Assembly: GCA_902763805.1 (NCBI GenBank)
Contig: CACWTN010000006.1
Coordinates: forward strand, 1-64,000
Direction of reading: 5' to 3'
Length of the DNA: 64,000 bases
DNA from: an uncultured bacterium
Lineage (GTDB): Bacteria; Cyanobacteriota; Vampirovibrionia; Gastranaerophilales; Gastranaerophilaceae
Below the pieces are notes generated by a model, which was not told the origin of the DNA, did not search any database, and saw only the letters and a list, made by a program, of their open reading frames with translations. The position numbers and the translations under genes were made by a program. Shown piece by piece: positions 1 through 64,000 of this stretch (position 1 is the stretch's first letter; every line of letters starts with the position of its first letter).

Positions 1-2
1 CA

Positions 3-695
3 CTCAAAAAAGGTGATTTAAAAGGTTTGACGCCGGCAAATATTGCACATGCATTTACTTCTGATGTAAATTTTGGACCAAATTCAAAACAAATAGCTGT
101 AAAGGTTTATAGTTTAATGCTCAAAAGAATGGAACAATTGGGAATTAAAAAGGATAGCGACAGAAAAATAAAATTCGATAATTACAAAGAATTAAATACA
201 AAACTTCATGAAATGCGTAACAGAATTCTTGATGAAGAAAACAAAATCGTAAAAACTGACCGTGTTGAAAAGGAATCATACAATAAAGACTTGCCTAAAG
301 TACAAGCACAAATAGATAAAGCAAATCAATTACTGGTAAAAGTTGCTAATAATACAAAAGGTTTAAAAATCCAGCGCGGAACGGATTCCGATGGAGCTCG
401 CTATGCATCAACAACATTAAAGAACGGTCAGTGGCTTGAAGTTACTTATAATCAACAAGGTAAAATTGCAAATATAAAGATATCACATGATAAAACACCT
501 GATAAGGGTTCTAATGAAGAATTTGACGGAGCAGAGGTATTCTATTCAGAAAACTTGGTTCAGGTATCTACTACTCACGACGATGGTTTATGGAATTATA
601 GAATAAATTCTAAACTTAGTAACTATGATCAATTACTCAAACTTGCTGAGGCAATATTTGGAACAGATGAGCCGGAAGCTAAACCGGAAAAATAG
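3..695 (+). CDS. Hypothetical protein, C-terminal part (5' end outside window)
   Basis: The reading frame is open from the first complete codon at base 3, so the gene begins upstream; the TTG at 27 is probably not the start. About 230 residues are visible. The first half is charged and looks helical, with many Lys, Glu and Asn. The second half has alternating hydrophobic residues and Gly-Asp turns, like a small beta domain (GQWLEV, GKIANIKI, LWNYRINS). I see no membrane segment or catalytic motif. I do not recognise the family. The gene ends just before a strong hairpin terminator. Confidence 0.7.
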   Translation, partial: LKKGDLKGLTPANIAHAFTSDVNFGPNSKQIAVKVYSLMLKRMEQLGIKKDSDRKIKFDNYKELNTKLHEMRNRILDEENKIVKTDRVEKESYNKDLPKVQAQIDKANQLLVKVANNTKGLKIQRGTDSDGARYASTTLKNGQWLEVTYNQQGKIANIKISHDKTPDKGSNEEFDGAEVFYSENLVQVSTTHDDGLWNYRINSKLSNYDQLLKLAEAIFGTDEPEAKPEK

Positions 696-707
696 TAAAA
701 TATTTTA

Positions 708-750
708 AACTAAAAAGGTTCACAGATATTATCTGTGAACCTTTTTAGTT
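708..750. terminator. Bidirectional hairpin terminator
   Basis: A perfect 20-bp inverted repeat, arms 708-727 and 731-750 with a 3-nt loop. Each arm carries a run of A or T, so the hairpin ends in a T tract on either strand. It lies between two convergent genes (plus-strand gene ending at 695, minus-strand gene ending at 760) and should stop transcription from both sides. Confidence 0.9.
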
Positions 751-759
751 GATTAAAAA

Positions 760-1344
760 TTAATCTTCAATAACTCTTTTTGCCTCAATTACTACAGGCA
801 AGCCTCTTACAACACAGAATACAATTGCAACAACAGCAGTCCAGTATGCAACTGTCCAGAGTATCTCAGCGTGTGCAATATTCGGTATTTTAGCAGCAAC
901 AATGAGAACAAAAGCCAAAACTTTCGCAACCGCATAAGTTATTCTCATAAACTTTGAACCTGTTATCCATTTGCAGACAGGATTAACCTGCATTCCGAAA
1001 GGTGTAAGACCTTTTTCCATAGCGGCACTTCTTATTGTATCGGTGATAAAACCTCTTGTTAATGCGATTAACGGGAATAAAATATTTAGCCAGCCCATAA
1101 CTGCAAAAAGCACCCAATAGGTGTTTTCAACTATTCTATCTCCCATAATATCAAGCAATGCGCCAAACTTTGATACTTCATTAAACTTTCTTGCGACCCA
1201 ACCGTCTACTCCGTCTAAGGAAAACGCAAGTATTGTCAGTATAAGCGCCCAAACGTAAGCCTGAGTATTACCGACTTGTGTATAAATTAAATACACAGCC
1301 AAAAACATTACAAAAATTCTGAATATTGAAATAAAATTAGCCAT
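760..1344 (-). CDS. CDP-alcohol phosphatidyltransferase family protein (PgsA-like)
   Basis: An integral membrane enzyme expected to transfer a phosphatidyl group from a CDP-linked lipid to an alcohol, as in phospholipid head-group synthesis. The full family signature D-x2-DG-x2-AR-x8-G-x3-D-x3-D is visible at residues 44-69, and several hydrophobic segments flank it. At 194 residues it matches PgsA-type phosphatidylglycerophosphate synthases, but the acceptor alcohol cannot be read from sequence. It overlaps the gene upstream by 8 bp and has a GAGGGG ribosome site 7 nt before the ATG, so the two are translated together. The family is secure; the substrate is not. Confidence 0.85.
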   Translation of the reverse strand: MANFISIFRIFVMFLAVYLIYTQVGNTQAYVWALILTILAFSLDGVDGWVARKFNEVSKFGALLDIMGDRIVENTYWVLFAVMGWLNILFPLIALTRGFITDTIRSAAMEKGLTPFGMQVNPVCKWITGSKFMRITYAVAKVLAFVLIVAAKIPNIAHAEILWTVAYWTAVVAIVFCVVRGLPVVIEAKRVIED

Positions 1345-1939
1345 CTATAAGCCCCTCTTTTTTTGCTGCTTCTATAAATTTATCTAAATCATCCGAAGTT
1401 GCCTGTTTTATATCTGTACGGATTAGTTTGTCTTCCAGGAATATATAATCTTCATCAGGAACAAACTCTGAATCAAAAAGTATATTTTTTGATTCCGGCT
1501 TTCTTTGTAAAATAAAGTGTGAGTTTTCTTCATAAGGATTAATTTTTGCAACTTTTTGTTCCAGTTTTTCCAATTTATCTACATCCGACAGTTTGTTAAC
1601 ATCAGGTGTAAACTCAATATCATCACAAATTACTTTATAGTTAGAATGTTTGTTTTGAATGAAAAATCTGTATATTCCTGTATTTTTTGATTTTTCAAAA
1701 GTAAGTTCACAGGCATGTCCGAAACGTTCCATTATTGTAGATAAATTTATAAAGATATTATTTATTCTTTCAGACGCAAAGAGACAGGTATTAATAATAG
1801 GCGCAGTTGAATATTTACCGCTGTTCGCTGTACGAATCCAGCCTTCACTCATAGCTCCCGTAAGTTCTGCTACATTTTGACTGACTTTGCCCCTATATTG
1901 AACATTATCAGCGGAATTTATAATCGGTAATACACGCAC
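1337..1939 (-). CDS. Hypothetical protein, 200 aa
   Basis: Starts at GTG, chosen because a strong AGGAGG site lies 8 nt upstream. No signal peptide, membrane segment or known motif is seen. The N-terminus (INSADNVQYRGKV) is polar, the centre has mixed strands and helices, and the C-terminal third is acidic with an amphipathic helix before the stop. It is coupled to the phosphatidyltransferase by an 8-bp overlap and follows the Gfo/Idh/MocA gene by 12 bp, so it belongs to that transcript. I do not recognise the family. Confidence 0.65.
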   Translation of the reverse strand: MRVLPIINSADNVQYRGKVSQNVAELTGAMSEGWIRTANSGKYSTAPIINTCLFASERINNIFINLSTIMERFGHACELTFEKSKNTGIYRFFIQNKHSNYKVICDDIEFTPDVNKLSDVDKLEKLEQKVAKINPYEENSHFILQRKPESKNILFDSEFVPDEDYIFLEDKLIRTDIKQATSDDLDKFIEAAKKEGLIDG

Positions 1940-1951
1940 CCGTTATACCTC

Positions 1952-2950
1952 CTAACCTTTCATTCTTGAAAGTGCGAAGTCTTTTTTATCAAGTTCTTCT
2001 TTTTTAGAGCCAAGCATTATTCTTTCTGCTTCTTCAAGAATACTTACGACTTCGTATCCGTTAGCACCGTCTGAACGAGCTTTCTGGCCTGTCGCAATAC
2101 AATTTACAAAATGTTGGCAGGCAAGTTTAAGCGGCTCAATTTCCAGATAATCAAGTGCAACATTTTGTGTATTTGCAGGAATAAAGTTATCGTAAATTTT
2201 CAGCTTATCTGTAGGCGCACAGTCATCAAAGATTGCTGTCGCTTTTGTACCTCTGACCAAAAGGTTTACATGTTTCTGCGGAGTTATCCAGCTGTCTGAT
2301 ATATGTGCAATCATACCGTCTTCAAACTCAATTCCCAGATGAGTAATATCCATAATGTTATTTCTGTCGCTTGAAGCACCAATTGCAGATATAACTTTTA
2401 CAGGGCTCTTGCCTGTTACGTAAGCAACCATTGCAACATCATGCGGTGCCAAATCCCACATAACACTTCTGTCATTTTTATGATAATTTACGTTTAATCT
2501 GTCAGACTGAGCATAAACGATTTCACCCAATGCACCTTCTTCTATAAGCATTTTTAATCTGTTAACTGCAGGATGATAGAGCAAAAGGTGGTCTACCATC
2601 AATATTAAACCTTTTTCTTCAGCAAGCTCCATAAGGATTTTAGCTTCTTGGGCTACTGTAGAAATCGGTTTTTCTACGTAAACATTTTTGCCAGCTTCAA
2701 GTGCTGCTTTAACAAGTTTAAAGTGCGTATGGCTGGGTGTTACAACTGCAACTCCAGTAATCTCAGGATTAGCAAGTATCTCTTTAAAATCTTTTGTGGT
2801 TTTTACACCCTGAAATTGTTCTCTTACACTTTTTAAAGAATCTTCATCCAAATCACACACATATTCTAAAACATTTAAGTTATAAAAATTACGGACAATG
2901 TTTTTACCCCACATGCCCATACCTATAACTGCTATTTTTTGATTATTCAT
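1952..2950 (-). CDS. Gfo/Idh/MocA family NAD(P)-dependent oxidoreductase
   Basis: A dehydrogenase of the glucose-fructose oxidoreductase/inositol dehydrogenase/MocA fold, usually acting on sugars or nucleotide sugars. The Rossmann motif GMGMWG is at residues 10-15, the family EKP motif at 93-95, and the APHDV segment with the likely catalytic His at about 170. The context around that His resembles the WbpB/WlbA branch that oxidises UDP-sugars for surface polysaccharides, but this is inference. At 332 residues the length is typical. It is the first gene of a three-gene minus-strand unit and has a good promoter directly upstream. Confidence 0.85.
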   Translation of the reverse strand: MNNQKIAVIGMGMWGKNIVRNFYNLNVLEYVCDLDEDSLKSVREQFQGVKTTKDFKEILANPEITGVAVVTPSHTHFKLVKAALEAGKNVYVEKPISTVAQEAKILMELAEEKGLILMVDHLLLYHPAVNRLKMLIEEGALGEIVYAQSDRLNVNYHKNDRSVMWDLAPHDVAMVAYVTGKSPVKVISAIGASSDRNNIMDITHLGIEFEDGMIAHISDSWITPQKHVNLLVRGTKATAIFDDCAPTDKLKIYDNFIPANTQNVALDYLEIEPLKLACQHFVNCIATGQKARSDGANGYEVVSILEEAERIMLGSKKEELDKKDFALSRMKG

Positions 2951-2983
2951 ACCTCTTCCCTCTATATGTAATGTCTTAAAATT

Positions 2984-3012
2984 ATTATATTACAACATTA
3001 TTTCTATGGCAA
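2984..3012 (-). promoter_or_regulatory. Sigma-70-type promoter for the oxidoreductase operon
   Basis: On the minus strand TTGCCA (3007-3012) and TATAAT (2984-2989) are separated by exactly 17 bp. The -35 box touches the stop codon of the upstream TonB-like gene, so this operon can be transcribed on its own even though the larger cluster runs in the same direction. Confidence 0.6.
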
Positions 3013-4041
3013 TGAAATTTCAAAATTACCGTTGTAAAACCTGATGTTAAGATTAAGAAATTCGTCATTGTATGATGCAGGCGGCGGGTTAAATATCGGT
3101 GTGGACATTATTGCTTGGTATACGGCATCATTAAGTGTATTATTAGATGATTGTTTTGCAAAAGAACGATTAATAAGTCTGCCTTTTGAATCTATTTTGA
3201 AAGAAACTGTGCATGAGCCGTCACCGATTACTTTCGTAAAATCTATTTTTCTTCCTAATGTATTTCGCAGATTTGCTTTATACGCAGTAAGTTCCTGTTT
3301 CGCAGCTGCTGCCTGTTTTGCTTTTTGTTCGGCAACTTTTTTTGCCTGTTCCTCTTTCAGTTTTTTTAACTGTGCCGCTTCTGCAGCAAGTCTTTCCTGT
3401 TCGGCTTTCTGTTTTGCGGCTTGTTCTGCGGTATTAACAGTTTGTACAGGTTTTTGAGTTGTGATTTTATTTGTCTGTGTAACAGGTTTATTCGTTGTTA
3501 CTTTTTTAAGCTGAACTTTTGTTACTTTTGGCTGAGAATTTTGAGTTTTTTTTACGGGAACATTCTTTTTCTGTGTTTGAACCGGGATAATTTGTTTTAT
3601 TAAATTATCAGTTTTATCTTCTGTTTTTACTTCCTGTTTTTGAACTTTAGGAACTGCATTATTCCAGATTTGTTCTACAGAAGGAATATTTTTGTTATTT
3701 TCAGCTTTTTTCTCTTTAGTCTTTGTATCCTGAGTAATTAAGTTATTCCAGGCAAAAAATAATACATATAAAGATAAAATAATACACAGTGCGAATATGC
3801 CAACAGCTCTTGAGTCAAACGGAATTGTTCTTTTGTAATTATTATTATAATTCGTATTATTAAAACTGTTAGCAGAAGCCGGCTGAGCCTTCGGTTTATC
3901 ATCGTTTTTAGGCGGCATTTGTTTAACAGGTTCAGTATCCGAATTCTCTGTCTGCACAGCTTCAATAAACTCATCATTACCGCAGTCACAGTAATCAGGT
4001 TTAATTTCGTATTCAGCACCGCATTCTTTACACTTATACAT
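3004..4041 (-). CDS. Zinc-ribbon protein with membrane anchor and TonB-like C-terminal domain
   Basis: A 345-residue protein with an unusual domain order. An N-terminal zinc ribbon (Cys 4, 7, 18, 20) should be cytoplasmic. It is followed by a polar Asn-rich stretch, one membrane helix (about 79-98), a long periplasmic linker rich in Lys, Thr, Val and Gln that becomes an Ala-Glu-Lys helix (about 205-250), and a TonB/TolA-type C-terminal domain (about 255-345: GSCTVSFKIDSKGRL, then NPPP). TonB-type domains span the periplasm to outer-membrane partners. Here a cytoplasmic metal-binding domain replaces the usual short N-terminus. It is the last gene of a six-gene cluster. No exbB or exbD is in the window. 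Confidence 0.7.
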   Translation of the reverse strand: MYKCKECGAEYEIKPDYCDCGNDEFIEAVQTENSDTEPVKQMPPKNDDKPKAQPASANSFNNTNYNNNYKRTIPFDSRAVGIFALCIILSLYVLFFAWNNLITQDTKTKEKKAENNKNIPSVEQIWNNAVPKVQKQEVKTEDKTDNLIKQIIPVQTQKKNVPVKKTQNSQPKVTKVQLKKVTTNKPVTQTNKITTQKPVQTVNTAEQAAKQKAEQERLAAEAAQLKKLKEEQAKKVAEQKAKQAAAAKQELTAYKANLRNTLGRKIDFTKVIGDGSCTVSFKIDSKGRLINRSFAKQSSNNTLNDAVYQAIMSTPIFNPPPASYNDEFLNLNIRFYNGNFEISLP

Positions 4042-4077
4042 TAAAAATCCTTCTTCTGATTTTATTATATCAGAAAT

Positions 4078-4884
4078 TTATCTTACAACTCTTTCAATAT
4101 CGTTATAATCCTGCGGAGTACTGAATTTTTCGCTGTTTGATATGCGCCATTTGCCCGTTACCTGTGTAACGGTTCTTGCTGTTCCTTCGGGGAAATTGAG
4201 AATTGATTTGCCCTGATAACTTCTTATAACAGGCGCAACATACTGAATCGCATACGGGGTATAATTCGATGGGTTAGCACCTGTCTGAACTCCTGTTATT
4301 TTGCCATATTTATCTACTGTAAATGAAAACTGAAAAAGTACACCGTTTGGCAAATCAGGAAGTTTTGTATCACGCATAATACTGTTTGTTAAGTTTGAAC
4401 GCCAGATGTTCCACGCAATTGTTTCTTCCTGTTGTGTCATTAATTTTATCGGTTCAGGTTCGGTTACTGTTTTTTGTACCTGCGGTATAACGGCTTTTAT
4501 TTCCTCTTTTTTCGGAGATATTGCCTTTACAGTTTCTGTTTTAACATGTTTTGTCACAGGAATCTGTGTCGTAGCAGGTTTATTTATGGTACTTTTTTGT
4601 ACTGTTTTTGTAGTTTTTGGTTTTTGTGTATTAACCTGTGTTTTTGTAGTTACATTTGTTATCGGTGTAACATTTTGTTTTACAGTTGTAATTGTCTGAA
4701 CGGGTTTTACAGGCATTTCCATTACGGGTACATTTTTTATTTCGGTTTTGACCTCCTGTTCAGTAACAAGAGTATAAGACGAATCATACACAATAACGTT
4801 TTTGTGCATTTCTGGCTGAATTGCACAAATTGAAATTGTTGAAATAATTACAAGTATCAATAATATGTTTAGAATTAATTTCAA
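4078..4884 (-). CDS. Membrane-anchored TonB-like C-terminal domain protein
   Basis: Begins with one hydrophobic anchor (residues 4-21) ending in ICAIQPEMH. A Thr/Val/Lys/Gln-rich linker (about 50-150) of low complexity should extend through the periplasm. The C-terminal part (about 155-255) has the TonB/TolA-like pattern of a helix, FSFTVDKYGKI and a second helix. The ICxxQPxMH motif after the membrane helix recurs in the small protein at the head of this cluster (8281-8544). It is probably a partner or divergent paralogue of the next gene, 36 bp downstream. The TonB-like call rests on pattern alone. Confidence 0.6.
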   Translation of the reverse strand: MKLILNILLILVIISTISICAIQPEMHKNVIVYDSSYTLVTEQEVKTEIKNVPVMEMPVKPVQTITTVKQNVTPITNVTTKTQVNTQKPKTTKTVQKSTINKPATTQIPVTKHVKTETVKAISPKKEEIKAVIPQVQKTVTEPEPIKLMTQQEETIAWNIWRSNLTNSIMRDTKLPDLPNGVLFQFSFTVDKYGKITGVQTGANPSNYTPYAIQYVAPVIRSYQGKSILNFPEGTARTVTQVTGKWRISNSEKFSTPQDYNDIERVVR

Positions 4885-4901
4885 TTTTAAATCCGCTTAC
4901 C

Positions 4902-6503
4902 TTAATTTAATCTGTCAATTTTTGCTACTATTTCATCGCATGCATAGGTTTCAAATTGTGTAGTACTCAGCATAAATGTTTCCGCGATTAATAAAGCCGT
5001 AGGAACTAACGCTGCCAAGCCGCTTAACATCATTCCGCCAAGGTCGCCTCCGATTTCACCCATAAAGTATGAAGCATTCATTGTAAACTCAATGCCGATA
5101 ATTACGCAGCCAATAAGGAAGGAACGGCGCATATCACGATTAAGTCTGTTTACACCTTCAATACCGTATATTTCAACACCATGCTGAAGATAGTTGCTGA
5201 ATCCATCCTGCTTTAAAACATTAGAGCCTGCAATTTTTTTACTGTTCAAAAATGCATTTGCAAAAGCAAAAAATGCAAAAATTATAAGGAATGTTGCCAA
5301 TACAAGAAATACAGGACTGAATCTTAAGCCGGAAATTCTCACCCAGCCGGCAGCTTCAGGAAAACACATTGCAAGAGTATTTGATACACCATAAGCCAGG
5401 AACGGAGCTGTAATAAACCCTAAAACAATTTCTCCGAATGATTTTATCTGGAGCATAAACTGCTTATCTTTGATATTTCTGATTTTTGCAGGACTTAAAG
5501 TGTTTGTATATCTTTCAATCCATTGCTGATACTCTTTTATTACATGCTCAAAATCTTCTCTGTATTCAATTGAATCAAGTTCTGATTTCATCTCTACACT
5601 TGAGTTTTTATAATAACCGCAAGCAATCGCAAGTGTTGCTGCTGTTCCTACGAAGAATAATGATATTAAAACTGCGAATAGCGGGAAAGTTTTTGGTGCA
5701 ATATAGTATAAAACATTTATTAAATATATTGCCGCATAGAATACCAATGATGATATAACCATTACGCCTTCTGCCAGTTTAGAGGTTGTTGAATCATTAC
5801 CTAATCTGTTTTGAAGGTAATTAAATACGCCCTGCTTCAGCACAAGACCGATTCCGTAAATTATAAAAGCATATACAAATATAAGTTTCATATTCGTAGG
5901 CATCTGAACAACAGCTCCTGCATCTTTTAGCGGTAATCCCGTTAAATAGTTTGATACACCAAATGCACAGACGAATGATGCGAAGAAAAGTGCTATATGC
6001 AGGAATATTCCGCCTTTTGAGTTCTGTGATATTTTTCGCTTAAGGTCGTTTATTCTTGCGCCTACTTCTTTGATTATTCCTACTCTTGCGCCTTCTATAT
6101 CTGCCTTACGTTTTTCAATCATAATTTTGGCAGCTGCGTTAACGTCATTACCGTAAATGGCTTTTATATCATTTTCAGACAAGTTTTCCTGAGTAATATT
6201 TCGTGTAGTTGTTTCACCGATGACTTTTATTGTAATAAAATCATCGCTTCCGTCTACCATAATTTTACATACTTTATCAATTTCAAGTTGCGGAGGAATA
6301 GGCTTACCCTTGAACAGAAATTTCTGATTATTAAACTGATTTAACAAAACACACTTATTAGTTCGTGAATCGTATTGGACAGTGAGCATAAACTGAAATC
6401 CTAAATCAGCAACAAAATCAGCATTAGCGTTAGATGAAATATTTACAAGCTGTTTGTCTGCAAATGTTTTTTCACTGTTTTTTGTAACTATTGTAAAAGC
6501 CAT
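4902..6503 (-). CDS. Eight-TM membrane protein with cytoplasmic N-terminal domain, internally duplicated
   Basis: The first 150 or so residues form a beta-rich domain that faintly recalls FHA or ubiquitin-like N-domains, but I cannot confirm either. A charged helical segment follows (about 125-160). Then come eight hydrophobic segments in two groups of four, separated by a charged cytoplasmic region (about 305-345). The groups look like a duplication: GVSNYL with a later NYLQ in the first half matches GVSNTL and NYLQ in the second. No transporter or enzyme motif is seen. It lies between the TonB-like genes and the VWA gene with gaps of about 17-30 bp. Function unknown. Confidence 0.65.
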   Translation of the reverse strand: MAFTIVTKNSEKTFADKQLVNISSNANADFVADLGFQFMLTVQYDSRTNKCVLLNQFNNQKFLFKGKPIPPQLEIDKVCKIMVDGSDDFITIKVIGETTTRNITQENLSENDIKAIYGNDVNAAAKIMIEKRKADIEGARVGIIKEVGARINDLKRKISQNSKGGIFLHIALFFASFVCAFGVSNYLTGLPLKDAGAVVQMPTNMKLIFVYAFIIYGIGLVLKQGVFNYLQNRLGNDSTTSKLAEGVMVISSLVFYAAIYLINVLYYIAPKTFPLFAVLISLFFVGTAATLAIACGYYKNSSVEMKSELDSIEYREDFEHVIKEYQQWIERYTNTLSPAKIRNIKDKQFMLQIKSFGEIVLGFITAPFLAYGVSNTLAMCFPEAAGWVRISGLRFSPVFLVLATFLIIFAFFAFANAFLNSKKIAGSNVLKQDGFSNYLQHGVEIYGIEGVNRLNRDMRRSFLIGCVIIGIEFTMNASYFMGEIGGDLGGMMLSGLAALVPTALLIAETFMLSTTQFETYACDEIVAKIDRLN

Positions 6504-6532
6504 TTTATTCTCCTATATTAATAATTTCCGTA

Positions 6533-7204
6533 TTATCTGCCGATTGCCTCTAAAAATCTTCTGTTAACTTTATCTAATCCTGTTTCGTTTGCAACAATTA
6601 ACTTTTTCTCGCCTAAAACAGGATTTAGTTTTGTTTTAACCATATCCAATTTTTCGGGATGAGCATATACAAACATCATAGAAAGTTCGGGGATATATTC
6701 CTGAACTTTTTTTACATTCTCAGGTAAAGTATCCCAGTTAATTTGTTTTTCAACAGCACCTTCATTTTCCAAATCGCCTATAACAACAACTGCAGGAACA
6801 TATCCTTCTTTTTTCATTGTTAAACAATGGTCAAATGCTTTTTTAAGCGCTTCACCGTATGCCGTTCCATAATCGTTTGCGTTAAATTTCGTAAATTCTT
6901 CTACTGCTTTTGTAATGCCTTTTGAGTCAGAAGGCGAACCTTCATAAATTAAATATGATTTTTCAGAAACTTTTAATATTTTAATTTCATCTTCAGGGTC
7001 CAAAATTGTACAAAGAGATTTCATATATTTTACCTGTTCCGGTAAATTTTTCTGATTAGATGCAGATGAATCTACGACAAATATTATTGCTGATTTGTGA
7101 AAATCATCAAGTTTGATGTTTTTACATGCAACAAATATCAATTTCACAATAACCGCAATAAATAAAATTAAAAGTCCCAATATAATTAATCTTTTGTTAT
7201 TCAT
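6533..7204 (-). CDS. Membrane-anchored von Willebrand factor A (VWA) domain protein
   Basis: One N-terminal membrane helix (about 6-26) is followed by a single VWA domain. The metal-ion-dependent adhesion site is complete: DSSAS at residues 45-49, a Thr in DYGTAYG at about 114, and the Asp of GDLEN at about 144. VWA domains bind partner proteins through a bound divalent metal; in bacteria they often sit in membrane complexes with AAA ATPases or secretion parts. No ATPase is nearby. The domain should be on the outer face of the inner membrane. It is gene three of the six-gene envelope cluster. Confidence 0.75.
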   Translation of the reverse strand: MNNKRLIILGLLILFIAVIVKLIFVACKNIKLDDFHKSAIIFVVDSSASNQKNLPEQVKYMKSLCTILDPEDEIKILKVSEKSYLIYEGSPSDSKGITKAVEEFTKFNANDYGTAYGEALKKAFDHCLTMKKEGYVPAVVVIGDLENEGAVEKQINWDTLPENVKKVQEYIPELSMMFVYAHPEKLDMVKTKLNPVLGEKKLIVANETGLDKVNRRFLEAIGR

Positions 7205-7229
7205 CTTTATTTCCTTTTTTATCCTAATA

Positions 7230-8270
7230 TTAGTACCCTACAGAAACACTTATCGGTTGAGTAAGTGTAATCTCTAACTCTGTATATGACGGAATCTCCG
7301 CATCAACACCACGTTCTGCAGTTGAGTATATTACTGATGAACCTGCAGCTACTCCTGCACCTATAGCGGCAGAACGTCCCATGTGGTCGTGTCCTCCAGA
7401 TAAAGCGCTGAATAAAAGCCCAACAAGCGCACCGGCAACTGCAGCCCCTGCGGCACTTTTTAAAGATTCCCCGACCTTACCTTCATTTGATACGGTAAAA
7501 TCAATTTCTTCTGTAGAAATGTCATACGTTTTATTTTCAGGTGTTACCATACGATTAAAATTAATAACAACCCGTCCGTTTCTTGAACCGTAAGCAGCAG
7601 GTCTTGCTTTTGATAAACTTCCGTAAATAAGAGTTCCCTGCGGCGCTACCTCAATGCCGTTATACATCAACGGATTTGTAAGCACTGCAATTATTTGATC
7701 GCCTTTTGATGCTGTAGCTGTATTAATTGCATTCTGTAAATATGCCTGGAATTTTGTTCCTGAAGAAATTTGGGTGACATATCCTCTGAATATTTCAGGC
7801 TGATTGTATGTTTTTGTATTATCAGTCGGCGGCTCAAATGCGGGTGTTTTAGGTTCTTCAAAATTATAAGTTTTCAGAGTTTGAGTTCCTGAAGATACCT
7901 CATCTGCAAGTTTTTCATAAATTTCTATTAATCCTGTATTAAAAGACTGCTCTACAGTCAAGCCCATACGTTTAAACTCTTTTTGAACATATTTGTTAAC
8001 TTTAATATTGTCATCCGAACGGTAATAATAAAACATATTATCTCCGCTCTGCTGAGTAATTATAACAACATTGTCATCTCCTGATGCAGGAACTCCGTAA
8101 TAAGGATTTTCTTTCAAAAGATGATATTTATTGGTTTGGTATGCATCACGAATAACAGGCGCAGCGTTTTCCGTTTTTATTGATTTAACGTAATAAAGCG
8201 CGCTTACAGCATAGCAATTTTCAGTTGCAGTAAAAAAGAATAATAATAGTAATGCCGCAAATTTTTTCAA
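7230..8270 (-). CDS. Exported protein with VirB10/TrbI-like domain and glycine zipper
   Basis: A clear signal peptide (about 1-21) precedes a polar N-terminal half. Residues about 165-260 resemble the VirB10/TrbI C-terminal beta domain of type IV secretion: a TKFQAYL start, an A-x-L-T-N-P stretch, the G-T-L-I-YG segment, then hydrophobic strands. A Gly/Ala-rich hydrophobic hairpin (about 265-310) follows, like the membrane-inserting helices of VirB10 or a glycine zipper, and then a short tail. No other type IV secretion genes are seen, so the likeness may reflect a general envelope-spanning fold. Confidence in the domain is moderate. Confidence 0.5.
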   Translation of the reverse strand: MKKFAALLLLFFFTATENCYAVSALYYVKSIKTENAAPVIRDAYQTNKYHLLKENPYYGVPASGDDNVVIITQQSGDNMFYYYRSDDNIKVNKYVQKEFKRMGLTVEQSFNTGLIEIYEKLADEVSSGTQTLKTYNFEEPKTPAFEPPTDNTKTYNQPEIFRGYVTQISSGTKFQAYLQNAINTATASKGDQIIAVLTNPLMYNGIEVAPQGTLIYGSLSKARPAAYGSRNGRVVINFNRMVTPENKTYDISTEEIDFTVSNEGKVGESLKSAAGAAVAGALVGLLFSALSGGHDHMGRSAAIGAGVAAGSSVIYSTAERGVDAEIPSYTELEITLTQPISVSVGY

Positions 8271-8280
8271 AACACACTCC

Positions 8281-8544
8281 TTATTTCTGATTTTTTACTA
8301 CAGTTTCAGTAACCTGTTTTGTTGTAGTCATTGAACCGTCTTTGTTGATTTTGAACAAATATTCAATAGTATTAACCGAGAATGGTTCATGCATATCAGG
8401 CTGTGCAACACAAATCCATATTGTTAACGATACAACTACCGCTAATATGAAAAATAAAACAATTTTCAGTCCAAATTTAATTAATTTAATTAATAATACT
8501 GCTGCGACCACTACAGCAATAATTCCAACCAAACCTAATTCCAT
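8281..8544 (-). CDS. Small membrane protein with ICxxQPxMH motif
   Basis: An 87-residue protein: a long hydrophobic N-terminal half (probably two helices, about 3-20 and 26-46), then ICVAQPDMH and a short polar tail with VNTIEYLFKI. The motif at the membrane exit is nearly the same as in the TonB-like protein at 4078-4884, which suggests a shared binding surface. It is the first gene of the cluster, with the promoter directly upstream. I do not recognise the family. Confidence 0.6.
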   Translation of the reverse strand: MELGLVGIIAVVVAAVLLIKLIKFGLKIVLFFILAVVVSLTIWICVAQPDMHEPFSVNTIEYLFKINKDGSMTTTKQVTETVVKNQK

Positions 8545-8569
8545 ATAAATACCTTCCTTATATAACTAA

Positions 8570-8598
8570 ATTATATTATTAAAACGAAAAAATATAAA
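8570..8598 (-). promoter_or_regulatory. Probable promoter of the six-gene envelope cluster
   Basis: On the minus strand TTTATA (8593-8598) and a perfect TATAAT (8570-8575) are separated by 17 bp. It is the best match in the 145-bp gap upstream of the cluster and lies after the rpsG terminator. The -35 box is a weak match (4 of 6). Confidence 0.45.
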
Positions 8599-8633
8599 AA
8601 TGGTTCACAAATTTTTAACATTAATTAATGTAT

Positions 8634-8669
8634 AAAAAAAATACGTCCGCAAATACGAACGTACTTTTT
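8634..8669. terminator. Terminator of the rpsL-rpsG operon
   Basis: An inverted repeat with arms 8642-8650 and 8655-8663 (two G-U pairs, 4-nt loop) is flanked by an A run on the left and a T run on the right, so it ends in U-rich RNA in either direction. It lies 20 bp beyond the rpsG stop codon and separates the ribosomal genes from the envelope cluster transcribed the same way. Confidence 0.8.
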
Positions 8670-8689
8670 TAAATATTTTAACCCTCAAA

Positions 8690-9160
8690 TTAGTATTTAT
8701 AGTGAGCAAATGCTTTGTTAGCTTCTGCCATCTTGTGGGTATCTTCACGCTTTTTGCAAGCTTGTCCGCTGCCGTTAGAAGCATCTATCATTTCGTTTGT
8801 TAATTTTTCAACGAACGATTTACCGCTTCTGTTCTTAGCAGCTGCAATAATCCAAGAAGAAGCAAGTGCAAAACCTCTGTCAGGTTTAACATCGATAGGA
8901 ACTTGGTAAGTTGAACCACCAATACGTCTTGCTTTAACTTCAAGTAACGGAGTTGCGTTTGTAATAGCTTTCTGGAAGATTTCCAAACCTTTTTCGTTTG
9001 TTCTTTCTTCAATTTTAGCTATTGTAGCGTAAAATATTTTTTCAGCTAAAGATTTTTTACCACGTCTCATAACACGGTTAACAAATTTTGAAACATCTAC
9101 GCTGTTATAAATAGGATCCGCTGCAGGGATTCTTCTTTCAGGTTTTGATCTTCTAGACAT
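8690..9160 (-). CDS. rpsG: 30S ribosomal protein S7
   Basis: A 156-residue S7, the primary assembly protein of the 30S head that binds the 3' domain of 16S rRNA. It starts [10 protein letters not shown], contains the conserved VNRVMRRGKKS segment and the VKARRIGGSTYQVP stretch, and ends in HYKY. It shares one base with the rpsL stop region directly upstream. Usually fusA and tuf follow rpsG; here a terminator follows instead. Confidence 0.98.
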   Translation of the reverse strand: MSRRSKPERRIPAADPIYNSVDVSKFVNRVMRRGKKSLAEKIFYATIAKIEERTNEKGLEIFQKAITNATPLLEVKARRIGGSTYQVPIDVKPDRGFALASSWIIAAAKNRSGKSFVEKLTNEMIDASNGSGQACKKREDTHKMAEANKAFAHYKY

Positions 9161-9543
9161 TATTTCTTACCTCCCTTAGCTCTCTTAGCACCATATTTAG
9201 AACGGCTTTGTGTTCTGTTAGCAACACCTGCTGTATCTAATGTACCACGAACGATGTGATATCTTACACCAGGAAGGTCTTTAACTCTGCCGCCTCTGAT
9301 AAGAACAACACTGTGTTCCTGGAGGTTGTGGCCGATACCCGGAATATATGAAGTAACTTCAAATCCGTTAGTAAGTCTGACTCTGGCAACCTTTCTCAAT
9401 GCTGAGTTCGGTTTTTTAGGGGTTGTTGTGTAAACCCTTGTACATACGCCGCGTCTTTGTGGACAATCCATAAGAGCCGGCGATTTGGTTTTGTCATGCA
9501 GCTTTTTACGTTCTTGATGAACAAGCTGATTCATTGTAGGCAT
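9160..9543 (-). CDS. rpsL: 30S ribosomal protein S12
   Basis: A 127-residue S12, part of the decoding centre. The conserved [11 protein letters not shown] block (residues 41-51) is intact; its Lys 43 or 44 corresponds to the residue where streptomycin-resistance changes occur, and it is the unaltered form here. [10 protein letters not shown] is also present, and the protein ends in the usual basic tail. It has a ribosome site (AAGGAG) and a leader of about 150 nt with a promoter upstream. Confidence 0.98.
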
Positions 9544-9705
9544 AACTAATTCTCCTTTATGCTTTTCTGTAATACTCTTGTTTTAAGTGACTAAGTGTTA
9601 AATTGATAAACGGTAAATACTACCCTTGCTCATTTATATTTCTTTTTCATTTAAAACCCCTGTAGCCGTCAAATCCGGCAAGAAAATTTCGACTAAGGTA
9701 ACTCT

Positions 9706-9734
9706 ATACTAAAACGAACATAAGCTGTTGTCAA
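9706..9734 (-). promoter_or_regulatory. Promoter of rpsL-rpsG
   Basis: On the minus strand there is a perfect TTGACA (9729-9734), a 17-bp spacer and TAGTAT (9706-9711). The -10 is only 4 of 6 but the -35 is exact. The predicted start leaves a leader of about 150 nt before rpsL, long enough for translational feedback, although I see no clear binding structure. Confidence 0.6.
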
Positions 9735-9756
9735 TTAATTTATGGTTTTACAAGGT

Positions 9757-9774
9757 TTATATTAAGTAATATAA
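9757..9774. repeat. Perfect AT palindrome upstream of LuxR-type gene
   Basis: TTATATTA-AG-TAATATAA is an exact dyad 70 bp upstream of the small HTH gene. It could be an operator for a dimeric regulator, but AT palindromes arise easily in DNA this AT-rich. Confidence 0.35.
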
Positions 9775-9842
9775 AGATATTTGTATTTTATAGGATATTT
9801 GCCCGATAGATTTAAATTATATTTTGTATCATTTATGTAAAT

Positions 9843-10037
9843 ATGCTGACAAATAAAGAGTTGCTGGTTTATTCACTTTTAATCGAAGGATATACGAAAT
9901 CTGAGATTGCGCAAATGAAACATATTTCAATAAAAAGCGTTAACTTGTATACTGCTAATATTTTCAAAAAACTTGGTGTAAATAACAGAGTACAGCTTTT
10001 TGTTAAATACATTTGTGTATCAGACAATTTGATTTAA
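9843..10037 (+). CDS. Stand-alone LuxR/GerE-type helix-turn-helix protein
   Basis: The whole 64-residue protein is one GerE-type DNA-binding domain: LTNKELLVYSLLIEGYTKSEIAQ, then a recognition helix region (SIKSVNLYTANIFKKLGV). There is no receiver or sensor domain, so it resembles the minimal GerE regulators. No ribosome site is seen before the ATG, and the start may be leaderless. It lies just upstream of tRNA-Glu on the same strand. What it regulates is unknown; the nearby palindrome is a candidate site. Confidence 0.75.
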   Translation: MLTNKELLVYSLLIEGYTKSEIAQMKHISIKSVNLYTANIFKKLGVNNRVQLFVKYICVSDNLI

Positions 10038-10087
10038 AATCACTGTTGTAATTTAATTTTCTTCAATGTAATATGAATATAACTAAT

Positions 10088-10159
10088 AGCGGTATCGTCT
10101 AGTGGTTAGGACGGGAGATTCTCATTCTCCAAACAGGGGTTCAATTCCCCTTACCGCCG
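10088..10159 (+). tRNA. tRNA-Glu (anticodon CTC)
   Basis: Folds as a tRNA: D arm 10097-10112, anticodon stem GGAGA/TCTCC around loop TTCTCAT with anticodon CTC at 10121-10123, and T stem AGGGG/CCCCT around loop TTCAATT. The acceptor stem pairs over six bases; as I align it the first pair is A1-C72, a mismatch. CCA is not encoded. A terminator follows at once. Because CTC reads only GAG, the genome should also hold a TTC isoacceptor elsewhere. Confidence 0.9.
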
Positions 10160-10167
10160 AATTTTAT

Positions 10168-10189
10168 GACTCCACTCGGAGTCTTTTTT
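10168..10189 (+). terminator. Terminator after tRNA-Glu
   Basis: GACTCC-ACTC-GGAGTC followed by six T. It lies 9 nt past the tRNA 3' end. A diverged second copy of this tRNA-end-plus-terminator unit occurs 132 bp downstream. Confidence 0.85.
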
Positions 10190-10190
10190 G

Positions 10191-10291
10191 TTGGGGAATT
10201 GAACCCGCCATCACTCACGTGATGTGGGGTTCGCCCCTCTCGCAAAACGTGACATTTAGTCACCTTTTGCTCGGCAGAGTCCTTACCGCCG
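10191..10291 (+). repeat. Palindromic repeat element, copy 1
   Basis: Begins TTGGGGAATTGAACC, the reverse complement of the tRNA-Glu T arm with its loop. Then come a hairpin CATCAC/GTGATG, GGGGTTCGCCCCTCTC (10226-10241, itself a stem with a TTCG loop), a long palindrome pairing GCAAAA-C-GTGAC with GTCAC-C-TTTTGC, and a 23-nt end (10269-10291) finishing in CCTTACCGCCG, the 3' end of tRNA-Glu. The 23-nt end recurs exactly at 11588-11610. No protein is encoded. Confidence 0.7.
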
Positions 10292-10368
10292 CCAATTATG
10301 ACTCAGCTTAGAGTCATTTTTGTTGGAGAATTGAACCAGCAATAGCTTACGCTATTGGGTGTTCACAA
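10281..10368 (+). repeat. Tandem partial duplicate of tRNA-Glu 3' end, terminator and palindrome (copy 2)
   Basis: Repeats the sequence from the tRNA 3' end (compare 10149-10205): CCTTACCGCCG, AATTATGACTC, a hairpin GACTC/GAGTC (10300-10315) with a T run, and TTGGAGAATTGAACC. It is followed by a different hairpin, CAATAGC/GCTATTG, and a degraded GTGTTC. It sits 132 bp from the first unit and ends about 13 bp before the orphan gene stop codon. Confidence 0.65.
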
Positions 10369-10380
10369 ATCTCAGTTGTT

Positions 10381-10998
10381 TTAAAAATCTATTGTTCTTT
10401 CTTCAAATTTATCTTTAGGTTCTATAACTTTAATTTTTTCGTTTTTTAAATAAAAATCTTTTAGACGATTATAATCAAACATTTTTTGATTTTCTCGCCG
10501 CTCTATTTTAAAATCTTCCAAAATTTTACATAATAATTCTTTTTCACCTTTAATAATAAATTTTTTAGGACGGTCATATTCGAATTCTCCCCATATTTCC
10601 GAGCACTCAAGGACTATTTCATTATTTGAAATGTTTTTCATTTCCATTCTACAATACTCATTTTGTGCTGATGTTTCAGTCTGAGGAGCAGAAATAAAAC
10701 TTTCGTGAAATGTTGCTGTTTTACCGTTACGACCTATATTAATATATATTGCTTTTAAATTTTCATATGTTGTACTTTCTGAGAAGTTTTCTTCTATAGC
10801 ATGCCAGGTTGTATAAACATTAATCTCCCAACAGGCAGAACTTATAAACAATCTTCCTCTTTTTTCTTTTACATAGTAATACGCCCTGTTTTTGTCATCC
10901 TTTTCGAGACGTGCTTCACAATAAGAATTTATTAAATATGTCCGTGCACCTTTTTGCTCATAATATGCTTGTAATTTATCTTCATCATCAAAAATCAT
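10381..10998 (-). CDS. Orphan hypothetical protein in the tRNA-Glu islet
   Basis: A 205-residue soluble protein rich in Lys, Glu, Tyr and Asn, with no signal peptide or membrane helix. It has a mixed alpha/beta look (RAYYYVKEKRGRLFIS, then IVLECSEIWGEFEY) and ends in a charged helix. I do not recognise the family. It stands alone between tRNA-Glu-derived repeats on both sides, which suggests acquired cargo. Accessory proteins such as immunity or host-interaction factors can look like this, but nothing in the sequence shows it. Confidence 0.55.
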   Translation of the reverse strand: MIFDDEDKLQAYYEQKGARTYLINSYCEARLEKDDKNRAYYYVKEKRGRLFISSACWEINVYTTWHAIEENFSESTTYENLKAIYINIGRNGKTATFHESFISAPQTETSAQNEYCRMEMKNISNNEIVLECSEIWGEFEYDRPKKFIIKGEKELLCKILEDFKIERRENQKMFDYNRLKDFYLKNEKIKVIEPKDKFEERTIDF

Positions 10999-11189
10999 TT
11001 TTAATCCTCTAAATAATTATGCTAGCAACAGCTTGATATTATAATCATAGCATAAGATATAGATTAGTTTTAAATCGTGTACCCTATATGTACCCATTTT
11101 ATATTTATGAGTTGAAATATTATTTTACAAATGTTGCTTTTTTGTATAAATTGACGTACATTTTACACAAAAATGGCACAGTAAGGGGT

Positions 11190-11333
11190 TTCTCATTCTC
11201 CAAACAGGGGTCCAGCGGATTTGCGTACGAACATAAGTTCGGATAGCGAAGAAACGGAGTGACTAAACCGTTAGGTTTAAAAACAGAGCTTTCTGAGCGT
11301 GGAGCAAATCCAAGACAATTCCCCTTACCGCCG
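11190..11333 (+). pseudogene. Broken tRNA-Glu copy split in the T-loop
   Basis: Bases 11190-11211 match 10119-10140 of tRNA-Glu exactly (anticodon loop to T stem, 22 nt), and 11317-11333 match 10143-10159 exactly (T-loop to 3' end, 17 nt). Between them 105 nt (11212-11316) replace two T-loop bases. The 5' half of the tRNA is missing. It cannot give a normal tRNA as it stands. The exact match of both halves means the copy, the split, or both are recent, or that the sequence is maintained. Confidence 0.75.
11212..11316 (+). mobile_element. 105-nt cloverleaf-like palindromic insert in tRNA-Glu fragment
   Basis: The ends pair (GGATTTGC 11217-11224 with GCAAATCC 11304-11311), enclosing three hairpins in a row: CGAAC-ATAA-GTTCG (11228-11241), TAAACC-GTTA-GGTTTA (11264-11279) and CAGA-GCTT-TCTG (11284-11295). 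It encodes no protein. It looks like a small non-autonomous structured element (REP or MITE type) or the DNA of a structured RNA. No target-site duplication is evident. Confidence 0.5.
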
Positions 11334-11381
11334 GTTACTTTTTATGTATAAAAAGTAACCAAAAACACTTTAAACATTTTG

Positions 11382-11408
11382 GCTTGTAGGTTTAACTACA
11401 AGCTTTTT
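11382..11408 (+). terminator. Terminator-like hairpin
   Basis: GCTTGTAG-GTTTAA-CTACAAGC followed by five T. It stands in the same relative place after the broken tRNA copy as the terminator after the intact tRNA. Confidence 0.7.
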
Positions 11409-11421
11409 GTATATTTACCCC

Positions 11422-11610
11422 TTGGGGAATTGAACCACATTGACTTCGTCAACGGGGTTCGCCCCTCTCAGGAAACTTGACATTAAATTTTGTGTCTTAC
11501 TCGTTCGCGTTTAACGGGTCTGCGGTTTTTCTTTTCGTAAGTTTGAATATACCTCAAAGAAAAGACCTCCGCCCTCAGCTCACTCGCGCTCGGCAGAGTC
11601 CTTACCGCCG
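11422..11610 (+). repeat. Palindromic repeat element, copy 3 (long form)
   Basis: Starts with TTGGGGAATTGAACC (11422-11436), a hairpin TTGAC/GTCAA, then GGGGTTCGCCCCTCTC (11454-11469), identical to copy 1, and ends with the same 23-nt sequence (11588-11610) closing in the tRNA-Glu 3' end. The middle is longer than in copy 1 and has its own inverted repeat (CGGTTTTTCTTT against AAAGAAAA...CCG). Confidence 0.65.
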
Positions 11611-11683
11611 GTTACTTTGTATGTATAAAAGTAACCAAAAACACGATTTGGATTAACTTTTATCTATATTCTTTACAATTTGT

Positions 11684-11711
11684 TTACCCAATATATCCTT
11701 TGTGCTAAAAT
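11684..11711 (+). promoter_or_regulatory. Extended -10 promoter for the sensor-like gene
   Basis: TGC-TAAAAT (-10 at 11706-11711) with TTTACC 16 bp upstream (11684-11689). Transcription would start near 11718, which rules out the upstream ATG at 11680 and supports the start at 11734. Confidence 0.5.
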
Positions 11712-11733
11712 TTTTGTGGCGAGGTATGTTAAA

Positions 11734-12813
11734 ATGGATTTTAAAAAAATATTATTTAAAACAAGTTCGATAGATGTTGATAAGTCGCTTCCAGATGCGG
11801 TTATATTTATTGCAAAAGACGGTAAAATACAATGGGTTAATGATGTAGCGGCAGATATTTTTGAAACATCTAAAATGCATCTTATGACTTCTAATATATC
11901 TGATTTTATTGAAAACTCAATGAATTTAATAAAGAATGCGGATATTATGAAAAAGCCTGTTATTGCAAAATTTAAAGATAAAGAGATATATTTTGACATG
12001 ACAGCCAGAGAAATTGAGCAGGGTTATGTTCTTGATTTCAGAGATATAAGCACATCAGCACAAACGGTTAATGAACCTGACGTATCAATTATTAACCGTG
12101 ATAAAAACAATTTTCTTATTAAGCTTTCGAATGACATAAAATCTCCAATTCAGTCAATAGTCGGCTTTTCACAGGCTATGGCAGACGGACTTGGCGGAAG
12201 CATGTCTGAACAGCAGGAAAAATACGTTAAGATTATCAACAAGAACTCTGTTGAACTTATGTATTTTATCGGAAAATTAATTGAATTATCTCAGACAGAA
12301 TCTGCGCTTAAACAGCCTGAAAGGAAACAGCTTGACTCTGTTGCACTCATAAACTCAATAGTTAAATTTAATGAGCAGTTATATAAAGGAAAAGATGTTA
12401 AAATTTCAATAAAAACCGATGATAATTATAAAAAGATGATTAACACTGATTCTGAAATTTTAAAAAATATTATTCAGGATTTGCTGGAAGTTGTCTTAAA
12501 ATCAGTTGATATGGGCGATTTAACGATTTGTTTATCTGATTTAACCGAAGAAGAAATCTCCGCAAAAGGTTTGCCTTCAACTGCATACGCTAAGATTTCA
12601 ATGTCTAGTTCTGCATTGTTGTTATCCGAAAATGATTTGGAATGTATGTTTGATCCTTATAAAATTCTTGATTCGGTAAACAGAAAAAATGTTCTGAGAG
12701 CAATTGTGCTTGCTTCAGTAAAAAATCTGGTTAAATCACTTAACGGTATGGTCTGGATTGAGTCGCAAATACTGAAAAGTACAAGTCTTAATGTAATTAT
12801 ACCTGTTGATTAG
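11734..12813 (+). CDS. PAS-domain protein with degenerate histidine-kinase core (pseudokinase)
   Basis: A PAS domain (about 15-105: VIFIAKDGKIQWVNDVAADIFE) is followed by a HisKA-like dimerisation helix and a poor ATPase region. Where the phospho-accepting His should be (SHELRTP in active kinases) the sequence is SNDIKSP, with Asn at about 133. The ATPase N-box and the Gly-rich G boxes are also missing. It therefore probably senses and binds partners without phosphorylating. The ATG at 11734 is preferred for its GAGGT site and promoter. It heads a plus-strand run with the MalK-type ATPase 32 bp downstream. No response regulator is adjacent. Confidence 0.7.
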   Translation: MDFKKILFKTSSIDVDKSLPDAVIFIAKDGKIQWVNDVAADIFETSKMHLMTSNISDFIENSMNLIKNADIMKKPVIAKFKDKEIYFDMTAREIEQGYVLDFRDISTSAQTVNEPDVSIINRDKNNFLIKLSNDIKSPIQSIVGFSQAMADGLGGSMSEQQEKYVKIINKNSVELMYFIGKLIELSQTESALKQPERKQLDSVALINSIVKFNEQLYKGKDVKISIKTDDNYKKMINTDSEILKNIIQDLLEVVLKSVDMGDLTICLSDLTEEEISAKGLPSTAYAKISMSSSALLLSENDLECMFDPYKILDSVNRKNVLRAIVLASVKNLVKSLNGMVWIESQILKSTSLNVIIPVD

Positions 12814-12845
12814 TCTATTTTATAAACATTTGAAGGGGAGTATTA

Positions 12846-13874
12846 GTGAGCAGCGTTATTTTAAAAAATCTTGTTAAAAGCTATGATGGCAAGAAAAATA
12901 TCATAGATAATATTAATCTTGAAATAAAAGACAAAGAGTTTATAGTGCTTGTTGGTTCATCCGGCTGCGGCAAGTCAACGATATTGAGATTAATCTCAGG
13001 ACTTGAGGATATAACAAGCGGTGAAATACTTATTGACGGTAAAGTTGTAAACAATATTCACCCAAAAGACCGTGATATAGCATTTGTTTTTCAGAGTTAT
13101 GCACTATATCCGCATATGAGCGTATATGATAACATTGCATTTGGTTTAAAAATGAGGAAATATGATAAAAAAACTATTGACGAAAAAGTCAAAGAAGTTG
13201 CTAAATCATTAAATCTCGAAGATTTATTAGACCGAAAGCCACGTCAATTATCAGGCGGACAGAGGCAGAGAGTTGCTCTTGGGCGAGCAATCGTAAGACA
13301 ACCGAAAGTATTTTTGATGGATGAGCCTTTATCAAATCTTGACGCAAACTTACGTGTTCAAATGCGCTCTGAAATTAAGAAACTTCATCAAAAACTGCAG
13401 ACAACATTTATTTATGTTACACACGACCAGACTGAAGCGCTGACCATGGGTGACAGAATTGTGGTATTAGACAAAGGAAAAATCCAGCAGGCTGATACTC
13501 CCGATATGATTTACAACAACCCGAAAAATAAATTTGTAGCAGGTTTTATCGGTCAAATGAATTTTATTGATACGACTGTTACAGACGGAAAATTTATACT
13601 GGAAGGCGCAGAGTATTACACGGATAAGAATATATCAGGGAACGTAACGGTCGCAATTCGCGCAGAAAAGATGATTAGCGGTACTTCGGCAATAACAGTT
13701 CCCGTTGATATCGTTGAAATGACGGGCGGTGAAAAAATCGTTTATTTTTACATTAACGGCTGTAAATGCACTGCCAAAGTTCCGCTTGATTATGACTTTA
13801 ACGATATAATTACATTAAGACCTGACATAAAGGATATGTATTTTTTTAATACAGATAATGGAGATATAATTTAA
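12846..13874 (+). CDS. ABC transporter ATP-binding protein, MalK/UgpC type
   Basis: All ATPase motifs are intact: Walker [10 protein letters not shown] (37-45), Q-loop FQSYALYPH, signature LSGGQRQR, Walker [12 protein letters not shown] and switch THDQTEA. The C-terminal 100 residues form the TOBE-type domain of the MalK subfamily that powers importers of sugars, polyols or glycerol phosphate. It starts at GTG with a GGGGAG site. No permease or binding protein is in the window, so it may serve permeases elsewhere, as MsmX does in Bacillus. One base separates it from the AsmA-like gene, so they are co-expressed. Confidence 0.9.
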
Positions 13875-13875
13875 A

Positions 13876-16800
13876 ATGAGAAAATACAGGAATTACATAA
13901 TATCTTTCATCGTATTACTGATATTTTGTATATCAATATGTTTTGTACCAATAGGCGCAACAAAATTAGTCCCGCAGGTAGAAAAACAATTTGAACATGA
14001 ACTGGGAATAAAGGTTCATATTGAAAAATTAATATTCCGTTTTGGTCCGTCATTAAAGATAAAAGCACCAATTATGCATTTAATGTATGAAGACGGACAA
14101 AAATTCGGACAGTTAGATGATGTTAAATTCTATGTACCCTGGTCGACTTTGTTTAAAGACGAAGTTTGCGTAAAAAGAATTTATGCAAATAATTTTATTG
14201 CTAGGATAAATTCTGACGATAAATATCTCCCGGCACTTATTGATAAGCTGAACTCAAAAGAATATAACATGTACCCCAATATACAGCTAAGAGCGTATAA
14301 TATTAATTTTAAATCTGCAAAGAACAACAAAAACTACACTCTGACAGGAACAACACTTGACCTGATTAAACTTGAAAAGGTTAAAAATATAAAAATAAAT
14401 ACCGAAGGGGATGTATTAATTAATAATAAACCATATATCAAGTATAATCTGGCAATTGCACCTTATATAGAACCAGACAAGAATTTTGCGTCAAATTTCA
14501 CTCTGGAGGAATTAGTAACGCAAATAGAAAATCTTGATTTTCACTCTGAAATAATTGCAGATTTAAAATTATACAATAATCTTAATAATGAACTTCAGAT
14601 ATCAGGTACTGCGAATATAGATAATATATCAGTTCTTGATCCTGATAATAAAAACCCAAAAAGCTTCATTTATCTGACTTTCCTCGGAAATAAGGTTGGC
14701 ATTCTTTCAAATATTTATGCAGCTCAGGACAAGAAAATCTATGCTCAGGGTGTTATAAATAATTCAAAGAAACCTGAAATCGATTTAAAGGTTAAAACGG
14801 ATGAAATTAAGCTGTCAGACATATACAAAAAACTTAAATTGTTTGTTGATTGTTCAAAATATAAAGTTATTGATAATATTGACGGCAAAATGCTTGCAGA
14901 TTTTACGATTAAAGGTGATTTAAACAAACTCAAATCAAGCGGTTATTTAAAAATCAATAATGCCTCACTGCATGCCGGTAATCTTATGATTAATAACATA
15001 AGTTCTGATATTGATTTTTCAAATAACATGATTACCGTCTCAAATGCAGTTGGTTACGTAAATTCTGCGCCTATTATACTAAAAGGGACATATGATAAAA
15101 ATATTGATATGGAACTTTTAATGAATAAAGTTCCGTTAAAACACCTTATGCCGGAAATATTCGGGGTTGAACAGGGGATAATCTCTTTAAACGCAAAGAT
15201 ATCAGGAACTCTCGATAATATTATTCATAAAGAGAATATTCAAATTGATAATTTTAAAGCATCTAAAGATAAAAACACAATAACATTTGATACGCTTAAG
15301 GTTGATACTAATAAAGAAAGCTCGGCTTATATATCAAATATTGTAATTAAACCCCAATTAACTGAAAGAATTAAGCTGCCGCTGCTTAAAATTATTATTA
15401 ACGAAAATAATCTGAAAATACCTGAAACAAATATATTTATGCCTAATTCAAATATAAAAGCTAAAGCAGAAATTACTGATTATAATAACAATAATATAAT
15501 TTTCAGCTCAGCTTTTAACGGTTTTATTAATTCAAAGGATTTAAGCGGAATAACAAAAACTTCTGCAATATACCCGATTAAACTTAATATAAGCGGGAAT
15601 AAAGATATACAAAACATTGACGGACAGGTTCAAATTGTTAAAGCAATATTGCTGAATGAGCCGTCGCTGATTAATTTGGAAGCCAAACTTGAAAATAACG
15701 TATTAAAGATTGATGATTTAAGTTTATCGGCATTTAACAGCGATTTTAACTCCAACATTAAATCTTTAATTAAAAACAATAAAAAGGTAATAATATCAGG
15801 TAATGTAGAAGATATTAAAAATCCGTATTTAAAAAACATAAGAATATTTATACCTCAGTCTGTAAATTTCAACATTAATGATGTAATAGCGCAAATAAAA
15901 TGTGACTTGTTTATTAATGGTGATATCAAGAAACCTGAAATAGTCGGTCAGTTATCTGCGCAGAATTTAATTGTTCAGTATCTGCAATTGGTTGCAAACA
16001 ATTTAAGTGTTGAATTTAACAAGAATATAGCAGTTATTAACACTCCGGCTATCAAGCTTGGAGATATGTCTGCCGGCTTCAATGCAACCGTATCAACTGA
16101 TTTTTCAAAAGAGTTGTTCATTAAAAATATTAATATCAAATCTAAATATATAAATACAGATACAATTTTAATGTACAAAGACAAACTTTTATCTGTATAT
16201 CCGATACATATACAGGATGGTAAATTATACTCCGAAAGACTATCTGCTTCTTTATACAATTCGCCGTTATATATGTCGGCATTAAATGCAGATTTTTCAC
16301 TATTAAATAATCACCTTAAGATAAATAATCTGTCATCTGAGCTTTATAACGGAAAATTAGCCGGAAATATTGATTTTAATCTAAAAGATGAAAGTTTTAT
16401 ATCTAAAATTCAGGGACGCGGTGTCAGCGCATCACCAATATTTGATGTTATCGCAATAAAAAAAGACACTGTAAGCGGTATTATGGACTTTGATACAGTA
16501 CTGAACGGCTCCCTGCTTTCAAAAAATTCACTAAACGGCAATATAAAATTTGATGTACATAACGGGCACATGGGTACGCTCGGAAAACTTGAACATTTGC
16601 TATATGCGCAAAACGTAATTGCGGATAATATGCTCAGAACCTCTTTAAGCGTTGTAACAAAAGCAATCACACTGAAAGATACAGGTTTATTCAAGTATTT
16701 CAGAGGTGATATAACAATGAAGGATGGTGTTGCAAATATTAATATGATGCAATCACAAGGTCCTCTAATGGCTCTTTATATAAAAGGGCAGTATTATCCT

Positions 16801-17139
16801 GCAACTGATTACGCAAAACTTATTGTACTGGGCAGACTTTCTGACGAAATAATCAGCGGTTTAGGCGCATTTGGTGAATTTTCAGTTAATAAATTGATGA
16901 TAATGCTTACGGGAGATGACAATAAGCTTAATATTAAGGTCGATGATATTGACAAACTTCCGCAGCTGCCAATGAAAAACACAAAGGAATTCAGAACCGT
17001 TATTAACGGCATACTTGAAAAACCAAGTTCTGTTATATTATTCAACTGGATATCATACAGCCAAAAATCATTGAGGCAGAATGAAGTTCCTGCTTCAAGT
17101 GAAAAGCTTCCTGACTTTATTGAAGCTCTGCCTTATTAA
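13876..17139 (+). CDS. Large AsmA/TamB-like envelope protein
   Basis: 1087 residues: an N-terminal membrane anchor (about 8-28), then about 1000 residues of repetitive beta-strand sequence rich in Asn, Ile, Lys and Asp. Near the C-terminus is an AsmA_2-like region (GLGAFGEFSVNKLMIMLTG and following). Proteins of the AsmA/YhdP/TamB group form long periplasmic beta bridges that carry phospholipids between the membranes of didermic bacteria. The length and the single anchor fit that role. Pairing with a MalK-type ATPase is unusual and may be only an operon coincidence. Family call good, exact role inferred. Confidence 0.7.
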   Translation: MRKYRNYIISFIVLLIFCISICFVPIGATKLVPQVEKQFEHELGIKVHIEKLIFRFGPSLKIKAPIMHLMYEDGQKFGQLDDVKFYVPWSTLFKDEVCVKRIYANNFIARINSDDKYLPALIDKLNSKEYNMYPNIQLRAYNINFKSAKNNKNYTLTGTTLDLIKLEKVKNIKINTEGDVLINNKPYIKYNLAIAPYIEPDKNFASNFTLEELVTQIENLDFHSEIIADLKLYNNLNNELQISGTANIDNISVLDPDNKNPKSFIYLTFLGNKVGILSNIYAAQDKKIYAQGVINNSKKPEIDLKVKTDEIKLSDIYKKLKLFVDCSKYKVIDNIDGKMLADFTIKGDLNKLKSSGYLKINNASLHAGNLMINNISSDIDFSNNMITVSNAVGYVNSAPIILKGTYDKNIDMELLMNKVPLKHLMPEIFGVEQGIISLNAKISGTLDNIIHKENIQIDNFKASKDKNTITFDTLKVDTNKESSAYISNIVIKPQLTERIKLPLLKIIINENNLKIPETNIFMPNSNIKAKAEITDYNNNNIIFSSAFNGFINSKDLSGITKTSAIYPIKLNISGNKDIQNIDGQVQIVKAILLNEPSLINLEAKLENNVLKIDDLSLSAFNSDFNSNIKSLIKNNKKVIISGNVEDIKNPYLKNIRIFIPQSVNFNINDVIAQIKCDLFINGDIKKPEIVGQLSAQNLIVQYLQLVANNLSVEFNKNIAVINTPAIKLGDMSAGFNATVSTDFSKELFIKNINIKSKYINTDTILMYKDKLLSVYPIHIQDGKLYSERLSASLYNSPLYMSALNADFSLLNNHLKINNLSSELYNGKLAGNIDFNLKDESFISKIQGRGVSASPIFDVIAIKKDTVSGIMDFDTVLNGSLLSKNSLNGNIKFDVHNGHMGTLGKLEHLLYAQNVIADNMLRTSLSVVTKAITLKDTGLFKYFRGDITMKDGVANINMMQSQGPLMALYIKGQYYPATDYAKLIVLGRLSDEIISGLGAFGEFSVNKLMIMLTGDDNKLNIKVDDIDKLPQLPMKNTKEFRTVINGILEKPSSVILFNWISYSQKSLRQNEVPASSEKLPDFIEALPY

Positions 17140-17180
17140 CATTATTTGTATTTTCTTAAAAATAAATTATAATAAAAGAT

Positions 17181-17798
17181 ATGGAATTAATTCACTCAGA
17201 ACAAAAAATAAGCATAAATATTGAAAAAAATGATAAGCTTGTTGAGATTATCGGAACTATAAAAGAGGTTAAGGACGACCGTTTAATTGTTGATTTGCCT
17301 CAGTATTTTATGCGGTATGTTGAATACCTGGAAGTTGGTAAACCTTTATCTATTAAAATATTTTCAAGGTTGGGGACAATAGATTTTAATACCGTTGTAA
17401 TTACTTCTCCGCTAGAATCGGATTTCACAATCGAGCTTGATTACAATGCAATGAAATTGACTCCTGACAGTGAAGTACCTGAAATAGATGCAATAGAAAC
17501 ACTTAAATTACAAAAAGGCGATGAAGATTACATGCTCGTAAAAACCGCAAGCATTTCTATTGAAAAAATGATATGTATAAGTAATAACGAGCTTGAACTG
17601 GATAAAACGTTTGATTGCGAATTAATTTTACCAAAGGATTATGGTATAATAAACTTTAAAGCAACCGTAACAAAACGAGACATCGTTTATGATAATGAAT
17701 ATACACTCTCATGTTACGGTATGGATGAAGAAAACAGGCAATCATTACTATATTACATGTATATGTACGCTCTGGAGTACGGTGAACAGGAAGATTAA
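17181..17798 (+). CDS. YcgR/PilZ-like protein lacking the c-di-GMP motifs
   Basis: 205 residues with an N-terminal beta domain like the YcgR flagellar-brake fold (about 15-85: IIGTIKEVKDDRLIVDLP, then an IKIFS strand) and a C-terminal PilZ-like barrel (about 115-195: TASISIEKM, CELILP, FKATVTKR). The RxxxR and D/NxSxxG motifs that bind c-di-GMP are absent, so it may be a non-binding structural PilZ. There is no Shine-Dalgarno site; TATAAT ends 7 nt before the ATG, which suggests a leaderless message. The next gene overlaps by one base. Confidence 0.5.
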   Translation: MELIHSEQKISINIEKNDKLVEIIGTIKEVKDDRLIVDLPQYFMRYVEYLEVGKPLSIKIFSRLGTIDFNTVVITSPLESDFTIELDYNAMKLTPDSEVPEIDAIETLKLQKGDEDYMLVKTASISIEKMICISNNELELDKTFDCELILPKDYGIINFKATVTKRDIVYDNEYTLSCYGMDEENRQSLLYYMYMYALEYGEQED

Positions 17799-19390
17799 TG
17801 AAAAAAACAGTTGATGACGAAAATAAAACAGAAACAAATAAACGCAATAAAATGTTTGATCAGGTAGAAAGATGCAAAATTGATTTACAGAAAGATCCGA
17901 CAAACCCTGCACTTCACGTAAGGTTAGGCGATTTATATTTAAAATGGCACCTGGATATATTTAATCCGGGACAATATATTGATGATGCTATTACAGAGTA
18001 TCAGTTCGCCATGGAATCATTACTTGATTCACACGAAATATTTTATAAATTAGGTCTGGCATTCTATTATAAAGGTGATTTAGATAAGGCCATTAATTAT
18101 TTTACAACGGCACTTGAAAAGAAAAACGGATATTATGATGCTTATTATATGCTTGCAGAAACATTTGTAAAAAAAGCTCATTTTACGGATGCTATTGACG
18201 CTGCAGAAACAGCTGTACAATGTTCACGTTTTTGTTCATCCAGCGCACATTATTTATTGTATAAATTGTATGATGCACTTTCTTTTAAAAACCCCAGAAC
18301 CAAAATGAAAGCATTATATGAAAAAATTATTTCTGTTTTATTAATACCATTTGATAAGACAGCTATTAAAAACATTTTAAAACACATTTCAAACTTAAGA
18401 TTTCTTCCGCTGTTTTTAAAAGGTTTTTATGCAATACAGCTTAAAAATTACGGTCATGCGGTAGAAACATATAAAGAAGCAATAGAAATTGCTCCCGGAT
18501 TTGCACCGTTATACTGTGTATTAGGTGATATTTATTTATCAACGGGTTACTTTGAAGACGCAATAACCGAATATAAAATGGCAATATGGCTAGACCCGTT
18601 TAATATTGCAGCTAACAGACATTTATGCCGTGCTTATGAAGAACAGGGTGATTATAATCATGCGATAGATATTTATAACAGACTTATTGCAATGGCGCCA
18701 AACATACCTGATTTATATTCAAATCTGGCAAATATTTATTATATAAAAGGCGAATTTGATTTGGCAATATCAAATTATCAAACTGCAATAACCCTTAACC
18801 CAAATCCGTCCTGGACCAGCATTATTGCCCAGACAATGGGATTTGTATATCAGGAAAATAAATCTGACCCGGATGCTGCTATATCAGCATACCAGACTGC
18901 TTATGTTCTTACGCCGGAAGACATTGATATATATGTAAACCTTGGAAGTGCATTCTATGATAAAGAAGATTATGATAATGCACTGCAGATTTACAGACAG
19001 GCGCTTGAGTTCCAGCCGCACAATGCTAAAATACATTGTAACCTGGGTTTCTTGTACTGGGGTAAGGGTGATACTGAAGAAGCTATGAAGTCATATGAGC
19101 TTGCTATTAAGTATAACGACCAGTATGATATTGCATATAATAACCTTGGTGTTATTTATCTTGATGACCTTGGCAGAGTCAAAAAATCTATTGAGCTGTT
19201 CAGAAAAGCAGTAGAAACAAATCCGAATTACGCTCTGGCACATTTTAATCTGGCAAGGGCAATATCTATTGTCGGAGATAAAGTTGAGGCTGCGAAACTT
19301 TATCAAATGGCTCAGGATATTAATAAAGTTACTCAGGAAATCGATCCAAAAGACATAGCTGATAAAATTAGTGAATTATTTGAATCATAA
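17798..19390 (+). CDS. TPR-repeat protein
   Basis: 530 residues, made almost wholly of tetratricopeptide repeats; many units show the W-LG-Y-A-F-A-P pattern (for example NLGSAFYDKEDYDNALQIY). There is no signal peptide or membrane helix. TPR arrays are scaffolds for protein complexes. The overlap with the PilZ-like gene suggests the two work together. The region before the repeats (1-40) is charged and probably disordered. The specific partner is unknown. Confidence 0.85.
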   Translation: MKKTVDDENKTETNKRNKMFDQVERCKIDLQKDPTNPALHVRLGDLYLKWHLDIFNPGQYIDDAITEYQFAMESLLDSHEIFYKLGLAFYYKGDLDKAINYFTTALEKKNGYYDAYYMLAETFVKKAHFTDAIDAAETAVQCSRFCSSSAHYLLYKLYDALSFKNPRTKMKALYEKIISVLLIPFDKTAIKNILKHISNLRFLPLFLKGFYAIQLKNYGHAVETYKEAIEIAPGFAPLYCVLGDIYLSTGYFEDAITEYKMAIWLDPFNIAANRHLCRAYEEQGDYNHAIDIYNRLIAMAPNIPDLYSNLANIYYIKGEFDLAISNYQTAITLNPNPSWTSIIAQTMGFVYQENKSDPDAAISAYQTAYVLTPEDIDIYVNLGSAFYDKEDYDNALQIYRQALEFQPHNAKIHCNLGFLYWGKGDTEEAMKSYELAIKYNDQYDIAYNNLGVIYLDDLGRVKKSIELFRKAVETNPNYALAHFNLARAISIVGDKVEAAKLYQMAQDINKVTQEIDPKDIADKISELFES

Positions 19391-19432
19391 TTTGCGTTTA
19401 TAATTATTTTGTCATATAGTAATTAAACAAGT

Positions 19433-20317
19433 ATGAGTGAAGATGATAATAAGGGTTTTGCCCATATAATACAAAAAGAGATAGATTCTGACGATAAAAT
19501 ATTAAAACCTGATTTCAACCAAAAGACAGGACGGGAGTTTCTTGCGTTTTATTTGCAGTCAAAATTTAAACAGGTAATGGCTTATGACAATAAAGCAGAA
19601 CAACCGATATTTAACAGCATTAAGCATGATTTTATAAACAGATTTACAAAAAGGCTTGTACAGAATCCTGCAAAGCGTATTATGATTGGCATAACAGGTG
19701 AATCAGCTTCAGGAAAATCTACTATATGTAATGAAATTAAACGTGTTATTGAAAAGTTTGATATGCCGGTTACAATTTTATCTACCGATAATTACTTTAA
19801 TGATATTTCGGCATTAATTAAGAAATTCGGAACATTTGATAATTTGAGAGATAACGGTTATGATGTCGATTCTCCGAACAGTTTTCAGCTTGATATACTA
19901 AAAGCCGACTTGGAAAGTATTTCACAGGGAAATGATATATATACTCCTGAATATCTCTTAAACGGAACAGGAGTATCAGTTCCGCACGCAAAATTCGTGC
20001 CCTCTAAAAAAATAGTTGTTGTTGAAGGCATGGCATCTATGTACGGTGATAACAAAGATATTTTTGATATAAAGGTATACGTTGAAACTGATTTCAATAT
20101 AAGAAAAGAACGTTTTATGCGCAGAGCATGTACTGAAAGAAATCAGGACCCCGAAAATGCAAAAAAACACTGGGAATATATATTAGGAGCGGGTGAAAAA
20201 TATGTAAAACCATACAGATTTGACGCCGATATTATTGTAAACGGAGATTCTGACCTGACGTATTTTTCACAGATTTTGGAATATTTTTATACAATTACAA
20301 ACAATTTTGAAAGTTAG
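19433..20317 (+). CDS. Uridine kinase-like P-loop kinase
   Basis: A P-loop kinase of the uridine kinase/phosphoribulokinase family: Walker A GESASGKST at residues 89-97, then STDNYFND (like the uridine kinase DDFY region) and a VVVEGMAS strand. The family phosphorylates nucleosides, pantothenate or ribulose phosphate; uridine kinase is the nearest match by eye. An 80-residue N-terminal helical extension is unusual for Udk. The last bases overlap the stop of the convergent calpain-like gene by 4 bp. No ribosome site is visible, but TATAGT at about 12 nt upstream of the ATG suggests a very short leader. Confidence 0.7.
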   Translation: MSEDDNKGFAHIIQKEIDSDDKILKPDFNQKTGREFLAFYLQSKFKQVMAYDNKAEQPIFNSIKHDFINRFTKRLVQNPAKRIMIGITGESASGKSTICNEIKRVIEKFDMPVTILSTDNYFNDISALIKKFGTFDNLRDNGYDVDSPNSFQLDILKADLESISQGNDIYTPEYLLNGTGVSVPHAKFVPSKKIVVVEGMASMYGDNKDIFDIKVYVETDFNIRKERFMRRACTERNQDPENAKKHWEYILGAGEKYVKPYRFDADIIVNGDSDLTYFSQILEYFYTITNNFES

Positions 20318-21072
20318 TTTTCTAAATCTTTATTAAAATATCCGACAATAAATTTAAATGTATTTAAAGCCGAGTCTATACTCATTGTTTTTATTATATT
20401 ACCGCGTTTATTTTTTACAGTAACCGTATTGTTGTCCAAATCAACATCTTCAAGCACATATACGTGCCATGTTCTTCCGTCAAGCATTTTTAATCCCGTA
20501 CCAATTACAAGACTATGCTCTTTGTCTGTTTGCATTCGTTTAAACAGTTCCATTACTTCATTGCGTTTTGAGCTTAAATCTACATTAAAGTCCATTTCAG
20601 CAATATTAACAGTTGGTTCTATACCTGTCAAAATAGTCATAAAATGTGATGGAATACTGTTTTCAAAAGTGTATGTCTTAAAGTCGTCAGTAAATCTGCA
20701 AATCCATGGTTTTGCTTTATAACGTTTTTCATATTCTCCGACAGAAACGTCTATACTTCTAATAATCTCATTATCCTGTGCCTTATAAAGCTTTTCATAT
20801 CCTTTAACAGCGGTATCTGTAGGAATTTGGTATTTTTCTCTAAATCCGTCGGGCGCATATAAATAACAATTTATCATGCTTTTATTGTAGTCATCATGCT
20901 GAATATGTTCTTTTAATATCTTTCTGCCGTTCTTTGTATGAGATAATGTTTCAAGCGTAGTCATAATATAGCAGTCGCTAAAATGCTGTTGAGCACTGCT
21001 GAATCCGTCAATTTCCTTATCGGTAATTGCAGATTTAAAACCAATATTATACAAATTTAGACTACACTTCAT
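20314..21072 (-). CDS. Calpain (C2)-like cysteine protease homologue, cytoplasmic
   Basis: 252 residues with the layout of a calpain protease core. FSDCYIMTTLETLSHT (about 31-46) corresponds to the calpain GDCWFLAAL motif with the catalytic Cys. TWHVYVLEDVDLDNNTVTVKNKRG (about 207-230) corresponds to the HAY and NPWG region, with His and Asn in place. The usual Trp after the active Asn is not there, so activity is uncertain. No signal peptide is present. It stands alone between two plus-strand genes. The alternative is an unrelated papain-like fold. Confidence 0.5.
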   Translation of the reverse strand: MKCSLNLYNIGFKSAITDKEIDGFSSAQQHFSDCYIMTTLETLSHTKNGRKILKEHIQHDDYNKSMINCYLYAPDGFREKYQIPTDTAVKGYEKLYKAQDNEIIRSIDVSVGEYEKRYKAKPWICRFTDDFKTYTFENSIPSHFMTILTGIEPTVNIAEMDFNVDLSSKRNEVMELFKRMQTDKEHSLVIGTGLKMLDGRTWHVYVLEDVDLDNNTVTVKNKRGNIIKTMSIDSALNTFKFIVGYFNKDLEN

Positions 21073-21102
21073 ATATCTATTAAAATAAAAAACATTAAAT
21101 TA

Positions 21103-21131
21103 TTGCTAAATTGTTTCAAAAATGTTACAAT
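21103..21131 (+). promoter_or_regulatory. Promoter of the rpiB-rsfS operon
   Basis: TTGCTA (21103-21108), a 17-bp spacer and TACAAT (21126-21131). Transcription from about 21138 fits the rpiB start at 21155 and excludes an earlier start at 21122. Confidence 0.6.
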
Positions 21132-21154
21132 TTAAAGGGATAAGGGAAAGCTTT

Positions 21155-21580
21155 ATGCAGAAGATTATTATAGCATCAGACCATGGCGGGTATAATTTAA
21201 AAAATCAGATAATTAATCATTTAAAAGAAACAGATGCGGAAGTTGAAGACTATGGCTGCTATAATACTGAGTCTTGCGATTATCCTTTATATGCCCAAAA
21301 AGTTGCCGATGTGGTAAGCAAAAATCCTGATATAAAAGGAATTTTGGTCTGTGGTACAGGAATCGGAATGTCTATTGCTGCCAACAGATATAAAAATGTT
21401 AGGGCATCGCATTGTACAGACACATTTTCAGCACGTATGACAAGAATGCATAATGACTCAAATATTTTGTGTTTGGGAGAACGAATAACCGGCGCAGGCT
21501 TGGCGCTTGATATAGTTGATATTTGGCTTAATACTGCTTTTGAAGGCGGTAGACATAAAAAACGTATAGACATGATATAA
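21155..21580 (+). CDS. rpiB: Ribose-5-phosphate isomerase B
   Basis: Interconverts ribose 5-phosphate and ribulose 5-phosphate in the pentose phosphate pathway. The SDHGGYNLK motif at the N-terminus and CGTGIGMSIAANR near residue 65 (catalytic Cys) are typical of RpiB/LacAB enzymes. The start at 21155 gives the normal 141-residue length and has an AAGGGA site. The gene is followed 8 bp later by rsfS. Confidence 0.93.
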   Translation: MQKIIIASDHGGYNLKNQIINHLKETDAEVEDYGCYNTESCDYPLYAQKVADVVSKNPDIKGILVCGTGIGMSIAANRYKNVRASHCTDTFSARMTRMHNDSNILCLGERITGAGLALDIVDIWLNTAFEGGRHKKRIDMI

Positions 21581-21588
21581 GGATTTTA

Positions 21589-21993
21589 ATGGAAGAAATA
21601 ACATCATACAAACTGGCTTGTGTAATTGCAAGAATATTAGACGAAAAGATTGCAAGTAACATTTCTATATTAAATATAAGCAATGTTTCTTCATTTGCTG
21701 ATTATTTCGTTATTTGTTCTGCACAGACAAGCACTCAGGTTAAATCATTAACCGAAAATTTGTCAGAGAAGGTTAAAAATAAACTTCAAAGACTTCCTAT
21801 CGGCAAAGAAAATGATGAAAAAAACCGATGGAATTTAATAGATTACGGCGATGTTGTAGTGCATATTTTGAAAGAAGAAGAACGTGCAACATACGCAATA
21901 GAAAAATTTTGGAACCACGCATTCAGTATACCGAGAGATACTTGGCTGAAAGAGTCGGTTGAATACTCAGAATACGAAAATATTGAAAGATAG
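21589..21993 (+). CDS. rsfS: Ribosomal silencing factor RsfS (YbeB/Iojap family)
   Basis: 134 residues with the conserved Iojap blocks: ILNISNVSSFADYFVICSA, the STQVKSL helix, and WNLIDYGDVVVHIL. RsfS binds L14 on the 50S subunit and blocks joining with 30S when nutrients are short. It lies in an operon with rpiB and a TPR gene. Confidence 0.93.
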   Translation: MEEITSYKLACVIARILDEKIASNISILNISNVSSFADYFVICSAQTSTQVKSLTENLSEKVKNKLQRLPIGKENDEKNRWNLIDYGDVVVHILKEEERATYAIEKFWNHAFSIPRDTWLKESVEYSEYENIER

Positions 21994-21997
21994 GATT

Positions 21998-23068
21998 ATG
22001 GATAAAAAAGAAATAAGTAAAGCAATAGAAAAAACTGTTTTAAAGATGGCTATAGAGCCAAATAATACAGAAAATTACCATGAACTTGCAAAATATTATG
22101 CAATGGATAATCAGTACGAAAAGGTAATTTCAGTTTATGAGAGCCTGCTAGAGATTGATCCGAAAGACATTCAGACGTTACTCAATCTGGGCAGTATATG
22201 GTTTTATTCAAAAGAATACAAAAAAGCTCTTAAATACTTTAATCAGGCAATGCTGGTTAATCCTAGTAATTATCTTGTATATTATAATATGGCAAATACT
22301 TATGCAGAGATGAAAAATTTTGCAAAAGCACTCCATTATTATAACAGAACTCTTGACTTTAACTCTGAAGACCCTGAAATTTATAATGCAATTGCGCTTT
22401 TATATCACGATTTTGAAGATTATGTTGAAGCAAAAGCATATTATGAAAAATCATTATCTTTGGATAAAAATAATCTTACAGCACTTATTGATTTAGGCAA
22501 TGTATGCTTTAAGCTGTATGACCATAAATCAGCTCTTGAATACTATTTCAGAGTATTTGAGCTTGCACCGGAAAATAAAACAGTAGCGCTTTGTATAGCA
22601 AATACTTTGGCAATATGCAAAGAAAAAGAAAAATGCTATGAATACTTTGAAAAAGCCCTGAAATTAAGCGGTGATAATTATAAAGCATATATATGCTATG
22701 CGATTGCAAAATCAGATTTTAAAGATTATGATGACGCTGTAGAGCTTTATAAAAAAGCAATTGAAATAAATGGTAAAGAAGCAAATGCATATATATTGCT
22801 TGGCAACCTGTATTCAAATATTAAAAAATTTGATGAAGCAATTGAACAGTATAAGCAGGCATTACGAATTAATAAGCTTGATCCGAGTATATATGTTCTC
22901 ATAGCAAATGTATACTATATGAATAACGAAGTAGAGCGTGCAATTACCTCATACCGTTCAGCAGTAAATATGCGCCCTGAAAATGATGAATATAAACTGG
23001 TATTTATTCAGGTGCTTGAAGATTATATAAATGAAACAAGAAAAGGAGATTTGCTTGAATCAGCTTAA
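21998..23068 (+). CDS. TPR-repeat protein
   Basis: About 356 residues of consecutive TPR units (for example LLNLGSIWFYSKEYKKALKYF), with no signal peptide. The ATG at 21998, 4 nt after the rsfS stop and behind AGGA, is preferred over an earlier in-frame ATG inside rsfS. It probably acts as a cytoplasmic scaffold. Its 3' end overlaps the start of the membrane protein downstream. Confidence 0.8.
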   Translation: MDKKEISKAIEKTVLKMAIEPNNTENYHELAKYYAMDNQYEKVISVYESLLEIDPKDIQTLLNLGSIWFYSKEYKKALKYFNQAMLVNPSNYLVYYNMANTYAEMKNFAKALHYYNRTLDFNSEDPEIYNAIALLYHDFEDYVEAKAYYEKSLSLDKNNLTALIDLGNVCFKLYDHKSALEYYFRVFELAPENKTVALCIANTLAICKEKEKCYEYFEKALKLSGDNYKAYICYAIAKSDFKDYDDAVELYKKAIEINGKEANAYILLGNLYSNIKKFDEAIEQYKQALRINKLDPSIYVLIANVYYMNNEVERAITSYRSAVNMRPENDEYKLVFIQVLEDYINETRKGDLLESA

Positions 23069-23471
23069 TACAGTAAATCCTATGGAACGTATAATTGCGG
23101 TTGCATCATATTTAACTGCGGGTATTGCAGGTATTTTATGGCTGGTTTTAGCTGCATTTATGAAAAAACGTGTAAAAACTTTTCTTCTGTATCACATTAT
23201 GCAGGCTACATTTATATCTATTGCTTATGTTTTATTTATTGAATTATACAAGTGTCTATTTATTGTTCTTGTAAAAATTCCGATAATAAATTCACTGTTT
23301 TTATTTCTGAACGGTATAATATTTAACCCGCTGCCTTTATTTTGGGGCATGTCGTTAATGCAGGTTTGTACAACAACGCTGATAGTTTATTTAGCTGTAA
23401 CTTCATTTATGGGACAATTCAGCTATATTCCATGGGTTTCTGATATTATTAAAAGAGGCACGGGAGAATGA
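23055..23471 (+). CDS. Small multi-spanning membrane protein (possibly Tic20-like)
   Basis: About 138 residues with three or four membrane helices. The TTG at 23055 is chosen because AAGGAG lies six bases before it, inside the TPR gene end. The start of the protein (PMERIIAVASYLTAGIAG) and the later LLYHIMQA segment recall the Tic20/YCF60 family found in cyanobacteria and chloroplasts, but the match is weak by eye. It could instead be a DUF4870-like protein. It is the last gene of the rpiB transcript, converging on the next gene. Confidence 0.45.
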   Translation: MNQLNTVNPMERIIAVASYLTAGIAGILWLVLAAFMKKRVKTFLLYHIMQATFISIAYVLFIELYKCLFIVLVKIPIINSLFLFLNGIIFNPLPLFWGMSLMQVCTTTLIVYLAVTSFMGQFSYIPWVSDIIKRGTGE

Positions 23472-23477
23472 TCACAG

Positions 23478-24353
23478 CTAAAGCACCATTGCTAGTATCA
23501 TAAGTATCATAGCGCCGATTTCCATTGCTGTTGACATATGCTGATTAAATTTATTTGAATCATATCTTTTGTAACTTTTTTTAGCCTTTTGAGCACTATT
23601 TAGACGTTTTATTCTTGTTTGTGTATCATCAGAAGAAAACTCAGTTCCGAAAACATCATATTCTAACTGTGAGAGATCATCATTAAGATTGTCTCTCGGC
23701 AGTATATCCGGATTTGCGTAAGAAAAATCTCCGTAATTCGTGTATGGGCGTGTATAATTTTGTTGGCCAAACGGCATGGAAAAACGCTTTCGTCTTGTCC
23801 CTTCCATATCAACAGAGTTTATTGTTCCATAATCATCATTTACATCAGAACTATTGAATACAACCGTTTCAGGGTGCATTTTAGCTTTAATTCTTTCCAT
23901 GCGCTTTGAATAATCATCAACATCATAAATTTTACCAAAAAGTTTTTTTTCAATAGTAACAATTCTTGTATGAAAATCTCTGTTTTTGTATGATGTACCA
24001 AATAACTGTTTTTCAATTTCATCAACCAAAGGATACTGAACATCAGAATCTTCGGCAAGCTTATCTTCTTCAAGAAATGTGTCGCGAGATGGTGCAATTT
24101 CAAGTCCTATAACATCTGCTGTAATATCCCCGGAAAGCTTTATTATTCTTTTGTTTATATCACCTGATGAAGCTTTTCCATATACAGTTTTTTCAAGTCT
24201 TTCGACCCGATTTTTGATATTATCACCTGAATAGTCAAAACCGTAAAAATCATTTTCAATTTTTTTAAGTGCATCATTATTAGATGCGTATACACAACTA
24301 TTTGAATAAAATATTAATACAAAATATAGCATAAGACACAGAATTTTTTTCAT
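23478..24353 (-). CDS. Exported repeat protein with (L/I)E-x3-(F/Y)G repeats
   Basis: Signal peptide (about 1-23), then at least five copies of a roughly 40-residue repeat: an acidic start, (I/L)E-x3-(F/Y)G, a Gly/Ser/Asp-rich bend, and R(I/V/M)-x2-(L/I). The copies are about 30-50, 52-75, 108-130, 132-155 and 228-250. A hydrophobic helix ends the protein, so it is probably anchored in a membrane after export. The repeat looks helical and suggests envelope structure. I know of no functional assignment. A GGTGG site precedes the ATG. Confidence 0.6.
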   Translation of the reverse strand: MKKILCLMLYFVLIFYSNSCVYASNNDALKKIENDFYGFDYSGDNIKNRVERLEKTVYGKASSGDINKRIIKLSGDITADVIGLEIAPSRDTFLEEDKLAEDSDVQYPLVDEIEKQLFGTSYKNRDFHTRIVTIEKKLFGKIYDVDDYSKRMERIKAKMHPETVVFNSSDVNDDYGTINSVDMEGTRRKRFSMPFGQQNYTRPYTNYGDFSYANPDILPRDNLNDDLSQLEYDVFGTEFSSDDTQTRIKRLNSAQKAKKSYKRYDSNKFNQHMSTAMEIGAMILMILAMVL

Positions 24354-24505
24354 AGTGATACCACCTTAGTAGCACTATAAATTTAATTACAAATTAACTC
24401 TATTCGGCGCTTATATTATATATTCACATACAAAACCGGTAATAAAAGACTAATGCTTAAATATATAAAAACAAAATACTAATCATAATAACCTAGTCTT
24501 GATTA

Positions 24506-25156
24506 TCAGATATAAATTTTAGCAAAATCCAAATCATTTTTTACAGTAATTTTTATATTAGTATAGCTTCCGTTAACAATATATACGGGAATGTTCAGTT
24601 CTTCCAGCATAGAACAGTCATCGGTATAATTCCCGTTTTTTAACTTATCGTGAGCAAGCTTAATAAGTTCTGTCTTAAATCCCTGCGGTGTTTGGGTATT
24701 ATAGAGTTTTGAACGGTCAATTGTTCTGATTATCCGGCCTTCGCTATCTACTTCTTTTATCGTATCAGTGGTTTTCGTCATAACCGATACGGCACCGTAT
24801 TTGATAACACCTTCCATCGTATTTTTAATTATTTCAGCGGTTACTAAAGGTCTTGCGCCATCATGTATTAATACATAGTTGTTTTTAACATAACCTAATG
24901 CATTAAATACGGATTTTTGTCTGGTATCGCCGCCATTAACCAGCTTTATTAAAGGATTTTCGAAAATTTTTGAAAGTTCTTCCGTAATAGTCATATTTGC
25001 AGGTATTATTATTTCATCAATATTATCAAATGTTATAAACTTATTGACGGTTTCTTCTATTACAGTTAAATCATTGATTTTCTCCAGCAATTTATTAGTT
25101 TTACCGTATCTTGACGAGCTACCGCCTGCTGTTATAATAACCGAAAATTTATCCAT
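24506..25156 (-). CDS. ispD: 2-C-methyl-D-erythritol 4-phosphate cytidylyltransferase
   Basis: Makes CDP-methylerythritol in the MEP pathway of isoprenoid synthesis. The nucleotide-binding start AAGGSSSRYGKTNK-like (TAGGSSSRYG-KTNK), HDGARPLV, TDTIK and YNTQTPQGF are all typical. The ATG at 25156 is chosen: GGAG lies six bases upstream, giving 216 residues. It overlaps the end of thiL by 8 bp. dxr, another gene of the same pathway, is at 56.4 kb. Confidence 0.93.
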   Translation of the reverse strand: MDKFSVIITAGGSSSRYGKTNKLLEKINDLTVIEETVNKFITFDNIDEIIIPANMTITEELSKIFENPLIKLVNGGDTRQKSVFNALGYVKNNYVLIHDGARPLVTAEIIKNTMEGVIKYGAVSVMTKTTDTIKEVDSEGRIIRTIDRSKLYNTQTPQGFKTELIKLAHDKLKNGNYTDDCSMLEELNIPVYIVNGSYTNIKITVKNDLDFAKIYI

Positions 25157-26054
25157 TATTTTCTCCAAAATGATTAAAAACTTCTAACTCTGAATATTCT
25201 CTGAATATCTGTCCTGAAATATCAAGCCTTACACCATCATAATCAACAATTTTACCCAATACATTTGCACCGGGAATACAGCTGATATATTTTTCAGGTA
25301 TAGCGGCAATTAAATTATAATCTTCACCGCCAAATAGTACAAAATCTTTGCTGACATTGTGAGGGTGCGGAATTAAAGAGTAATCAACAACTGCTTTAAC
25401 GTCACCGGCTTCTGCTATTTTAAATAAAGCATCAGCAAGGCCATCTGAAGTATCCATCATTGCATAAGGTTCACAGACGGTTCTTGCAATAATATCGGCA
25501 AAATTGTAATCCAGCTGCGGCTCAAGATGAGCTTTAATTAACTCCGGACTTGAGTTATCACCGCTGATAAGTTTTGATAAACCTGCCGCAGAAGCTCCAA
25601 ACTGTCCTTTTGTAATTATTATATAACCAGGTTTCGCATTTTTTCTGGAAGAAATATTCCTGTTTTTTGTTTTTCCTACTGCAGAAATTGAAATAAAAAT
25701 TTTATCTGCGGAGCCGGTAATATCACCGCCTATTATTTTTGCACCATACAATGCTGCTTCAGCACCTTTATAAAAATCCTCAACAAAATTCTCAGACAGG
25801 TTATTTGGCAGCGAAAGAGCTATAGTTATATATGCAGGACACGCCCCGGAAGCAAAAACATCGCTTATATTAACCGCTACGGACTTATATCCGAGCTGAT
25901 ACGGAGTAATCCATTCACGCTTAAAATGAACATCCTCGACAAGACTATCCTGAGTTATTACTATGCCCAAATCCTCTAAATATGCGCAATCATCGCCAAT
26001 ATAACGTTCACCTATAATATTCTTTATTGTGTTCAAAATACCTATTTCGTTCAT
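25149..26054 (-). CDS. thiL: Thiamine-monophosphate kinase
   Basis: Phosphorylates thiamine monophosphate to thiamine diphosphate. IGDDCAYL, ITQDSLVEDVHF, KSVAVNISD, GGDITGS, MDTSDGLADAL and FGGEDYNL are the standard ThiL blocks with the metal-binding Asp residues. 301 residues is normal. ispD is translationally coupled behind it. Confidence 0.94.
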   Translation of the reverse strand: MNEIGILNTIKNIIGERYIGDDCAYLEDLGIVITQDSLVEDVHFKREWITPYQLGYKSVAVNISDVFASGACPAYITIALSLPNNLSENFVEDFYKGAEAALYGAKIIGGDITGSADKIFISISAVGKTKNRNISSRKNAKPGYIIITKGQFGASAAGLSKLISGDNSSPELIKAHLEPQLDYNFADIIARTVCEPYAMMDTSDGLADALFKIAEAGDVKAVVDYSLIPHPHNVSKDFVLFGGEDYNLIAAIPEKYISCIPGANVLGKIVDYDGVRLDISGQIFREYSELEVFNHFGENNG

Positions 26055-26086
26055 ATAATTTAATTATAACAGAAATGTTAATATTC

Positions 26087-26115
26087 TTGATTTAAAAGGT
26101 TAAAATTGCTAAAAT
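26087..26115 (+). promoter_or_regulatory. Promoter of the MnmD-like gene, probably leaderless
   Basis: TTGATT (26087-26092), 17 bp, TGC-TAAAAT (26110-26115). The ATG at 26123 starts seven bases after the -10 box, so the message should begin at or next to the start codon. No Shine-Dalgarno site is seen. Confidence 0.55.
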
Positions 26116-26122
26116 AGTCATT

Positions 26123-27517
26123 ATGAGGGATTATGAACCATATTATACCGAAGACGGCTCTATAGGGCTTTATTCGTATGCAGATAAAGATGTATATCAT
26201 TCAAAGTTCGGCGCATTGACTGAAGCCTGGGAAAAGTTCGTTATTCCATCCGGCATAAGTAATCTGCTTAATAAAAAATCTGAAATAAATGTTCTTGATT
26301 TGTGTTACGGTATCGGCTATAACACAAAATCATTAATGTCATATATTATTGATAGTAATTTATCATTTTTAAAAAACAAAAAATTTTTCTCAGGAAAATC
26401 AAACCTCGTTTCGATATATGACAATAAATTAGAAACGGAAAAATCTGCAAATTTATCATCACATAGCGATACGATATATAGTGATAAATTTTCAAATGGG
26501 TTATCAAAGATAAATATAGATTGCCTGGACAAAAATGAAGAACTTGTAAAATTATCACCTTTGTTTAAAACGATTAAAACACCGGGTGAAGTTTATGAAA
26601 CATTAGTACCGCAAATTTTTTCCTGTTTTGATTCTTATTACAGATTAAAAAAAATATATGAAAATGCTGCCAGTGTATTTTATCCAAAAAACAAAAAAGA
26701 GATAAATGAATTATTGGATTTAAAATTTAAGAACATGCATATAGATAAAGAGTATAAAGTTAACGAACTTGTAAATTACATCCTTTTAAATTGCATGTAT
26801 ACACAATACGGAAAAGAGTATCTAGATGAAAGCATAAAAAAAATCATTCGTGAACGTTCGACTTCGAAGTTTTTATCAAACTCCATGATAAAATATGCCA
26901 AATTTAACAACTTTTGGGGGTATAATTTATCATCTAAATACAGTTTATCGACCTTCTTACATAATATATATTATGCCACCCTATCGAGCCGATATAAAAA
27001 TATTAATTTTAAGGCTGCTGAGAGCCTGTTTAACATCCACTTCTATATAAATGATGCAAGAAAGAGTATAAAAACAGTAAAACGGCTCTACGATATCGTG
27101 TTCCTGGATGCATTTACATACACTAAAGCCCCGCAATTATGGTCTGTTGAATTTATCGCTGAGATTTTTAAACATCTGTCAGATAACGGAATTATTTTAA
27201 CATATTCTAACTCTGCACAAATAAGAAATACTTTTTTAGAAAATAATTTATACGTCGGAAAGATTTATAATAAAAAGTCTGATAAATTTATCGGAACAAT
27301 AGCAGCAAAAAATAAAATGAAAATAAAATATCCGTTAAACAATTATGAGCTAGGTTTGTGTAATACAACCGCCGGCATCCCTTATCACGATCCGAGCCTT
27401 TCATTTACAAACAAAGAAATACTTGAACTGAGAGAATATGAGTTCAGACACAGCACTTTGATGAGTTCATCAAAATACATGAAAATACGATCACTAAGAG
27501 GTAATAATGATAAATAA
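26123..27517 (+). CDS. MnmD/MnmC1-like tRNA methyltransferase with large internal insertion
   Basis: Family signature at both ends. The N-terminus has DGS-x-GLYS, YHSKFGALTEAWE (about 10-40) and the SAM-binding DLCYGIGYNTKS (about 58-69). The C-terminus has DIVFLDAFTYTKAPQLWS (about 325-342) and ILTYSNSAQIRN. In MnmC this domain finishes the modified wobble uridine of some tRNAs using S-adenosylmethionine. Here about 220 residues of Lys/Asn/Tyr-rich helical sequence (about 90-310) separate the two parts. The 3' end overlaps the start of an FAD oxidoreductase by 11 bp. Confidence 0.7.
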   Translation: MRDYEPYYTEDGSIGLYSYADKDVYHSKFGALTEAWEKFVIPSGISNLLNKKSEINVLDLCYGIGYNTKSLMSYIIDSNLSFLKNKKFFSGKSNLVSIYDNKLETEKSANLSSHSDTIYSDKFSNGLSKINIDCLDKNEELVKLSPLFKTIKTPGEVYETLVPQIFSCFDSYYRLKKIYENAASVFYPKNKKEINELLDLKFKNMHIDKEYKVNELVNYILLNCMYTQYGKEYLDESIKKIIRERSTSKFLSNSMIKYAKFNNFWGYNLSSKYSLSTFLHNIYYATLSSRYKNINFKAAESLFNIHFYINDARKSIKTVKRLYDIVFLDAFTYTKAPQLWSVEFIAEIFKHLSDNGIILTYSNSAQIRNTFLENNLYVGKIYNKKSDKFIGTIAAKNKMKIKYPLNNYELGLCNTTAGIPYHDPSLSFTNKEILELREYEFRHSTLMSSSKYMKIRSLRGNNDK

Positions 27518-28772
27518 AACATACGATATAGTTATTGCAGGAGGCGGCACTGCTGGCTGTGCCTGCGCATATACAGCTGCAAAATCAGGAATGAAAGTTC
27601 TTGTAATTGAAACCAACTCGTTTCTTGGCGGAAGCATAACATCATCTCTTGTTATTCCGGCAATGAAAACCTCTGACAAAGCGATAAATACTGATTTTTA
27701 TAATAAATTATACGAAGAACTACATAATATTAACGGTGCATCTACATATTCTGACGGCAACAAAGGCTGGTTTAACCCTGAACTTACTAAAATCGTTTTA
27801 GACAAGCTTCTAAAATCAGCCGGAGCAGACATACTTTTCGAGTCATGTATAGATAAAATAGAAAAACAGTTATCGTCATATACCGTATCGATATGTACAA
27901 ATAACAATATTTGCTCTAATGACGATTTATTGGTACATATCGATACGAAGTATCTTGTGGATGCAACAGGGGATGCAAAAATTTGTAAAAAATTAAATTA
28001 TGAATTTTTAGATGAAGAAGAAAAAAAATCTCAGCCTGTTAACCTTAGATTTATTATGTCAGGAATAAATATAAAAGAATTTGAAAGATGGATTACAAAT
28101 TATGATACGGACAGAAATGTAACTACCTCTTGCCGTACAGACAATAATATACTCTTATCTACGGCTTATACGTGGGATGAGAATGATAAATGGGCATTAA
28201 AACCACTATTTGAAGATGCTGTAAACAAAGAAATAATTACAGAAGAAGATTCTAACTATTTTCAGATATTTTCTGTAGCCGGAACGCCTGATTCTGTTGC
28301 ATTTAACTGCCCAAGAATATTAAACAGCAATATCTCAAGGTCAGATGCCTATATTAAAGGCAGAGAGAGTATTTTAAGGTTATCTGACTTCTGCAGGCAA
28401 TATCTTCCGGGATTTGAAAAAGCATATATATCATCAATAGCAAACTCCATTGGGGTAAGAGTTTCAGGCCGTGTAAAAGGGAAATACATATATACAAAAG
28501 AAGACCTTATATTAGGCAAAAAATTTGATAATCCTGTTGTTATTTCTGATTATCCTATAGACGTGCATTCTTCCGATAAAAACACTTCTAAGCTTGAAAA
28601 AGTTAATCAGGAATACCAGCTGCCTATTGAGTCACTGATAGTTGATGATAACTTATTTGTAATAGGGCGTTGTATTTCCGCAGATTTCGAAGCTCAGGCT
28701 GCGCTCAGAATAATCCCTTCCTGCATTTCAATGGGTGAAGGTTTGGCTAAATATCTTTCTAAATTATCATAA
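27507..28772 (+). CDS. FAD-dependent oxidoreductase
   Basis: 421 residues with the dinucleotide motif GGGTAGCACA (about 12-21), an FAD-binding E-x-x-x-x-x-GG region and a C-terminal NAIG-like segment (FVIGRCISADFEAQAALR). The arrangement fits the FAD_oxidored group (PF12831), whose members act on varied small molecules. It overlaps the MnmD-like gene by 11 bp. MnmC fuses a methyltransferase to an FAD oxidase, so a functional split pair is possible, but this protein does not look like the DAAO-type MnmC2 domain. Substrate unknown. Confidence 0.75.
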   Translation: MINKTYDIVIAGGGTAGCACAYTAAKSGMKVLVIETNSFLGGSITSSLVIPAMKTSDKAINTDFYNKLYEELHNINGASTYSDGNKGWFNPELTKIVLDKLLKSAGADILFESCIDKIEKQLSSYTVSICTNNNICSNDDLLVHIDTKYLVDATGDAKICKKLNYEFLDEEEKKSQPVNLRFIMSGINIKEFERWITNYDTDRNVTTSCRTDNNILLSTAYTWDENDKWALKPLFEDAVNKEIITEEDSNYFQIFSVAGTPDSVAFNCPRILNSNISRSDAYIKGRESILRLSDFCRQYLPGFEKAYISSIANSIGVRVSGRVKGKYIYTKEDLILGKKFDNPVVISDYPIDVHSSDKNTSKLEKVNQEYQLPIESLIVDDNLFVIGRCISADFEAQAALRIIPSCISMGEGLAKYLSKLS

Positions 28773-28778
28773 TTAAAA

Positions 28779-30032
28779 CTAAAACGGTATCTCGACAATA
28801 AATGTAGAACCATTATTAACCTCGCTTATTAAAGAGATTTTACCTTCGTGAAGTTCAACAAGTTCTTTCGTAATCGTCAAACCGAGCCCTGTAGAGCTTT
28901 CCTTTTTAGTAAATGCGCTGTCAAGCTGGACAAATTTTGCAAATATTTTACCGTGATATTTGGGGTCTATACCAATTCCGTTATCATGCACCGCTATCCT
29001 GAAACATGTATCATCAGCACTGACCGCAATATCTACGGCATCATTTTCAGGTGAATATTTAATTGCATTGCTTACAAGATTATAAAGTATTTGCTGGATT
29101 TTCTGGTAATCGGCAAAAACTTCAAAATCATCATCGTTTACAACATTTATGGTAATACCTTTTTTTAAAGCCAAAGGCATCAGAATATTTTTAACTTCAT
29201 TTACAGCTCTTGATATCCAAAAACGGCTTTTAACTATTTTCATAGCATTTGCCTCAATTTTAGACATATCAAGAATTTCGTTAATCATACCCAGCAAATG
29301 CGTTCCGGAAGCTTTTATATCATTAATATAATCTTCCTGTTTGCTGTTTAAATTGCCATACAACTGTGCTCCCAAAATATCAGCAAATCCAAGTATGGAA
29401 TTTAGCGGAGTTCTGAGCTCATGAGAGATGTTTGCCAAAAACTCATTTTTAACCTTATCAGCCTCGAGAATTTTTTCATTTTGCTCTTTAATAACTTTAT
29501 AAGCGTTATTTTTCTCAATTATTCCGTCTTTAAGGGCTTTTAACTGAATTTTAAATACATTTGATAATTCAATATCTTTTAAAAGATAAGATATAATTGA
29601 GCAGGCTGCATTCAGAACATCAGCATCTTCCTGCTTGTAAAAATCAGATTTTGAAGCTGATAATATAACTATACCAAAAATCGTTGATTTTATTGATAAT
29701 TTTGACACAATAAATGACTTATTATCCGTAATATCAGTTAATCGTAGCGCTGATATCAAACTGTCATTGTTATCAATAATAGAACCGTTACCTGAAAATA
29801 CAAAATCTTTAAGTTTAGAGTTAATGCTGAATATATCATCTATATTATACCCGTTATGCTTTCTGTAGCAATACTTTAGCTGAAGGCTGTCCGGGTTTGC
29901 ATAATAAATAAAACCTTCATTAAAAACAAGGAGCTTTTCAAGCTTACGAAATATATCTATTTGTCCTTTTATATCAGTTTCAAACAGCTTTGGTAAGTAT
30001 TTTAATGTTTTTTCAATTGTTAAAAGCGACAT
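28779..30032 (-). CDS. Sensor histidine kinase with GAF-like domain
   Basis: An N-terminal GAF-like sensor region (about 25-165), a helical linker, then a full HisKA/HATPase core. The phospho-acceptor His is in NISHELRTPLNSI (about 200), the N box is SNAIKYSPEND, DNGIGID is the G1 box and TGLGLTI the G2 box. No membrane helix is present, so it senses in the cytoplasm. No response regulator is adjacent. It is intact, unlike the PAS protein at 11.7 kb. It is followed closely by genes on the same strand. Confidence 0.9.
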   Translation of the reverse strand: MSLLTIEKTLKYLPKLFETDIKGQIDIFRKLEKLLVFNEGFIYYANPDSLQLKYCYRKHNGYNIDDIFSINSKLKDFVFSGNGSIIDNNDSLISALRLTDITDNKSFIVSKLSIKSTIFGIVILSASKSDFYKQEDADVLNAACSIISYLLKDIELSNVFKIQLKALKDGIIEKNNAYKVIKEQNEKILEADKVKNEFLANISHELRTPLNSILGFADILGAQLYGNLNSKQEDYINDIKASGTHLLGMINEILDMSKIEANAMKIVKSRFWISRAVNEVKNILMPLALKKGITINVVNDDDFEVFADYQKIQQILYNLVSNAIKYSPENDAVDIAVSADDTCFRIAVHDNGIGIDPKYHGKIFAKFVQLDSAFTKKESSTGLGLTITKELVELHEGKISLISEVNNGSTFIVEIPF

Positions 30033-30046
30033 AATCCCTCATTAAT

Positions 30047-33000
30047 TTATCCGGCAGACAGAGAAAATATATCATAAATTTCCTGGTCGGAAAGTTCAGT
30101 AATAATTTTTTCACCTTCATATACTGCCAAATCAGCGAGTTCTTTCTTTGATTTAAGCATCTCATCGATTTTTTCTTCAAATGTACCAAGCGTAATCATT
30201 CTGTGAACCATAACATTTTTATCCTGACCGATACGGTAAGTTCTGTCGGTTGCCTGATCTTCTACGGCAGGGTTCCACCAAAGGTCATAGTGAATAACAT
30301 TTGTTGCACTGGTAAGGTTAAGTCCCGTACCGCCTGCTTTAAGAGACAGTATCATAACCTTTCTGTAATCATTATTCTGAAAATCATCTATCAGATTTTC
30401 ACGCTGAGGCACGGTTAATGAACCATGGAAAAATGACGGTTCTGTATTACACTCATCTGCAAGAATTTTAAGCAGGATATCGCCCATTTCTTTGTATTGT
30501 GTAAAGATAAGCATTTTTTCGCCGTTATCAATGATATTGTTAACCAAATCAACGCACTTTTCTGTTTTGCCGGAAAGTTCCTTCGATAAATCACCGTTTT
30601 TAAGGAACTGATATGGATGGTTACAGATTTGCTTTAACGCTGTAATTAATTTGAAAATATTACCGCGCCTGTTAACCCCTGTAAATCCGCTGATTTTGTC
30701 CATCATTTCATTAAGTGTTTTTTCATAAAGTATTGCCTGTTGTTTTGCAAGATAGCAATAATCATTAATAACCATTTTATCCGGCAAATCGGATATAACT
30801 GCTTTATCTGTCTTTAAACGTCTTAAAACAAACGGAGAAACAGAAAGCTTTAATTTTGATGCTCTGGAATGTTCTTTAAATTTCTCAATAGGAACTGCAT
30901 AACTTTTCTGAAATTCTTTAAGGGAGCCCAAATACCCTTTATTTATAAAGTCAAAAATACTCCAAAGTTCTGTTAAACGGTTTTCTACGGGTGTACCTGT
31001 CATAGCTATTTTTATATCGGATTTCAAGGATTTTATAGCTAAAGTTTGTGCTGTATCAGGATTTTTAATATTTTGAGCCTCATCAACAACAACCATACCC
31101 CAAGTGTTCTTTTTCATTTCCTCAACATCAATTCTCATAATAGCGTAGGTAGTTAATATTACATCTGATTTTAAATCAAGCTCTCTGTCTAATCCGTGAT
31201 AAATAGATACTTTGAGGGACGGACCAAACATCTGAAGCTCTTTCATCCAGTTACCGATAAGCGTTGTCGGACAAACAACAAGCACAGGATTTTTAAGCTT
31301 ATTTTCATCTTTAAGTTTAAGAATAAGCGCAATAACCTGAATAGTTTTACCTAACCCCATATCATCAGCCATACAGCAGCCAAAGCCTTTTGATACATTT
31401 GTCCACAGCCATTTAAGTCCTGTTTGCTGGTAAGGTCTTAAATCTCCTGTAAGGGTTTCAGGCTGAGTAACCTCCACCGGCTTTGCAAAGTCTTTAATAA
31501 CATTTGCATACGCATCGTCATAGTTAAATTCATAGTTCTGAAGCTGACCAGACATTGAAGCGTGAATAAGCTCTAACCTGGTCATTTTCTTATGATTTGC
31601 ATTTTTTATGCTGTCAACAAGCTTCAGCCCTTCAGCTTTATCAATAAGAATATATTTTTCTTTATACTTAATAAGTCCGTTACTGTCACCGACAAGTTTT
31701 TCAAATTCTTCCAGAGAGATTTTTTCGTCGCCCAATGACACTTCATAAGTAAACTCTAATATATCATCAAGAGATATTGCACTTGATGAAACAGTATTAA
31801 ATATCTGCATAAGCTCTGCAGAACGTGATGCTTTTACCTTAGCGTTAATTGAAGCTCTTGGAACAATAATGTTTGTAAGTTCATCAGGTAAAATAACCTC
31901 AATTTGCGCTTTTTGAAGATAATAAGCAGTCTGCGCAATAATTTTATAAACTTCGTTAAGATTAAGATAAAGAGCCAGAGTATCTTCATCTTCAAACAGT
32001 GTTTCAAGCTCAGGCATATACCTTACAGCGTAATTAAGCTGTTTTTCAACAATTTTGCCAATATCCTGAGTATCAAGCTCCCATATTTCATCTTTATGAT
32101 ACAAATCGTCAAGCAGAATTGTTTCGTTTGTTTTACGGTTTTTAATATGAATTTTTAATTCAAATTTATCGTCGCTTATTTTATTAACCTTAAAGTAAGG
32201 AATTAAATCATATTTACCCAGGTAGAGTTCATCAAACCACTGAGCAATATTTTCTGCAATATCCTTGCCCTTTAACAGACACTTTTGCTCAAGGTCTTTA
32301 AGCATGTAATGTCCTGATTTAATATCTTTAAATCTGTACGCTTTAATACCTAAAAACTTGTATATTAAATAATTCAGATACTCTCTGACGAACCTTTCAA
32401 CAAAATTTTTCGGTTTTACACCTTTTATAAAGAGATTCTCTGGTAAATTATTTTCAAGTTCATTGATAATCCTTGCTGATTCTTTGTTAGAAACAATCGG
32501 TTCATAGACTATTCTGAACATACCGCCTGAAACAGCGCTCTCTTTTTTATGCACAGTCGGTACAAAATAGAGCTTTTCAATAAGTTTCATAACAAAATGT
32601 GTCAACTTATTAAAATATGCAAAAGTAGGAGTAAGCGATGAAAAATCAACAATTTCACCAAATCCTCCAAAGTAATCCAGAACGAGGTCTAATGGCATTA
32701 TATACCCGATTTCACCTTCAACCTCTTTTGACGAAAATCTGAACATTGAGCCTTTGGATTTAAGATAAAATTGGAAATTATTTGTAGGTGTTACGAAGAA
32801 ACTAAGCTTAGGATTTGTTTCTGTTCCGTCATTTATCAGAAAGAAATCAGTGTTTCTGACAGGAGAATTCGGAGAGAGAAATATCCCTTCAAATTCATCT
32901 TCAACAAGCTGATAAATAAGGCTCAGGGTATACCTGAAGTCCTTATTTTTAAACCCATTAGGGTTTTCAGACAAGTTATAAAAGAACTCATCCACATTGT

Positions 33001-33049
33001 TTTTCTTTAACGATAAATCTATATCTAAAGCCTTTGTTTCTTCGTTCAT
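30047..33049 (-). CDS. SNF2/HepA-family ATPase (Swi2/Snf2-type helicase)
   Basis: The C-terminal half (about 535-1000) is the SNF2 motor: PYQQTGLKWLW, Walker A DDMGLGKT (about 558-565), VVDEAQNIKN, MTGTPVENR, LSLKAGGTGLNL and HRMITLGT-EEKID. The N-terminal half is a long unrecognised region with mixed strands, as in bacterial HepA-like proteins. Such ATPases move along double-stranded DNA and often restructure protein-DNA complexes. It lies between gpmI and the histidine kinase with short gaps, so all are one transcript. The partner is unknown. Confidence 0.88.
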   Translation of the reverse strand: MNEETKALDIDLSLKKNNVDEFFYNLSENPNGFKNKDFRYTLSLIYQLVEDEFEGIFLSPNSPVRNTDFFLINDGTETNPKLSFFVTPTNNFQFYLKSKGSMFRFSSKEVEGEIGYIMPLDLVLDYFGGFGEIVDFSSLTPTFAYFNKLTHFVMKLIEKLYFVPTVHKKESAVSGGMFRIVYEPIVSNKESARIINELENNLPENLFIKGVKPKNFVERFVREYLNYLIYKFLGIKAYRFKDIKSGHYMLKDLEQKCLLKGKDIAENIAQWFDELYLGKYDLIPYFKVNKISDDKFELKIHIKNRKTNETILLDDLYHKDEIWELDTQDIGKIVEKQLNYAVRYMPELETLFEDEDTLALYLNLNEVYKIIAQTAYYLQKAQIEVILPDELTNIIVPRASINAKVKASRSAELMQIFNTVSSSAISLDDILEFTYEVSLGDEKISLEEFEKLVGDSNGLIKYKEKYILIDKAEGLKLVDSIKNANHKKMTRLELIHASMSGQLQNYEFNYDDAYANVIKDFAKPVEVTQPETLTGDLRPYQQTGLKWLWTNVSKGFGCCMADDMGLGKTIQVIALILKLKDENKLKNPVLVVCPTTLIGNWMKELQMFGPSLKVSIYHGLDRELDLKSDVILTTYAIMRIDVEEMKKNTWGMVVVDEAQNIKNPDTAQTLAIKSLKSDIKIAMTGTPVENRLTELWSIFDFINKGYLGSLKEFQKSYAVPIEKFKEHSRASKLKLSVSPFVLRRLKTDKAVISDLPDKMVINDYCYLAKQQAILYEKTLNEMMDKISGFTGVNRRGNIFKLITALKQICNHPYQFLKNGDLSKELSGKTEKCVDLVNNIIDNGEKMLIFTQYKEMGDILLKILADECNTEPSFFHGSLTVPQRENLIDDFQNNDYRKVMILSLKAGGTGLNLTSATNVIHYDLWWNPAVEDQATDRTYRIGQDKNVMVHRMITLGTFEEKIDEMLKSKKELADLAVYEGEKIITELSDQEIYDIFSLSAG

Positions 33050-33061
33050 TTCTATCTTCCG

Positions 33062-34603
33062 TTACTTTAGTGCCGGCACTTTTAACATACTTTTACCTGT
33101 CATTTCCGCAGGCTGCTTAATACCCATCAACTGCAATATCGTAGGTGCAACGTCACAAAGAGCGCCTTCTTTATTGAGTTCAACTTCATAAGGTGCGTTA
33201 ATTACAACAAACGGAACAATATTAGTTGTATGCGCTGTATGCGGTTTTCCGGTTTCTTCGTTGAACATAAGTTCTGCATTACCGTGGTCAGCTGTTAATA
33301 TCATAGTTACACCATATTCACGGCATTTTGCAGCAATTTTACCAACACACTCATCAACGGTTTTACAAGCCTTTTCAGCAGCTTCCAGAACACCTGTATG
33401 ACCTACCATATCAGGGTTTGCAAAGTTAACAAGAATAAATCCGTAATCCTTGTTTTCAATAGCGGAAAGTACGTTTTCACATACTTCATGAGCACTCATC
33501 TCAGGCTGCATATCATAAGTAGGAACCTTAGGTGACGGAACAAGAACTCTTGATTCGTGAGGCTGAGGTTCATCAACACCACCGTTAAAGAAGAATGTAA
33601 CGTGCGCATATTTTTCTGTTTCAGCCGTTCTAAACTGATTTATTCCGTTAGCTTCAAGTACATCACCTAATATATTAACAGGCTTTGTTTTCGGGAAAGC
33701 AACAGGGAATGTAAACGTTACATCATAACTGGTCATGGTGCAGTAATAAATGTTATTTAAAACTTTCTTTCTGTTAAATCCGTCAAAGTCTTTAAAATTA
33801 ATTGCCTTAGAGATTTCCCTTGCTCTGTCAGGACGGTAATTGAAGAAAATAATTGCATCATTGTCGTGTATTCTGCTTTCTTCACCGCCGACAACAATAG
33901 GAAGTACAAATTCATCAGTAATTCCTTCCGCATAAGAAGCTTTAACACCTTCAATTGCTGATGCTGCTTTATTGCCTTCACCGAACAACAGGCAGTTATA
34001 TCCTTTTTCAACTCTGTCCCATCTGTTATCTCTGTCCATTATGTAATAACGTCCGATAACAGAAGCAACTTTCGGTAAATTATACTTTTTAAGTTCATCT
34101 TCAACAGTTTGAAGATATGTGCATGCACTGCTCGGAGGTGTATCACGTCCATCAAGAAAGGCATGTACATAAACTTTGGTAAGTCCTTCAACTGCGGCAA
34201 GCTTTATCAAAGCGGTAAGGTGGTCTAATGATGAATGAACACCGCCGGTTGAAACCAAACCGTATATGTGAAGCGCTGAATCATTTTTCTTTGCATGATT
34301 AATTGCTTCAAGGAACTTTTCATTATTAAAAAATGAACCGTCTTTAATTGCATTATTAATTTTTGATAAATCCTGATATACTATTCTTCCAGCACCAAGA
34401 TTTAAGTGTCCGACCTCGCTGTTACCCATTTGACCAGCAGGCAGACCTACATATTCACCATCAGCATGAATATATGTAGAAGGTTCATCTTTTATTAGCT
34501 TAGGAACATTTACGGGATTAGCAAGCTTAGTTGCATCATACTCAGATTTACCCTGTGAGATTCCCCAGCCATCCATAATACATAGAAGTACTCTGTTTGT
34601 CAT
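33062..34603 (-). CDS. gpmI: 2,3-bisphosphoglycerate-independent phosphoglycerate mutase
   Basis: Interconverts 3- and 2-phosphoglycerate in glycolysis using two metal ions. LLCIMDGWG holds the first metal Asp (11). GQMGNSEVGHLNLG holds the catalytic Ser at 62. HAFLDGRDTPP, RYYIMDRD, NYRPDRAR and TADHGNAE are all present. 513 residues is normal. It has a GGAG site and is the first gene of a three-gene minus-strand group. Confidence 0.96.
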   Translation of the reverse strand: MTNRVLLCIMDGWGISQGKSEYDATKLANPVNVPKLIKDEPSTYIHADGEYVGLPAGQMGNSEVGHLNLGAGRIVYQDLSKINNAIKDGSFFNNEKFLEAINHAKKNDSALHIYGLVSTGGVHSSLDHLTALIKLAAVEGLTKVYVHAFLDGRDTPPSSACTYLQTVEDELKKYNLPKVASVIGRYYIMDRDNRWDRVEKGYNCLLFGEGNKAASAIEGVKASYAEGITDEFVLPIVVGGEESRIHDNDAIIFFNYRPDRAREISKAINFKDFDGFNRKKVLNNIYYCTMTSYDVTFTFPVAFPKTKPVNILGDVLEANGINQFRTAETEKYAHVTFFFNGGVDEPQPHESRVLVPSPKVPTYDMQPEMSAHEVCENVLSAIENKDYGFILVNFANPDMVGHTGVLEAAEKACKTVDECVGKIAAKCREYGVTMILTADHGNAELMFNEETGKPHTAHTTNIVPFVVINAPYEVELNKEGALCDVAPTILQLMGIKQPAEMTGKSMLKVPALK

Positions 34604-34939
34604 ATTATAATCTCCTCAAATTGTATCTTTTAAACTAATTTAGTTTAATACAAACATGTATAAAAGTAAAGGTCAAAACCAACTAAGAATCAGGTTATAA
34701 TCAAAAATTAATTTAAAAATTTTGTTAAGAATTGTTAACTAAAGTTTACAAGCTATAATTCAGTAAATATAATAATTTAAGGTAGAACCCTCTTATATAT
34801 AACCCTAAAAGTTAGTACATATAAGGCAATTTTTTTTATTCATAAGCGTTTATATATATAAGATGTAAATTGAGATAAGGGAACTGGGTTCAATTTAATT
34901 AACATAAATGTAAGTTGTAAAATATAGGAGTAATTAGTT
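34604..34939. other. Intergenic region with divergent promoters and a long leader
   Basis: 336 bp between gpmI and the coiled-coil gene. It holds the 34745-34773 promoter and a predicted leader of about 160 nt. The leader has a possible stem CTTATAT/ATATAAG (about 34793-34825) followed by eight T, which could be an attenuator, and the 15-mer TTTATATATATAAGA at 34849-34863. No coding sequence is seen. Confidence 0.6.
34745..34773 (+). promoter_or_regulatory. Strong promoter upstream of the coiled-coil protein gene
   Basis: TTTACA (34745-34750), exactly 17 bp, and perfect TATAAT (34768-34773). The predicted start is about 160 nt before the gene, leaving a long leader. Confidence 0.65.
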
Positions 34940-36634
34940 ATGTCAGATGAAATGATTCAACAAGTACCAAAACAAGGAGTAAATCCTTTATGGACATTGG
35001 GCGGAGCTGTTGTAGGCGGAGGCGCTGCAGCATACGGTGTAAACAAAGCAGGATATTCAACCTCACCGTACAAATCTGTTGAAGATTTGATTAACGAAAA
35101 AGAAGATACTTTTAACGGCAAAAAAGTTAATGGTGATGCTCAGCAAAAAGCTGTAGACAAAGCAAAAGCAACTTTTGAATCAACGGCAGCAAAATATGAT
35201 GCTGACTTAAAAGCATATCAGGAAGCAAATAAATTTGGCGTTGAAGAAACTCCTGAATTTAAAGAATTGGTACAAAAACAAACTGAATTACAGACAAAAG
35301 TAAATAGTATGGAAGCACACGCCGGTGAAGTAAAAGGTACAAAAACTGTTACCAAAACACCGATTAAAGCTGTTAAAGAAAATGCTAACTCAATATATAA
35401 AGCTACTGAAGAACTGAATACTTTAAAAGCATCAAATGCTCCAAAAGAAGCTATAGAGGCTGCACAGGCAAAAGTAGATAAACTTGTTGAACGTATGAAC
35501 AATACAATTAATAAAATTGTAAGAGCATCAAAATTTAAAGGAACAGAAGCAGAAAAAGCTGTTGCTGAAAATGCATTAAGGCGGGAACTCGAAGGCTATG
35601 CACAGTTATATATGCATGAACGTGACAAATTTAATGCAAAAAAACCTGTTAACGCAGTTTTGAATGCAAGAAACGCAATTGCAGAACAACAAAAATCAAT
35701 AGAAGATGCATTAAATACAATTAAGAATGCTTCCGGTTATGATTTAGCCGAAGCATCAAAAACACCAAAAGCATTTGATGCAAGAATAAAAGCTATTAAC
35801 TCAGCACAGCGAAATAAAGTTGATGTACTTAAAGGAATACTTGAAAGATACACAAGTGCATCAGAAGCAAAAACAGCCTCAACATTGATGGAAAGGTTAA
35901 CTTGGCTGCTGACAGGAAAAGAAGTTCCAAACGGCAGTGACAAAAAGGCATTAGAAGAATTTATTAAAAATCTTTCAGAAACCGAAAAGAATGCACTGCA
36001 AGGTAAAGAAGTTTCAAAAGAAACAATTAGCGAATTGCTGAAAAATGCAGAAGAAAAAGCAGAAACTATCAGAAATGCAGCAAATGATGTCAGAGCAAAT
36101 CAAATTACAATAGGACTAAATGAACAAGAAATTGCAAACAGACAAGCAGAAGTAGTTGCAAAATACGGTAAAGGCACCTACATTAATGAAGCCGGTGAAG
36201 TATGCAAAGACGGTAAAGTAGTAGAAAAACCGGTTGAATTCAAGTCTCCTGAGTTTGCACCGAAAGATGCAAAAATCAAAGCAGGATTACCTGAAAAAAT
36301 TGAACTTGGAACAACCAATGTTCTTACAACAGAGGCTAAAGAATTAGCAGAAGCTAAAAAACAGTTGGAAAAAATTAACTCTGAAGTAGAAGCCGCAAGA
36401 GGCAATCTCAAAAAGACCGCTGAAAGAAGCGCAGATGAAATCGCTAAAGAATTCGCTGAAAAGAACGGTTCAAAAAGAGATGCAATTATAAAAGCATTCA
36501 AAGAATGCGAAGGCGAACTTAAACCGTTAACAGAAAAGAAATGGGGTAACGGCAAAGTAGCAGCAGCCATAGCAGGCGGTGCGGCAGTTGCAGGTTTGTT
36601 AGGCTATATGATAGCACCTAAAAACAAAGCATAA
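34940..36634 (+). CDS. Large coiled-coil protein with terminal glycine-rich helices
   Basis: 564 residues, mostly Ala/Lys/Glu-rich heptad-like helix with no catalytic motif. Residues about 17-35 (LGGAVVGGGAAAYGV) and 545-560 (AAAIAGGAAVAGLLGYM) are glycine-zipper hydrophobic segments, one at each end. There is no classical signal peptide. It has a good AGGAG site, an isolated promoter and a terminator, so it is a single-gene transcript. The build suggests a structural or membrane-tethered filament protein. I do not recognise the family. Confidence 0.6.
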   Translation: MSDEMIQQVPKQGVNPLWTLGGAVVGGGAAAYGVNKAGYSTSPYKSVEDLINEKEDTFNGKKVNGDAQQKAVDKAKATFESTAAKYDADLKAYQEANKFGVEETPEFKELVQKQTELQTKVNSMEAHAGEVKGTKTVTKTPIKAVKENANSIYKATEELNTLKASNAPKEAIEAAQAKVDKLVERMNNTINKIVRASKFKGTEAEKAVAENALRRELEGYAQLYMHERDKFNAKKPVNAVLNARNAIAEQQKSIEDALNTIKNASGYDLAEASKTPKAFDARIKAINSAQRNKVDVLKGILERYTSASEAKTASTLMERLTWLLTGKEVPNGSDKKALEEFIKNLSETEKNALQGKEVSKETISELLKNAEEKAETIRNAANDVRANQITIGLNEQEIANRQAEVVAKYGKGTYINEAGEVCKDGKVVEKPVEFKSPEFAPKDAKIKAGLPEKIELGTTNVLTTEAKELAEAKKQLEKINSEVEAARGNLKKTAERSADEIAKEFAEKNGSKRDAIIKAFKECEGELKPLTEKKWGNGKVAAAIAGGAAVAGLLGYMIAPKNKA

Positions 36635-36681
36635 AACAGGGATAAGGATTTATCCGAATTAACTCAGATATTTTACAAACA

Positions 36682-36715
36682 ATCACCCTCTCTACTTGAG
36701 AGGGTGATATTTTTA
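36682..36715. terminator. Bidirectional terminator between convergent genes
   Basis: An 11-bp stem, ATCACCCTCTC (36682-36692) with GAGAGGGTGAT (36698-36708), 5-nt loop, followed by TATTTTTAT. It ends the coiled-coil gene and, read from the other side, the TOPRIM gene. Confidence 0.85.
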
Positions 36716-37711
36716 TAATCCTATCTCCATTATTATTGACGCAATCTCAGCTGATATATCAGTATCTTCCGTTATATTATCCTTGACCAGCTTAGCAAAA
36801 TCAGCTTTTTTAAACTCATGAAAACCTTTTGTTTTAAAGATATTTTCTAAATTTTTTGCCTCAGGTATGTCGCTGTCTAAATCATCTTCGGTTATAACTG
36901 CAAAATTATTAAACTCATTATTAACGGTTTTTACAATTAATGATTTGGGAAGTAAATCTTCAAATTCTCCGCAAGATACAAGATGAATTTTATCTGTACT
37001 GCGAAGCTTGGGTTTAATCTGATTGATATTTTCTTCAGCATCTCTGTCAAGCAGAATAAATACAGGGACTCTGAGTTCTTCGATAAGTTTGTAGTACATT
37101 TTTACCACCTGATTTTTCCCTCCGGCAGCAATAACCTGTATTCCCTCTCTGTAAAAATCAAATCCCAAATATCTGGAAAAAGCTGGCAATAATATTTCTT
37201 CCGTAATTCCTTCTACCAGAATAACCTTTTCAATAGGAAACTTGTACCCGTTTTCGGTACGAAGTTTTTTTAACTCATGTTCTGCGGGATGATTTTTGCA
37301 AATTGCCTTTAACCATCTTAGATTAATAGGACACGCCTCATCAATTAACGGTAAAAATAAATCATATTTAATACTATTATTTAAATATTCCTCAGCCTCA
37401 CTATCATTTATAAAAACAGAGTTTTCGTATTGCTTAATAATATTATTAACAATACCATCTCCCTGATGGAGTGCAGGAGAGTGAGCTAATTGCATTAATG
37501 ATGAATTTATTATCTCATCAGCTATCCTTGTAATTTCAGCAGGTGACATACTAAGTAAATCATTTTTTTTGTATACAGGCTCTGTCAAATTTGACAAAAT
37601 AATATCTGAAAATACCCGAAAATATTTTTCAGAAGTAGGTTTAAACCGTGTCAGACGGTCAAATGATATTATCAGTTGTTCTTTTGTTAAGAGTTTATAT
37701 TTCATATTCAC
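36713..37711 (-). CDS. TOPRIM-domain protein (OLD-nuclease-like, no ATPase domain)
   Basis: 332 residues. The C-terminal half carries a TOPRIM fold: VILVEGITEEIL (about 170-181) with the catalytic Glu, the G-x-x-x-V segment, and FILLDRDAEEN (about 222-232) with the DxD metal motif. This arrangement matches the nuclease half of OLD-family proteins, but the ABC ATPase half is replaced by an unrecognised helical N-terminus. Such proteins cut or process nucleic acid, often in phage defence or repair. It stands alone between terminators. Confidence 0.7.
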   Translation of the reverse strand: MNMKYKLLTKEQLIISFDRLTRFKPTSEKYFRVFSDIILSNLTEPVYKKNDLLSMSPAEITRIADEIINSSLMQLAHSPALHQGDGIVNNIIKQYENSVFINDSEAEEYLNNSIKYDLFLPLIDEACPINLRWLKAICKNHPAEHELKKLRTENGYKFPIEKVILVEGITEEILLPAFSRYLGFDFYREGIQVIAAGGKNQVVKMYYKLIEELRVPVFILLDRDAEENINQIKPKLRSTDKIHLVSCGEFEDLLPKSLIVKTVNNEFNNFAVITEDDLDSDIPEAKNLENIFKTKGFHEFKKADFAKLVKDNITEDTDISAEIASIIMEIGL

Positions 37712-37912
37712 AGTTTATATCTGAAATAAGATTATTATAAAAATTTTTACAAAAATTTACATAAAATATTTCTTACTTCAATCAAAAAAATATGAAAAAA
37801 TGTAACAAATATTGTAAAGATTTGTAACAATATTTCACTAAAACTGAAATTCAGGAAAGAAAATATACTTTATATATATAAGAGTATAAAAATACGGAGC
37901 TAAGATTTTAAA

Positions 37913-38653
37913 ATGGCGTTACTATTGTTACTACATCAAAAATTGAGGTTACAGCGAGAGAAAAACAAGCTCGAGCTGGATCAAATGCGCTATTATAATC
38001 TTCAAACCCGTATGAAAACGAAGGTTAACAAGAGAGAGAATTACTTCACTAAACTTGAAAAGCAATTAGAAAGACAAGCAAACGCATATAAAAATTCAGC
38101 GAATATGTTCTTTAGCCAGCAGTTCGGTCTAGGTACCGGTGCTGTAAATATGGGCAATTATATGGGTTCATCCGCTGCTGCAATGCAAATTATACAACAA
38201 TGGGGCAATACAAATCCGTATGACGGAAGTTCATTTAATGCTGATGTTGTTATGCAGGTAATGCAGGGTTCTGGAAATATTAAATCCGAAACAAAAGACG
38301 GCAAAACAATTTATACAAATGCCAATGGCGAAAACATCACCAGTGATGTTGAACAGGCTAATAAAATTATAAGCCTTGCGAACAGTGCTGTTACTCAACA
38401 GCAGGCAATGGCAAGTCAATACAAAGCAAATTATGAAAATAATGTTTCGATATGGCTTGATGCACAAAAAGAACAATTAGATGCACAAAGAGAATGGGAA
38501 ATGGATCTCCTCTCAGAAGAACAGGCTGACATTGATGCAAAAGTTAAGATGAATGAAGCACAAATTACAATGGTAGATAATATGATACAAAGTGTTGACC
38601 AACGACTCGGTAAAGAAGCTCAGGATTCGGCACCGAAGTTCGGACTTGCTTAA
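37913..38653 (+). CDS. Hypothetical coiled-coil protein
   Basis: 246 residues. An N-terminal basic helix (about 5-60) and a C-terminal acidic/amidic helix (about 165-235) are heptad-like; between them is a Gly/Asn/Met-rich part (about 70-110) and a Lys-rich strand segment. No signal peptide, lipobox or membrane helix is seen. The layout, with two coils around a flexible centre, recalls secreted needle or translocator proteins, but there is no secretion apparatus nearby, so this is only a hint. It has the 15-mer TTTATATATATAAGA upstream. Confidence 0.55.
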   Translation: MALLLLLHQKLRLQREKNKLELDQMRYYNLQTRMKTKVNKRENYFTKLEKQLERQANAYKNSANMFFSQQFGLGTGAVNMGNYMGSSAAAMQIIQQWGNTNPYDGSSFNADVVMQVMQGSGNIKSETKDGKTIYTNANGENITSDVEQANKIISLANSAVTQQQAMASQYKANYENNVSIWLDAQKEQLDAQREWEMDLLSEEQADIDAKVKMNEAQITMVDNMIQSVDQRLGKEAQDSAPKFGLA

Positions 38654-38691
38654 CCATAGAAAACGAAGAATTCGAGATTTTAATATCAATC

Positions 38692-38726
38692 AACAACACC
38701 GGCGAAATCGCCGGTGTTGTTATTTA
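38692..38726 (+). terminator. Hairpin terminator
   Basis: A 14-bp G+C-rich stem, arms 38692-38705 and 38708-38721, which closes on a loop of 2-4 nt. The T run after it is short, so it may depend on strong pairing. Confidence 0.65.
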
Positions 38727-38766
38727 TAAGATTTTAAAACAGAAGAATCTCTTAAACTTTAAATTC

Positions 38767-38796
38767 TTTACATTTATCAGCATTTTAAGTTATAAT
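38767..38796 (+). promoter_or_regulatory. Promoter of the amidase gene
   Basis: TTTACA (38767-38772), 18 bp, TATAAT (38791-38796). Transcription from about 38803 rules out a start at 38801 and supports 38834. Confidence 0.55.
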
Positions 38797-38833
38797 TATA
38801 TTGAGATTTGGGAAGGCGGGAGCCTTATATTAT

Positions 38834-40771
38834 ATGAAATATCTAAAGAATTTATTCTTTTTCATAATAAGTTTTATAATGTTTTTTACACTGAGCGTAA
38901 CAGCAGAGCCTGCAAAAGTTACGTCAGCAGCTTATGATGACTCATCTTCAATTGTGTATATAAGCGTTGAAGGCAAACAGAATGAAGAATCTGCCGCTTA
39001 TAAATTCATAAGGCTTGAAAATCCAAACAGGATTTATTTTGATATTAATGATGCAATACTTATAGGTCCTAAACAACAGTTAGCCTTTGAAAAGAGCGGT
39101 ATAAAGCAGATAAGACTTGCGCAGTTTTCAACAAACCCTGATATAGTAAGAGCTGTAGTTACTTTTGAAGAAACTTTTGATGCATCAAAAGTTAAAATAC
39201 TCAATATTAACGGCAATATTGTTGTACAGGCAGATTCTCCAAAACTTACAAACGATTACTTTAATAATATTTATGACGAAAATGCCCAAACATCTGAATA
39301 TTCGGGGATAACAGCAAGTTCTCAGATTGTACAAAAAACAGTAATAAATCCTGCAAGCGCGGATAATACACCGGCTGATAAGTCAAAAGCGGAAGTAATA
39401 GATGATATATACAAAGCTTTTTCAAGTTCCACACTAAATAACTCAGACGGAAAGACTTATGACTCTGTTGTATCCATAGATATTTCGTCAGATTTAAAGC
39501 TGAGAACAAAATACTTTATTAACGGATATTATCTTAAAAACGGCGGGCTATTGGTTAGCGGAATGGGGCAAATAACTGTCGGAAAAGTTTTTATGCTTGA
39601 CGCTCCAAAACGAATAGTTGTAGATTTACCCAATACCTATGTTGACACAAGAATCAGAAACAAAGAATTGAATCTCTGTCCTGAAGGAAGCTGTAAGGAT
39701 ATGGCTAAAATTGGTCAATTTGATTCAAATTCAGCAAGAATAGTAGTAACAACGGAAACTCCAGAAAAATATATTCCGATATATTCAGCTGATGCACAAT
39801 CACTGTTTTTAATAAATGCAGATAAGCTTAAACATACCTCTTTGGTTACAACAGTTTCAAATCTGCAAAAATCTTACGTAAAAAAAATATCAAATAAATC
39901 AGGCGAGCTTATATTATCATTTACACAGCCTGTTGTACATTCAATTGTACGCAACGATAACATGATTACTCTGTACCTGTTTAATGTAAAAAGCTACAAT
40001 GAACCCGACTTAATCAAAACAATGAATGGCACAATGTTCAAAGGCGTAACTATGTCATTACTTCCTCAAATCGGGGTAAAAGCAGAGATGAAAATTCGCA
40101 AGGATGACATAATACAAATTGCCCAAAGCGTTGACGGAAAAGCAATAAGATTTACATTAACAACTCAAAAAGAGATTAAAAATACTGAACCTGTTATTAA
40201 GACTGAAACAGAAATTAAACAGAATAAAAAACCGATTAAAAATAAAGTCGTGCTGGACCCCGGACATGGCGGAACAGATTACGGTGCAATTAGGGAAGGC
40301 ATTAATGAAAAAGACATAACTCTTGATATATCAAAAAGAGTCGGTTCTATACTGAAATCAAAGGGATATAAGTATAAACTGACAAGAGATGAAGATTTAT
40401 ATCTGGGCTTACAGGAAAGGTGCGACATTACGGAAGCTGAAAACCCGGAAATCTTTGTAAGTATCCACGTAAATTCTGCCGTTGCGACAGAACCATACGG
40501 TATAGAAACTCACTATTACCACGAACCAAGCAAGGAATTGGCAGAAGTTATACAAAAACATTTGATTAAAGATATTAATACAAAAGACAGAGGCATACTA
40601 AAATCTAAGTTTTACGTAATTAACCACACAGAAGTCCCTGCTGTACTTGTAGAAACAGGTTTTATTTCTAACCCTGAAGAAAGAGCAGAGCTAATTACTG
40701 AAAAAAGAAAACAGGCATTGGCAAAAGCAATTGCCGAAGGTATAATAGAATACCTGAAAGCTAACAAATAA
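38834..40771 (+). CDS. AMIN-domain N-acetylmuramoyl-L-alanine amidase
   Basis: Cleaves the bond between MurNAc and the stem peptide during cell separation. Signal peptide (1-25), two beta-rich AMIN-type segments (about 30-130 and 225-330) that place the enzyme on peptidoglycan, a linker, then an Amidase_3 domain (about 475-640). Zinc ligands are His in DPGHGG and SIHVN, and Glu in the AIREG region; the catalytic Glu is in VETGFISN. The ATG at 38834 gives the intact signal peptide. AmiC-like amidases with AMIN domains are common in cyanobacteria. It is followed 9 bp later by murI. Confidence 0.88.
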   Translation: MKYLKNLFFFIISFIMFFTLSVTAEPAKVTSAAYDDSSSIVYISVEGKQNEESAAYKFIRLENPNRIYFDINDAILIGPKQQLAFEKSGIKQIRLAQFSTNPDIVRAVVTFEETFDASKVKILNINGNIVVQADSPKLTNDYFNNIYDENAQTSEYSGITASSQIVQKTVINPASADNTPADKSKAEVIDDIYKAFSSSTLNNSDGKTYDSVVSIDISSDLKLRTKYFINGYYLKNGGLLVSGMGQITVGKVFMLDAPKRIVVDLPNTYVDTRIRNKELNLCPEGSCKDMAKIGQFDSNSARIVVTTETPEKYIPIYSADAQSLFLINADKLKHTSLVTTVSNLQKSYVKKISNKSGELILSFTQPVVHSIVRNDNMITLYLFNVKSYNEPDLIKTMNGTMFKGVTMSLLPQIGVKAEMKIRKDDIIQIAQSVDGKAIRFTLTTQKEIKNTEPVIKTETEIKQNKKPIKNKVVLDPGHGGTDYGAIREGINEKDITLDISKRVGSILKSKGYKYKLTRDEDLYLGLQERCDITEAENPEIFVSIHVNSAVATEPYGIETHYYHEPSKELAEVIQKHLIKDINTKDRGILKSKFYVINHTEVPAVLVETGFISNPEERAELITEKRKQALAKAIAEGIIEYLKANK

Positions 40772-40780
40772 GAGCAAAAA

Positions 40781-41584
40781 ATGGAAGATAACAAAAACAC
40801 ATCACCAATAGGATTTTTCGATTCGGGAGTAGGCGGACTCTCTGTTTTGGCACGTTTTCGTAACTTATTACCTAATGAAAATATAATCTATTTTGGAGAT
40901 ACGGTTCATCTTCCGTACGGGAATAAATCAAAAGAAGAACTTATAGGGTACGCAAAAAACATTCTTGATTTTATGCAGAGTAAAGGCGTAAAAGCCGTTG
41001 TAATTGCCTGTAATACATCTTCTGCACAGGCTTATGATACGATAAAAGACCTTTATTCCTTTAAGATTTACCCGATTATACAGACTGCAGCAAAAGCTAT
41101 TGCGGTAAATAATTATAAAAGAATAGGTGTTTTCGCTACAGAAGCCACTGTTAAATCAGGGAAATACACTGAAGAACTGAAAAAATACAATACAAATATT
41201 GAAGTTAAAGAGCTGGCTAGTAAAAACTGGGTGAGCATTGTTGAAAAAACAAGTAAAAATCTTGCAGAAGATACAGCTCACATAAAAGATGAAATTAGCG
41301 AAATGCTAGAGTTTAAGCCTGATAAAATAATATTAGGCTGTACGCATTACCCGTATTTAATGAATGAGTTTGTAAAATACGCACCCAAAGAACTGTTTCT
41401 TGATCCTGCAGAGATTTTTGTTAAGTACGTAAAACATGATTTAGATGTAAATCACTCACTTAATACTTCTAACGAAATCAGTTATGAAGAATTTTATGTA
41501 AGCTCAAATCCCAAAGAGTTTGTAGAAAATGCAAAAATATTTTATGAAGTAAAAACTTTACCCGAAATAGTTACTATGCCTTAA
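40781..41584 (+). CDS. murI: Glutamate racemase
   Basis: Supplies D-glutamate for peptidoglycan. IGFFDSGVGGLSVL at the N-terminus, VVIACNTSS with the first catalytic Cys, and ILGCTHYPYL with the second are intact. 267 residues is usual. It follows the amidase gene closely. The 3' end overlaps the convergent tsaD by 11 bp. Confidence 0.95.
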   Translation: MEDNKNTSPIGFFDSGVGGLSVLARFRNLLPNENIIYFGDTVHLPYGNKSKEELIGYAKNILDFMQSKGVKAVVIACNTSSAQAYDTIKDLYSFKIYPIIQTAAKAIAVNNYKRIGVFATEATVKSGKYTEELKKYNTNIEVKELASKNWVSIVEKTSKNLAEDTAHIKDEISEMLEFKPDKIILGCTHYPYLMNEFVKYAPKELFLDPAEIFVKYVKHDLDVNHSLNTSNEISYEEFYVSSNPKEFVENAKIFYEVKTLPEIVTMP

Positions 41585-42617
41585 CTCTTGAAAACACTTC
41601 CACATCAATATTATCAAATGTGTTATCAAAGAAATATGCTGCAGAAGCTACCATTGAAGCATTATCTGTGCAGTATTTCATTTGAGGAGCATAAACCTTA
41701 TATCCTAAATCGCCAAGGCTGAATATTTTTTTGCGAATTTCAGAGTTTGCAGCTACACCGCCGGCAAGGACAACCTGATTAAATCCTGTTTCTTCAAGTG
41801 CGTGTTTAACCTTTTTATACAAAGTAGATGATACCGTTTCCTGAAAACTTGCGCAAATGTCATTAAGAGGTAACTCTTTGTCGTCAAAAGATTTGACAAG
41901 TCTGAGAGCTGCAGTTTTTAATCCTGAAAAACTAAAATCATACTCACCTACTTTTGCCTCGGGAAGTTTAAACGCAAACGGATTACCTTCCTGAGCCAGT
42001 TTATCAAGTTTAGGACCGCCGGGATAAGGCAAGCCGATAAGACGCGCAACTTTATCATAAGCTTCACCTACAGCATCATCGATAGTTTCTCCTATTATCT
42101 GCATATCAGAGTATGAGTTAACTTTTATAATCTGAGTATGACCGCCGCTTACTAAAAGAGCAATAAACGGAGGTTCCAAATCGGTATCAATAAAGTTAGC
42201 TGCGAGGTGCGCGTTAAGGTGATTTATACCTATAAACGGTTTATCGTAAGCAAGAGCAAGAGATTTAGCAGCATTCATACCAACTAAAAGGCAGCCTACC
42301 AAGCCCGGGCCTACAGTTCCCGCAAACGCGGAAATTTTATCCCTTTCATTTACCCCTAAACCGGCTTGTTTAAACGCTTCATCTATAACGACATTAATTG
42401 CTTCAAGGTGTTCTCTTGCGGCAATTTCAGGGATAACACCGCCGTATTCTTCATGGATTTTAATCTGAGAAGCAACAACATTTGATATAACTTCCCTTCC
42501 GCCTTTAACTATTGCACAAGCCGTTTCATCGCAGCTTGATTCTATTGCCATAATGAGCGAATTATTATCAATTGTTACGGGTTTACCGCTAAATAATGTA
42601 TTTTTAATCTTGTTCAT
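41574..42617 (-). CDS. tsaD: tRNA threonylcarbamoyladenosine synthase subunit TsaD
   Basis: Transfers the threonylcarbamoyl group onto A37 of ANN-reading tRNAs. LIMAIESSCDETACA, the metal-binding NHLNAHLAA (a variant of HxxxH), LLVSGGHTQI, YPGGPKLDKLA and CTDNASMVA are in place. 347 residues is normal. It is convergent with murI and divergent from obgE. Confidence 0.95.
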   Translation of the reverse strand: MNKIKNTLFSGKPVTIDNNSLIMAIESSCDETACAIVKGGREVISNVVASQIKIHEEYGGVIPEIAAREHLEAINVVIDEAFKQAGLGVNERDKISAFAGTVGPGLVGCLLVGMNAAKSLALAYDKPFIGINHLNAHLAANFIDTDLEPPFIALLVSGGHTQIIKVNSYSDMQIIGETIDDAVGEAYDKVARLIGLPYPGGPKLDKLAQEGNPFAFKLPEAKVGEYDFSFSGLKTAALRLVKSFDDKELPLNDICASFQETVSSTLYKKVKHALEETGFNQVVLAGGVAANSEIRKKIFSLGDLGYKVYAPQMKYCTDNASMVASAAYFFDNTFDNIDVEVFSRVKA

Positions 42618-42655
42618 ATTAGAATTATATAATAAAAGTAATAAAGCGGATAAAT

Positions 42656-43957
42656 ATGGTTAAATTTCTTGATAAAGCTAAAATAAGAGTAATTTCAGGT
42701 CATGGCGGAAACGGCATGGTAGCTTGGCGCAGAGAAAAATACGTAGATAAAGGCGGTCCGGCTGGCGGTGACGGAGGCAGAGGCGGTGACATTTACTTCG
42801 TTGCAGATGAAAATATGTCAACTCTTTTAGACTTTAAAATCAAATCGGTATATAAAGCAAAATCAGGTGAAAATGGCGGCATTAAAGGTATGCACGGAGC
42901 AGGTGCAAAAGATTTGTTTATAAAAGTACCTCTGGGAACAATGGTAAGAGATACAAAAACAGGAAACATTATTGCTGATTTTACGGAAAATGAACAGAAA
43001 GTATTAATTGCAAAAGGCGGCAGAGGCGGCAGAGGAAATGCACGTTTTGCGACTGCGCAAAAAAAAGCTCCACAGTTTTGTGAACCGGGAGAACCCGGAA
43101 TAGAAAGAATTTTGGAGTTAGAGCTAAAACTTATAGCAGATATAGGATTACTGGGTATGCCAAATGCCGGAAAATCAACTTTCATCAGTGCAGTAAGTTC
43201 TGCAAAGCCTAAAATTGCAGACTATCCGTTCACCACACTAGTTCCTAATCTTGGTGTTGTACCGAAATCAGACGGCGGTTCATACGTTATTGCAGATATC
43301 CCGGGACTCATTGAAGGAGCATCAGAAGGTGTTGGATTAGGTCACGAATTCCTTCGTCACGTTGAAAGATGCAGATTTTTGGTTCATATTGTTGATTTAA
43401 CAGCAGAAAATCCCGTTGAAAACTACAAGGTTATTAATAATGAACTTAAAAAACATTCTGAACATCTCGGGAATCTTTATCAAGTTTTAGTGCTTAATAA
43501 AATTGACTCTGTACAGAAGGTTGATTTAAACAAGTATCTTGATGAATTTAAACAATATAACAAAGATATTTTTGCAATATCAGCAGTAACTCATGAAGGT
43601 ATAAAAGAGTTATTACACTTTATCGATACCAAAGTCGATGAGATTCCGAAGCCGGTATTTGACATACATGTAGAAGAAGATTTAGGTGCATACGATAATG
43701 ATGACAGCGCCTTTGAGATAAACAAGGTCGCAAAAGATGCATTTATTATTAACGGCGGAAAAATTAACCGATTGGCAAAAGTTACCGACTCCAGAAATAC
43801 CGAACAGGTTATCAGACTTCAAAATATCTTAAAGGGTATGGGCGTTTTTGACGAACTTAAAAAATACGGGCTTAAAAACGGTGATGTAGTTATACTGGGA
43901 AATCTTGAGCTTGCATACTATGATGACGAGTTCTGGGGTGATGAAGCAAAAGGATAA
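42656..43957 (+). CDS. obgE: GTPase Obg (CgtA)
   Basis: A ribosome-associated GTPase in 50S assembly. The Gly-rich Obg fold at the N-terminus (GGNGMVAWRREKYV, GGPAGGDGGRGG) is followed by the G domain with GMPNAGKST, the ADIPGLIEGA switch, NKID and SAVTHEG. An OCT domain fills the last 80 residues. 433 residues is typical. It heads a plus-strand set ending in pheA. Confidence 0.97.
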   Translation: MVKFLDKAKIRVISGHGGNGMVAWRREKYVDKGGPAGGDGGRGGDIYFVADENMSTLLDFKIKSVYKAKSGENGGIKGMHGAGAKDLFIKVPLGTMVRDTKTGNIIADFTENEQKVLIAKGGRGGRGNARFATAQKKAPQFCEPGEPGIERILELELKLIADIGLLGMPNAGKSTFISAVSSAKPKIADYPFTTLVPNLGVVPKSDGGSYVIADIPGLIEGASEGVGLGHEFLRHVERCRFLVHIVDLTAENPVENYKVINNELKKHSEHLGNLYQVLVLNKIDSVQKVDLNKYLDEFKQYNKDIFAISAVTHEGIKELLHFIDTKVDEIPKPVFDIHVEEDLGAYDNDDSAFEINKVAKDAFIINGGKINRLAKVTDSRNTEQVIRLQNILKGMGVFDELKKYGLKNGDVVILGNLELAYYDDEFWGDEAKG

Positions 43958-43973
43958 GGAATAAGTATCGTTT

Positions 43974-44393
43974 ATGCTTGACGCGATTAATGAAAGCAAA
44001 AAGTGCACCATAGATGTACCCGTAGGTTGTGTTATTAAACTTGACGGTAAAATTATATCTGCAACTCATAATTCAAGAGAGCAGAACAATGATGTTACCG
44101 CGCATGCAGAAATTATTGCCATTAAAGAAGCTCAAAAAAAATTAAACACGTCAAGATTAACAAATTGTGAAATGTACGTTACACTTGAACCTTGTCCTAT
44201 GTGTGCCTGGGCAATAATTCAGTCCGGAATAAGCACTCTTTATTTTGGATCTTATAATACTCAATATGGTGCAATAACGTCAGTTTTAAAGCTGCCAAAA
44301 CTGGCAAATTCTAAAATAAAAGTTTATGGTGGAATTGAAGAAGAACAGTGTAATACAATATTGGAAGAATTCTGGAGTAAAGTCCGAAAATGA
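43974..44393 (+). CDS. tadA: tRNA-specific adenosine deaminase
   Basis: Converts A34 to inosine in tRNA-Arg(ACG). Zinc ligands: His44 and Glu46 in TAHAEI, Cys74 and Cys77 in EPCPMC. At 139 residues it is slightly short at the N-terminus, but an in-frame stop upstream excludes a longer form. It overlaps the next gene by 4 bp. Confidence 0.9.
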   Translation: MLDAINESKKCTIDVPVGCVIKLDGKIISATHNSREQNNDVTAHAEIIAIKEAQKKLNTSRLTNCEMYVTLEPCPMCAWAIIQSGISTLYFGSYNTQYGAITSVLKLPKLANSKIKVYGGIEEEQCNTILEEFWSKVRK

Positions 44394-45160
44394 TAACAAA
44401 AACAGAGCTTGACAGTTTAGCGAAACAATATGAAAATGAAGCTTTTATAAAAGATGACCCGATACAATTTATTCACAGGGGAAAAAGCAAAGAAGATTCT
44501 GAGCTTTGCGGTTTTATAGCATCACTGTTTGCTTACGGAAACAGAATGATGTTTATTAAAGTGCTTAATGAGATATTTAACAGAGCAGATAATGACATAA
44601 CAAACTATATAAAAAACGGTGATTTTTCTAACCTTAAAGGACTTGGTTACCGTTTTTCAAAAGACTATGATATTATTCCGATGTTTGAGATATTGCATAA
44701 ACTCTATACAGAATCAAACGGTTTGGAAGATTTATTTTCGTATTCATTTATGCCTGACAGGGGTGAAAAATACGACCATTTCCTAAAAAAAGTTATTGAT
44801 TATTTCTACGCACGTGCGCCAATAGGAGCAGGACAGGGGTTTTACCACATGATACCCGACCCTCAAAAAGGCGGCGCAATGAAAAGAATGAACATGTTTT
44901 TAAGATGGATGATAAGAAAATCACCTGTTGACATAGGTATATGGGATTTTATGAAGCCTGCCGATTTATATATTCCGCTTGATGTACATGTAGCAAGACA
45001 ATCTAGAGCTATGGGACTGCTTACAAGGAAAAGCAACGACTATAACGCAGTCAGAGAATTGACATTTAAGCTGAAAGAATATTGTTTTGACGATCCTGTA
45101 AAATATGATTTCGCAATGTTTGGGTTTGGTGTAGAATTAAATAAAAAGCAGAGAGGATAA
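44390..45160 (+). CDS. TIGR02757 (DUF2400) family protein
   Basis: 256 residues. IQFIHRG near the N-terminus, GFIASLFAYGN, GYRF, the mid-region MRKSPVD and YIPLDVHVARQSRAMGLL match the TIGR02757 family, a widespread protein of unknown biochemical function. Its C-terminal half resembles HhH-type DNA-repair folds, which is inference. It is co-translated with tadA (4-bp overlap) and precedes a small acidic protein by 2 bp. Confidence 0.8.
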   Translation: MITKTELDSLAKQYENEAFIKDDPIQFIHRGKSKEDSELCGFIASLFAYGNRMMFIKVLNEIFNRADNDITNYIKNGDFSNLKGLGYRFSKDYDIIPMFEILHKLYTESNGLEDLFSYSFMPDRGEKYDHFLKKVIDYFYARAPIGAGQGFYHMIPDPQKGGAMKRMNMFLRWMIRKSPVDIGIWDFMKPADLYIPLDVHVARQSRAMGLLTRKSNDYNAVRELTFKLKEYCFDDPVKYDFAMFGFGVELNKKQRG

Positions 45161-45162
45161 GT

Positions 45163-45564
45163 ATGAACTACGAAGATTTTAATTCAAAAAAATATATGAT
45201 ATTGCTTGCACTAATGTGTATTTTGTTATTAATAATGACAATAAAAGTTTTTGATTACATGCCGCAACCCATAAAAGAAACAGAACTAAACCCTCAAAAC
45301 TATGAACAAGTTTCCAATTCTGAAGGGCAAACCGTTTCAGAAAATGTTCAGAATGATGAGGCTGCGGAAGAAGATGATGAAGATGAAGGTGATGACGAGG
45401 AAGAAGACAACAGCGAAGATGAAACCGATTCAAGTTATGACAATAATCATAAACACGGACACATTGACTATATGCCGTCACCATCATATAAAATGATGGA
45501 CCTGGAAGAAATTCCTGCGCCTAAAGGTACTGTAGAAGAAGAAATTAACGCTATAAGCGAATAA
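45163..45564 (+). CDS. Small anchored acidic protein
   Basis: 133 residues. One membrane helix (about 11-30), then a periplasmic stretch with a block of about 30 almost unbroken Asp/Glu (about 65-90), a His-containing segment and short Pro motifs (DYMP twice: about 29-34 and 103-107). It has no recognised domain. The acid block could bind metal ions or basic proteins. It lies in the obgE-pheA run. Confidence 0.6.
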   Translation: MNYEDFNSKKYMILLALMCILLLIMTIKVFDYMPQPIKETELNPQNYEQVSNSEGQTVSENVQNDEAAEEDDEDEGDDEEEDNSEDETDSSYDNNHKHGHIDYMPSPSYKMMDLEEIPAPKGTVEEEINAISE

Positions 45565-45579
45565 AATTAAAGGACAAAT

Positions 45580-46446
45580 ATGGAACAAGAGATTCTGGAT
45601 ACGACAAGAATACGTAAAATTCTTTTTTTAGGACCAAACGGTTCTTACAGCGATTTTGCAAAAAACAAATTTATAGATGCGTTTAATTTGAATTGCATAT
45701 GCACAAACTTAAAATCAATTTCTGCGGTAATTAAGGCTCTAAAAGATGAAAATTCGGAAGATATAGCAGGAGTTATTCCGATAGAAAATTCAATAGAAGG
45801 AATCGTACGTGAAACATTAGATAATCTTTCTTCGTTAAAAAAAGAAGGGATTAAAATCATAGCAGAAACAACCATGGATATTGAACACGCACTCCTCGGC
45901 TACGGTGACATTCGAGATATTAAGGTTATACGTTCACATCCTCAGGCACTTGCACAATGCAAACAATTTATTCACTCAAATTATTCCGATTCATTAATTG
46001 AAGAAGCAACACTGTCAACCTCAGCTGCAATTAAATCACTTAAAGAAAATGACAAAACCATTGCCGCAATTGGAAGTACGGAATGTGCAAAAATGTACGG
46101 AGTACCTGTTATAAAAGAAAAAATTAATGATGAAGATAATAACAAAACCCGCTTTATTCTGCTTGGGAAGTTCATAGCACCTCAAACAGGTAAAGACAAA
46201 ACAAGTATTACGTTTTCAACAGAAAATAAAGCCGGAGCATTAAGTAAAATCCTGACTATCCTTGATACGTACGGCATTAATATGTCATACATTGATTCAA
46301 GACCGTCAAAAAAAGAGCTTGGTGAATATGTATTTTATATTGATTTTGAAGGTCACATATACGATGAAAAAGTTCAACAGGCATTTTCTGACATAAAACA
46401 ATTCGTTAAAATGTTTTACGTTATAGGCTCATACAGCTCAATTTAA
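45580..46446 (+). CDS. pheA: Prephenate dehydratase
   Basis: Converts prephenate to phenylpyruvate in phenylalanine synthesis. FLGPNGSYSDFAKNKF at the N-terminus, GVIPIENSIEGIV, SHPQALAQC and the NKTRFILLG motif with catalytic Thr-Arg-Phe are typical. An ACT regulatory domain (about 208-285) follows, as in feedback-inhibited enzymes. There is no chorismate mutase domain. Its stop codon overlaps the end of dnaE by 4 bp (convergent). Confidence 0.9.
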   Translation: MEQEILDTTRIRKILFLGPNGSYSDFAKNKFIDAFNLNCICTNLKSISAVIKALKDENSEDIAGVIPIENSIEGIVRETLDNLSSLKKEGIKIIAETTMDIEHALLGYGDIRDIKVIRSHPQALAQCKQFIHSNYSDSLIEEATLSTSAAIKSLKENDKTIAAIGSTECAKMYGVPVIKEKINDEDNNKTRFILLGKFIAPQTGKDKTSITFSTENKAGALSKILTILDTYGINMSYIDSRPSKKELGEYVFYIDFEGHIYDEKVQQAFSDIKQFVKMFYVIGSYSSI

Positions 46447-49400
46447 ACATTAGCACCTTCAAGCGGCTGATCAATAGAACGTATTGAAACGTCAACTTCA
46501 TTCGGGAACAGGCTCTGCAGATGATTTACCAAATCATTTGTTGAACTTACCCAGAATATAGGAGATGTAAGTATTCTTGTGCTGTATCCGTTTACTGGAG
46601 GTAATCTAAACATAACAGGGTCATCCCCGTGATGTTTTGCCAAAATATTTTTTATACCGCAAAGCTCCTCATACTTAATATCTTTTTTTAGACTTACAGT
46701 TACAATATTGGCATTGTCAACAGATTTAACGCCATCTATCAGAATACTAATCGAATCCTCTCCTCTGTGCTGCACCTTACCTGTAATAATAACTTTTTCA
46801 TCCTGTATAAGCAAATCAGCGTATTCCTGTAGCTTTTTATGGAAACAAACACACTCAGCTTTCCCTGTTAAATCTTCAAGAGTAATAAATCTAAGGAATT
46901 TTGAAGGATCTTTTTTGGTAGGAATTTGTCTTGTATTAACAATTAACCCGCATATTGTAACTTCTGTATTCTCATCAAGTTTATCCAATTCTGATATATT
47001 ATGTGTTTTTAAAAACTGTATTTTATCTCTGATAGAAAAAAGCGGATGTGAGGTGACATAAAATCCCAAAAATTCTTTTTCAAGCAGCTGAAGTTCTTTG
47101 TCAGTATATTCTTCATCACTCCCCTGAAGCTGATATTGAGCATTTGAAAACTCGTCATCACCGCCCATTGCGTCAAACAAGCTTACCTGTCCCATCGCTC
47201 TGTCTTTTGCTTCTTTTGATGTTACGTCAAGAATATGTTCAATATTCTCAAACAGCTGTTTCCTGCTCTTTTCAATATTAGAAAATGCACCTGATTTAAT
47301 TAAGCCTTCAAGAGATTTTTTGTTAACATATTTCGCATCTACACGTTTGCAAAAATCAAAAATGCTCTTAAATTCACCATTTTTTTCACGTTCTTCAATA
47401 ATAGCTTCTACAACAGGTGCTCCAACGCCTTTAATAGCAGCCATACCAAATCTTATATTATCACCGTCAGGTGCATATTCAAGATACGATTTGTTAATAT
47501 CAGGCGGAAGAACTTTACTTCCGTACTTCTGTGCTTCACTGATGTAGAGCTGTGTCTGGTCTTTGTTATCAGAAACGCTGGAAAGGAGCGCTGAAAAATA
47601 TTCAACAGGATAGTGGCATTTTAAATATGCCGTTTGGTACGCAACAAAAGCATAAGCAGCAGAGTGCGACCTGTTAAAACAATATGAAGCAAAAGCCAGA
47701 ATTTGGTTAAAGAGCTTTTCTGCATCTTCCTTTTTCATATCATGTTTAGCAGATGCTTCAATGAACTTACCCCTCTGTTCTTCCATTGTTTTAATATCTT
47801 TTTTACCCATCATACGGCGAACCTGGTCAGCTTGACCGAGTGAGTAGTCTGCGAGCACCTGGAATACCTGCATAATTTGTTCCTGATACACAATTGTTCC
47901 GTATGTATCTTTTAATACAGGTTCAAGCAAAGGATGCGCATAAGTTATTTTCTGCTGACCGTGTTTTCTTGCAACAAAGTCATCTACCATACCTGAACCT
48001 AAAGGTCCCGGACGGAACAGGGCTACAAGAGCGCCTAAATCTTCAAATACGTCAGGTTTAAGACGTTTTACCAAACTCATCATTCCCTGAGATTCAAGCT
48101 GGAATACACCAATTGTTTCACCTTTAACTAGCATATCGTATGTCGGTTTATCATCAAGAGGAATATGGTTGATATCAACATCAATACCACGGTATTTTTT
48201 AACCATTTTAACGGTTTTTGTTATCATGGTTAAGTTTCTTAACCCCAAAAAGTCCATTTTTAACAAATCCAGAACTTCTGTAGCTTCGTGTTTTGGATAA
48301 CCTGTTTGTACAATACCGTCTTTTGAAGGCTGAACAGGTAAAATAGTATCCAACGGAGCATGAGAAATAATAACACCGGCTGCGTGAGTACCCGTACCGC
48401 ATTTAAGACCTTCAATTGCTATAGCCATATCGACCCAGCGTTTAAAACTTATTTCTTTGCCGGTATCAGGATTTTTTATATGAAAATCTTCTTCATAAAG
48501 CTGTTTAAATTCTGAAGTTCCTTCCGTATTGATAATGTCTCTGAGCCACTCAGCTTTTTCATTCGTTGCTTTGGCGACATCAAGAGCCGGTTCAATTAAT
48601 CCTGTCAGTCTGTTACTTTCAGTAAACGGCACCTGAAGAACACGGCCTACGCCCTTAAATGCGGCTTTAGGCGCATAAGTCGAGAATGTAATTATCTGAC
48701 AAACCTTATCCTCGCCATATTTTTGAGTTACATAATCAATAACTTCACTTCGTCTGTCAATACAAAAGTCAATATCAATATCAGGCATGGTAAAACGTTC
48801 AGGGTTCAAAAATCTTTCGAACAAGAGCTTATGATAAATCGGGTCTATATCCGTAATCTCAAGTGCATACGCAACAACCGACCCTGCAGCGGAACCTCTG
48901 CCGGGTCCGACAGGGATATCGTGAGTTTTGGCAAAATGAATAAAATCCCATGTAATCATAAAATATGCAGGGAATCCCATTTGGTTTATAACTCCAAGCT
49001 CATATTTTGCACGTTCTACAATTGATTCGGGAACGGGAACTCCGTATCTTTTCTTTAACCCCTCAAAAACTATATATTCAAGATAATTTTCAATACCCTG
49101 AATGTATTTTGCTTCTTCTAATACTTCATCTGTTTTATCTGTATTGTGTTTCTTTTTAAGTCTTTCAATAATTTTTTCATCAACGTCATCAGACGTATAA
49201 ATAAATTCTTCAGGAACATCATAATGAGGAAGCGGAGCGTTATGGAGTTCAATTTCAACGTGACACTTGTTACAAACCTCCTCAGTATTTGCACAGCATT
49301 GTTCAAACGTATCATCATCCATCCAGGAAAATGCCTGCCTCATTTCTTCTTTAGACTTTATATAAAACTCGTTATTTGGAAAAGAAAAACGTTTTTCATC

Positions 49401-50087
49401 ATCTTTATTAGCATTTGTCTGAAGACACAGAAGCGTGTCCTGTGCATCAGCATCTTCTTTTTTCAGGTAATGCGAGTCATTTGTTATAATCATTTTTATA
49501 TCTAAATCCTTAGCCAATTTCATTAGCATAGGATTAGTACGCTTTTGTTCGGGTAAATTGTGGTCCTGTAGTTCTATATAATAATCATCGCCAAAAAGTT
49601 CTTTGTACCTTTTTGCAACTTCATAAGCTTCTTCTTTTTCATCTTTTTGAAAATGCTGAAGAATTTCGCCGCCAAGACAGGCAGAAGCACATATCAAACC
49701 TTCATGATACTGTTGCAAAAGCTCAAAATTAATTCTCGGCTTATAATAAAATCCTTCACACCACGCAGTAGAAACAAGTTTTATAAGATTTTTATAACCC
49801 TTATCATCTTTTGCTATAAGGATAAGGTGATACAGAGGGTTATTCGATGCGTCGTGTACTTTAATATCTCCGGTATGAACATAAAATTCGCAGCCGATTA
49901 GCGGATTTATTTTAAATTTTTCTGCAAGTTCATAGAATTCGACAGCCGAATACATAACACCGTGGTCTGTAATGGCAATCCCGGGCAGCTCATTATCGGC
50001 AGCATACTTTACCAAATCTCCTACCCTAATCATACCGTCAAGCAGCGAATATTCCGTGTGAATGTGAAGTGGTATAAATTTTGACAT
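46443..50087 (-). CDS. dnaE: DNA polymerase III alpha subunit
   Basis: The replicative polymerase, 1214 residues. An N-terminal PHP domain starts HIHTEYSLLDGM. PGRGSAAGS, PDIDIDFC and the DYSLGQADQVRRMM segment mark the polymerase core. A helix-hairpin-helix region (GMAAIKGVG) and a C-terminal OB fold (VTICGLIVNTRQIPTKK) follow. It matches DnaE1-type enzymes, not PolC. It is last in a minus-strand group after waaA. Confidence 0.96.
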   Translation of the reverse strand: MSKFIPLHIHTEYSLLDGMIRVGDLVKYAADNELPGIAITDHGVMYSAVEFYELAEKFKINPLIGCEFYVHTGDIKVHDASNNPLYHLILIAKDDKGYKNLIKLVSTAWCEGFYYKPRINFELLQQYHEGLICASACLGGEILQHFQKDEKEEAYEVAKRYKELFGDDYYIELQDHNLPEQKRTNPMLMKLAKDLDIKMIITNDSHYLKKEDADAQDTLLCLQTNANKDDEKRFSFPNNEFYIKSKEEMRQAFSWMDDDTFEQCCANTEEVCNKCHVEIELHNAPLPHYDVPEEFIYTSDDVDEKIIERLKKKHNTDKTDEVLEEAKYIQGIENYLEYIVFEGLKKRYGVPVPESIVERAKYELGVINQMGFPAYFMITWDFIHFAKTHDIPVGPGRGSAAGSVVAYALEITDIDPIYHKLLFERFLNPERFTMPDIDIDFCIDRRSEVIDYVTQKYGEDKVCQIITFSTYAPKAAFKGVGRVLQVPFTESNRLTGLIEPALDVAKATNEKAEWLRDIINTEGTSEFKQLYEEDFHIKNPDTGKEISFKRWVDMAIAIEGLKCGTGTHAAGVIISHAPLDTILPVQPSKDGIVQTGYPKHEATEVLDLLKMDFLGLRNLTMITKTVKMVKKYRGIDVDINHIPLDDKPTYDMLVKGETIGVFQLESQGMMSLVKRLKPDVFEDLGALVALFRPGPLGSGMVDDFVARKHGQQKITYAHPLLEPVLKDTYGTIVYQEQIMQVFQVLADYSLGQADQVRRMMGKKDIKTMEEQRGKFIEASAKHDMKKEDAEKLFNQILAFASYCFNRSHSAAYAFVAYQTAYLKCHYPVEYFSALLSSVSDNKDQTQLYISEAQKYGSKVLPPDINKSYLEYAPDGDNIRFGMAAIKGVGAPVVEAIIEEREKNGEFKSIFDFCKRVDAKYVNKKSLEGLIKSGAFSNIEKSRKQLFENIEHILDVTSKEAKDRAMGQVSLFDAMGGDDEFSNAQYQLQGSDEEYTDKELQLLEKEFLGFYVTSHPLFSIRDKIQFLKTHNISELDKLDENTEVTICGLIVNTRQIPTKKDPSKFLRFITLEDLTGKAECVCFHKKLQEYADLLIQDEKVIITGKVQHRGEDSISILIDGVKSVDNANIVTVSLKKDIKYEELCGIKNILAKHHGDDPVMFRLPPVNGYSTRILTSPIFWVSSTNDLVNHLQSLFPNEVDVSIRSIDQPLEGANV

Positions 50088-50129
50088 ACTATAAATTTAG
50101 CATAAAACGATATTAAGGTTTGTAAAATT

Positions 50130-51377
50130 TTACTGTTGCAAACATGCATGTATTACATTAATAACAAAATCCAATGCACCCTGCTGTGCTTTAAAGACTT
50201 CTTCTCCTGCTTTTGCAGTATCTGAGTATAATTTGCTATCTGATAATAATTTATCTGCAACATTATAAAATTCATCGGGCGTTTTAACCACAAACCCTGC
50301 TTTTGCATTTTTTATAATTGAATAAATATCCTTAAAATTATGAATAGAAGGTCCTGATATTACGGGTTTAGAAAAAATAATAGATTCAAGCGGATTATGT
50401 CCGCCTGTTTTGTTAAAACTGCCGCCAATAAATGATACATCGGAATACGCAAACATCTTACCAAGCTCACCCATAGTATCAAGTATCATAATATCAATAT
50501 CACTCATAGAAGAAATTTTTTCAGAACGAAAACCGTATGTATAGCCGCTTTCGCCGACAAGAGTTTCTACATCATCTTTTCTGGTAAGGTGCCTTGGTGC
50601 AATAATCAGCTTTAAATCATCATGCTTACCTGATTTTTTTAATTTATCATACACTGATAAAACAATCTCATCTTCTCCCGTATGAGTTGATGCAGCAAGT
50701 AGAACATTCCCTGATTTATCGAATTCAAACGTAACTTCCGGCTTTGTTATATCAAACTTAAGGTTATTCATTCTTGTTGTTGTTTCAGGATTAGTACCTA
50801 AAGAAAGAAATTTATCCAAATCTTCACTGCTTTGTGTATAAATGCCCGCATAAGCATTAAGCAAAGGTTTGAAAAAGAATTTTAAAGCTCTGTATGATTT
50901 ATATGTTCTGTCTGAGATTCTGCCGTTAATTATGCAAAGCTTAATACCTCTTTTTTTGCACTCTGTCGCTATATTAGGCCAAATCTCTGTCTCAGCAATT
51001 AAAATTATATCAGGTTTAACATTGTCCAGAAATCTTTTTACACAAGACGGAACATCAAACGGAAAATAAGTAATTAAATCAGCAACACCTTCAAGTTTTT
51101 TATGTGCAATTTCCTGCCCTGTATTAGTTCCCGTTGTTACAACAATTTTTGCATCATTAAATTCTTCACGTGCTTTTCTGATTAATTTTTCAACAGCATT
51201 AATTTCACCTACTGAAACACCGTGAAACATTATAACTTTATGCCCTTCAAACCCCGACGAATTTACAAAACCATTTTTCAGTTTAATTGCTTCATCCGAA
51301 TAATTCCCGTTTTTATGGAAAATTATGAGTATCGGATAAAATAATCTGTATAATAATTCGCTAATAAAACCTATCAT
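50130..51377 (-). CDS. waaA: 3-deoxy-D-manno-octulosonic acid transferase (Kdo transferase)
   Basis: Attaches Kdo to lipid A, which shows that this organism has LPS-type lipid. One N-terminal membrane segment, MFHGVSVGEINA with the catalytic Glu, AETEIWPNI, LLAASTHTGEDEI and GGSFNKTGGHNPLE are standard. 415 residues is usual. One base is shared with the upstream glycosyltransferase, and dnaE follows 42 bp on. Confidence 0.93.
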   Translation of the reverse strand: MIGFISELLYRLFYPILIIFHKNGNYSDEAIKLKNGFVNSSGFEGHKVIMFHGVSVGEINAVEKLIRKAREEFNDAKIVVTTGTNTGQEIAHKKLEGVADLITYFPFDVPSCVKRFLDNVKPDIILIAETEIWPNIATECKKRGIKLCIINGRISDRTYKSYRALKFFFKPLLNAYAGIYTQSSEDLDKFLSLGTNPETTTRMNNLKFDITKPEVTFEFDKSGNVLLAASTHTGEDEIVLSVYDKLKKSGKHDDLKLIIAPRHLTRKDDVETLVGESGYTYGFRSEKISSMSDIDIMILDTMGELGKMFAYSDVSFIGGSFNKTGGHNPLESIIFSKPVISGPSIHNFKDIYSIIKNAKAGFVVKTPDEFYNVADKLLSDSKLYSDTAKAGEEVFKAQQGALDFVINVIHACLQQ

Positions 51378-53020
51378 TACTTGCCCTCCGCAAGAATATA
51401 TCTTCTGCCTTCATCTATTATCTTGTAATTAAGCTTTTTAATATCTTCGTCAATATGTTTTTTCTTTATAATTACGTAGTTATTCTCTTTTGCGAACTCT
51501 CTTTTCAAATCATTAATATCAAAATTTGAACCGTAAACAACAGGTTCTTCACCGTCACGATAATATATCAGAGAATATTTGTGAGTAAAATTATAGCAGG
51601 TAATTGTTTTATTATGCTCTTTTGCAATTTTTGCAAACTTCATCAAATCATCCTGACCGAATTTGTAGTCTATATTAAAGAACAAGCCGGTACCAAATGC
51701 GCTTAAAAATGTCATAAACAAAACATAAGTAACAAAAACACCCGCATATTTTTCTTTTTTTGTGAAAATAATTGAGATAAGACCGCATAAAAATAATAAA
51801 GTGATACAAAGCGGTTTGGCAGGCGAAATATCTGCATTAAGTTCGGCAGGTAAATATAGCGGTGTAAATACTGCTGCCAAAGATGCAATAATAAACACTG
51901 TTCCCAGTACATAAACAGTTTTATTAATTATTCTTGAGTACTCCCAGTTTTCAATATAATTTTTCCAGATTAAACCTCCCAACAAGGCTAAAGCAGGATA
52001 AATCGGAAGAATATAAGTTATAAGTTTTGTCTTTGATGATGAGAAAAACAAAAGTGTAAACAAAGCAATAATTCCCGCAAACATCATTAACTGCTGTGTA
52101 TCATTTTTGCCTCTGAATCCAAAATCAAACTTAATCAGTTTTCTTATAAATACACATAAAGTTGAAACTATCCAAGGGAAAAATCCCCAAATTATAGTTA
52201 ACAAGTAGAAATAGAACGGCTGCTGTCTTCCCAGGGTTTCTGAACCGAGAAAACGTGCAACATGGTGTTTCATAACGTATTCGTTAAAAAACAGCGGATT
52301 ATGCATATTTAACATTGCTATATGCCATGGAAGCGTTATTCCGAAAAACAGTATAAAACCAATGATGAAGTACTGCGGTTTAAATATTTCTTTAAAATTC
52401 TTAGAATAAATTGAGATAAAGAACATTGAGCCAAACGGAATAACAAATCCCGGGATACCTTTTGCAAGAACAGCAAGAGCTGAAAATATGTAAAAAAGCC
52501 ACCACATATACTTTTTGTTTTGCTCCTTAACATAGTAAGTAAGCATACCAAAACCGAGAGAAAATGTTACGCATGAAGCAAGCACAATATCTAAAATTGC
52601 AAACTTTGCAAGAATAAGAAACTCTAAAGAAGTTGCAAGTATAAGAGAAGATATAATACCAAACGCTCTTGAAACAACCTTTCTTCCTACAAAATATATC
52701 ATAAAACATGATAACATTCCGTAGAGTGCAACAGGAAATCTTGCAGTTGCTTCGGTAATTTTACCCCAAAGCGCAAATGATAAACATTCACTCCAGAAAT
52801 ACAAAGGCGGTTTTTCAAAGAAAAACTCTTTATTCAAATACAAAGTCATAAAATCTTTAGAGTTAAACATGTCTTTAGACATTGAAACATAACGCGATTC
52901 ATCAACATCCATAAGGGCATAAGACCAAATATTATGGAAAAATATAAAATAAAACAAAATGCATAAGCCCAAAATTGTAAACAGTTCAGAATGTTTTATA
53001 ATAAACTCTCTAATCTTCAT
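51377..53020 (-). CDS. ArnT/PMT-like membrane glycosyltransferase (GT-C)
   Basis: 547 residues with about 10-12 membrane helices. The first periplasmic loop has MDVDESRYVSMSKDM and FFFEKPPLYFWSE, the DE-R and KPPL motifs of the ArnT/PMT group (GT83-like), which transfer sugars from a polyprenyl carrier, for example aminoarabinose to lipid A. The link to waaA supports a lipid A target. The C-terminal 100 residues form a soluble periplasmic domain. The sugar is not known. Confidence 0.8.
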   Translation of the reverse strand: MKIREFIIKHSELFTILGLCILFYFIFFHNIWSYALMDVDESRYVSMSKDMFNSKDFMTLYLNKEFFFEKPPLYFWSECLSFALWGKITEATARFPVALYGMLSCFMIYFVGRKVVSRAFGIISSLILATSLEFLILAKFAILDIVLASCVTFSLGFGMLTYYVKEQNKKYMWWLFYIFSALAVLAKGIPGFVIPFGSMFFISIYSKNFKEIFKPQYFIIGFILFFGITLPWHIAMLNMHNPLFFNEYVMKHHVARFLGSETLGRQQPFYFYLLTIIWGFFPWIVSTLCVFIRKLIKFDFGFRGKNDTQQLMMFAGIIALFTLLFFSSSKTKLITYILPIYPALALLGGLIWKNYIENWEYSRIINKTVYVLGTVFIIASLAAVFTPLYLPAELNADISPAKPLCITLLFLCGLISIIFTKKEKYAGVFVTYVLFMTFLSAFGTGLFFNIDYKFGQDDLMKFAKIAKEHNKTITCYNFTHKYSLIYYRDGEEPVVYGSNFDINDLKREFAKENNYVIIKKKHIDEDIKKLNYKIIDEGRRYILAEGK

Positions 53021-53042
53021 ACATACCCCTCTCTATAAGAGA

Positions 53043-53051
53043 ATTATACCA
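53043..53051 (-). promoter_or_regulatory. Extended -10 promoter of the glycosyltransferase-waaA-dnaE group
   Basis: Minus strand TGG-TATAAT (TATAAT at 53043-53048) about 22 bp before the start codon. No good -35 is seen, as is common for extended -10 promoters. Confidence 0.5.
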
Positions 53052-53108
53052 TAACATAGGTAATTGTATATAAAATTTTGTGAGCATTCTGTGAACATTA
53101 CAAATCAT

Positions 53109-53180
53109 AAAAGCTAAAAAATTTGCGCTGGGCGTGATTCGAAGGGGTAAACTTTTATGCGACCTATCCCTAAAAGGAAG
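53109..53180 (-). pseudogene. Decayed tRNA-Lys 3' half; left boundary repeat of the islet
   Basis: Bases 53109-53143 match 56144-56178 at 33 of 35 positions (21 exact in a row), covering DNA next to the tRNA and the tRNA-Lys 3' end through its T-loop. The T stem is then replaced by 17 nt (5 nt in the intact gene), after which GACCTATCCC continues the match toward the anticodon before it fades. It has the form of the attachment-site copy left by an element that integrated in the tRNA. Confidence 0.65.
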
Positions 53181-53349
53181 GACTCCGTTTGCGAGCAGTC
53201 AAAAAAATAAGAGGTAATACAACAAAACAGGTTTACTGTTATTACAGTAACATTTGGGATTGTTTTAAACTTCGGACTCTTCAAAGTTCATCAGAAGATA
53301 TACACAATATTAAAATTGGTACACATCAAGACGGAGAATAACACTAACA

Positions 53350-53856
53350 TTAAGTAAAAGCAGGTTGTGAAGTAAAGTTTTTATCGACTTTTTGCGTCTT
53401 TTCAAATAAGCATATTGGGTTATCGTGGGGAGGAATACAAAAAGAGAACCTAGTTTTACCTTTTGCATTTGCAATAGCGAAATCACCCATTTGTATTATG
53501 TTCATCCCAATTAATATGTCACCTCCGACGAATGCGGATTCTGCAACCTCAACTCCTGATAACAACATACGGTTGGGCAAACCAATGTCTATTAAATATG
53601 TATCAACAATTTCTTTGCTATTAACACCGGTTACGGTCTTTTTACCAACGGGTATTAAATTTAACTTATTAGCAAGTTCAGGGGATATGACAGACATTGT
53701 TGCACCAGTATCCCATAACGCAATAACTTTGTTAAATTTACTTTCAACATCCTGAGTAATTCCTGCGGGTCTCACATTAATAGGTGTAACAATTGACGGT
53801 ACAACATACTTATAATCTGTTTTAAATGCGTAATGTCTTACTTTTTCTTTTCCCAT
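53350..53856 (-). CDS. Retropepsin-like aspartic protease
   Basis: 168 residues with a single retroviral-type aspartic protease domain: ALWDTGATMSVIS (about 48-60; catalytic DTGA) and a partner segment GGDILIGMNII (about 112-122), which gives the dimerising half of the fold. Bacterial members act as homodimers and cut unknown targets. There is no signal peptide. A GGGAAA site precedes the ATG. The small gene just upstream on the same strand is a frequent-looking partner. The target is unknown. Confidence 0.75.
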   Translation of the reverse strand: MGKEKVRHYAFKTDYKYVVPSIVTPINVRPAGITQDVESKFNKVIALWDTGATMSVISPELANKLNLIPVGKKTVTGVNSKEIVDTYLIDIGLPNRMLLSGVEVAESAFVGGDILIGMNIIQMGDFAIANAKGKTRFSFCIPPHDNPICLFEKTQKVDKNFTSQPAFT

Positions 53857-53886
53857 AATTATACATTAGGACAAGGTCCTTCTCCT

Positions 53887-54114
53887 CTATGCAAATACTC
53901 TGTTATAAAATCTTACAGTTTGTTCTTCTTTCTCTACAAATTGAACAAGAAATGTCCCAAGTGCATTATCTACCAGTGATTTTTTTACTGCTTCTTCCAT
54001 AGAATTATACGCACCCAAAATATCGTTATTTTTAATTACTATATACTTATTCAAGTAATTAGAAATCAAATTTTTTTTATTATTTTGATAATATTCATAT
54101 TCCTTTTCAAGCAT
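53887..54114 (-). CDS. Small DUF5678-like protein
   Basis: 75 residues, with YLNKYIVIKNNDILGAYNS (about 24-42) and a helix then ALGTFLVQFV. The pattern of KYxVIK-x-G-x-Y-x-S-x-EEA and LGTFLxQ looks like small DUF5678-type proteins that I associate with bacterial retropepsin-like genes. It has no catalytic motif. It is transcribed 30 bp upstream of the protease gene and may be its substrate, inhibitor or targeting partner. Confidence 0.5.
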   Translation of the reverse strand: MLEKEYEYYQNNKKNLISNYLNKYIVIKNNDILGAYNSMEEAVKKSLVDNALGTFLVQFVEKEEQTVRFYNRVFA

Positions 54115-54209
54115 AAGAACCTCATTCTTGTTTTACTATTATAACATATATTTTACCTTAATCCTATCAAAATAACAATCAGTACATCCTACACTTAATA
54201 GTTGATTTA

Positions 54210-55463
54210 CTAGTATCCATACTTCATGTATCTTAATATTTTTTCATTGGCATTGTAGTTCTGTTGCTGCCAGTATGCATTTTCAGAATTATAATAGTTT
54301 TGTATACGTTGCTGTCTTACAGCTTCTTCTTGTATTGCTAATTGTTGTGCTCTGTATACATCTTCACTTAATTGCTGCGTAAGTCTATCTTGTTCATTGT
54401 TTAACTGATTAAAACAAGCCACAAGGTTATTGCCATATTGAGTATTTATACAATTATTTGCGGTTTTAAAGAAATTATCTTGTCTTTTATACCAATAATC
54501 CATATTCCCATATTTTGCATTTAACATAATATCATACCAATCAGGCTTTTTTACATAAATTTTTAATTTTTTAACAGCATTATCGATTTTTTCTTGTTCT
54601 ATTCGTGCAATTTTTGCCATAACATCATTTTTTTGCTTGCTTGTTTGTGCATAATTTCTTGCTTGATAATATAGTTTTAAGGTTTCGTCTTTGTTAGTAA
54701 GCCCAGCAACTCTCAAATAATTGTCGTAACTTTTTTCTAATTCTAACATTTTTCTTGCAGCTTCCAACGCTAATTTGTAGTCATTTTTATGATGATAATA
54801 GAAATATCTAACAGTCCACGCATTAAGCTTATATGAATTTTGTACATTCTTATGTTTATATAACAAATCATTTGCATAAGGTAATGCATCTTCGTATCTG
54901 CCTAATCCAACATGAGATGTCATAATAATCCATTTTGAATCTTTAATATCATTTTCACTTAAATCATCACGTTTTAAAAAACGTTTTGCACTTTCTATTG
55001 ATTCTTTGTAGTTATACAAATCAGAGTATGTAATTGCTAATACCAAATCAATCCCACTAAAATAACTTGCCGGAACTTTTGTAAAATAATACACAGCATT
55101 ATTATAATTTTTGTTATTAAAATTGTAATAACCTAGTTCAATAGCAACTGGATATAAAGTTGAATTAAGAGCCAAAGCTTTTTCAAAATAATGGTATCTA
55201 TGCCAATCATTTTTAGAGTATTTTAATCCTTTATTCCAAAGTTTATCAGCTTTTATTAATTGTCTGTACCAAGATTTTATATCTTTATTTTTTTCAGTTT
55301 TCAACAACTCTTTAATAAGTGGATAATTTAATTGATATGAATTCGTGTTTTGCACATATTCATAAAAATAATCAAAAGTAATGTTTTCATACTGTTCAAA
55401 ATCATCTGCAAAACATACAATAGAAAAAAATAAAAATAATAAAACTGCAAAAAACTTCTTCAT
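54210..55463 (-). CDS. Exported TPR-like protein
   Basis: 417 residues. Signal peptide (about 1-19), then helical repeats of TPR type (about 70-250: for example YPVAIELGYYNFNNKNYNNAVYYF), then a basic helical region and a C-terminal stretch rich in Gln, Tyr and Asn (about 375-417). It would act in the periplasm or be secreted. No catalytic motif is seen. Codon and amino-acid use (very Asn/Tyr/Lys-rich) looks more AT-biased than the neighbouring chromosomal genes, as expected for islet cargo. Confidence 0.6.
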   Translation of the reverse strand: MKKFFAVLLFLFFSIVCFADDFEQYENITFDYFYEYVQNTNSYQLNYPLIKELLKTEKNKDIKSWYRQLIKADKLWNKGLKYSKNDWHRYHYFEKALALNSTLYPVAIELGYYNFNNKNYNNAVYYFTKVPASYFSGIDLVLAITYSDLYNYKESIESAKRFLKRDDLSENDIKDSKWIIMTSHVGLGRYEDALPYANDLLYKHKNVQNSYKLNAWTVRYFYYHHKNDYKLALEAARKMLELEKSYDNYLRVAGLTNKDETLKLYYQARNYAQTSKQKNDVMAKIARIEQEKIDNAVKKLKIYVKKPDWYDIMLNAKYGNMDYWYKRQDNFFKTANNCINTQYGNNLVACFNQLNNEQDRLTQQLSEDVYRAQQLAIQEEAVRQQRIQNYYNSENAYWQQQNYNANEKILRYMKYGY

Positions 55464-55664
55464 ATTACTCCTTAATACTCTTAATTACTCTCCAAATATA
55501 ATATAATCAATACTCACACAGAATTTTTTTTTCATGATTTTTTAATACAGGAATATTAGGTTCTTTTTTACCATTGATTATGTCTATTAACTCACTTTCC
55601 AATATATTTAACATCTAAGAAAACATAAAATTTATAGATAAACAGCCTATCGCACTCATTTTTT

Positions 55665-56132
55665 TTGCTAGGAAGCAACTATAATGTTTTTTTATTAAGC
55701 AATCCATATTTAACAGTACAAAAAGATTTCGCAAACAAAACACTAAACCTTAACAATCATTCGTACTATATTTTAAAACAATTGAGCACAAAAAACAAGT
55801 TTACGAAAACAGGTTTGTTTGTATTGCTTAGTTGTGTAGAAAGAAGAATTAAATACAAAAAACTTAACACAATTCTGGAAAAAGTCGGAATAAAAGATTT
55901 GGGTATAGGATATCATATTTTCAGACACAATGCAGCTTCAAAGCTGGAACAAAACGGAGTAGAAGCATCAACGATAAAAGACATTCTTGGTAACAGTACG
56001 AATGTTGTTTTATCCACTTATCTTAATCAGGGAATAAAGAGAAAACAAGAAGTAATAAACCTGAATAGTGAAAGAATAAAAAAATATGTGAAAAGTTGTG
56101 AAAATATAAAATTTAGGCGATTTTTAGGCTAA
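55665..56132 (+). pseudogene. Tyrosine recombinase (integrase) C-terminal remnant
   Basis: About 155 residues. The HIFRHNAASKLEQ segment (about 104-116) is the H-x-x-R box of tyrosine integrases, and LGNSTNVVLSTYL (about 127-139) matches the L-G-H-x-x-x-x-x-Y box with the nucleophile Tyr; the conserved His of LGH is Asn. The N-terminal arm, the core-binding domain and the first catalytic Arg are missing. It lies 26 bp from the tRNA-Lys 3' end and points at it, the usual place for an integrase. It should be inactive. Confidence 0.75.
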
Positions 56133-56143
56133 AACAACAAATT

Positions 56144-56178
56144 AAAAGCTAAAAAATTTGCGCTTGGCGCGATTCGAA
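56144..56178. repeat. Right boundary repeat of the islet (att-like)
   Basis: A 35-nt direct repeat of 53109-53143 (33 of 35 identical), starting in DNA just outside tRNA-Lys and running through its T-loop. Together with the left copy it brackets the islet. Confidence 0.65.
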
Positions 56179-56231
56179 CGCGCGACCTATCCCTTAAAAG
56201 GGGAGTGCTCTACCTGCTGAGCTACAAGCGC
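56159..56231 (-). tRNA. tRNA-Lys (anticodon TTT)
   Basis: On the minus strand: acceptor GCGCTTG/CAAGCGC, D arm GCTCAGCAGGTAGAGC, anticodon loop CTTTTAA (anticodon TTT), and T stem GCGCG/CGCGC with loop TTCGAAT. One C-T mismatch is at the top of the anticodon stem. CCA is not encoded. It is intact despite serving as the target of the islet. Confidence 0.95.
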
Positions 56232-56410
56232 AAATTTTATAAAATTTGTAAAATCTATTCAATTATCATTAAACCAAATATCTCGGCCTGTGGATTAACC
56301 ACAAGAACTATACTAACAAGAACATATTTCACTGTCAAGCGATTAGTTTAATTTTATTATAAAATTTACGATGTATAATTATATCAAGTACAGACTATAA
56401 GAGAGATATT

Positions 56411-57532
56411 ATGAAAAGAAAAATAAGTATACTTGGTTCTACAGGTTCTATAGGCAGACAAGCACTTGAAGTTATTGAAAAACTTCAGGACAGATTTGAG
56501 ATAATTGCACTTACAGGCGGCAGCAATACGGATTTATTAAACAAGCAAATCAAAAAGTTTAAGCCAAAATACGCATTTGCAAGTGATATAAACGCAATCG
56601 AAGGTGCAAAACCTATGTCTTTGGAAGAAATCTGTTCAAACCATGAAAATGACATAATCCTTGTTGCTGTATCGGGTAAAATCGGCTTGCGTCCGACCAT
56701 AACCGCTATAAAGAACGGAATTGATATTGCTCTTGCAAACAAAGAAACACTTGTTATGGCAGGCGATATAGTAATGAAGCTGGCAAGAGATAACGGGGTT
56801 AATATTATTCCCGTAGACAGCGAACATTGTGCAATTCACCAGTGTATAAAAGACATTGCACAGGTAGAAAAATTGATAATTACTGCTTCCGGCGGTCCAT
56901 TTCTTCATAAAACCGTTGATGAAATGAAAAATGCAACCATTGAACAAACCCTAGCACACCCTCGCTGGAACATGGGCAGAAAAATTACTGTAGACAGTGC
57001 GACACTTATGAACAAAGGGTTAGAAGTTATTGAAGCTCATCACTTATTCGGAATGGATTATGACAACATTAAAGTTGTTGTACACCCTCAAAGTATTGTT
57101 CACTCTGCAATCGAATATGTTGACGGCAGTGTAATTGCACAGCTCGGTCTTCCAAGCATGCATATTCCGATTCAGTACGCAATAACATATCCTGAACGAT
57201 ATGAAGGTATAAAATCAAAGAGTTTCAGTTTCTCTGAAATTGCAAGACTTGATTTTGAAGAACCAAATTGGGAAAAATTCAAAGCGCTTAATTTAGCTTA
57301 TGAAGCAGGACGAAAAGGCGGCTCTGCAACAGTATGTCTTAATGCTGCAAACGAAGAAGCTGTATTTGAATTCCTGAACGGTCAGATTAAGTTGTTTGAT
57401 ATTATTTATGCAGTAGAAAAAATGATGTCAAAACATAACGTAATAAATAACCTGTCGATTGACGAAATTTTTGAAATTGATAAAGAAATTAGAACAAAAA
57501 CAAAAGAATTATTTCAGCCGGCATCGGTTTAA
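56411..57532 (+). CDS. dxr: 1-deoxy-D-xylulose 5-phosphate reductoisomerase
   Basis: Makes methylerythritol phosphate, the first committed step of the MEP pathway. NADPH motif GSTGSIG (9-15), ANKETLVMAG, PVDSEHCAIHQ with metal-binding Asp and Glu, and SGGPF are present, as are HPRWNMGRKITVDSATLMNKGLE and VHPQSIVHS segments. 373 residues is normal. The gene has a GAGAGA site and stands alone with a terminator after it. Confidence 0.96.
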   Translation: MKRKISILGSTGSIGRQALEVIEKLQDRFEIIALTGGSNTDLLNKQIKKFKPKYAFASDINAIEGAKPMSLEEICSNHENDIILVAVSGKIGLRPTITAIKNGIDIALANKETLVMAGDIVMKLARDNGVNIIPVDSEHCAIHQCIKDIAQVEKLIITASGGPFLHKTVDEMKNATIEQTLAHPRWNMGRKITVDSATLMNKGLEVIEAHHLFGMDYDNIKVVVHPQSIVHSAIEYVDGSVIAQLGLPSMHIPIQYAITYPERYEGIKSKSFSFSEIARLDFEEPNWEKFKALNLAYEAGRKGGSATVCLNAANEEAVFEFLNGQIKLFDIIYAVEKMMSKHNVINNLSIDEIFEIDKEIRTKTKELFQPASV

Positions 57533-57540
57533 TTCATAAC

Positions 57541-57573
57541 AAAAAGCGGTCTGCAAAATGCAGACCGCTTTTT
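57541..57573. terminator. Bidirectional terminator after dxr
   Basis: A perfect 15-bp stem (57541-57555 with 57559-57573, 3-nt loop) with A and T runs at its ends. It serves dxr and the convergent small gene. Confidence 0.92.
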
Positions 57574-57580
57574 TTATTAT

Positions 57581-57829
57581 CTATGCTTCTATTGTAACTT
57601 CTTCGTTATCAGTAGCAAGCTCAAGCAGCCTGTATGCAAGATAGGCTCCCAGTGCAACCGCCTTAAGGTCAATATTTTCATCGTGTTTTGCAACTTCAAG
57701 TATTGCTGTATTGACTTCAGGATTTTCTTCTTTCATATACTGAACCATATTTTTTCTCCAGGCATGGACATCCTGAAACGCCTCTGTAAAAACTTCGGTT
57801 GACATTTCTTCTGTTATAATGGGTAACAT
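57581..57829 (-). CDS. Small hypothetical protein
   Basis: 82 residues. The ATG at 57829 is chosen because AAAGGAGAAAGAG precedes it closely; the longer frame to 57883 would start upstream of the likely transcript start. The protein is soluble and helical, with an acidic centre (EENPEVNTAILEVAKHDENIDL) and a final hydrophobic helix (ALGAYLAYRLLELA). It has its own strong promoter and a terminator. I do not recognise the family. Confidence 0.65.
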   Translation of the reverse strand: MLPIITEEMSTEVFTEAFQDVHAWRKNMVQYMKEENPEVNTAILEVAKHDENIDLKAVALGAYLAYRLLELATDNEEVTIEA

Positions 57830-57854
57830 TCTCTTTCTCCTTTTTATATAAGCG

Positions 57855-57883
57855 ATTATATAATATTTTTCAAAATCTGACAA
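57855..57883 (-). promoter_or_regulatory. Strong promoter of the small hypothetical gene
   Basis: Minus strand TTGTCA (57878-57883), exactly 17 bp, TATAAT (57855-57860). Close to consensus; it gives a leader of about 20 nt. Confidence 0.75.
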
Positions 57884-57929
57884 TACTTTATATATAGTGA
57901 AAATATAGATTTGTATATATAAAAAGGAG

Positions 57930-59351
57930 CTAATTCTGCTTATTTTTACAATCTAAATCAATAACACCATCTGTAAGATTTCTGCCGATTGATTTTTCTA
58001 AAGCTGCACGGGAGGTGTTGTATTCATAAAGAGTTTTATAATAAGTCAGCTGTGCATTATTATAGCTAATCTGTGCATCATTTAGTTCTGTCGGGTTTCC
58101 GACCCCTGCCTTATATCTGCCGGAAGAAAGCAAATAATTTTCCTTTGCCTGCTTCATACTAAAAAATGCAACAGGAAGTTTATTTTTATTCTCGTCAAAC
58201 AAATAAAATGCATTCTGCACCTGAAGATATATATTATTCTTTGTCGATTTTGCTTCCGACTGAGATTTTGAATACAGAATCTTAGCTTCTCTTAACTGAT
58301 ATTTTATTTGCATTCCATTAATAACAGGAAAATTAAGATATGCTCCTAATGTATAACCGTAATTGGAGTCAGGATGTCTGCCGCCGACTTCAAACTGTCC
58401 CTGTGTAATAAACTGAGGAAACCAGACCTTTTTAACAAGTTTAATATTCTGTTTTGCCTGCTCGACTTTAATATCTGCCAGTTCAAATTCAGAACGTGAT
58501 TTTTCACACAGTTCAACCGCTTTCTCAACATTTATGTCAAGCGCCTCGTATTTCAGATTATCTGAAACTGAATACTTCATAAAATACGGTATTCCGATAA
58601 TGTTATTCAAATTTGCCATAGCGATACTTACAGCGTGATTAGCCTGAATAAGCATAAGCTTTGAGTTACTTAAATTGACCTCTGCAATTGTAACATCAAT
58701 TTTAGGTTTAACTCCTGATGAATAAAACTTCTTTGCCTGCTCATAAAACACTTCATACTCTCTTACATTGTTTTCCTCAATTTTCTGTGCTTCAAGTGCA
58801 TATAAAAGATTAAAATACGCATCTTTCACTTTATAAACAACGTCATTTATAACATTTGTAAGTATAATTTTATATCCTTCTTTATCAAGGGTCCTTATCA
58901 AAGCCTGATTTTTTGTAACACCAAAATCATACAGAAGCTGGCTTCCGCTAATCTGACCAAGCACCCAAAAGTTATAAATCAGGTTTTCCCGGAATACATC
59001 AGATAACTGTAATTGTCTTATTCTGCTGTATCCGGTCTGCCAGCTAAATTGCGGAAAATAATTTGACCATACCTGCTTTATTCGGGCATCGGAAGCGAAC
59101 ACATCCTGCATAGCTGACTGGATTTTCGGATTATTCCCTAATGCAAGACGCAGACAGTCATCAAGATTAACCTCAATGACATTCTCAATACCTGCTTCAA
59201 GAGTTTGAGAATTATTAATCAATGGCTCAACATTCACGCTCTCTGGATATTCAGATATATCTACATTATTGCCGTATTCATTTACACTACCTGCAAATGC
59301 AGTTGTTACGGAAAATATCAAAACAAAACTAAATACTATTACATTCTTCAT
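57930..59351 (-). CDS. TolC-family outer-membrane efflux protein
   Basis: 473 residues. Signal peptide (about 1-20), then two outer-membrane-efflux repeats of long helices (about 60-250 and 265-450), with features such as LRLALGNNPKIQSA and GRYKAGVGNPTELNDAQISY. TolC trimers form the exit duct of RND pumps. It follows the pump gene by 65 bp and is the third gene of the efflux operon. It lacks a lipobox, so it is TolC-like, not OprM-like. Confidence 0.9.
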   Translation of the reverse strand: MKNVIVFSFVLIFSVTTAFAGSVNEYGNNVDISEYPESVNVEPLINNSQTLEAGIENVIEVNLDDCLRLALGNNPKIQSAMQDVFASDARIKQVWSNYFPQFSWQTGYSRIRQLQLSDVFRENLIYNFWVLGQISGSQLLYDFGVTKNQALIRTLDKEGYKIILTNVINDVVYKVKDAYFNLLYALEAQKIEENNVREYEVFYEQAKKFYSSGVKPKIDVTIAEVNLSNSKLMLIQANHAVSIAMANLNNIIGIPYFMKYSVSDNLKYEALDINVEKAVELCEKSRSEFELADIKVEQAKQNIKLVKKVWFPQFITQGQFEVGGRHPDSNYGYTLGAYLNFPVINGMQIKYQLREAKILYSKSQSEAKSTKNNIYLQVQNAFYLFDENKNKLPVAFFSMKQAKENYLLSSGRYKAGVGNPTELNDAQISYNNAQLTYYKTLYEYNTSRAALEKSIGRNLTDGVIDLDCKNKQN

Positions 59352-59416
59352 AATTATCTTCTGATTTAAAGATAATTAAAAAGTCTGGTTATAGTAATTA
59401 CACAAGCGGATATAAT

Positions 59417-62400
59417 TTATTTTTCGAACTTTTTATACAAGTACATGCCCAAACATAAAATCAGGGCTATTAATGCAAATTTAAATATCAATGATAAACC
59501 GGTAAAAAATGATACAACAGCATTAATGATAAACGGCAAAGCCATAAAGAAAATAATATATATCAGTATAATTGCCAATAACAACATACCAAATTCGGTA
59601 AGTAAAGCTTTTCTCTGATCACGTTCGTATTTAATTGTATTGAGCAAAACAAAGAACGCCGGAACTAATATACTTCCGAAGAATGCAACCGCAAGCATTC
59701 CGCCAAACACTGACACACCAATTGAGTGTCTGCTTCCCGCACCTGCACCTTTTGCAAAAACCAGTGGCAATAAACCTAAAATGAAGGCAATATTTGTCAT
59801 CATAACGGCTCTGAAACGAAGTTTTGCAGCCTGCATAGCAGCTTCTATATAATGCTTTCCATCCTTTTCCATAGCATCTTTTGCAAACTCAACGACAAGA
59901 ATTGCCTGTTTTGTAGATAAGCCTAAAAGCATAACAAGACCTACCTGAGCATATATATCAAGCGAAAGTCCCCATATATACTGAAGGAAAAGAGCACCTG
60001 AAATAGCAATAGGTGATATAAGCATAACCGATATAGGCAGCATCCAGCTTTCATACAAAGCAACAAGGAACAAATATACAAATGAAAATGCAAGAGCAAG
60101 TATCATAACTAATTGTCCTGATGACTGCTGTTCAAGGAAAGATTTACCAGACCAAGCATAGTCCATATCGTTCGGAAGAACCCTGTCAGCAATTTCTTCC
60201 ATAGCTTTCATACCCGAACCTGAACTTAAGCCTGAAACGACTTCAGCGTTTATGGTAATTGACGGATATAAGTCAAACCTTGTAAGTTTAAACGGTGCAA
60301 TTATATCTTTTGTTGAAATTACAGACGTCAACGGAACCATTTTTCCTGAGAGATTCTTAACATAAGTCTGATTAAGATTGTCCATCTTTTCTCTGTATGG
60401 TGCATCAGCCTGCATAAATACACGGTAAACACGACCAAACTTATTAAAGTCATTTATATATGTTGAAGCATACTGAGCCGCAAGCGTAGAATAGATTTCA
60501 GATACAGGAACACTCTGAGCAAAAGCTTTTTCCTCATTAATATTAACTTCAACCTGAGGGAGTGATGCGGTAAACGCAGTGTATACACTTGAAAAAGCAG
60601 GCGACACTCTAATCTGCTGCATAAGTTTCTGAGCTTCATTAAACATTTCTTCAGGACTTCTGTCACCTTTATCAAGGACCTGAAATTCTATACCGTTAAA
60701 CATACCCAAGCCGACAATAGCAGGAGGCTGTGAAACGAAAGTAATAGCTTCTGTATACTTTGAAGTAATCTTACGAGCCTGTCCCATGATGCTGTTAATG
60801 GAAAGTTTTCCAGATTTTCTTTCATGCCAAGGGTCAAGTTTTATAATTACGAGCGCAGTATTTTCACCGTTGAACCCGTTAATTGATAAAGTTGAGTTTA
60901 CACCCGGAATTTGCAGAATTTCTTTACACATGCTGTTTACAACATCAGTAGAACGTGAAAGAGTTGCACCGTCCTGAAGCTGCACCTGCATAAATACAGC
61001 ACCTCTGTCCTCATCAGGAAGAAATCCCTGAGGTACTATTTTAAACATAATTATGATAAACAGAACGATACCCATAACGGTACGAAGTGTTTTTTTCGGC
61101 TGCTTAACAAAATAATCGACAACTGAGAGATACTTATCTCTTACTCTGTTAAACCAGTTATCAAATTTTTCGATAAACTCATAATCAGATTTTTCATCTC
61201 CTGATTTAAGAATAAGAGAACAAAGAGCGGGAGAAAGCGTAAGCGCAACAACGGTTGACAGACCGACTGATGTTGCAATACATACGGCAAACTGTCTGAA
61301 CATTTGTCCTGTTATTCCGCCCAGGAAAGATACAGGTACGAATACTGCCATTAATACAAGCGATGTTGCAACAACAGCACCAAATACTTCTTCCATTGAA
61401 ATATTGGTTGCTTCTCTTGGAGATTTACCCTCCTGAATGTGACGCTGGGTATTTTCCAATACAACAATAGCATCATCAACAACAAGACCTACCGCAAGAA
61501 CCAAGCCGAACAAAATTAATAAGTTAATTGAAAAACCGATACTTGCGAGCATAGAAAATACACCGATTAAAGAAACAGGAATGGCGCAGAAAGGAACAAA
61601 TGCGGCTCTTGCAGTACCAAGGAATAAATAAGTTACGGCAGATACTAAAATTACCGCAAGAATAATTGCACTGACAACTTCCTTAATTGATTCCCTTACA
61701 AACTCAGTAACGTCGTACTGAATGTGGTATTCCATATCATTCGGGAATTTCTTGCTTAAAATTTTCATCTTCTTAATGATACGGTTTGTCAAATCAATTG
61801 TATTTGCATCAGGTAACTGTGTAACAGCAATAATAGCAGACTCTCTGCCTTCAACCATAGAACGTACCGAATAATTTTCCGCACCCAGTTCAACTCTTGC
61901 AACATCTTTAACTCTTACATTAGAGCCGTCTTTATTAGCTTTTAATATAATATTTTCAAATTCTTCAACTGTTTTTAAACGCCCTTTCGTTTTCAATGTA
62001 AACTTCATCATCTGGGGCGTTTCCATAGGTTCAGTACCTATGTTACCTGCAGGGGTCTGTACGTTTTGAGCCTGAATCGCCTGACTTATATCGGTCGTAG
62101 AAATACCAAGACTAGCCATCTTATCAGGTTTTAACCATATACGCATAGAATAATCACCGGCACCGTATACCGCAACTCCGGCGCAGCCGTGCGTTCTTGC
62201 AAGTTCGTCTTTAATAAACATAGACGCATAGTTTGCAAGATACAGTGAATTATAAGTTCCATTAGGTGAGCGTAAACCTATAAACAAACAGCCTCCGCCA
62301 CCCGTTGATTTACGCACGGTAAGTCCGTACCTTCGGACTTCTTCAGGAAGTCTGGGCGTGACGAGCTGAAGCCGGTTTTGAACGTTAACAAGGTTCATAT

Positions 62401-62701
62401 CCGGGTTTGAGCCGACTTCAAAATATATCGTTAATTTATAAGAACCGTTGCTTGACTCAGAAGTCATATACAGCATATTTTCAACACCATTTAACTGAAG
62501 TTCAACCGGTGCTGCAATAGTTGAAGTTATAACATCGGCATTAGCGCCTGAATAAGTGGCATTAACAATAACCTGCGGAGGTGTAATTGAAGGATATTCC
62601 TCTAACGGCAGTGTTGTCAGAGAAAGCAAACCTGCAAGCATAATCGCAATAGATATTACTATCGCAAACTTAGGACGTTTTACAAAAAAATTTTCAGCCA
62701 T
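59417..62701 (-). CDS. RND efflux pump, HAE1 (AcrB-like) inner-membrane subunit
   Basis: 1094 residues. The usual 12 membrane helices with two large periplasmic loops: N-terminal FFVKRPKFAIVISIAI, the proton-relay helix with VGLVVDDAIVVLEN (Asp-Asp), and the C-terminal GLSTKQAILVVEFAKDAM. It exports drugs, bile acids or similar compounds by proton antiport, as a trimer with the adaptor and TolC. After the last normal helix there are about 65 extra residues with two hydrophobic segments, which AcrB lacks. It overlaps the adaptor stop codon (TAATG). Confidence 0.92.
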   Translation of the reverse strand: MAENFFVKRPKFAIVISIAIMLAGLLSLTTLPLEEYPSITPPQVIVNATYSGANADVITSTIAAPVELQLNGVENMLYMTSESSNGSYKLTIYFEVGSNPDMNLVNVQNRLQLVTPRLPEEVRRYGLTVRKSTGGGGCLFIGLRSPNGTYNSLYLANYASMFIKDELARTHGCAGVAVYGAGDYSMRIWLKPDKMASLGISTTDISQAIQAQNVQTPAGNIGTEPMETPQMMKFTLKTKGRLKTVEEFENIILKANKDGSNVRVKDVARVELGAENYSVRSMVEGRESAIIAVTQLPDANTIDLTNRIIKKMKILSKKFPNDMEYHIQYDVTEFVRESIKEVVSAIILAVILVSAVTYLFLGTARAAFVPFCAIPVSLIGVFSMLASIGFSINLLILFGLVLAVGLVVDDAIVVLENTQRHIQEGKSPREATNISMEEVFGAVVATSLVLMAVFVPVSFLGGITGQMFRQFAVCIATSVGLSTVVALTLSPALCSLILKSGDEKSDYEFIEKFDNWFNRVRDKYLSVVDYFVKQPKKTLRTVMGIVLFIIIMFKIVPQGFLPDEDRGAVFMQVQLQDGATLSRSTDVVNSMCKEILQIPGVNSTLSINGFNGENTALVIIKLDPWHERKSGKLSINSIMGQARKITSKYTEAITFVSQPPAIVGLGMFNGIEFQVLDKGDRSPEEMFNEAQKLMQQIRVSPAFSSVYTAFTASLPQVEVNINEEKAFAQSVPVSEIYSTLAAQYASTYINDFNKFGRVYRVFMQADAPYREKMDNLNQTYVKNLSGKMVPLTSVISTKDIIAPFKLTRFDLYPSITINAEVVSGLSSGSGMKAMEEIADRVLPNDMDYAWSGKSFLEQQSSGQLVMILALAFSFVYLFLVALYESWMLPISVMLISPIAISGALFLQYIWGLSLDIYAQVGLVMLLGLSTKQAILVVEFAKDAMEKDGKHYIEAAMQAAKLRFRAVMMTNIAFILGLLPLVFAKGAGAGSRHSIGVSVFGGMLAVAFFGSILVPAFFVLLNTIKYERDQRKALLTEFGMLLLAIILIYIIFFMALPFIINAVVSFFTGLSLIFKFALIALILCLGMYLYKKFEK

Positions 62702-63912
62702 TATTTATTCCCCCGAAAAATTTTTTTGATTTTATTTAATATCCTTGAGAATAAACTGCTTTTATTTGTTTTCTCAGGAGTATCTTTAACTGCTTCTTTA
62801 ACAACCCTTACAGGATTACCCGGAATTACCTTTTGCATACCTGTTGTAATAATTACATCGCCTGCTTTTACACCATCATATACAATCCAGTCTGTTCCGG
62901 ACTGTCCCATCGTTTTAATATAGGTTAATCTCGGATTATTTTCATTATCCATTACATAGACATAAAGTCCTTCCTGATTTTCCATTGTTGCACTCTGTGG
63001 AACAACAGGCATTTCATCATTATTGTTAGAGTATATTTTAACCCTGCCGAAATCCCCCTGTAAAAGAACAGAATTCGGGTTCGGGAATGTTGCCCTTAAA
63101 GTGATTGTACCGGTTGATTCATCAACCCTGTTGTCATAGAAGTCCTGAACACCTTTATATTCATACTTCTGACCTGAACTAAACGTAAACTCAACATCTC
63201 TTTTTACGTTAGGTGAACCGTCAATTCTGTTAAGTTCCGCATAATCTTTAGATTCTAACGGGAAAGTTATGTACATCGGATCAGAGCTGTTTATAGTGGT
63301 TAGCGGACCGCTGTTCGGAGATACATAGTTTCCTACCGTTACATCAATAATACCGACTCTGCCATCAACAGGAGATTTAACATGTGTATAACTCAAATTT
63401 CTTTGAGCATCACGATACGCATTTTCCATGCTCTGTACCTGAGCCGTATAAGCATTTTTCTGAGCTAAAACGTTGTCATAATCAGATCTTGACACAAAAT
63501 CATTTTCAACAAGCTCTTTATATCTGGCAAGCTGTTTGTTGTAATAATCCTGCTGCGCTCTAGCATTGTCAAGATTTCCTTTAGCCAAACCGGCAGCATT
63601 TGAATATTCCTGAGGTTCTATCTCAAATAATAACTGTCCTGCTTTTACAAAATCACCCTCTTTGAAGTAGCTTTTTGTCAGATACCCGTTAATGCGCGCA
63701 AGAACATCTACTCTGTATTTTGCCATAACTCTTGCCGGAGCATCAAATTCACGTCTTACAGACTGGGTTCTGACAGTATCAACAGTAACGGAAGGAACCC
63801 CCATCATTTTTCTTTGTTTTGCAGATGACGATTTCGAAATATTGTTAGAAATCATCCTTACAAATATCAGCGCAAAAACTACCGCAAGTATTATAATAAT
63901 ATTTTTTCTCAT
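62701..63912 (-). CDS. RND efflux periplasmic adaptor (AcrA-like)
   Basis: 403 residues. An N-terminal membrane anchor (about 5-22) without a lipobox Cys, a biotinyl-lipoyl-like domain (about 55-100 and 165-200: VDVLARINGYLTKSYFKEGDFV and VKSPVDGRVG), a coiled-coil hairpin (about 100-165), a beta barrel and a membrane-proximal domain. It links the pump to TolC. It is the first gene of the operon, with a GGAGAGA site. A TATAAT lies near 63974-63979 on the minus strand, but any -35 would be outside the window. Confidence 0.92.
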   Translation of the reverse strand: MRKNIIIILAVVFALIFVRMISNNISKSSSAKQRKMMGVPSVTVDTVRTQSVRREFDAPARVMAKYRVDVLARINGYLTKSYFKEGDFVKAGQLLFEIEPQEYSNAAGLAKGNLDNARAQQDYYNKQLARYKELVENDFVSRSDYDNVLAQKNAYTAQVQSMENAYRDAQRNLSYTHVKSPVDGRVGIIDVTVGNYVSPNSGPLTTINSSDPMYITFPLESKDYAELNRIDGSPNVKRDVEFTFSSGQKYEYKGVQDFYDNRVDESTGTITLRATFPNPNSVLLQGDFGRVKIYSNNNDEMPVVPQSATMENQEGLYVYVMDNENNPRLTYIKTMGQSGTDWIVYDGVKAGDVIITTGMQKVIPGNPVRVVKEAVKDTPEKTNKSSLFSRILNKIKKIFRGNK

Positions 63913-64000
63913 TCTCTCTCCAAATTACATATCCAAATTATAAAAACTATCTTTTATAATTTTAACAAAAACACTATTATAAAACAAGAAACAAAAGAAT

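Follow-up and report, generated by a model that had tools for sequence, protein, structure and literature searches.

Among small mobile repeats of bacteria, the REP sequences and REPINs are gene-free, dispersed, rich in palindromes and presumed to be moved in trans as a single strand (PMC3116915, PMC8266576); REPs are palindromes of 20-50 nt preceded by a GTAG-type tetranucleotide, with a RAYT (TnpA-REP) in the genome (PMC8266576). The element described here, which we call X, is likewise gene-free, dispersed and presumed to be moved in trans, but it is a three-way junction of 102-130 nt, its consensus lacks a GTAG leader, and it occurs in genomes without a Y1 match. ISPsy8, ISPa11, ISPpu9/10 and other insertion sequences insert specifically into REP palindromes (PMC1525189). 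X also enters such palindromes, but where those elements carry a transposase, X carries no gene.

Elhai et al. reportedly described, in 2008 (Genome Res 18:1484), cyanobacterial small dispersed repeats (SDRs) of about 21-27 nt that are mobile and are said to occur within structured RNA genes and within other repeats; they are not known to have a transposase. By comparison, X is longer (about 102-130 nt), branched and covarying, and it enters tRNA T-loops among other hairpins. MITEs of the IS200/IS605 type have hairpin ends, leave no target duplication and depend on a Y1 transposase acting in trans; X shows a duplication of 0-1 nt and is not tracked by Y1. X is best filed with small non-autonomous mobile DNA, akin to the REPINs and the cyanobacterial SDRs.

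Two further systems resemble the arrangements in which X is found behind tRNA genes. Integron cassettes are arrayed as tandem units at one anchor site, and their attC sites are folded, with paired outer arms. The units that contain X share the folded site, the paired outer arms and the tandem order at one anchor, but their anchor is the T-loop of many different tRNAs and the arm sequence follows each tRNA, a comparison in which integrases were taken at the level of the general family. The rtT repeats behind tyrT of E. coli (Rfam RtT) are tandem, each with a copy of the tRNA 3' end. In the window (the whole 64,000-nt stretch of DNA that was analysed), by contrast, a structured element splits the T-loop of the 3'-end copies, and an Rfam search matched two tRNAs only, with no match to RtT. 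Small gene-free repeats are common and their movement is rarely traceable; X makes the boundaries, the target rule and the folded form of such a repeat testable, and it reveals that tRNA gene ends serve as landing pads in a sister group of the cyanobacteria that has been little studied.

The tRNA-Glu locus

An intact tRNA-Glu (CTC) gene lies at 10087-10160 on the forward strand (ARAGORN; Rfam tRNA, 58.9 bits), and a displaced piece of the same tRNA lies 1 kb downstream, at 11190-11333. The initial annotation described this piece as 22 + 105 + 17 nt, a layout that is present letter for letter, and its statement that both flanks match the intact gene is borne out by sequence comparison: TTCTCATTCTCCAAACAGGGGT at 11190-11211 and AATTCCCCTTACCGCCG at 11317-11333 are identical to tRNA-Glu (CTC). 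The reading of 105 nt (11212-11316) in place of the T-loop TC is correct as far as the letters go, but a better parse is available. Genome G065 has a homologous site without X (GGGGTTCAATTCCCC), where the T-loop is intact. This site belongs to the right end of a related integrated element, and the join TTTCTCATTCTCCAAACAGGGGTTCAATTCCCCTTACCGCCG runs uninterrupted there. Because of this site, we place the insertion at 11215-11317 (forward strand), 103 nt between TTCA and ATTCC, together with a T-to-C change at 11212. The inserted sequence consists of the 102 nt of X (GCGG...AAGAC) plus an A, and is identified as X by nhmmer, a covariance model, pair counts, the fold and the X-less site. It divides the displaced piece, also on the forward strand, into a part that runs from the anticodon loop to the 5' half of the T-loop (11190-11214) and a part that runs from the 3' half of the T-loop to the acceptor 3' end (11318-11333).

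The surrounding parts all lie on the forward strand except for one open reading frame. Directly behind the intact tRNA, direct and inverted repeats outline a first unit (10161-10291), composed in order of a terminator-like hairpin, an inverted T-arm (10191-10205), a hairpin, the T-arm 5' half GGGGTTC (10226-10232), an insert of a different type from X, termed Z (10233-10280), and a tRNA 3'-end copy (10281-10291). It is followed by a 205-aa open reading frame on the reverse strand (10381-10998), without a significant match in a Pfam search and the probable cargo of an element of about 1 kb integrated at tRNA-Glu, and by the conserved right-end motif of that element, TCGTGTACCCTATATGTACCC (11075-11095), which is common to G006, G065 and G025 at tRNA-Glu. 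Just before the displaced piece, GTAAGGGG (11181-11188) is predicted to be able to pair with CCCCTTAC (11321-11328) as an outer stem, P0, and directly 3' of the tRNA end stands a perfect hairpin, GGTTACTTTTTAT/ATAAAAAGTAACC (11333-11360; inverted repeat I14). A further unit, unit 3, again delimited by direct and inverted repeats (11422-11610), contains an inverted T-arm, a hairpin, a T-arm 5' half (11454-11460), a long Z-type insert (11461-11599) and another tRNA 3'-end copy (11600-11610). The Z inserts of both units occupy the same T-loop position as the X of the window, and in G006 and G025 the equivalent tRNA-Glu site holds a Z insert. Hairpin inserts of the Z type were seen at the two window sites and at loci L156, L157, L160, L163 and L164; they lie in the T-loop of copies of the tRNA-Glu 3' end, where they take the place of AATTCC of the T-loop and T-stem.

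We infer a history of two steps. The element of about 1 kb, with its single 205-aa open reading frame and the right-end motif GTGTACCCTATATGTACCC, would have integrated at tRNA-Glu, like related elements in G006, G025 and G065; the integration would have rebuilt tRNA-Glu and left the former 3' end, everything from the anticodon loop onward, stranded at 11190-11333. Later X would have landed in the T-loop of the stranded piece, where it would be harmless. The identical flanks had been taken to mean a recent or maintained event; the long 5' identity, however, is due to the integration of the 1-kb element and not to X. A spliced tRNA intron, also suggested at first, is excluded here, because no 5' tRNA half exists at this place: the fragment begins at the anticodon loop, the acceptor 5' strand, the D-arm and every other 5' part are missing upstream of it, and the intact gene stands 1 kb away. 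Nor does the site fit a self-splicing intron, which would need both exons and a functional RNA once it is removed. At loci L339 and L340, two adjacent small open reading frames (108 aa; 118-131 aa) lie less than 0.8 kb from the right-end motif of an element integrated at tRNA-Glu, and the pair resembles a toxin-antitoxin system as judged by eye.

Copies and distribution of X

X is a gene-free, multi-copy element of about 102-130 nt. Its conserved ends are GCGGATTT...AATCCAAGAC, flanked by an A on either side, and the insert in the window is one copy of it. Its hosts are Candidatus Gastranaerophilales, gut bacteria that are non-photosynthetic relatives of the cyanobacteria. It is present in 51 of 58 genomes of the genus, at 0 to 60 copies per genome, and in 193 of 382 genomes of the class; among the matches listed, all fall in one family, and a DNA search also placed X in G046 and G049, which belong to a different family of the same order. 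These genomes are mostly draft assemblies of uncultured organisms, in which repeats at contig ends are dropped or partial. The source genome holds a second copy next to an intact tRNA-His, where it sits in the T-loop of a partial 3' end of that tRNA, and identical copies occur at different places in G069. We found no earlier description of such T-loop repeats in Gastranaerophilales in the literature searched.

Outside cellular genomes, a phage-like contig of IMG/VR carries X within a palindrome, with a terminase-like open reading frame judged by eye. A pattern search gave three viral contigs, with the full element in L288 (the terminase-like frame) and L287, the third (L289) looking like a chance match to the pattern; blastn searches of phage and plasmid collections for X gave no match. 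No autonomous version with an internal gene was found, the long or partial copies being simple repeats or nested insertions, nor does any gene recur beside X, the sole large cluster of neighbours being the translation of X itself. In several genomes, an open frame that contains X precedes a pilin-like start (FTLAEVLITL; loci L149, L150, L152, L203, L248 and L221), which could be chance.

A conserved three-way junction

Comparison of 24 diverse copies shows that X folds as a three-way junction, with a stem P1 (GGATTTGC/GCAAATCC), a stem P2 (CGGAC/GTCCG) whose loop varies in length, and one long stem P3 that contains two tandem G.A internal loops and varies at its tip. In the window copy, P1 joins 11217-11224 with 11304-11311, P2 joins 11228-11232 with 11237-11241, and P3 starts at 11246. 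The pairing of the ends proposed earlier is real and corresponds to P1, but the three hairpins in series and the resulting four-way junction give way, on the comparative data, to three arms. Across the 24 copies, 93.6% of cells are paired and 17 pairs show double changes; doubly changed cells number 86, against 28.5 in shuffles (0 of 500 shuffles reach 86), and slid registers do much worse, with 11-45% paired. The compensatory changes that had been proposed as a check on the stems are thus present, and this covariation in the aligned sequences shows that the fold is maintained by selection. Among 191 unique copies, the first tandem GA/GA motif never varies. Outside the tip, G.T outnumbers A.C by 59:21, so that the sense strand is probably the one that folds; RNA and single-stranded DNA would both fit.

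Mobility and insertion sites

X is mobile, since an X-less counterpart, in which the flanks are joined, exists for 68 of 184 copies; this count comes from a search of the available sequence and includes some tandem copies whose counterpart is the edge of another copy. In the best pair, L248 and L257 are 97% identical over 138 nt, and the join between GGACTTAACGTCCTA and ACGTC is perfectly clean; L277 and L245 form another good pair. Junctions are clean or have one extra A, with 0-1 nt duplicated, and an A precedes X in 148 of 201 cases. X and other elements are also nested inside one another; at L275, L217, L172, L196 and L283, other short structured elements interrupt X in P1, P2 or P3.

The targets of X are often prone to form hairpins: REP-like palindromes, other structured elements and T-loops; short tandem repeats are also entered. 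Away from tRNAs, X-less target sites fold better than control sequence taken 150-600 nt from the site (mean z -1.11 vs -0.37, p = 2.5e-7). The preference for hairpins is modest, with z below -2 at 25% of sites vs 9% of controls. Genes near the non-tRNA copies are oriented roughly at random. Genome G069 is rich in paired REP-like palindromes (CACCCACCCCAACCCTCCCTC...; L116-L135), often with X in one arm.

Thirty-nine of the 204 unique full-length copies follow an intact tRNA or tmRNA gene of one of 12 kinds at a distance of 69-97 nt. All 39 are on the same strand as that gene, with none on the opposite strand, and each occupies the T-loop of a partial copy of the gene's 3' end. The left flank is that tRNA's T-stem plus TTCGA (median 8 nt exact), and the right flank continues with the rest of its 3' end (median 17 nt), with related copies counted as separate in both figures; for two Glu (TTC) copies the left match is weak, and in a few of the 39 a second element follows X. 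The initial annotation had proposed a small mobile element that targets the T-loop and a search for other copies in the genome and its relatives. Such copies were found, some of them in T-loops, and the many copies, the precise T-loop sites, the X-less counterparts and the compensatory changes all favour that proposal; the T-loop, however, is one target among several, and most copies sit in other, often hairpin-prone, sequence. Overall, the initial interpretation is partly supported.

Proposed movement in trans and candidate enzymes

We put a probability of about 0.7 on the reading that X is non-autonomous mobile DNA with a selected three-way fold, which inserts cleanly at hairpin-prone sites including the T-loop of the stranded tRNA-Glu piece. 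Transposition intermediates cannot be seen in assemblies; we infer that an enzyme supplied in trans would move X as a folded single strand and join the folded element to a hairpin target.

Candidates for this enzyme were compared with the distribution of X, the absence of a gene from an incomplete genome being weak evidence (G000, G015 and G020 are 99% complete and G005 98%). Reverse transcriptases of group II introns or retroelements do not track X, with no RVT_1 match in seven carriers (G000, G069, G007, G019, G014, G029 and G015). Nor does Y1/RAYT, since X occurs without a Y1 match in G069, G015, G005, G014, G002, G004 and others, and Y1 without X in G033 and G066. The DEDD transposase of IS110 (PF02371) was matched in 2 of 18 genomes, neither of them G000 or G069, and PF07282, of TnpB-type nucleases, in 0 of 18; neither tracks X. 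Tyrosine recombinases, searched as a general family, are present in 18 of 18 genomes and hence cannot discriminate, but they stay candidates.

Units downstream of tRNA genes

Simple clean insertion does not explain the duplicated 3' ends and the matching arm of the tRNA-linked units. In a sample enriched for X, 44 of 117 tRNA loci have a downstream 3'-end copy, and every one of the 44 is split by an insert, with no intact T-arm copy; 30 hold X, and most of the others hold elements with the ends GCG...CAAGAC between flanking A residues. This second family of T-loop inserts, Y, has the inner motif CGTTTAATGC and was seen at L005, L016, L021, L156, L165 and other loci. In the source genome, where loci were chosen regardless of X, 6 of about 35 tRNAs have split 3'-end copies. 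Units occur in tandem, as behind a tmRNA where 226 nt are present twice at 100% identity, and also mixed, with X and then another element behind one tRNA. The arm upstream of the T-stem copy pairs better with the 3' half of the same tRNA than with those of others (score 18.1 vs 15.1 when swapped), and 0 of 2000 permutations reach the observed mean.

These features, along with the presence of tyrosine recombinases in all 18 genomes, would fit integron-like cassettes, in which a unit composed of tRNA 3' end, terminator, upstream arm, T-arm 5' half and X would be joined at the T-loop by a tyrosine recombinase, X and the arm together forming a folded attC-like site, so that with every insertion the tRNA would be rebuilt and the earlier units displaced downstream. 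We nevertheless regard this as an unlikely account of X, which has cleanly entered non-tRNA sites and the stranded tRNA-Glu piece alone, without the rest of the unit, and most units lack a gene. A further proposal, to which we give somewhat less credence, is that the arm, complementary to the T-arm and 3' end of the tRNA, might set retargeting by pairing, while a recombinase would read the three-way junction of X and its relatives; the evidence for such a choice of target is the pairing statistics given above. The T-loop preference and the tRNA-matched arm pose the question of whether targets are chosen by nucleic-acid structure or by pairing.

Other explanations

Movement of X as mobile DNA also has to be weighed against a role as RNA. 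X and its relatives could be conserved domains of functional non-coding RNAs, in transcripts ended by terminators and spreading as passengers, and the RNA-like conserved fold with tandem GA motifs and the terminator-like hairpins after tRNA 3'-end copies would suit such transcripts. This is very unlikely, however, given that copy number varies from 0 to 60 within the genus, the sites are scattered, X-less counterparts are common and the orientation to genes is roughly random; searches of Rfam with four X loci, at E values up to 5, gave no match. A structured RNA expressed in a tRNA scaffold, as the initial annotation alternatively proposed, has the fold as its sole support.

Still less probable is a route by reverse splicing, in which X RNA would enter the loops of RNA hairpins, including the tRNA T-loop, and then be copied to DNA. 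Clean insertion, the nesting of elements in one another and the same-strand placement behind tRNAs all accord with it, but RVT_1 is unmatched in the seven carriers named above, copies away from tRNAs do not clearly favour the sense orientation to genes, and an otherwise whole tRNA interrupted by X was never seen. A chance arrangement or assembly artefact, for which one may note that the sequence sits between repeats where misassembly is possible, and which the initial annotation tied to the lack of a second copy and of compensatory changes, is refuted by the finding of both: independent copies recur by the hundred in many genomes, with covariation and the same T-loop position at 12 kinds of tRNA and tmRNA.

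Elsewhere in the window, a partial tyrosine-recombinase match (PF00589, E 6.5e-8) at 55722-56024 on the forward strand lies beside tRNA-Lys (56158-56232, reverse strand), and is perhaps a remnant of another tRNA-integrated element.
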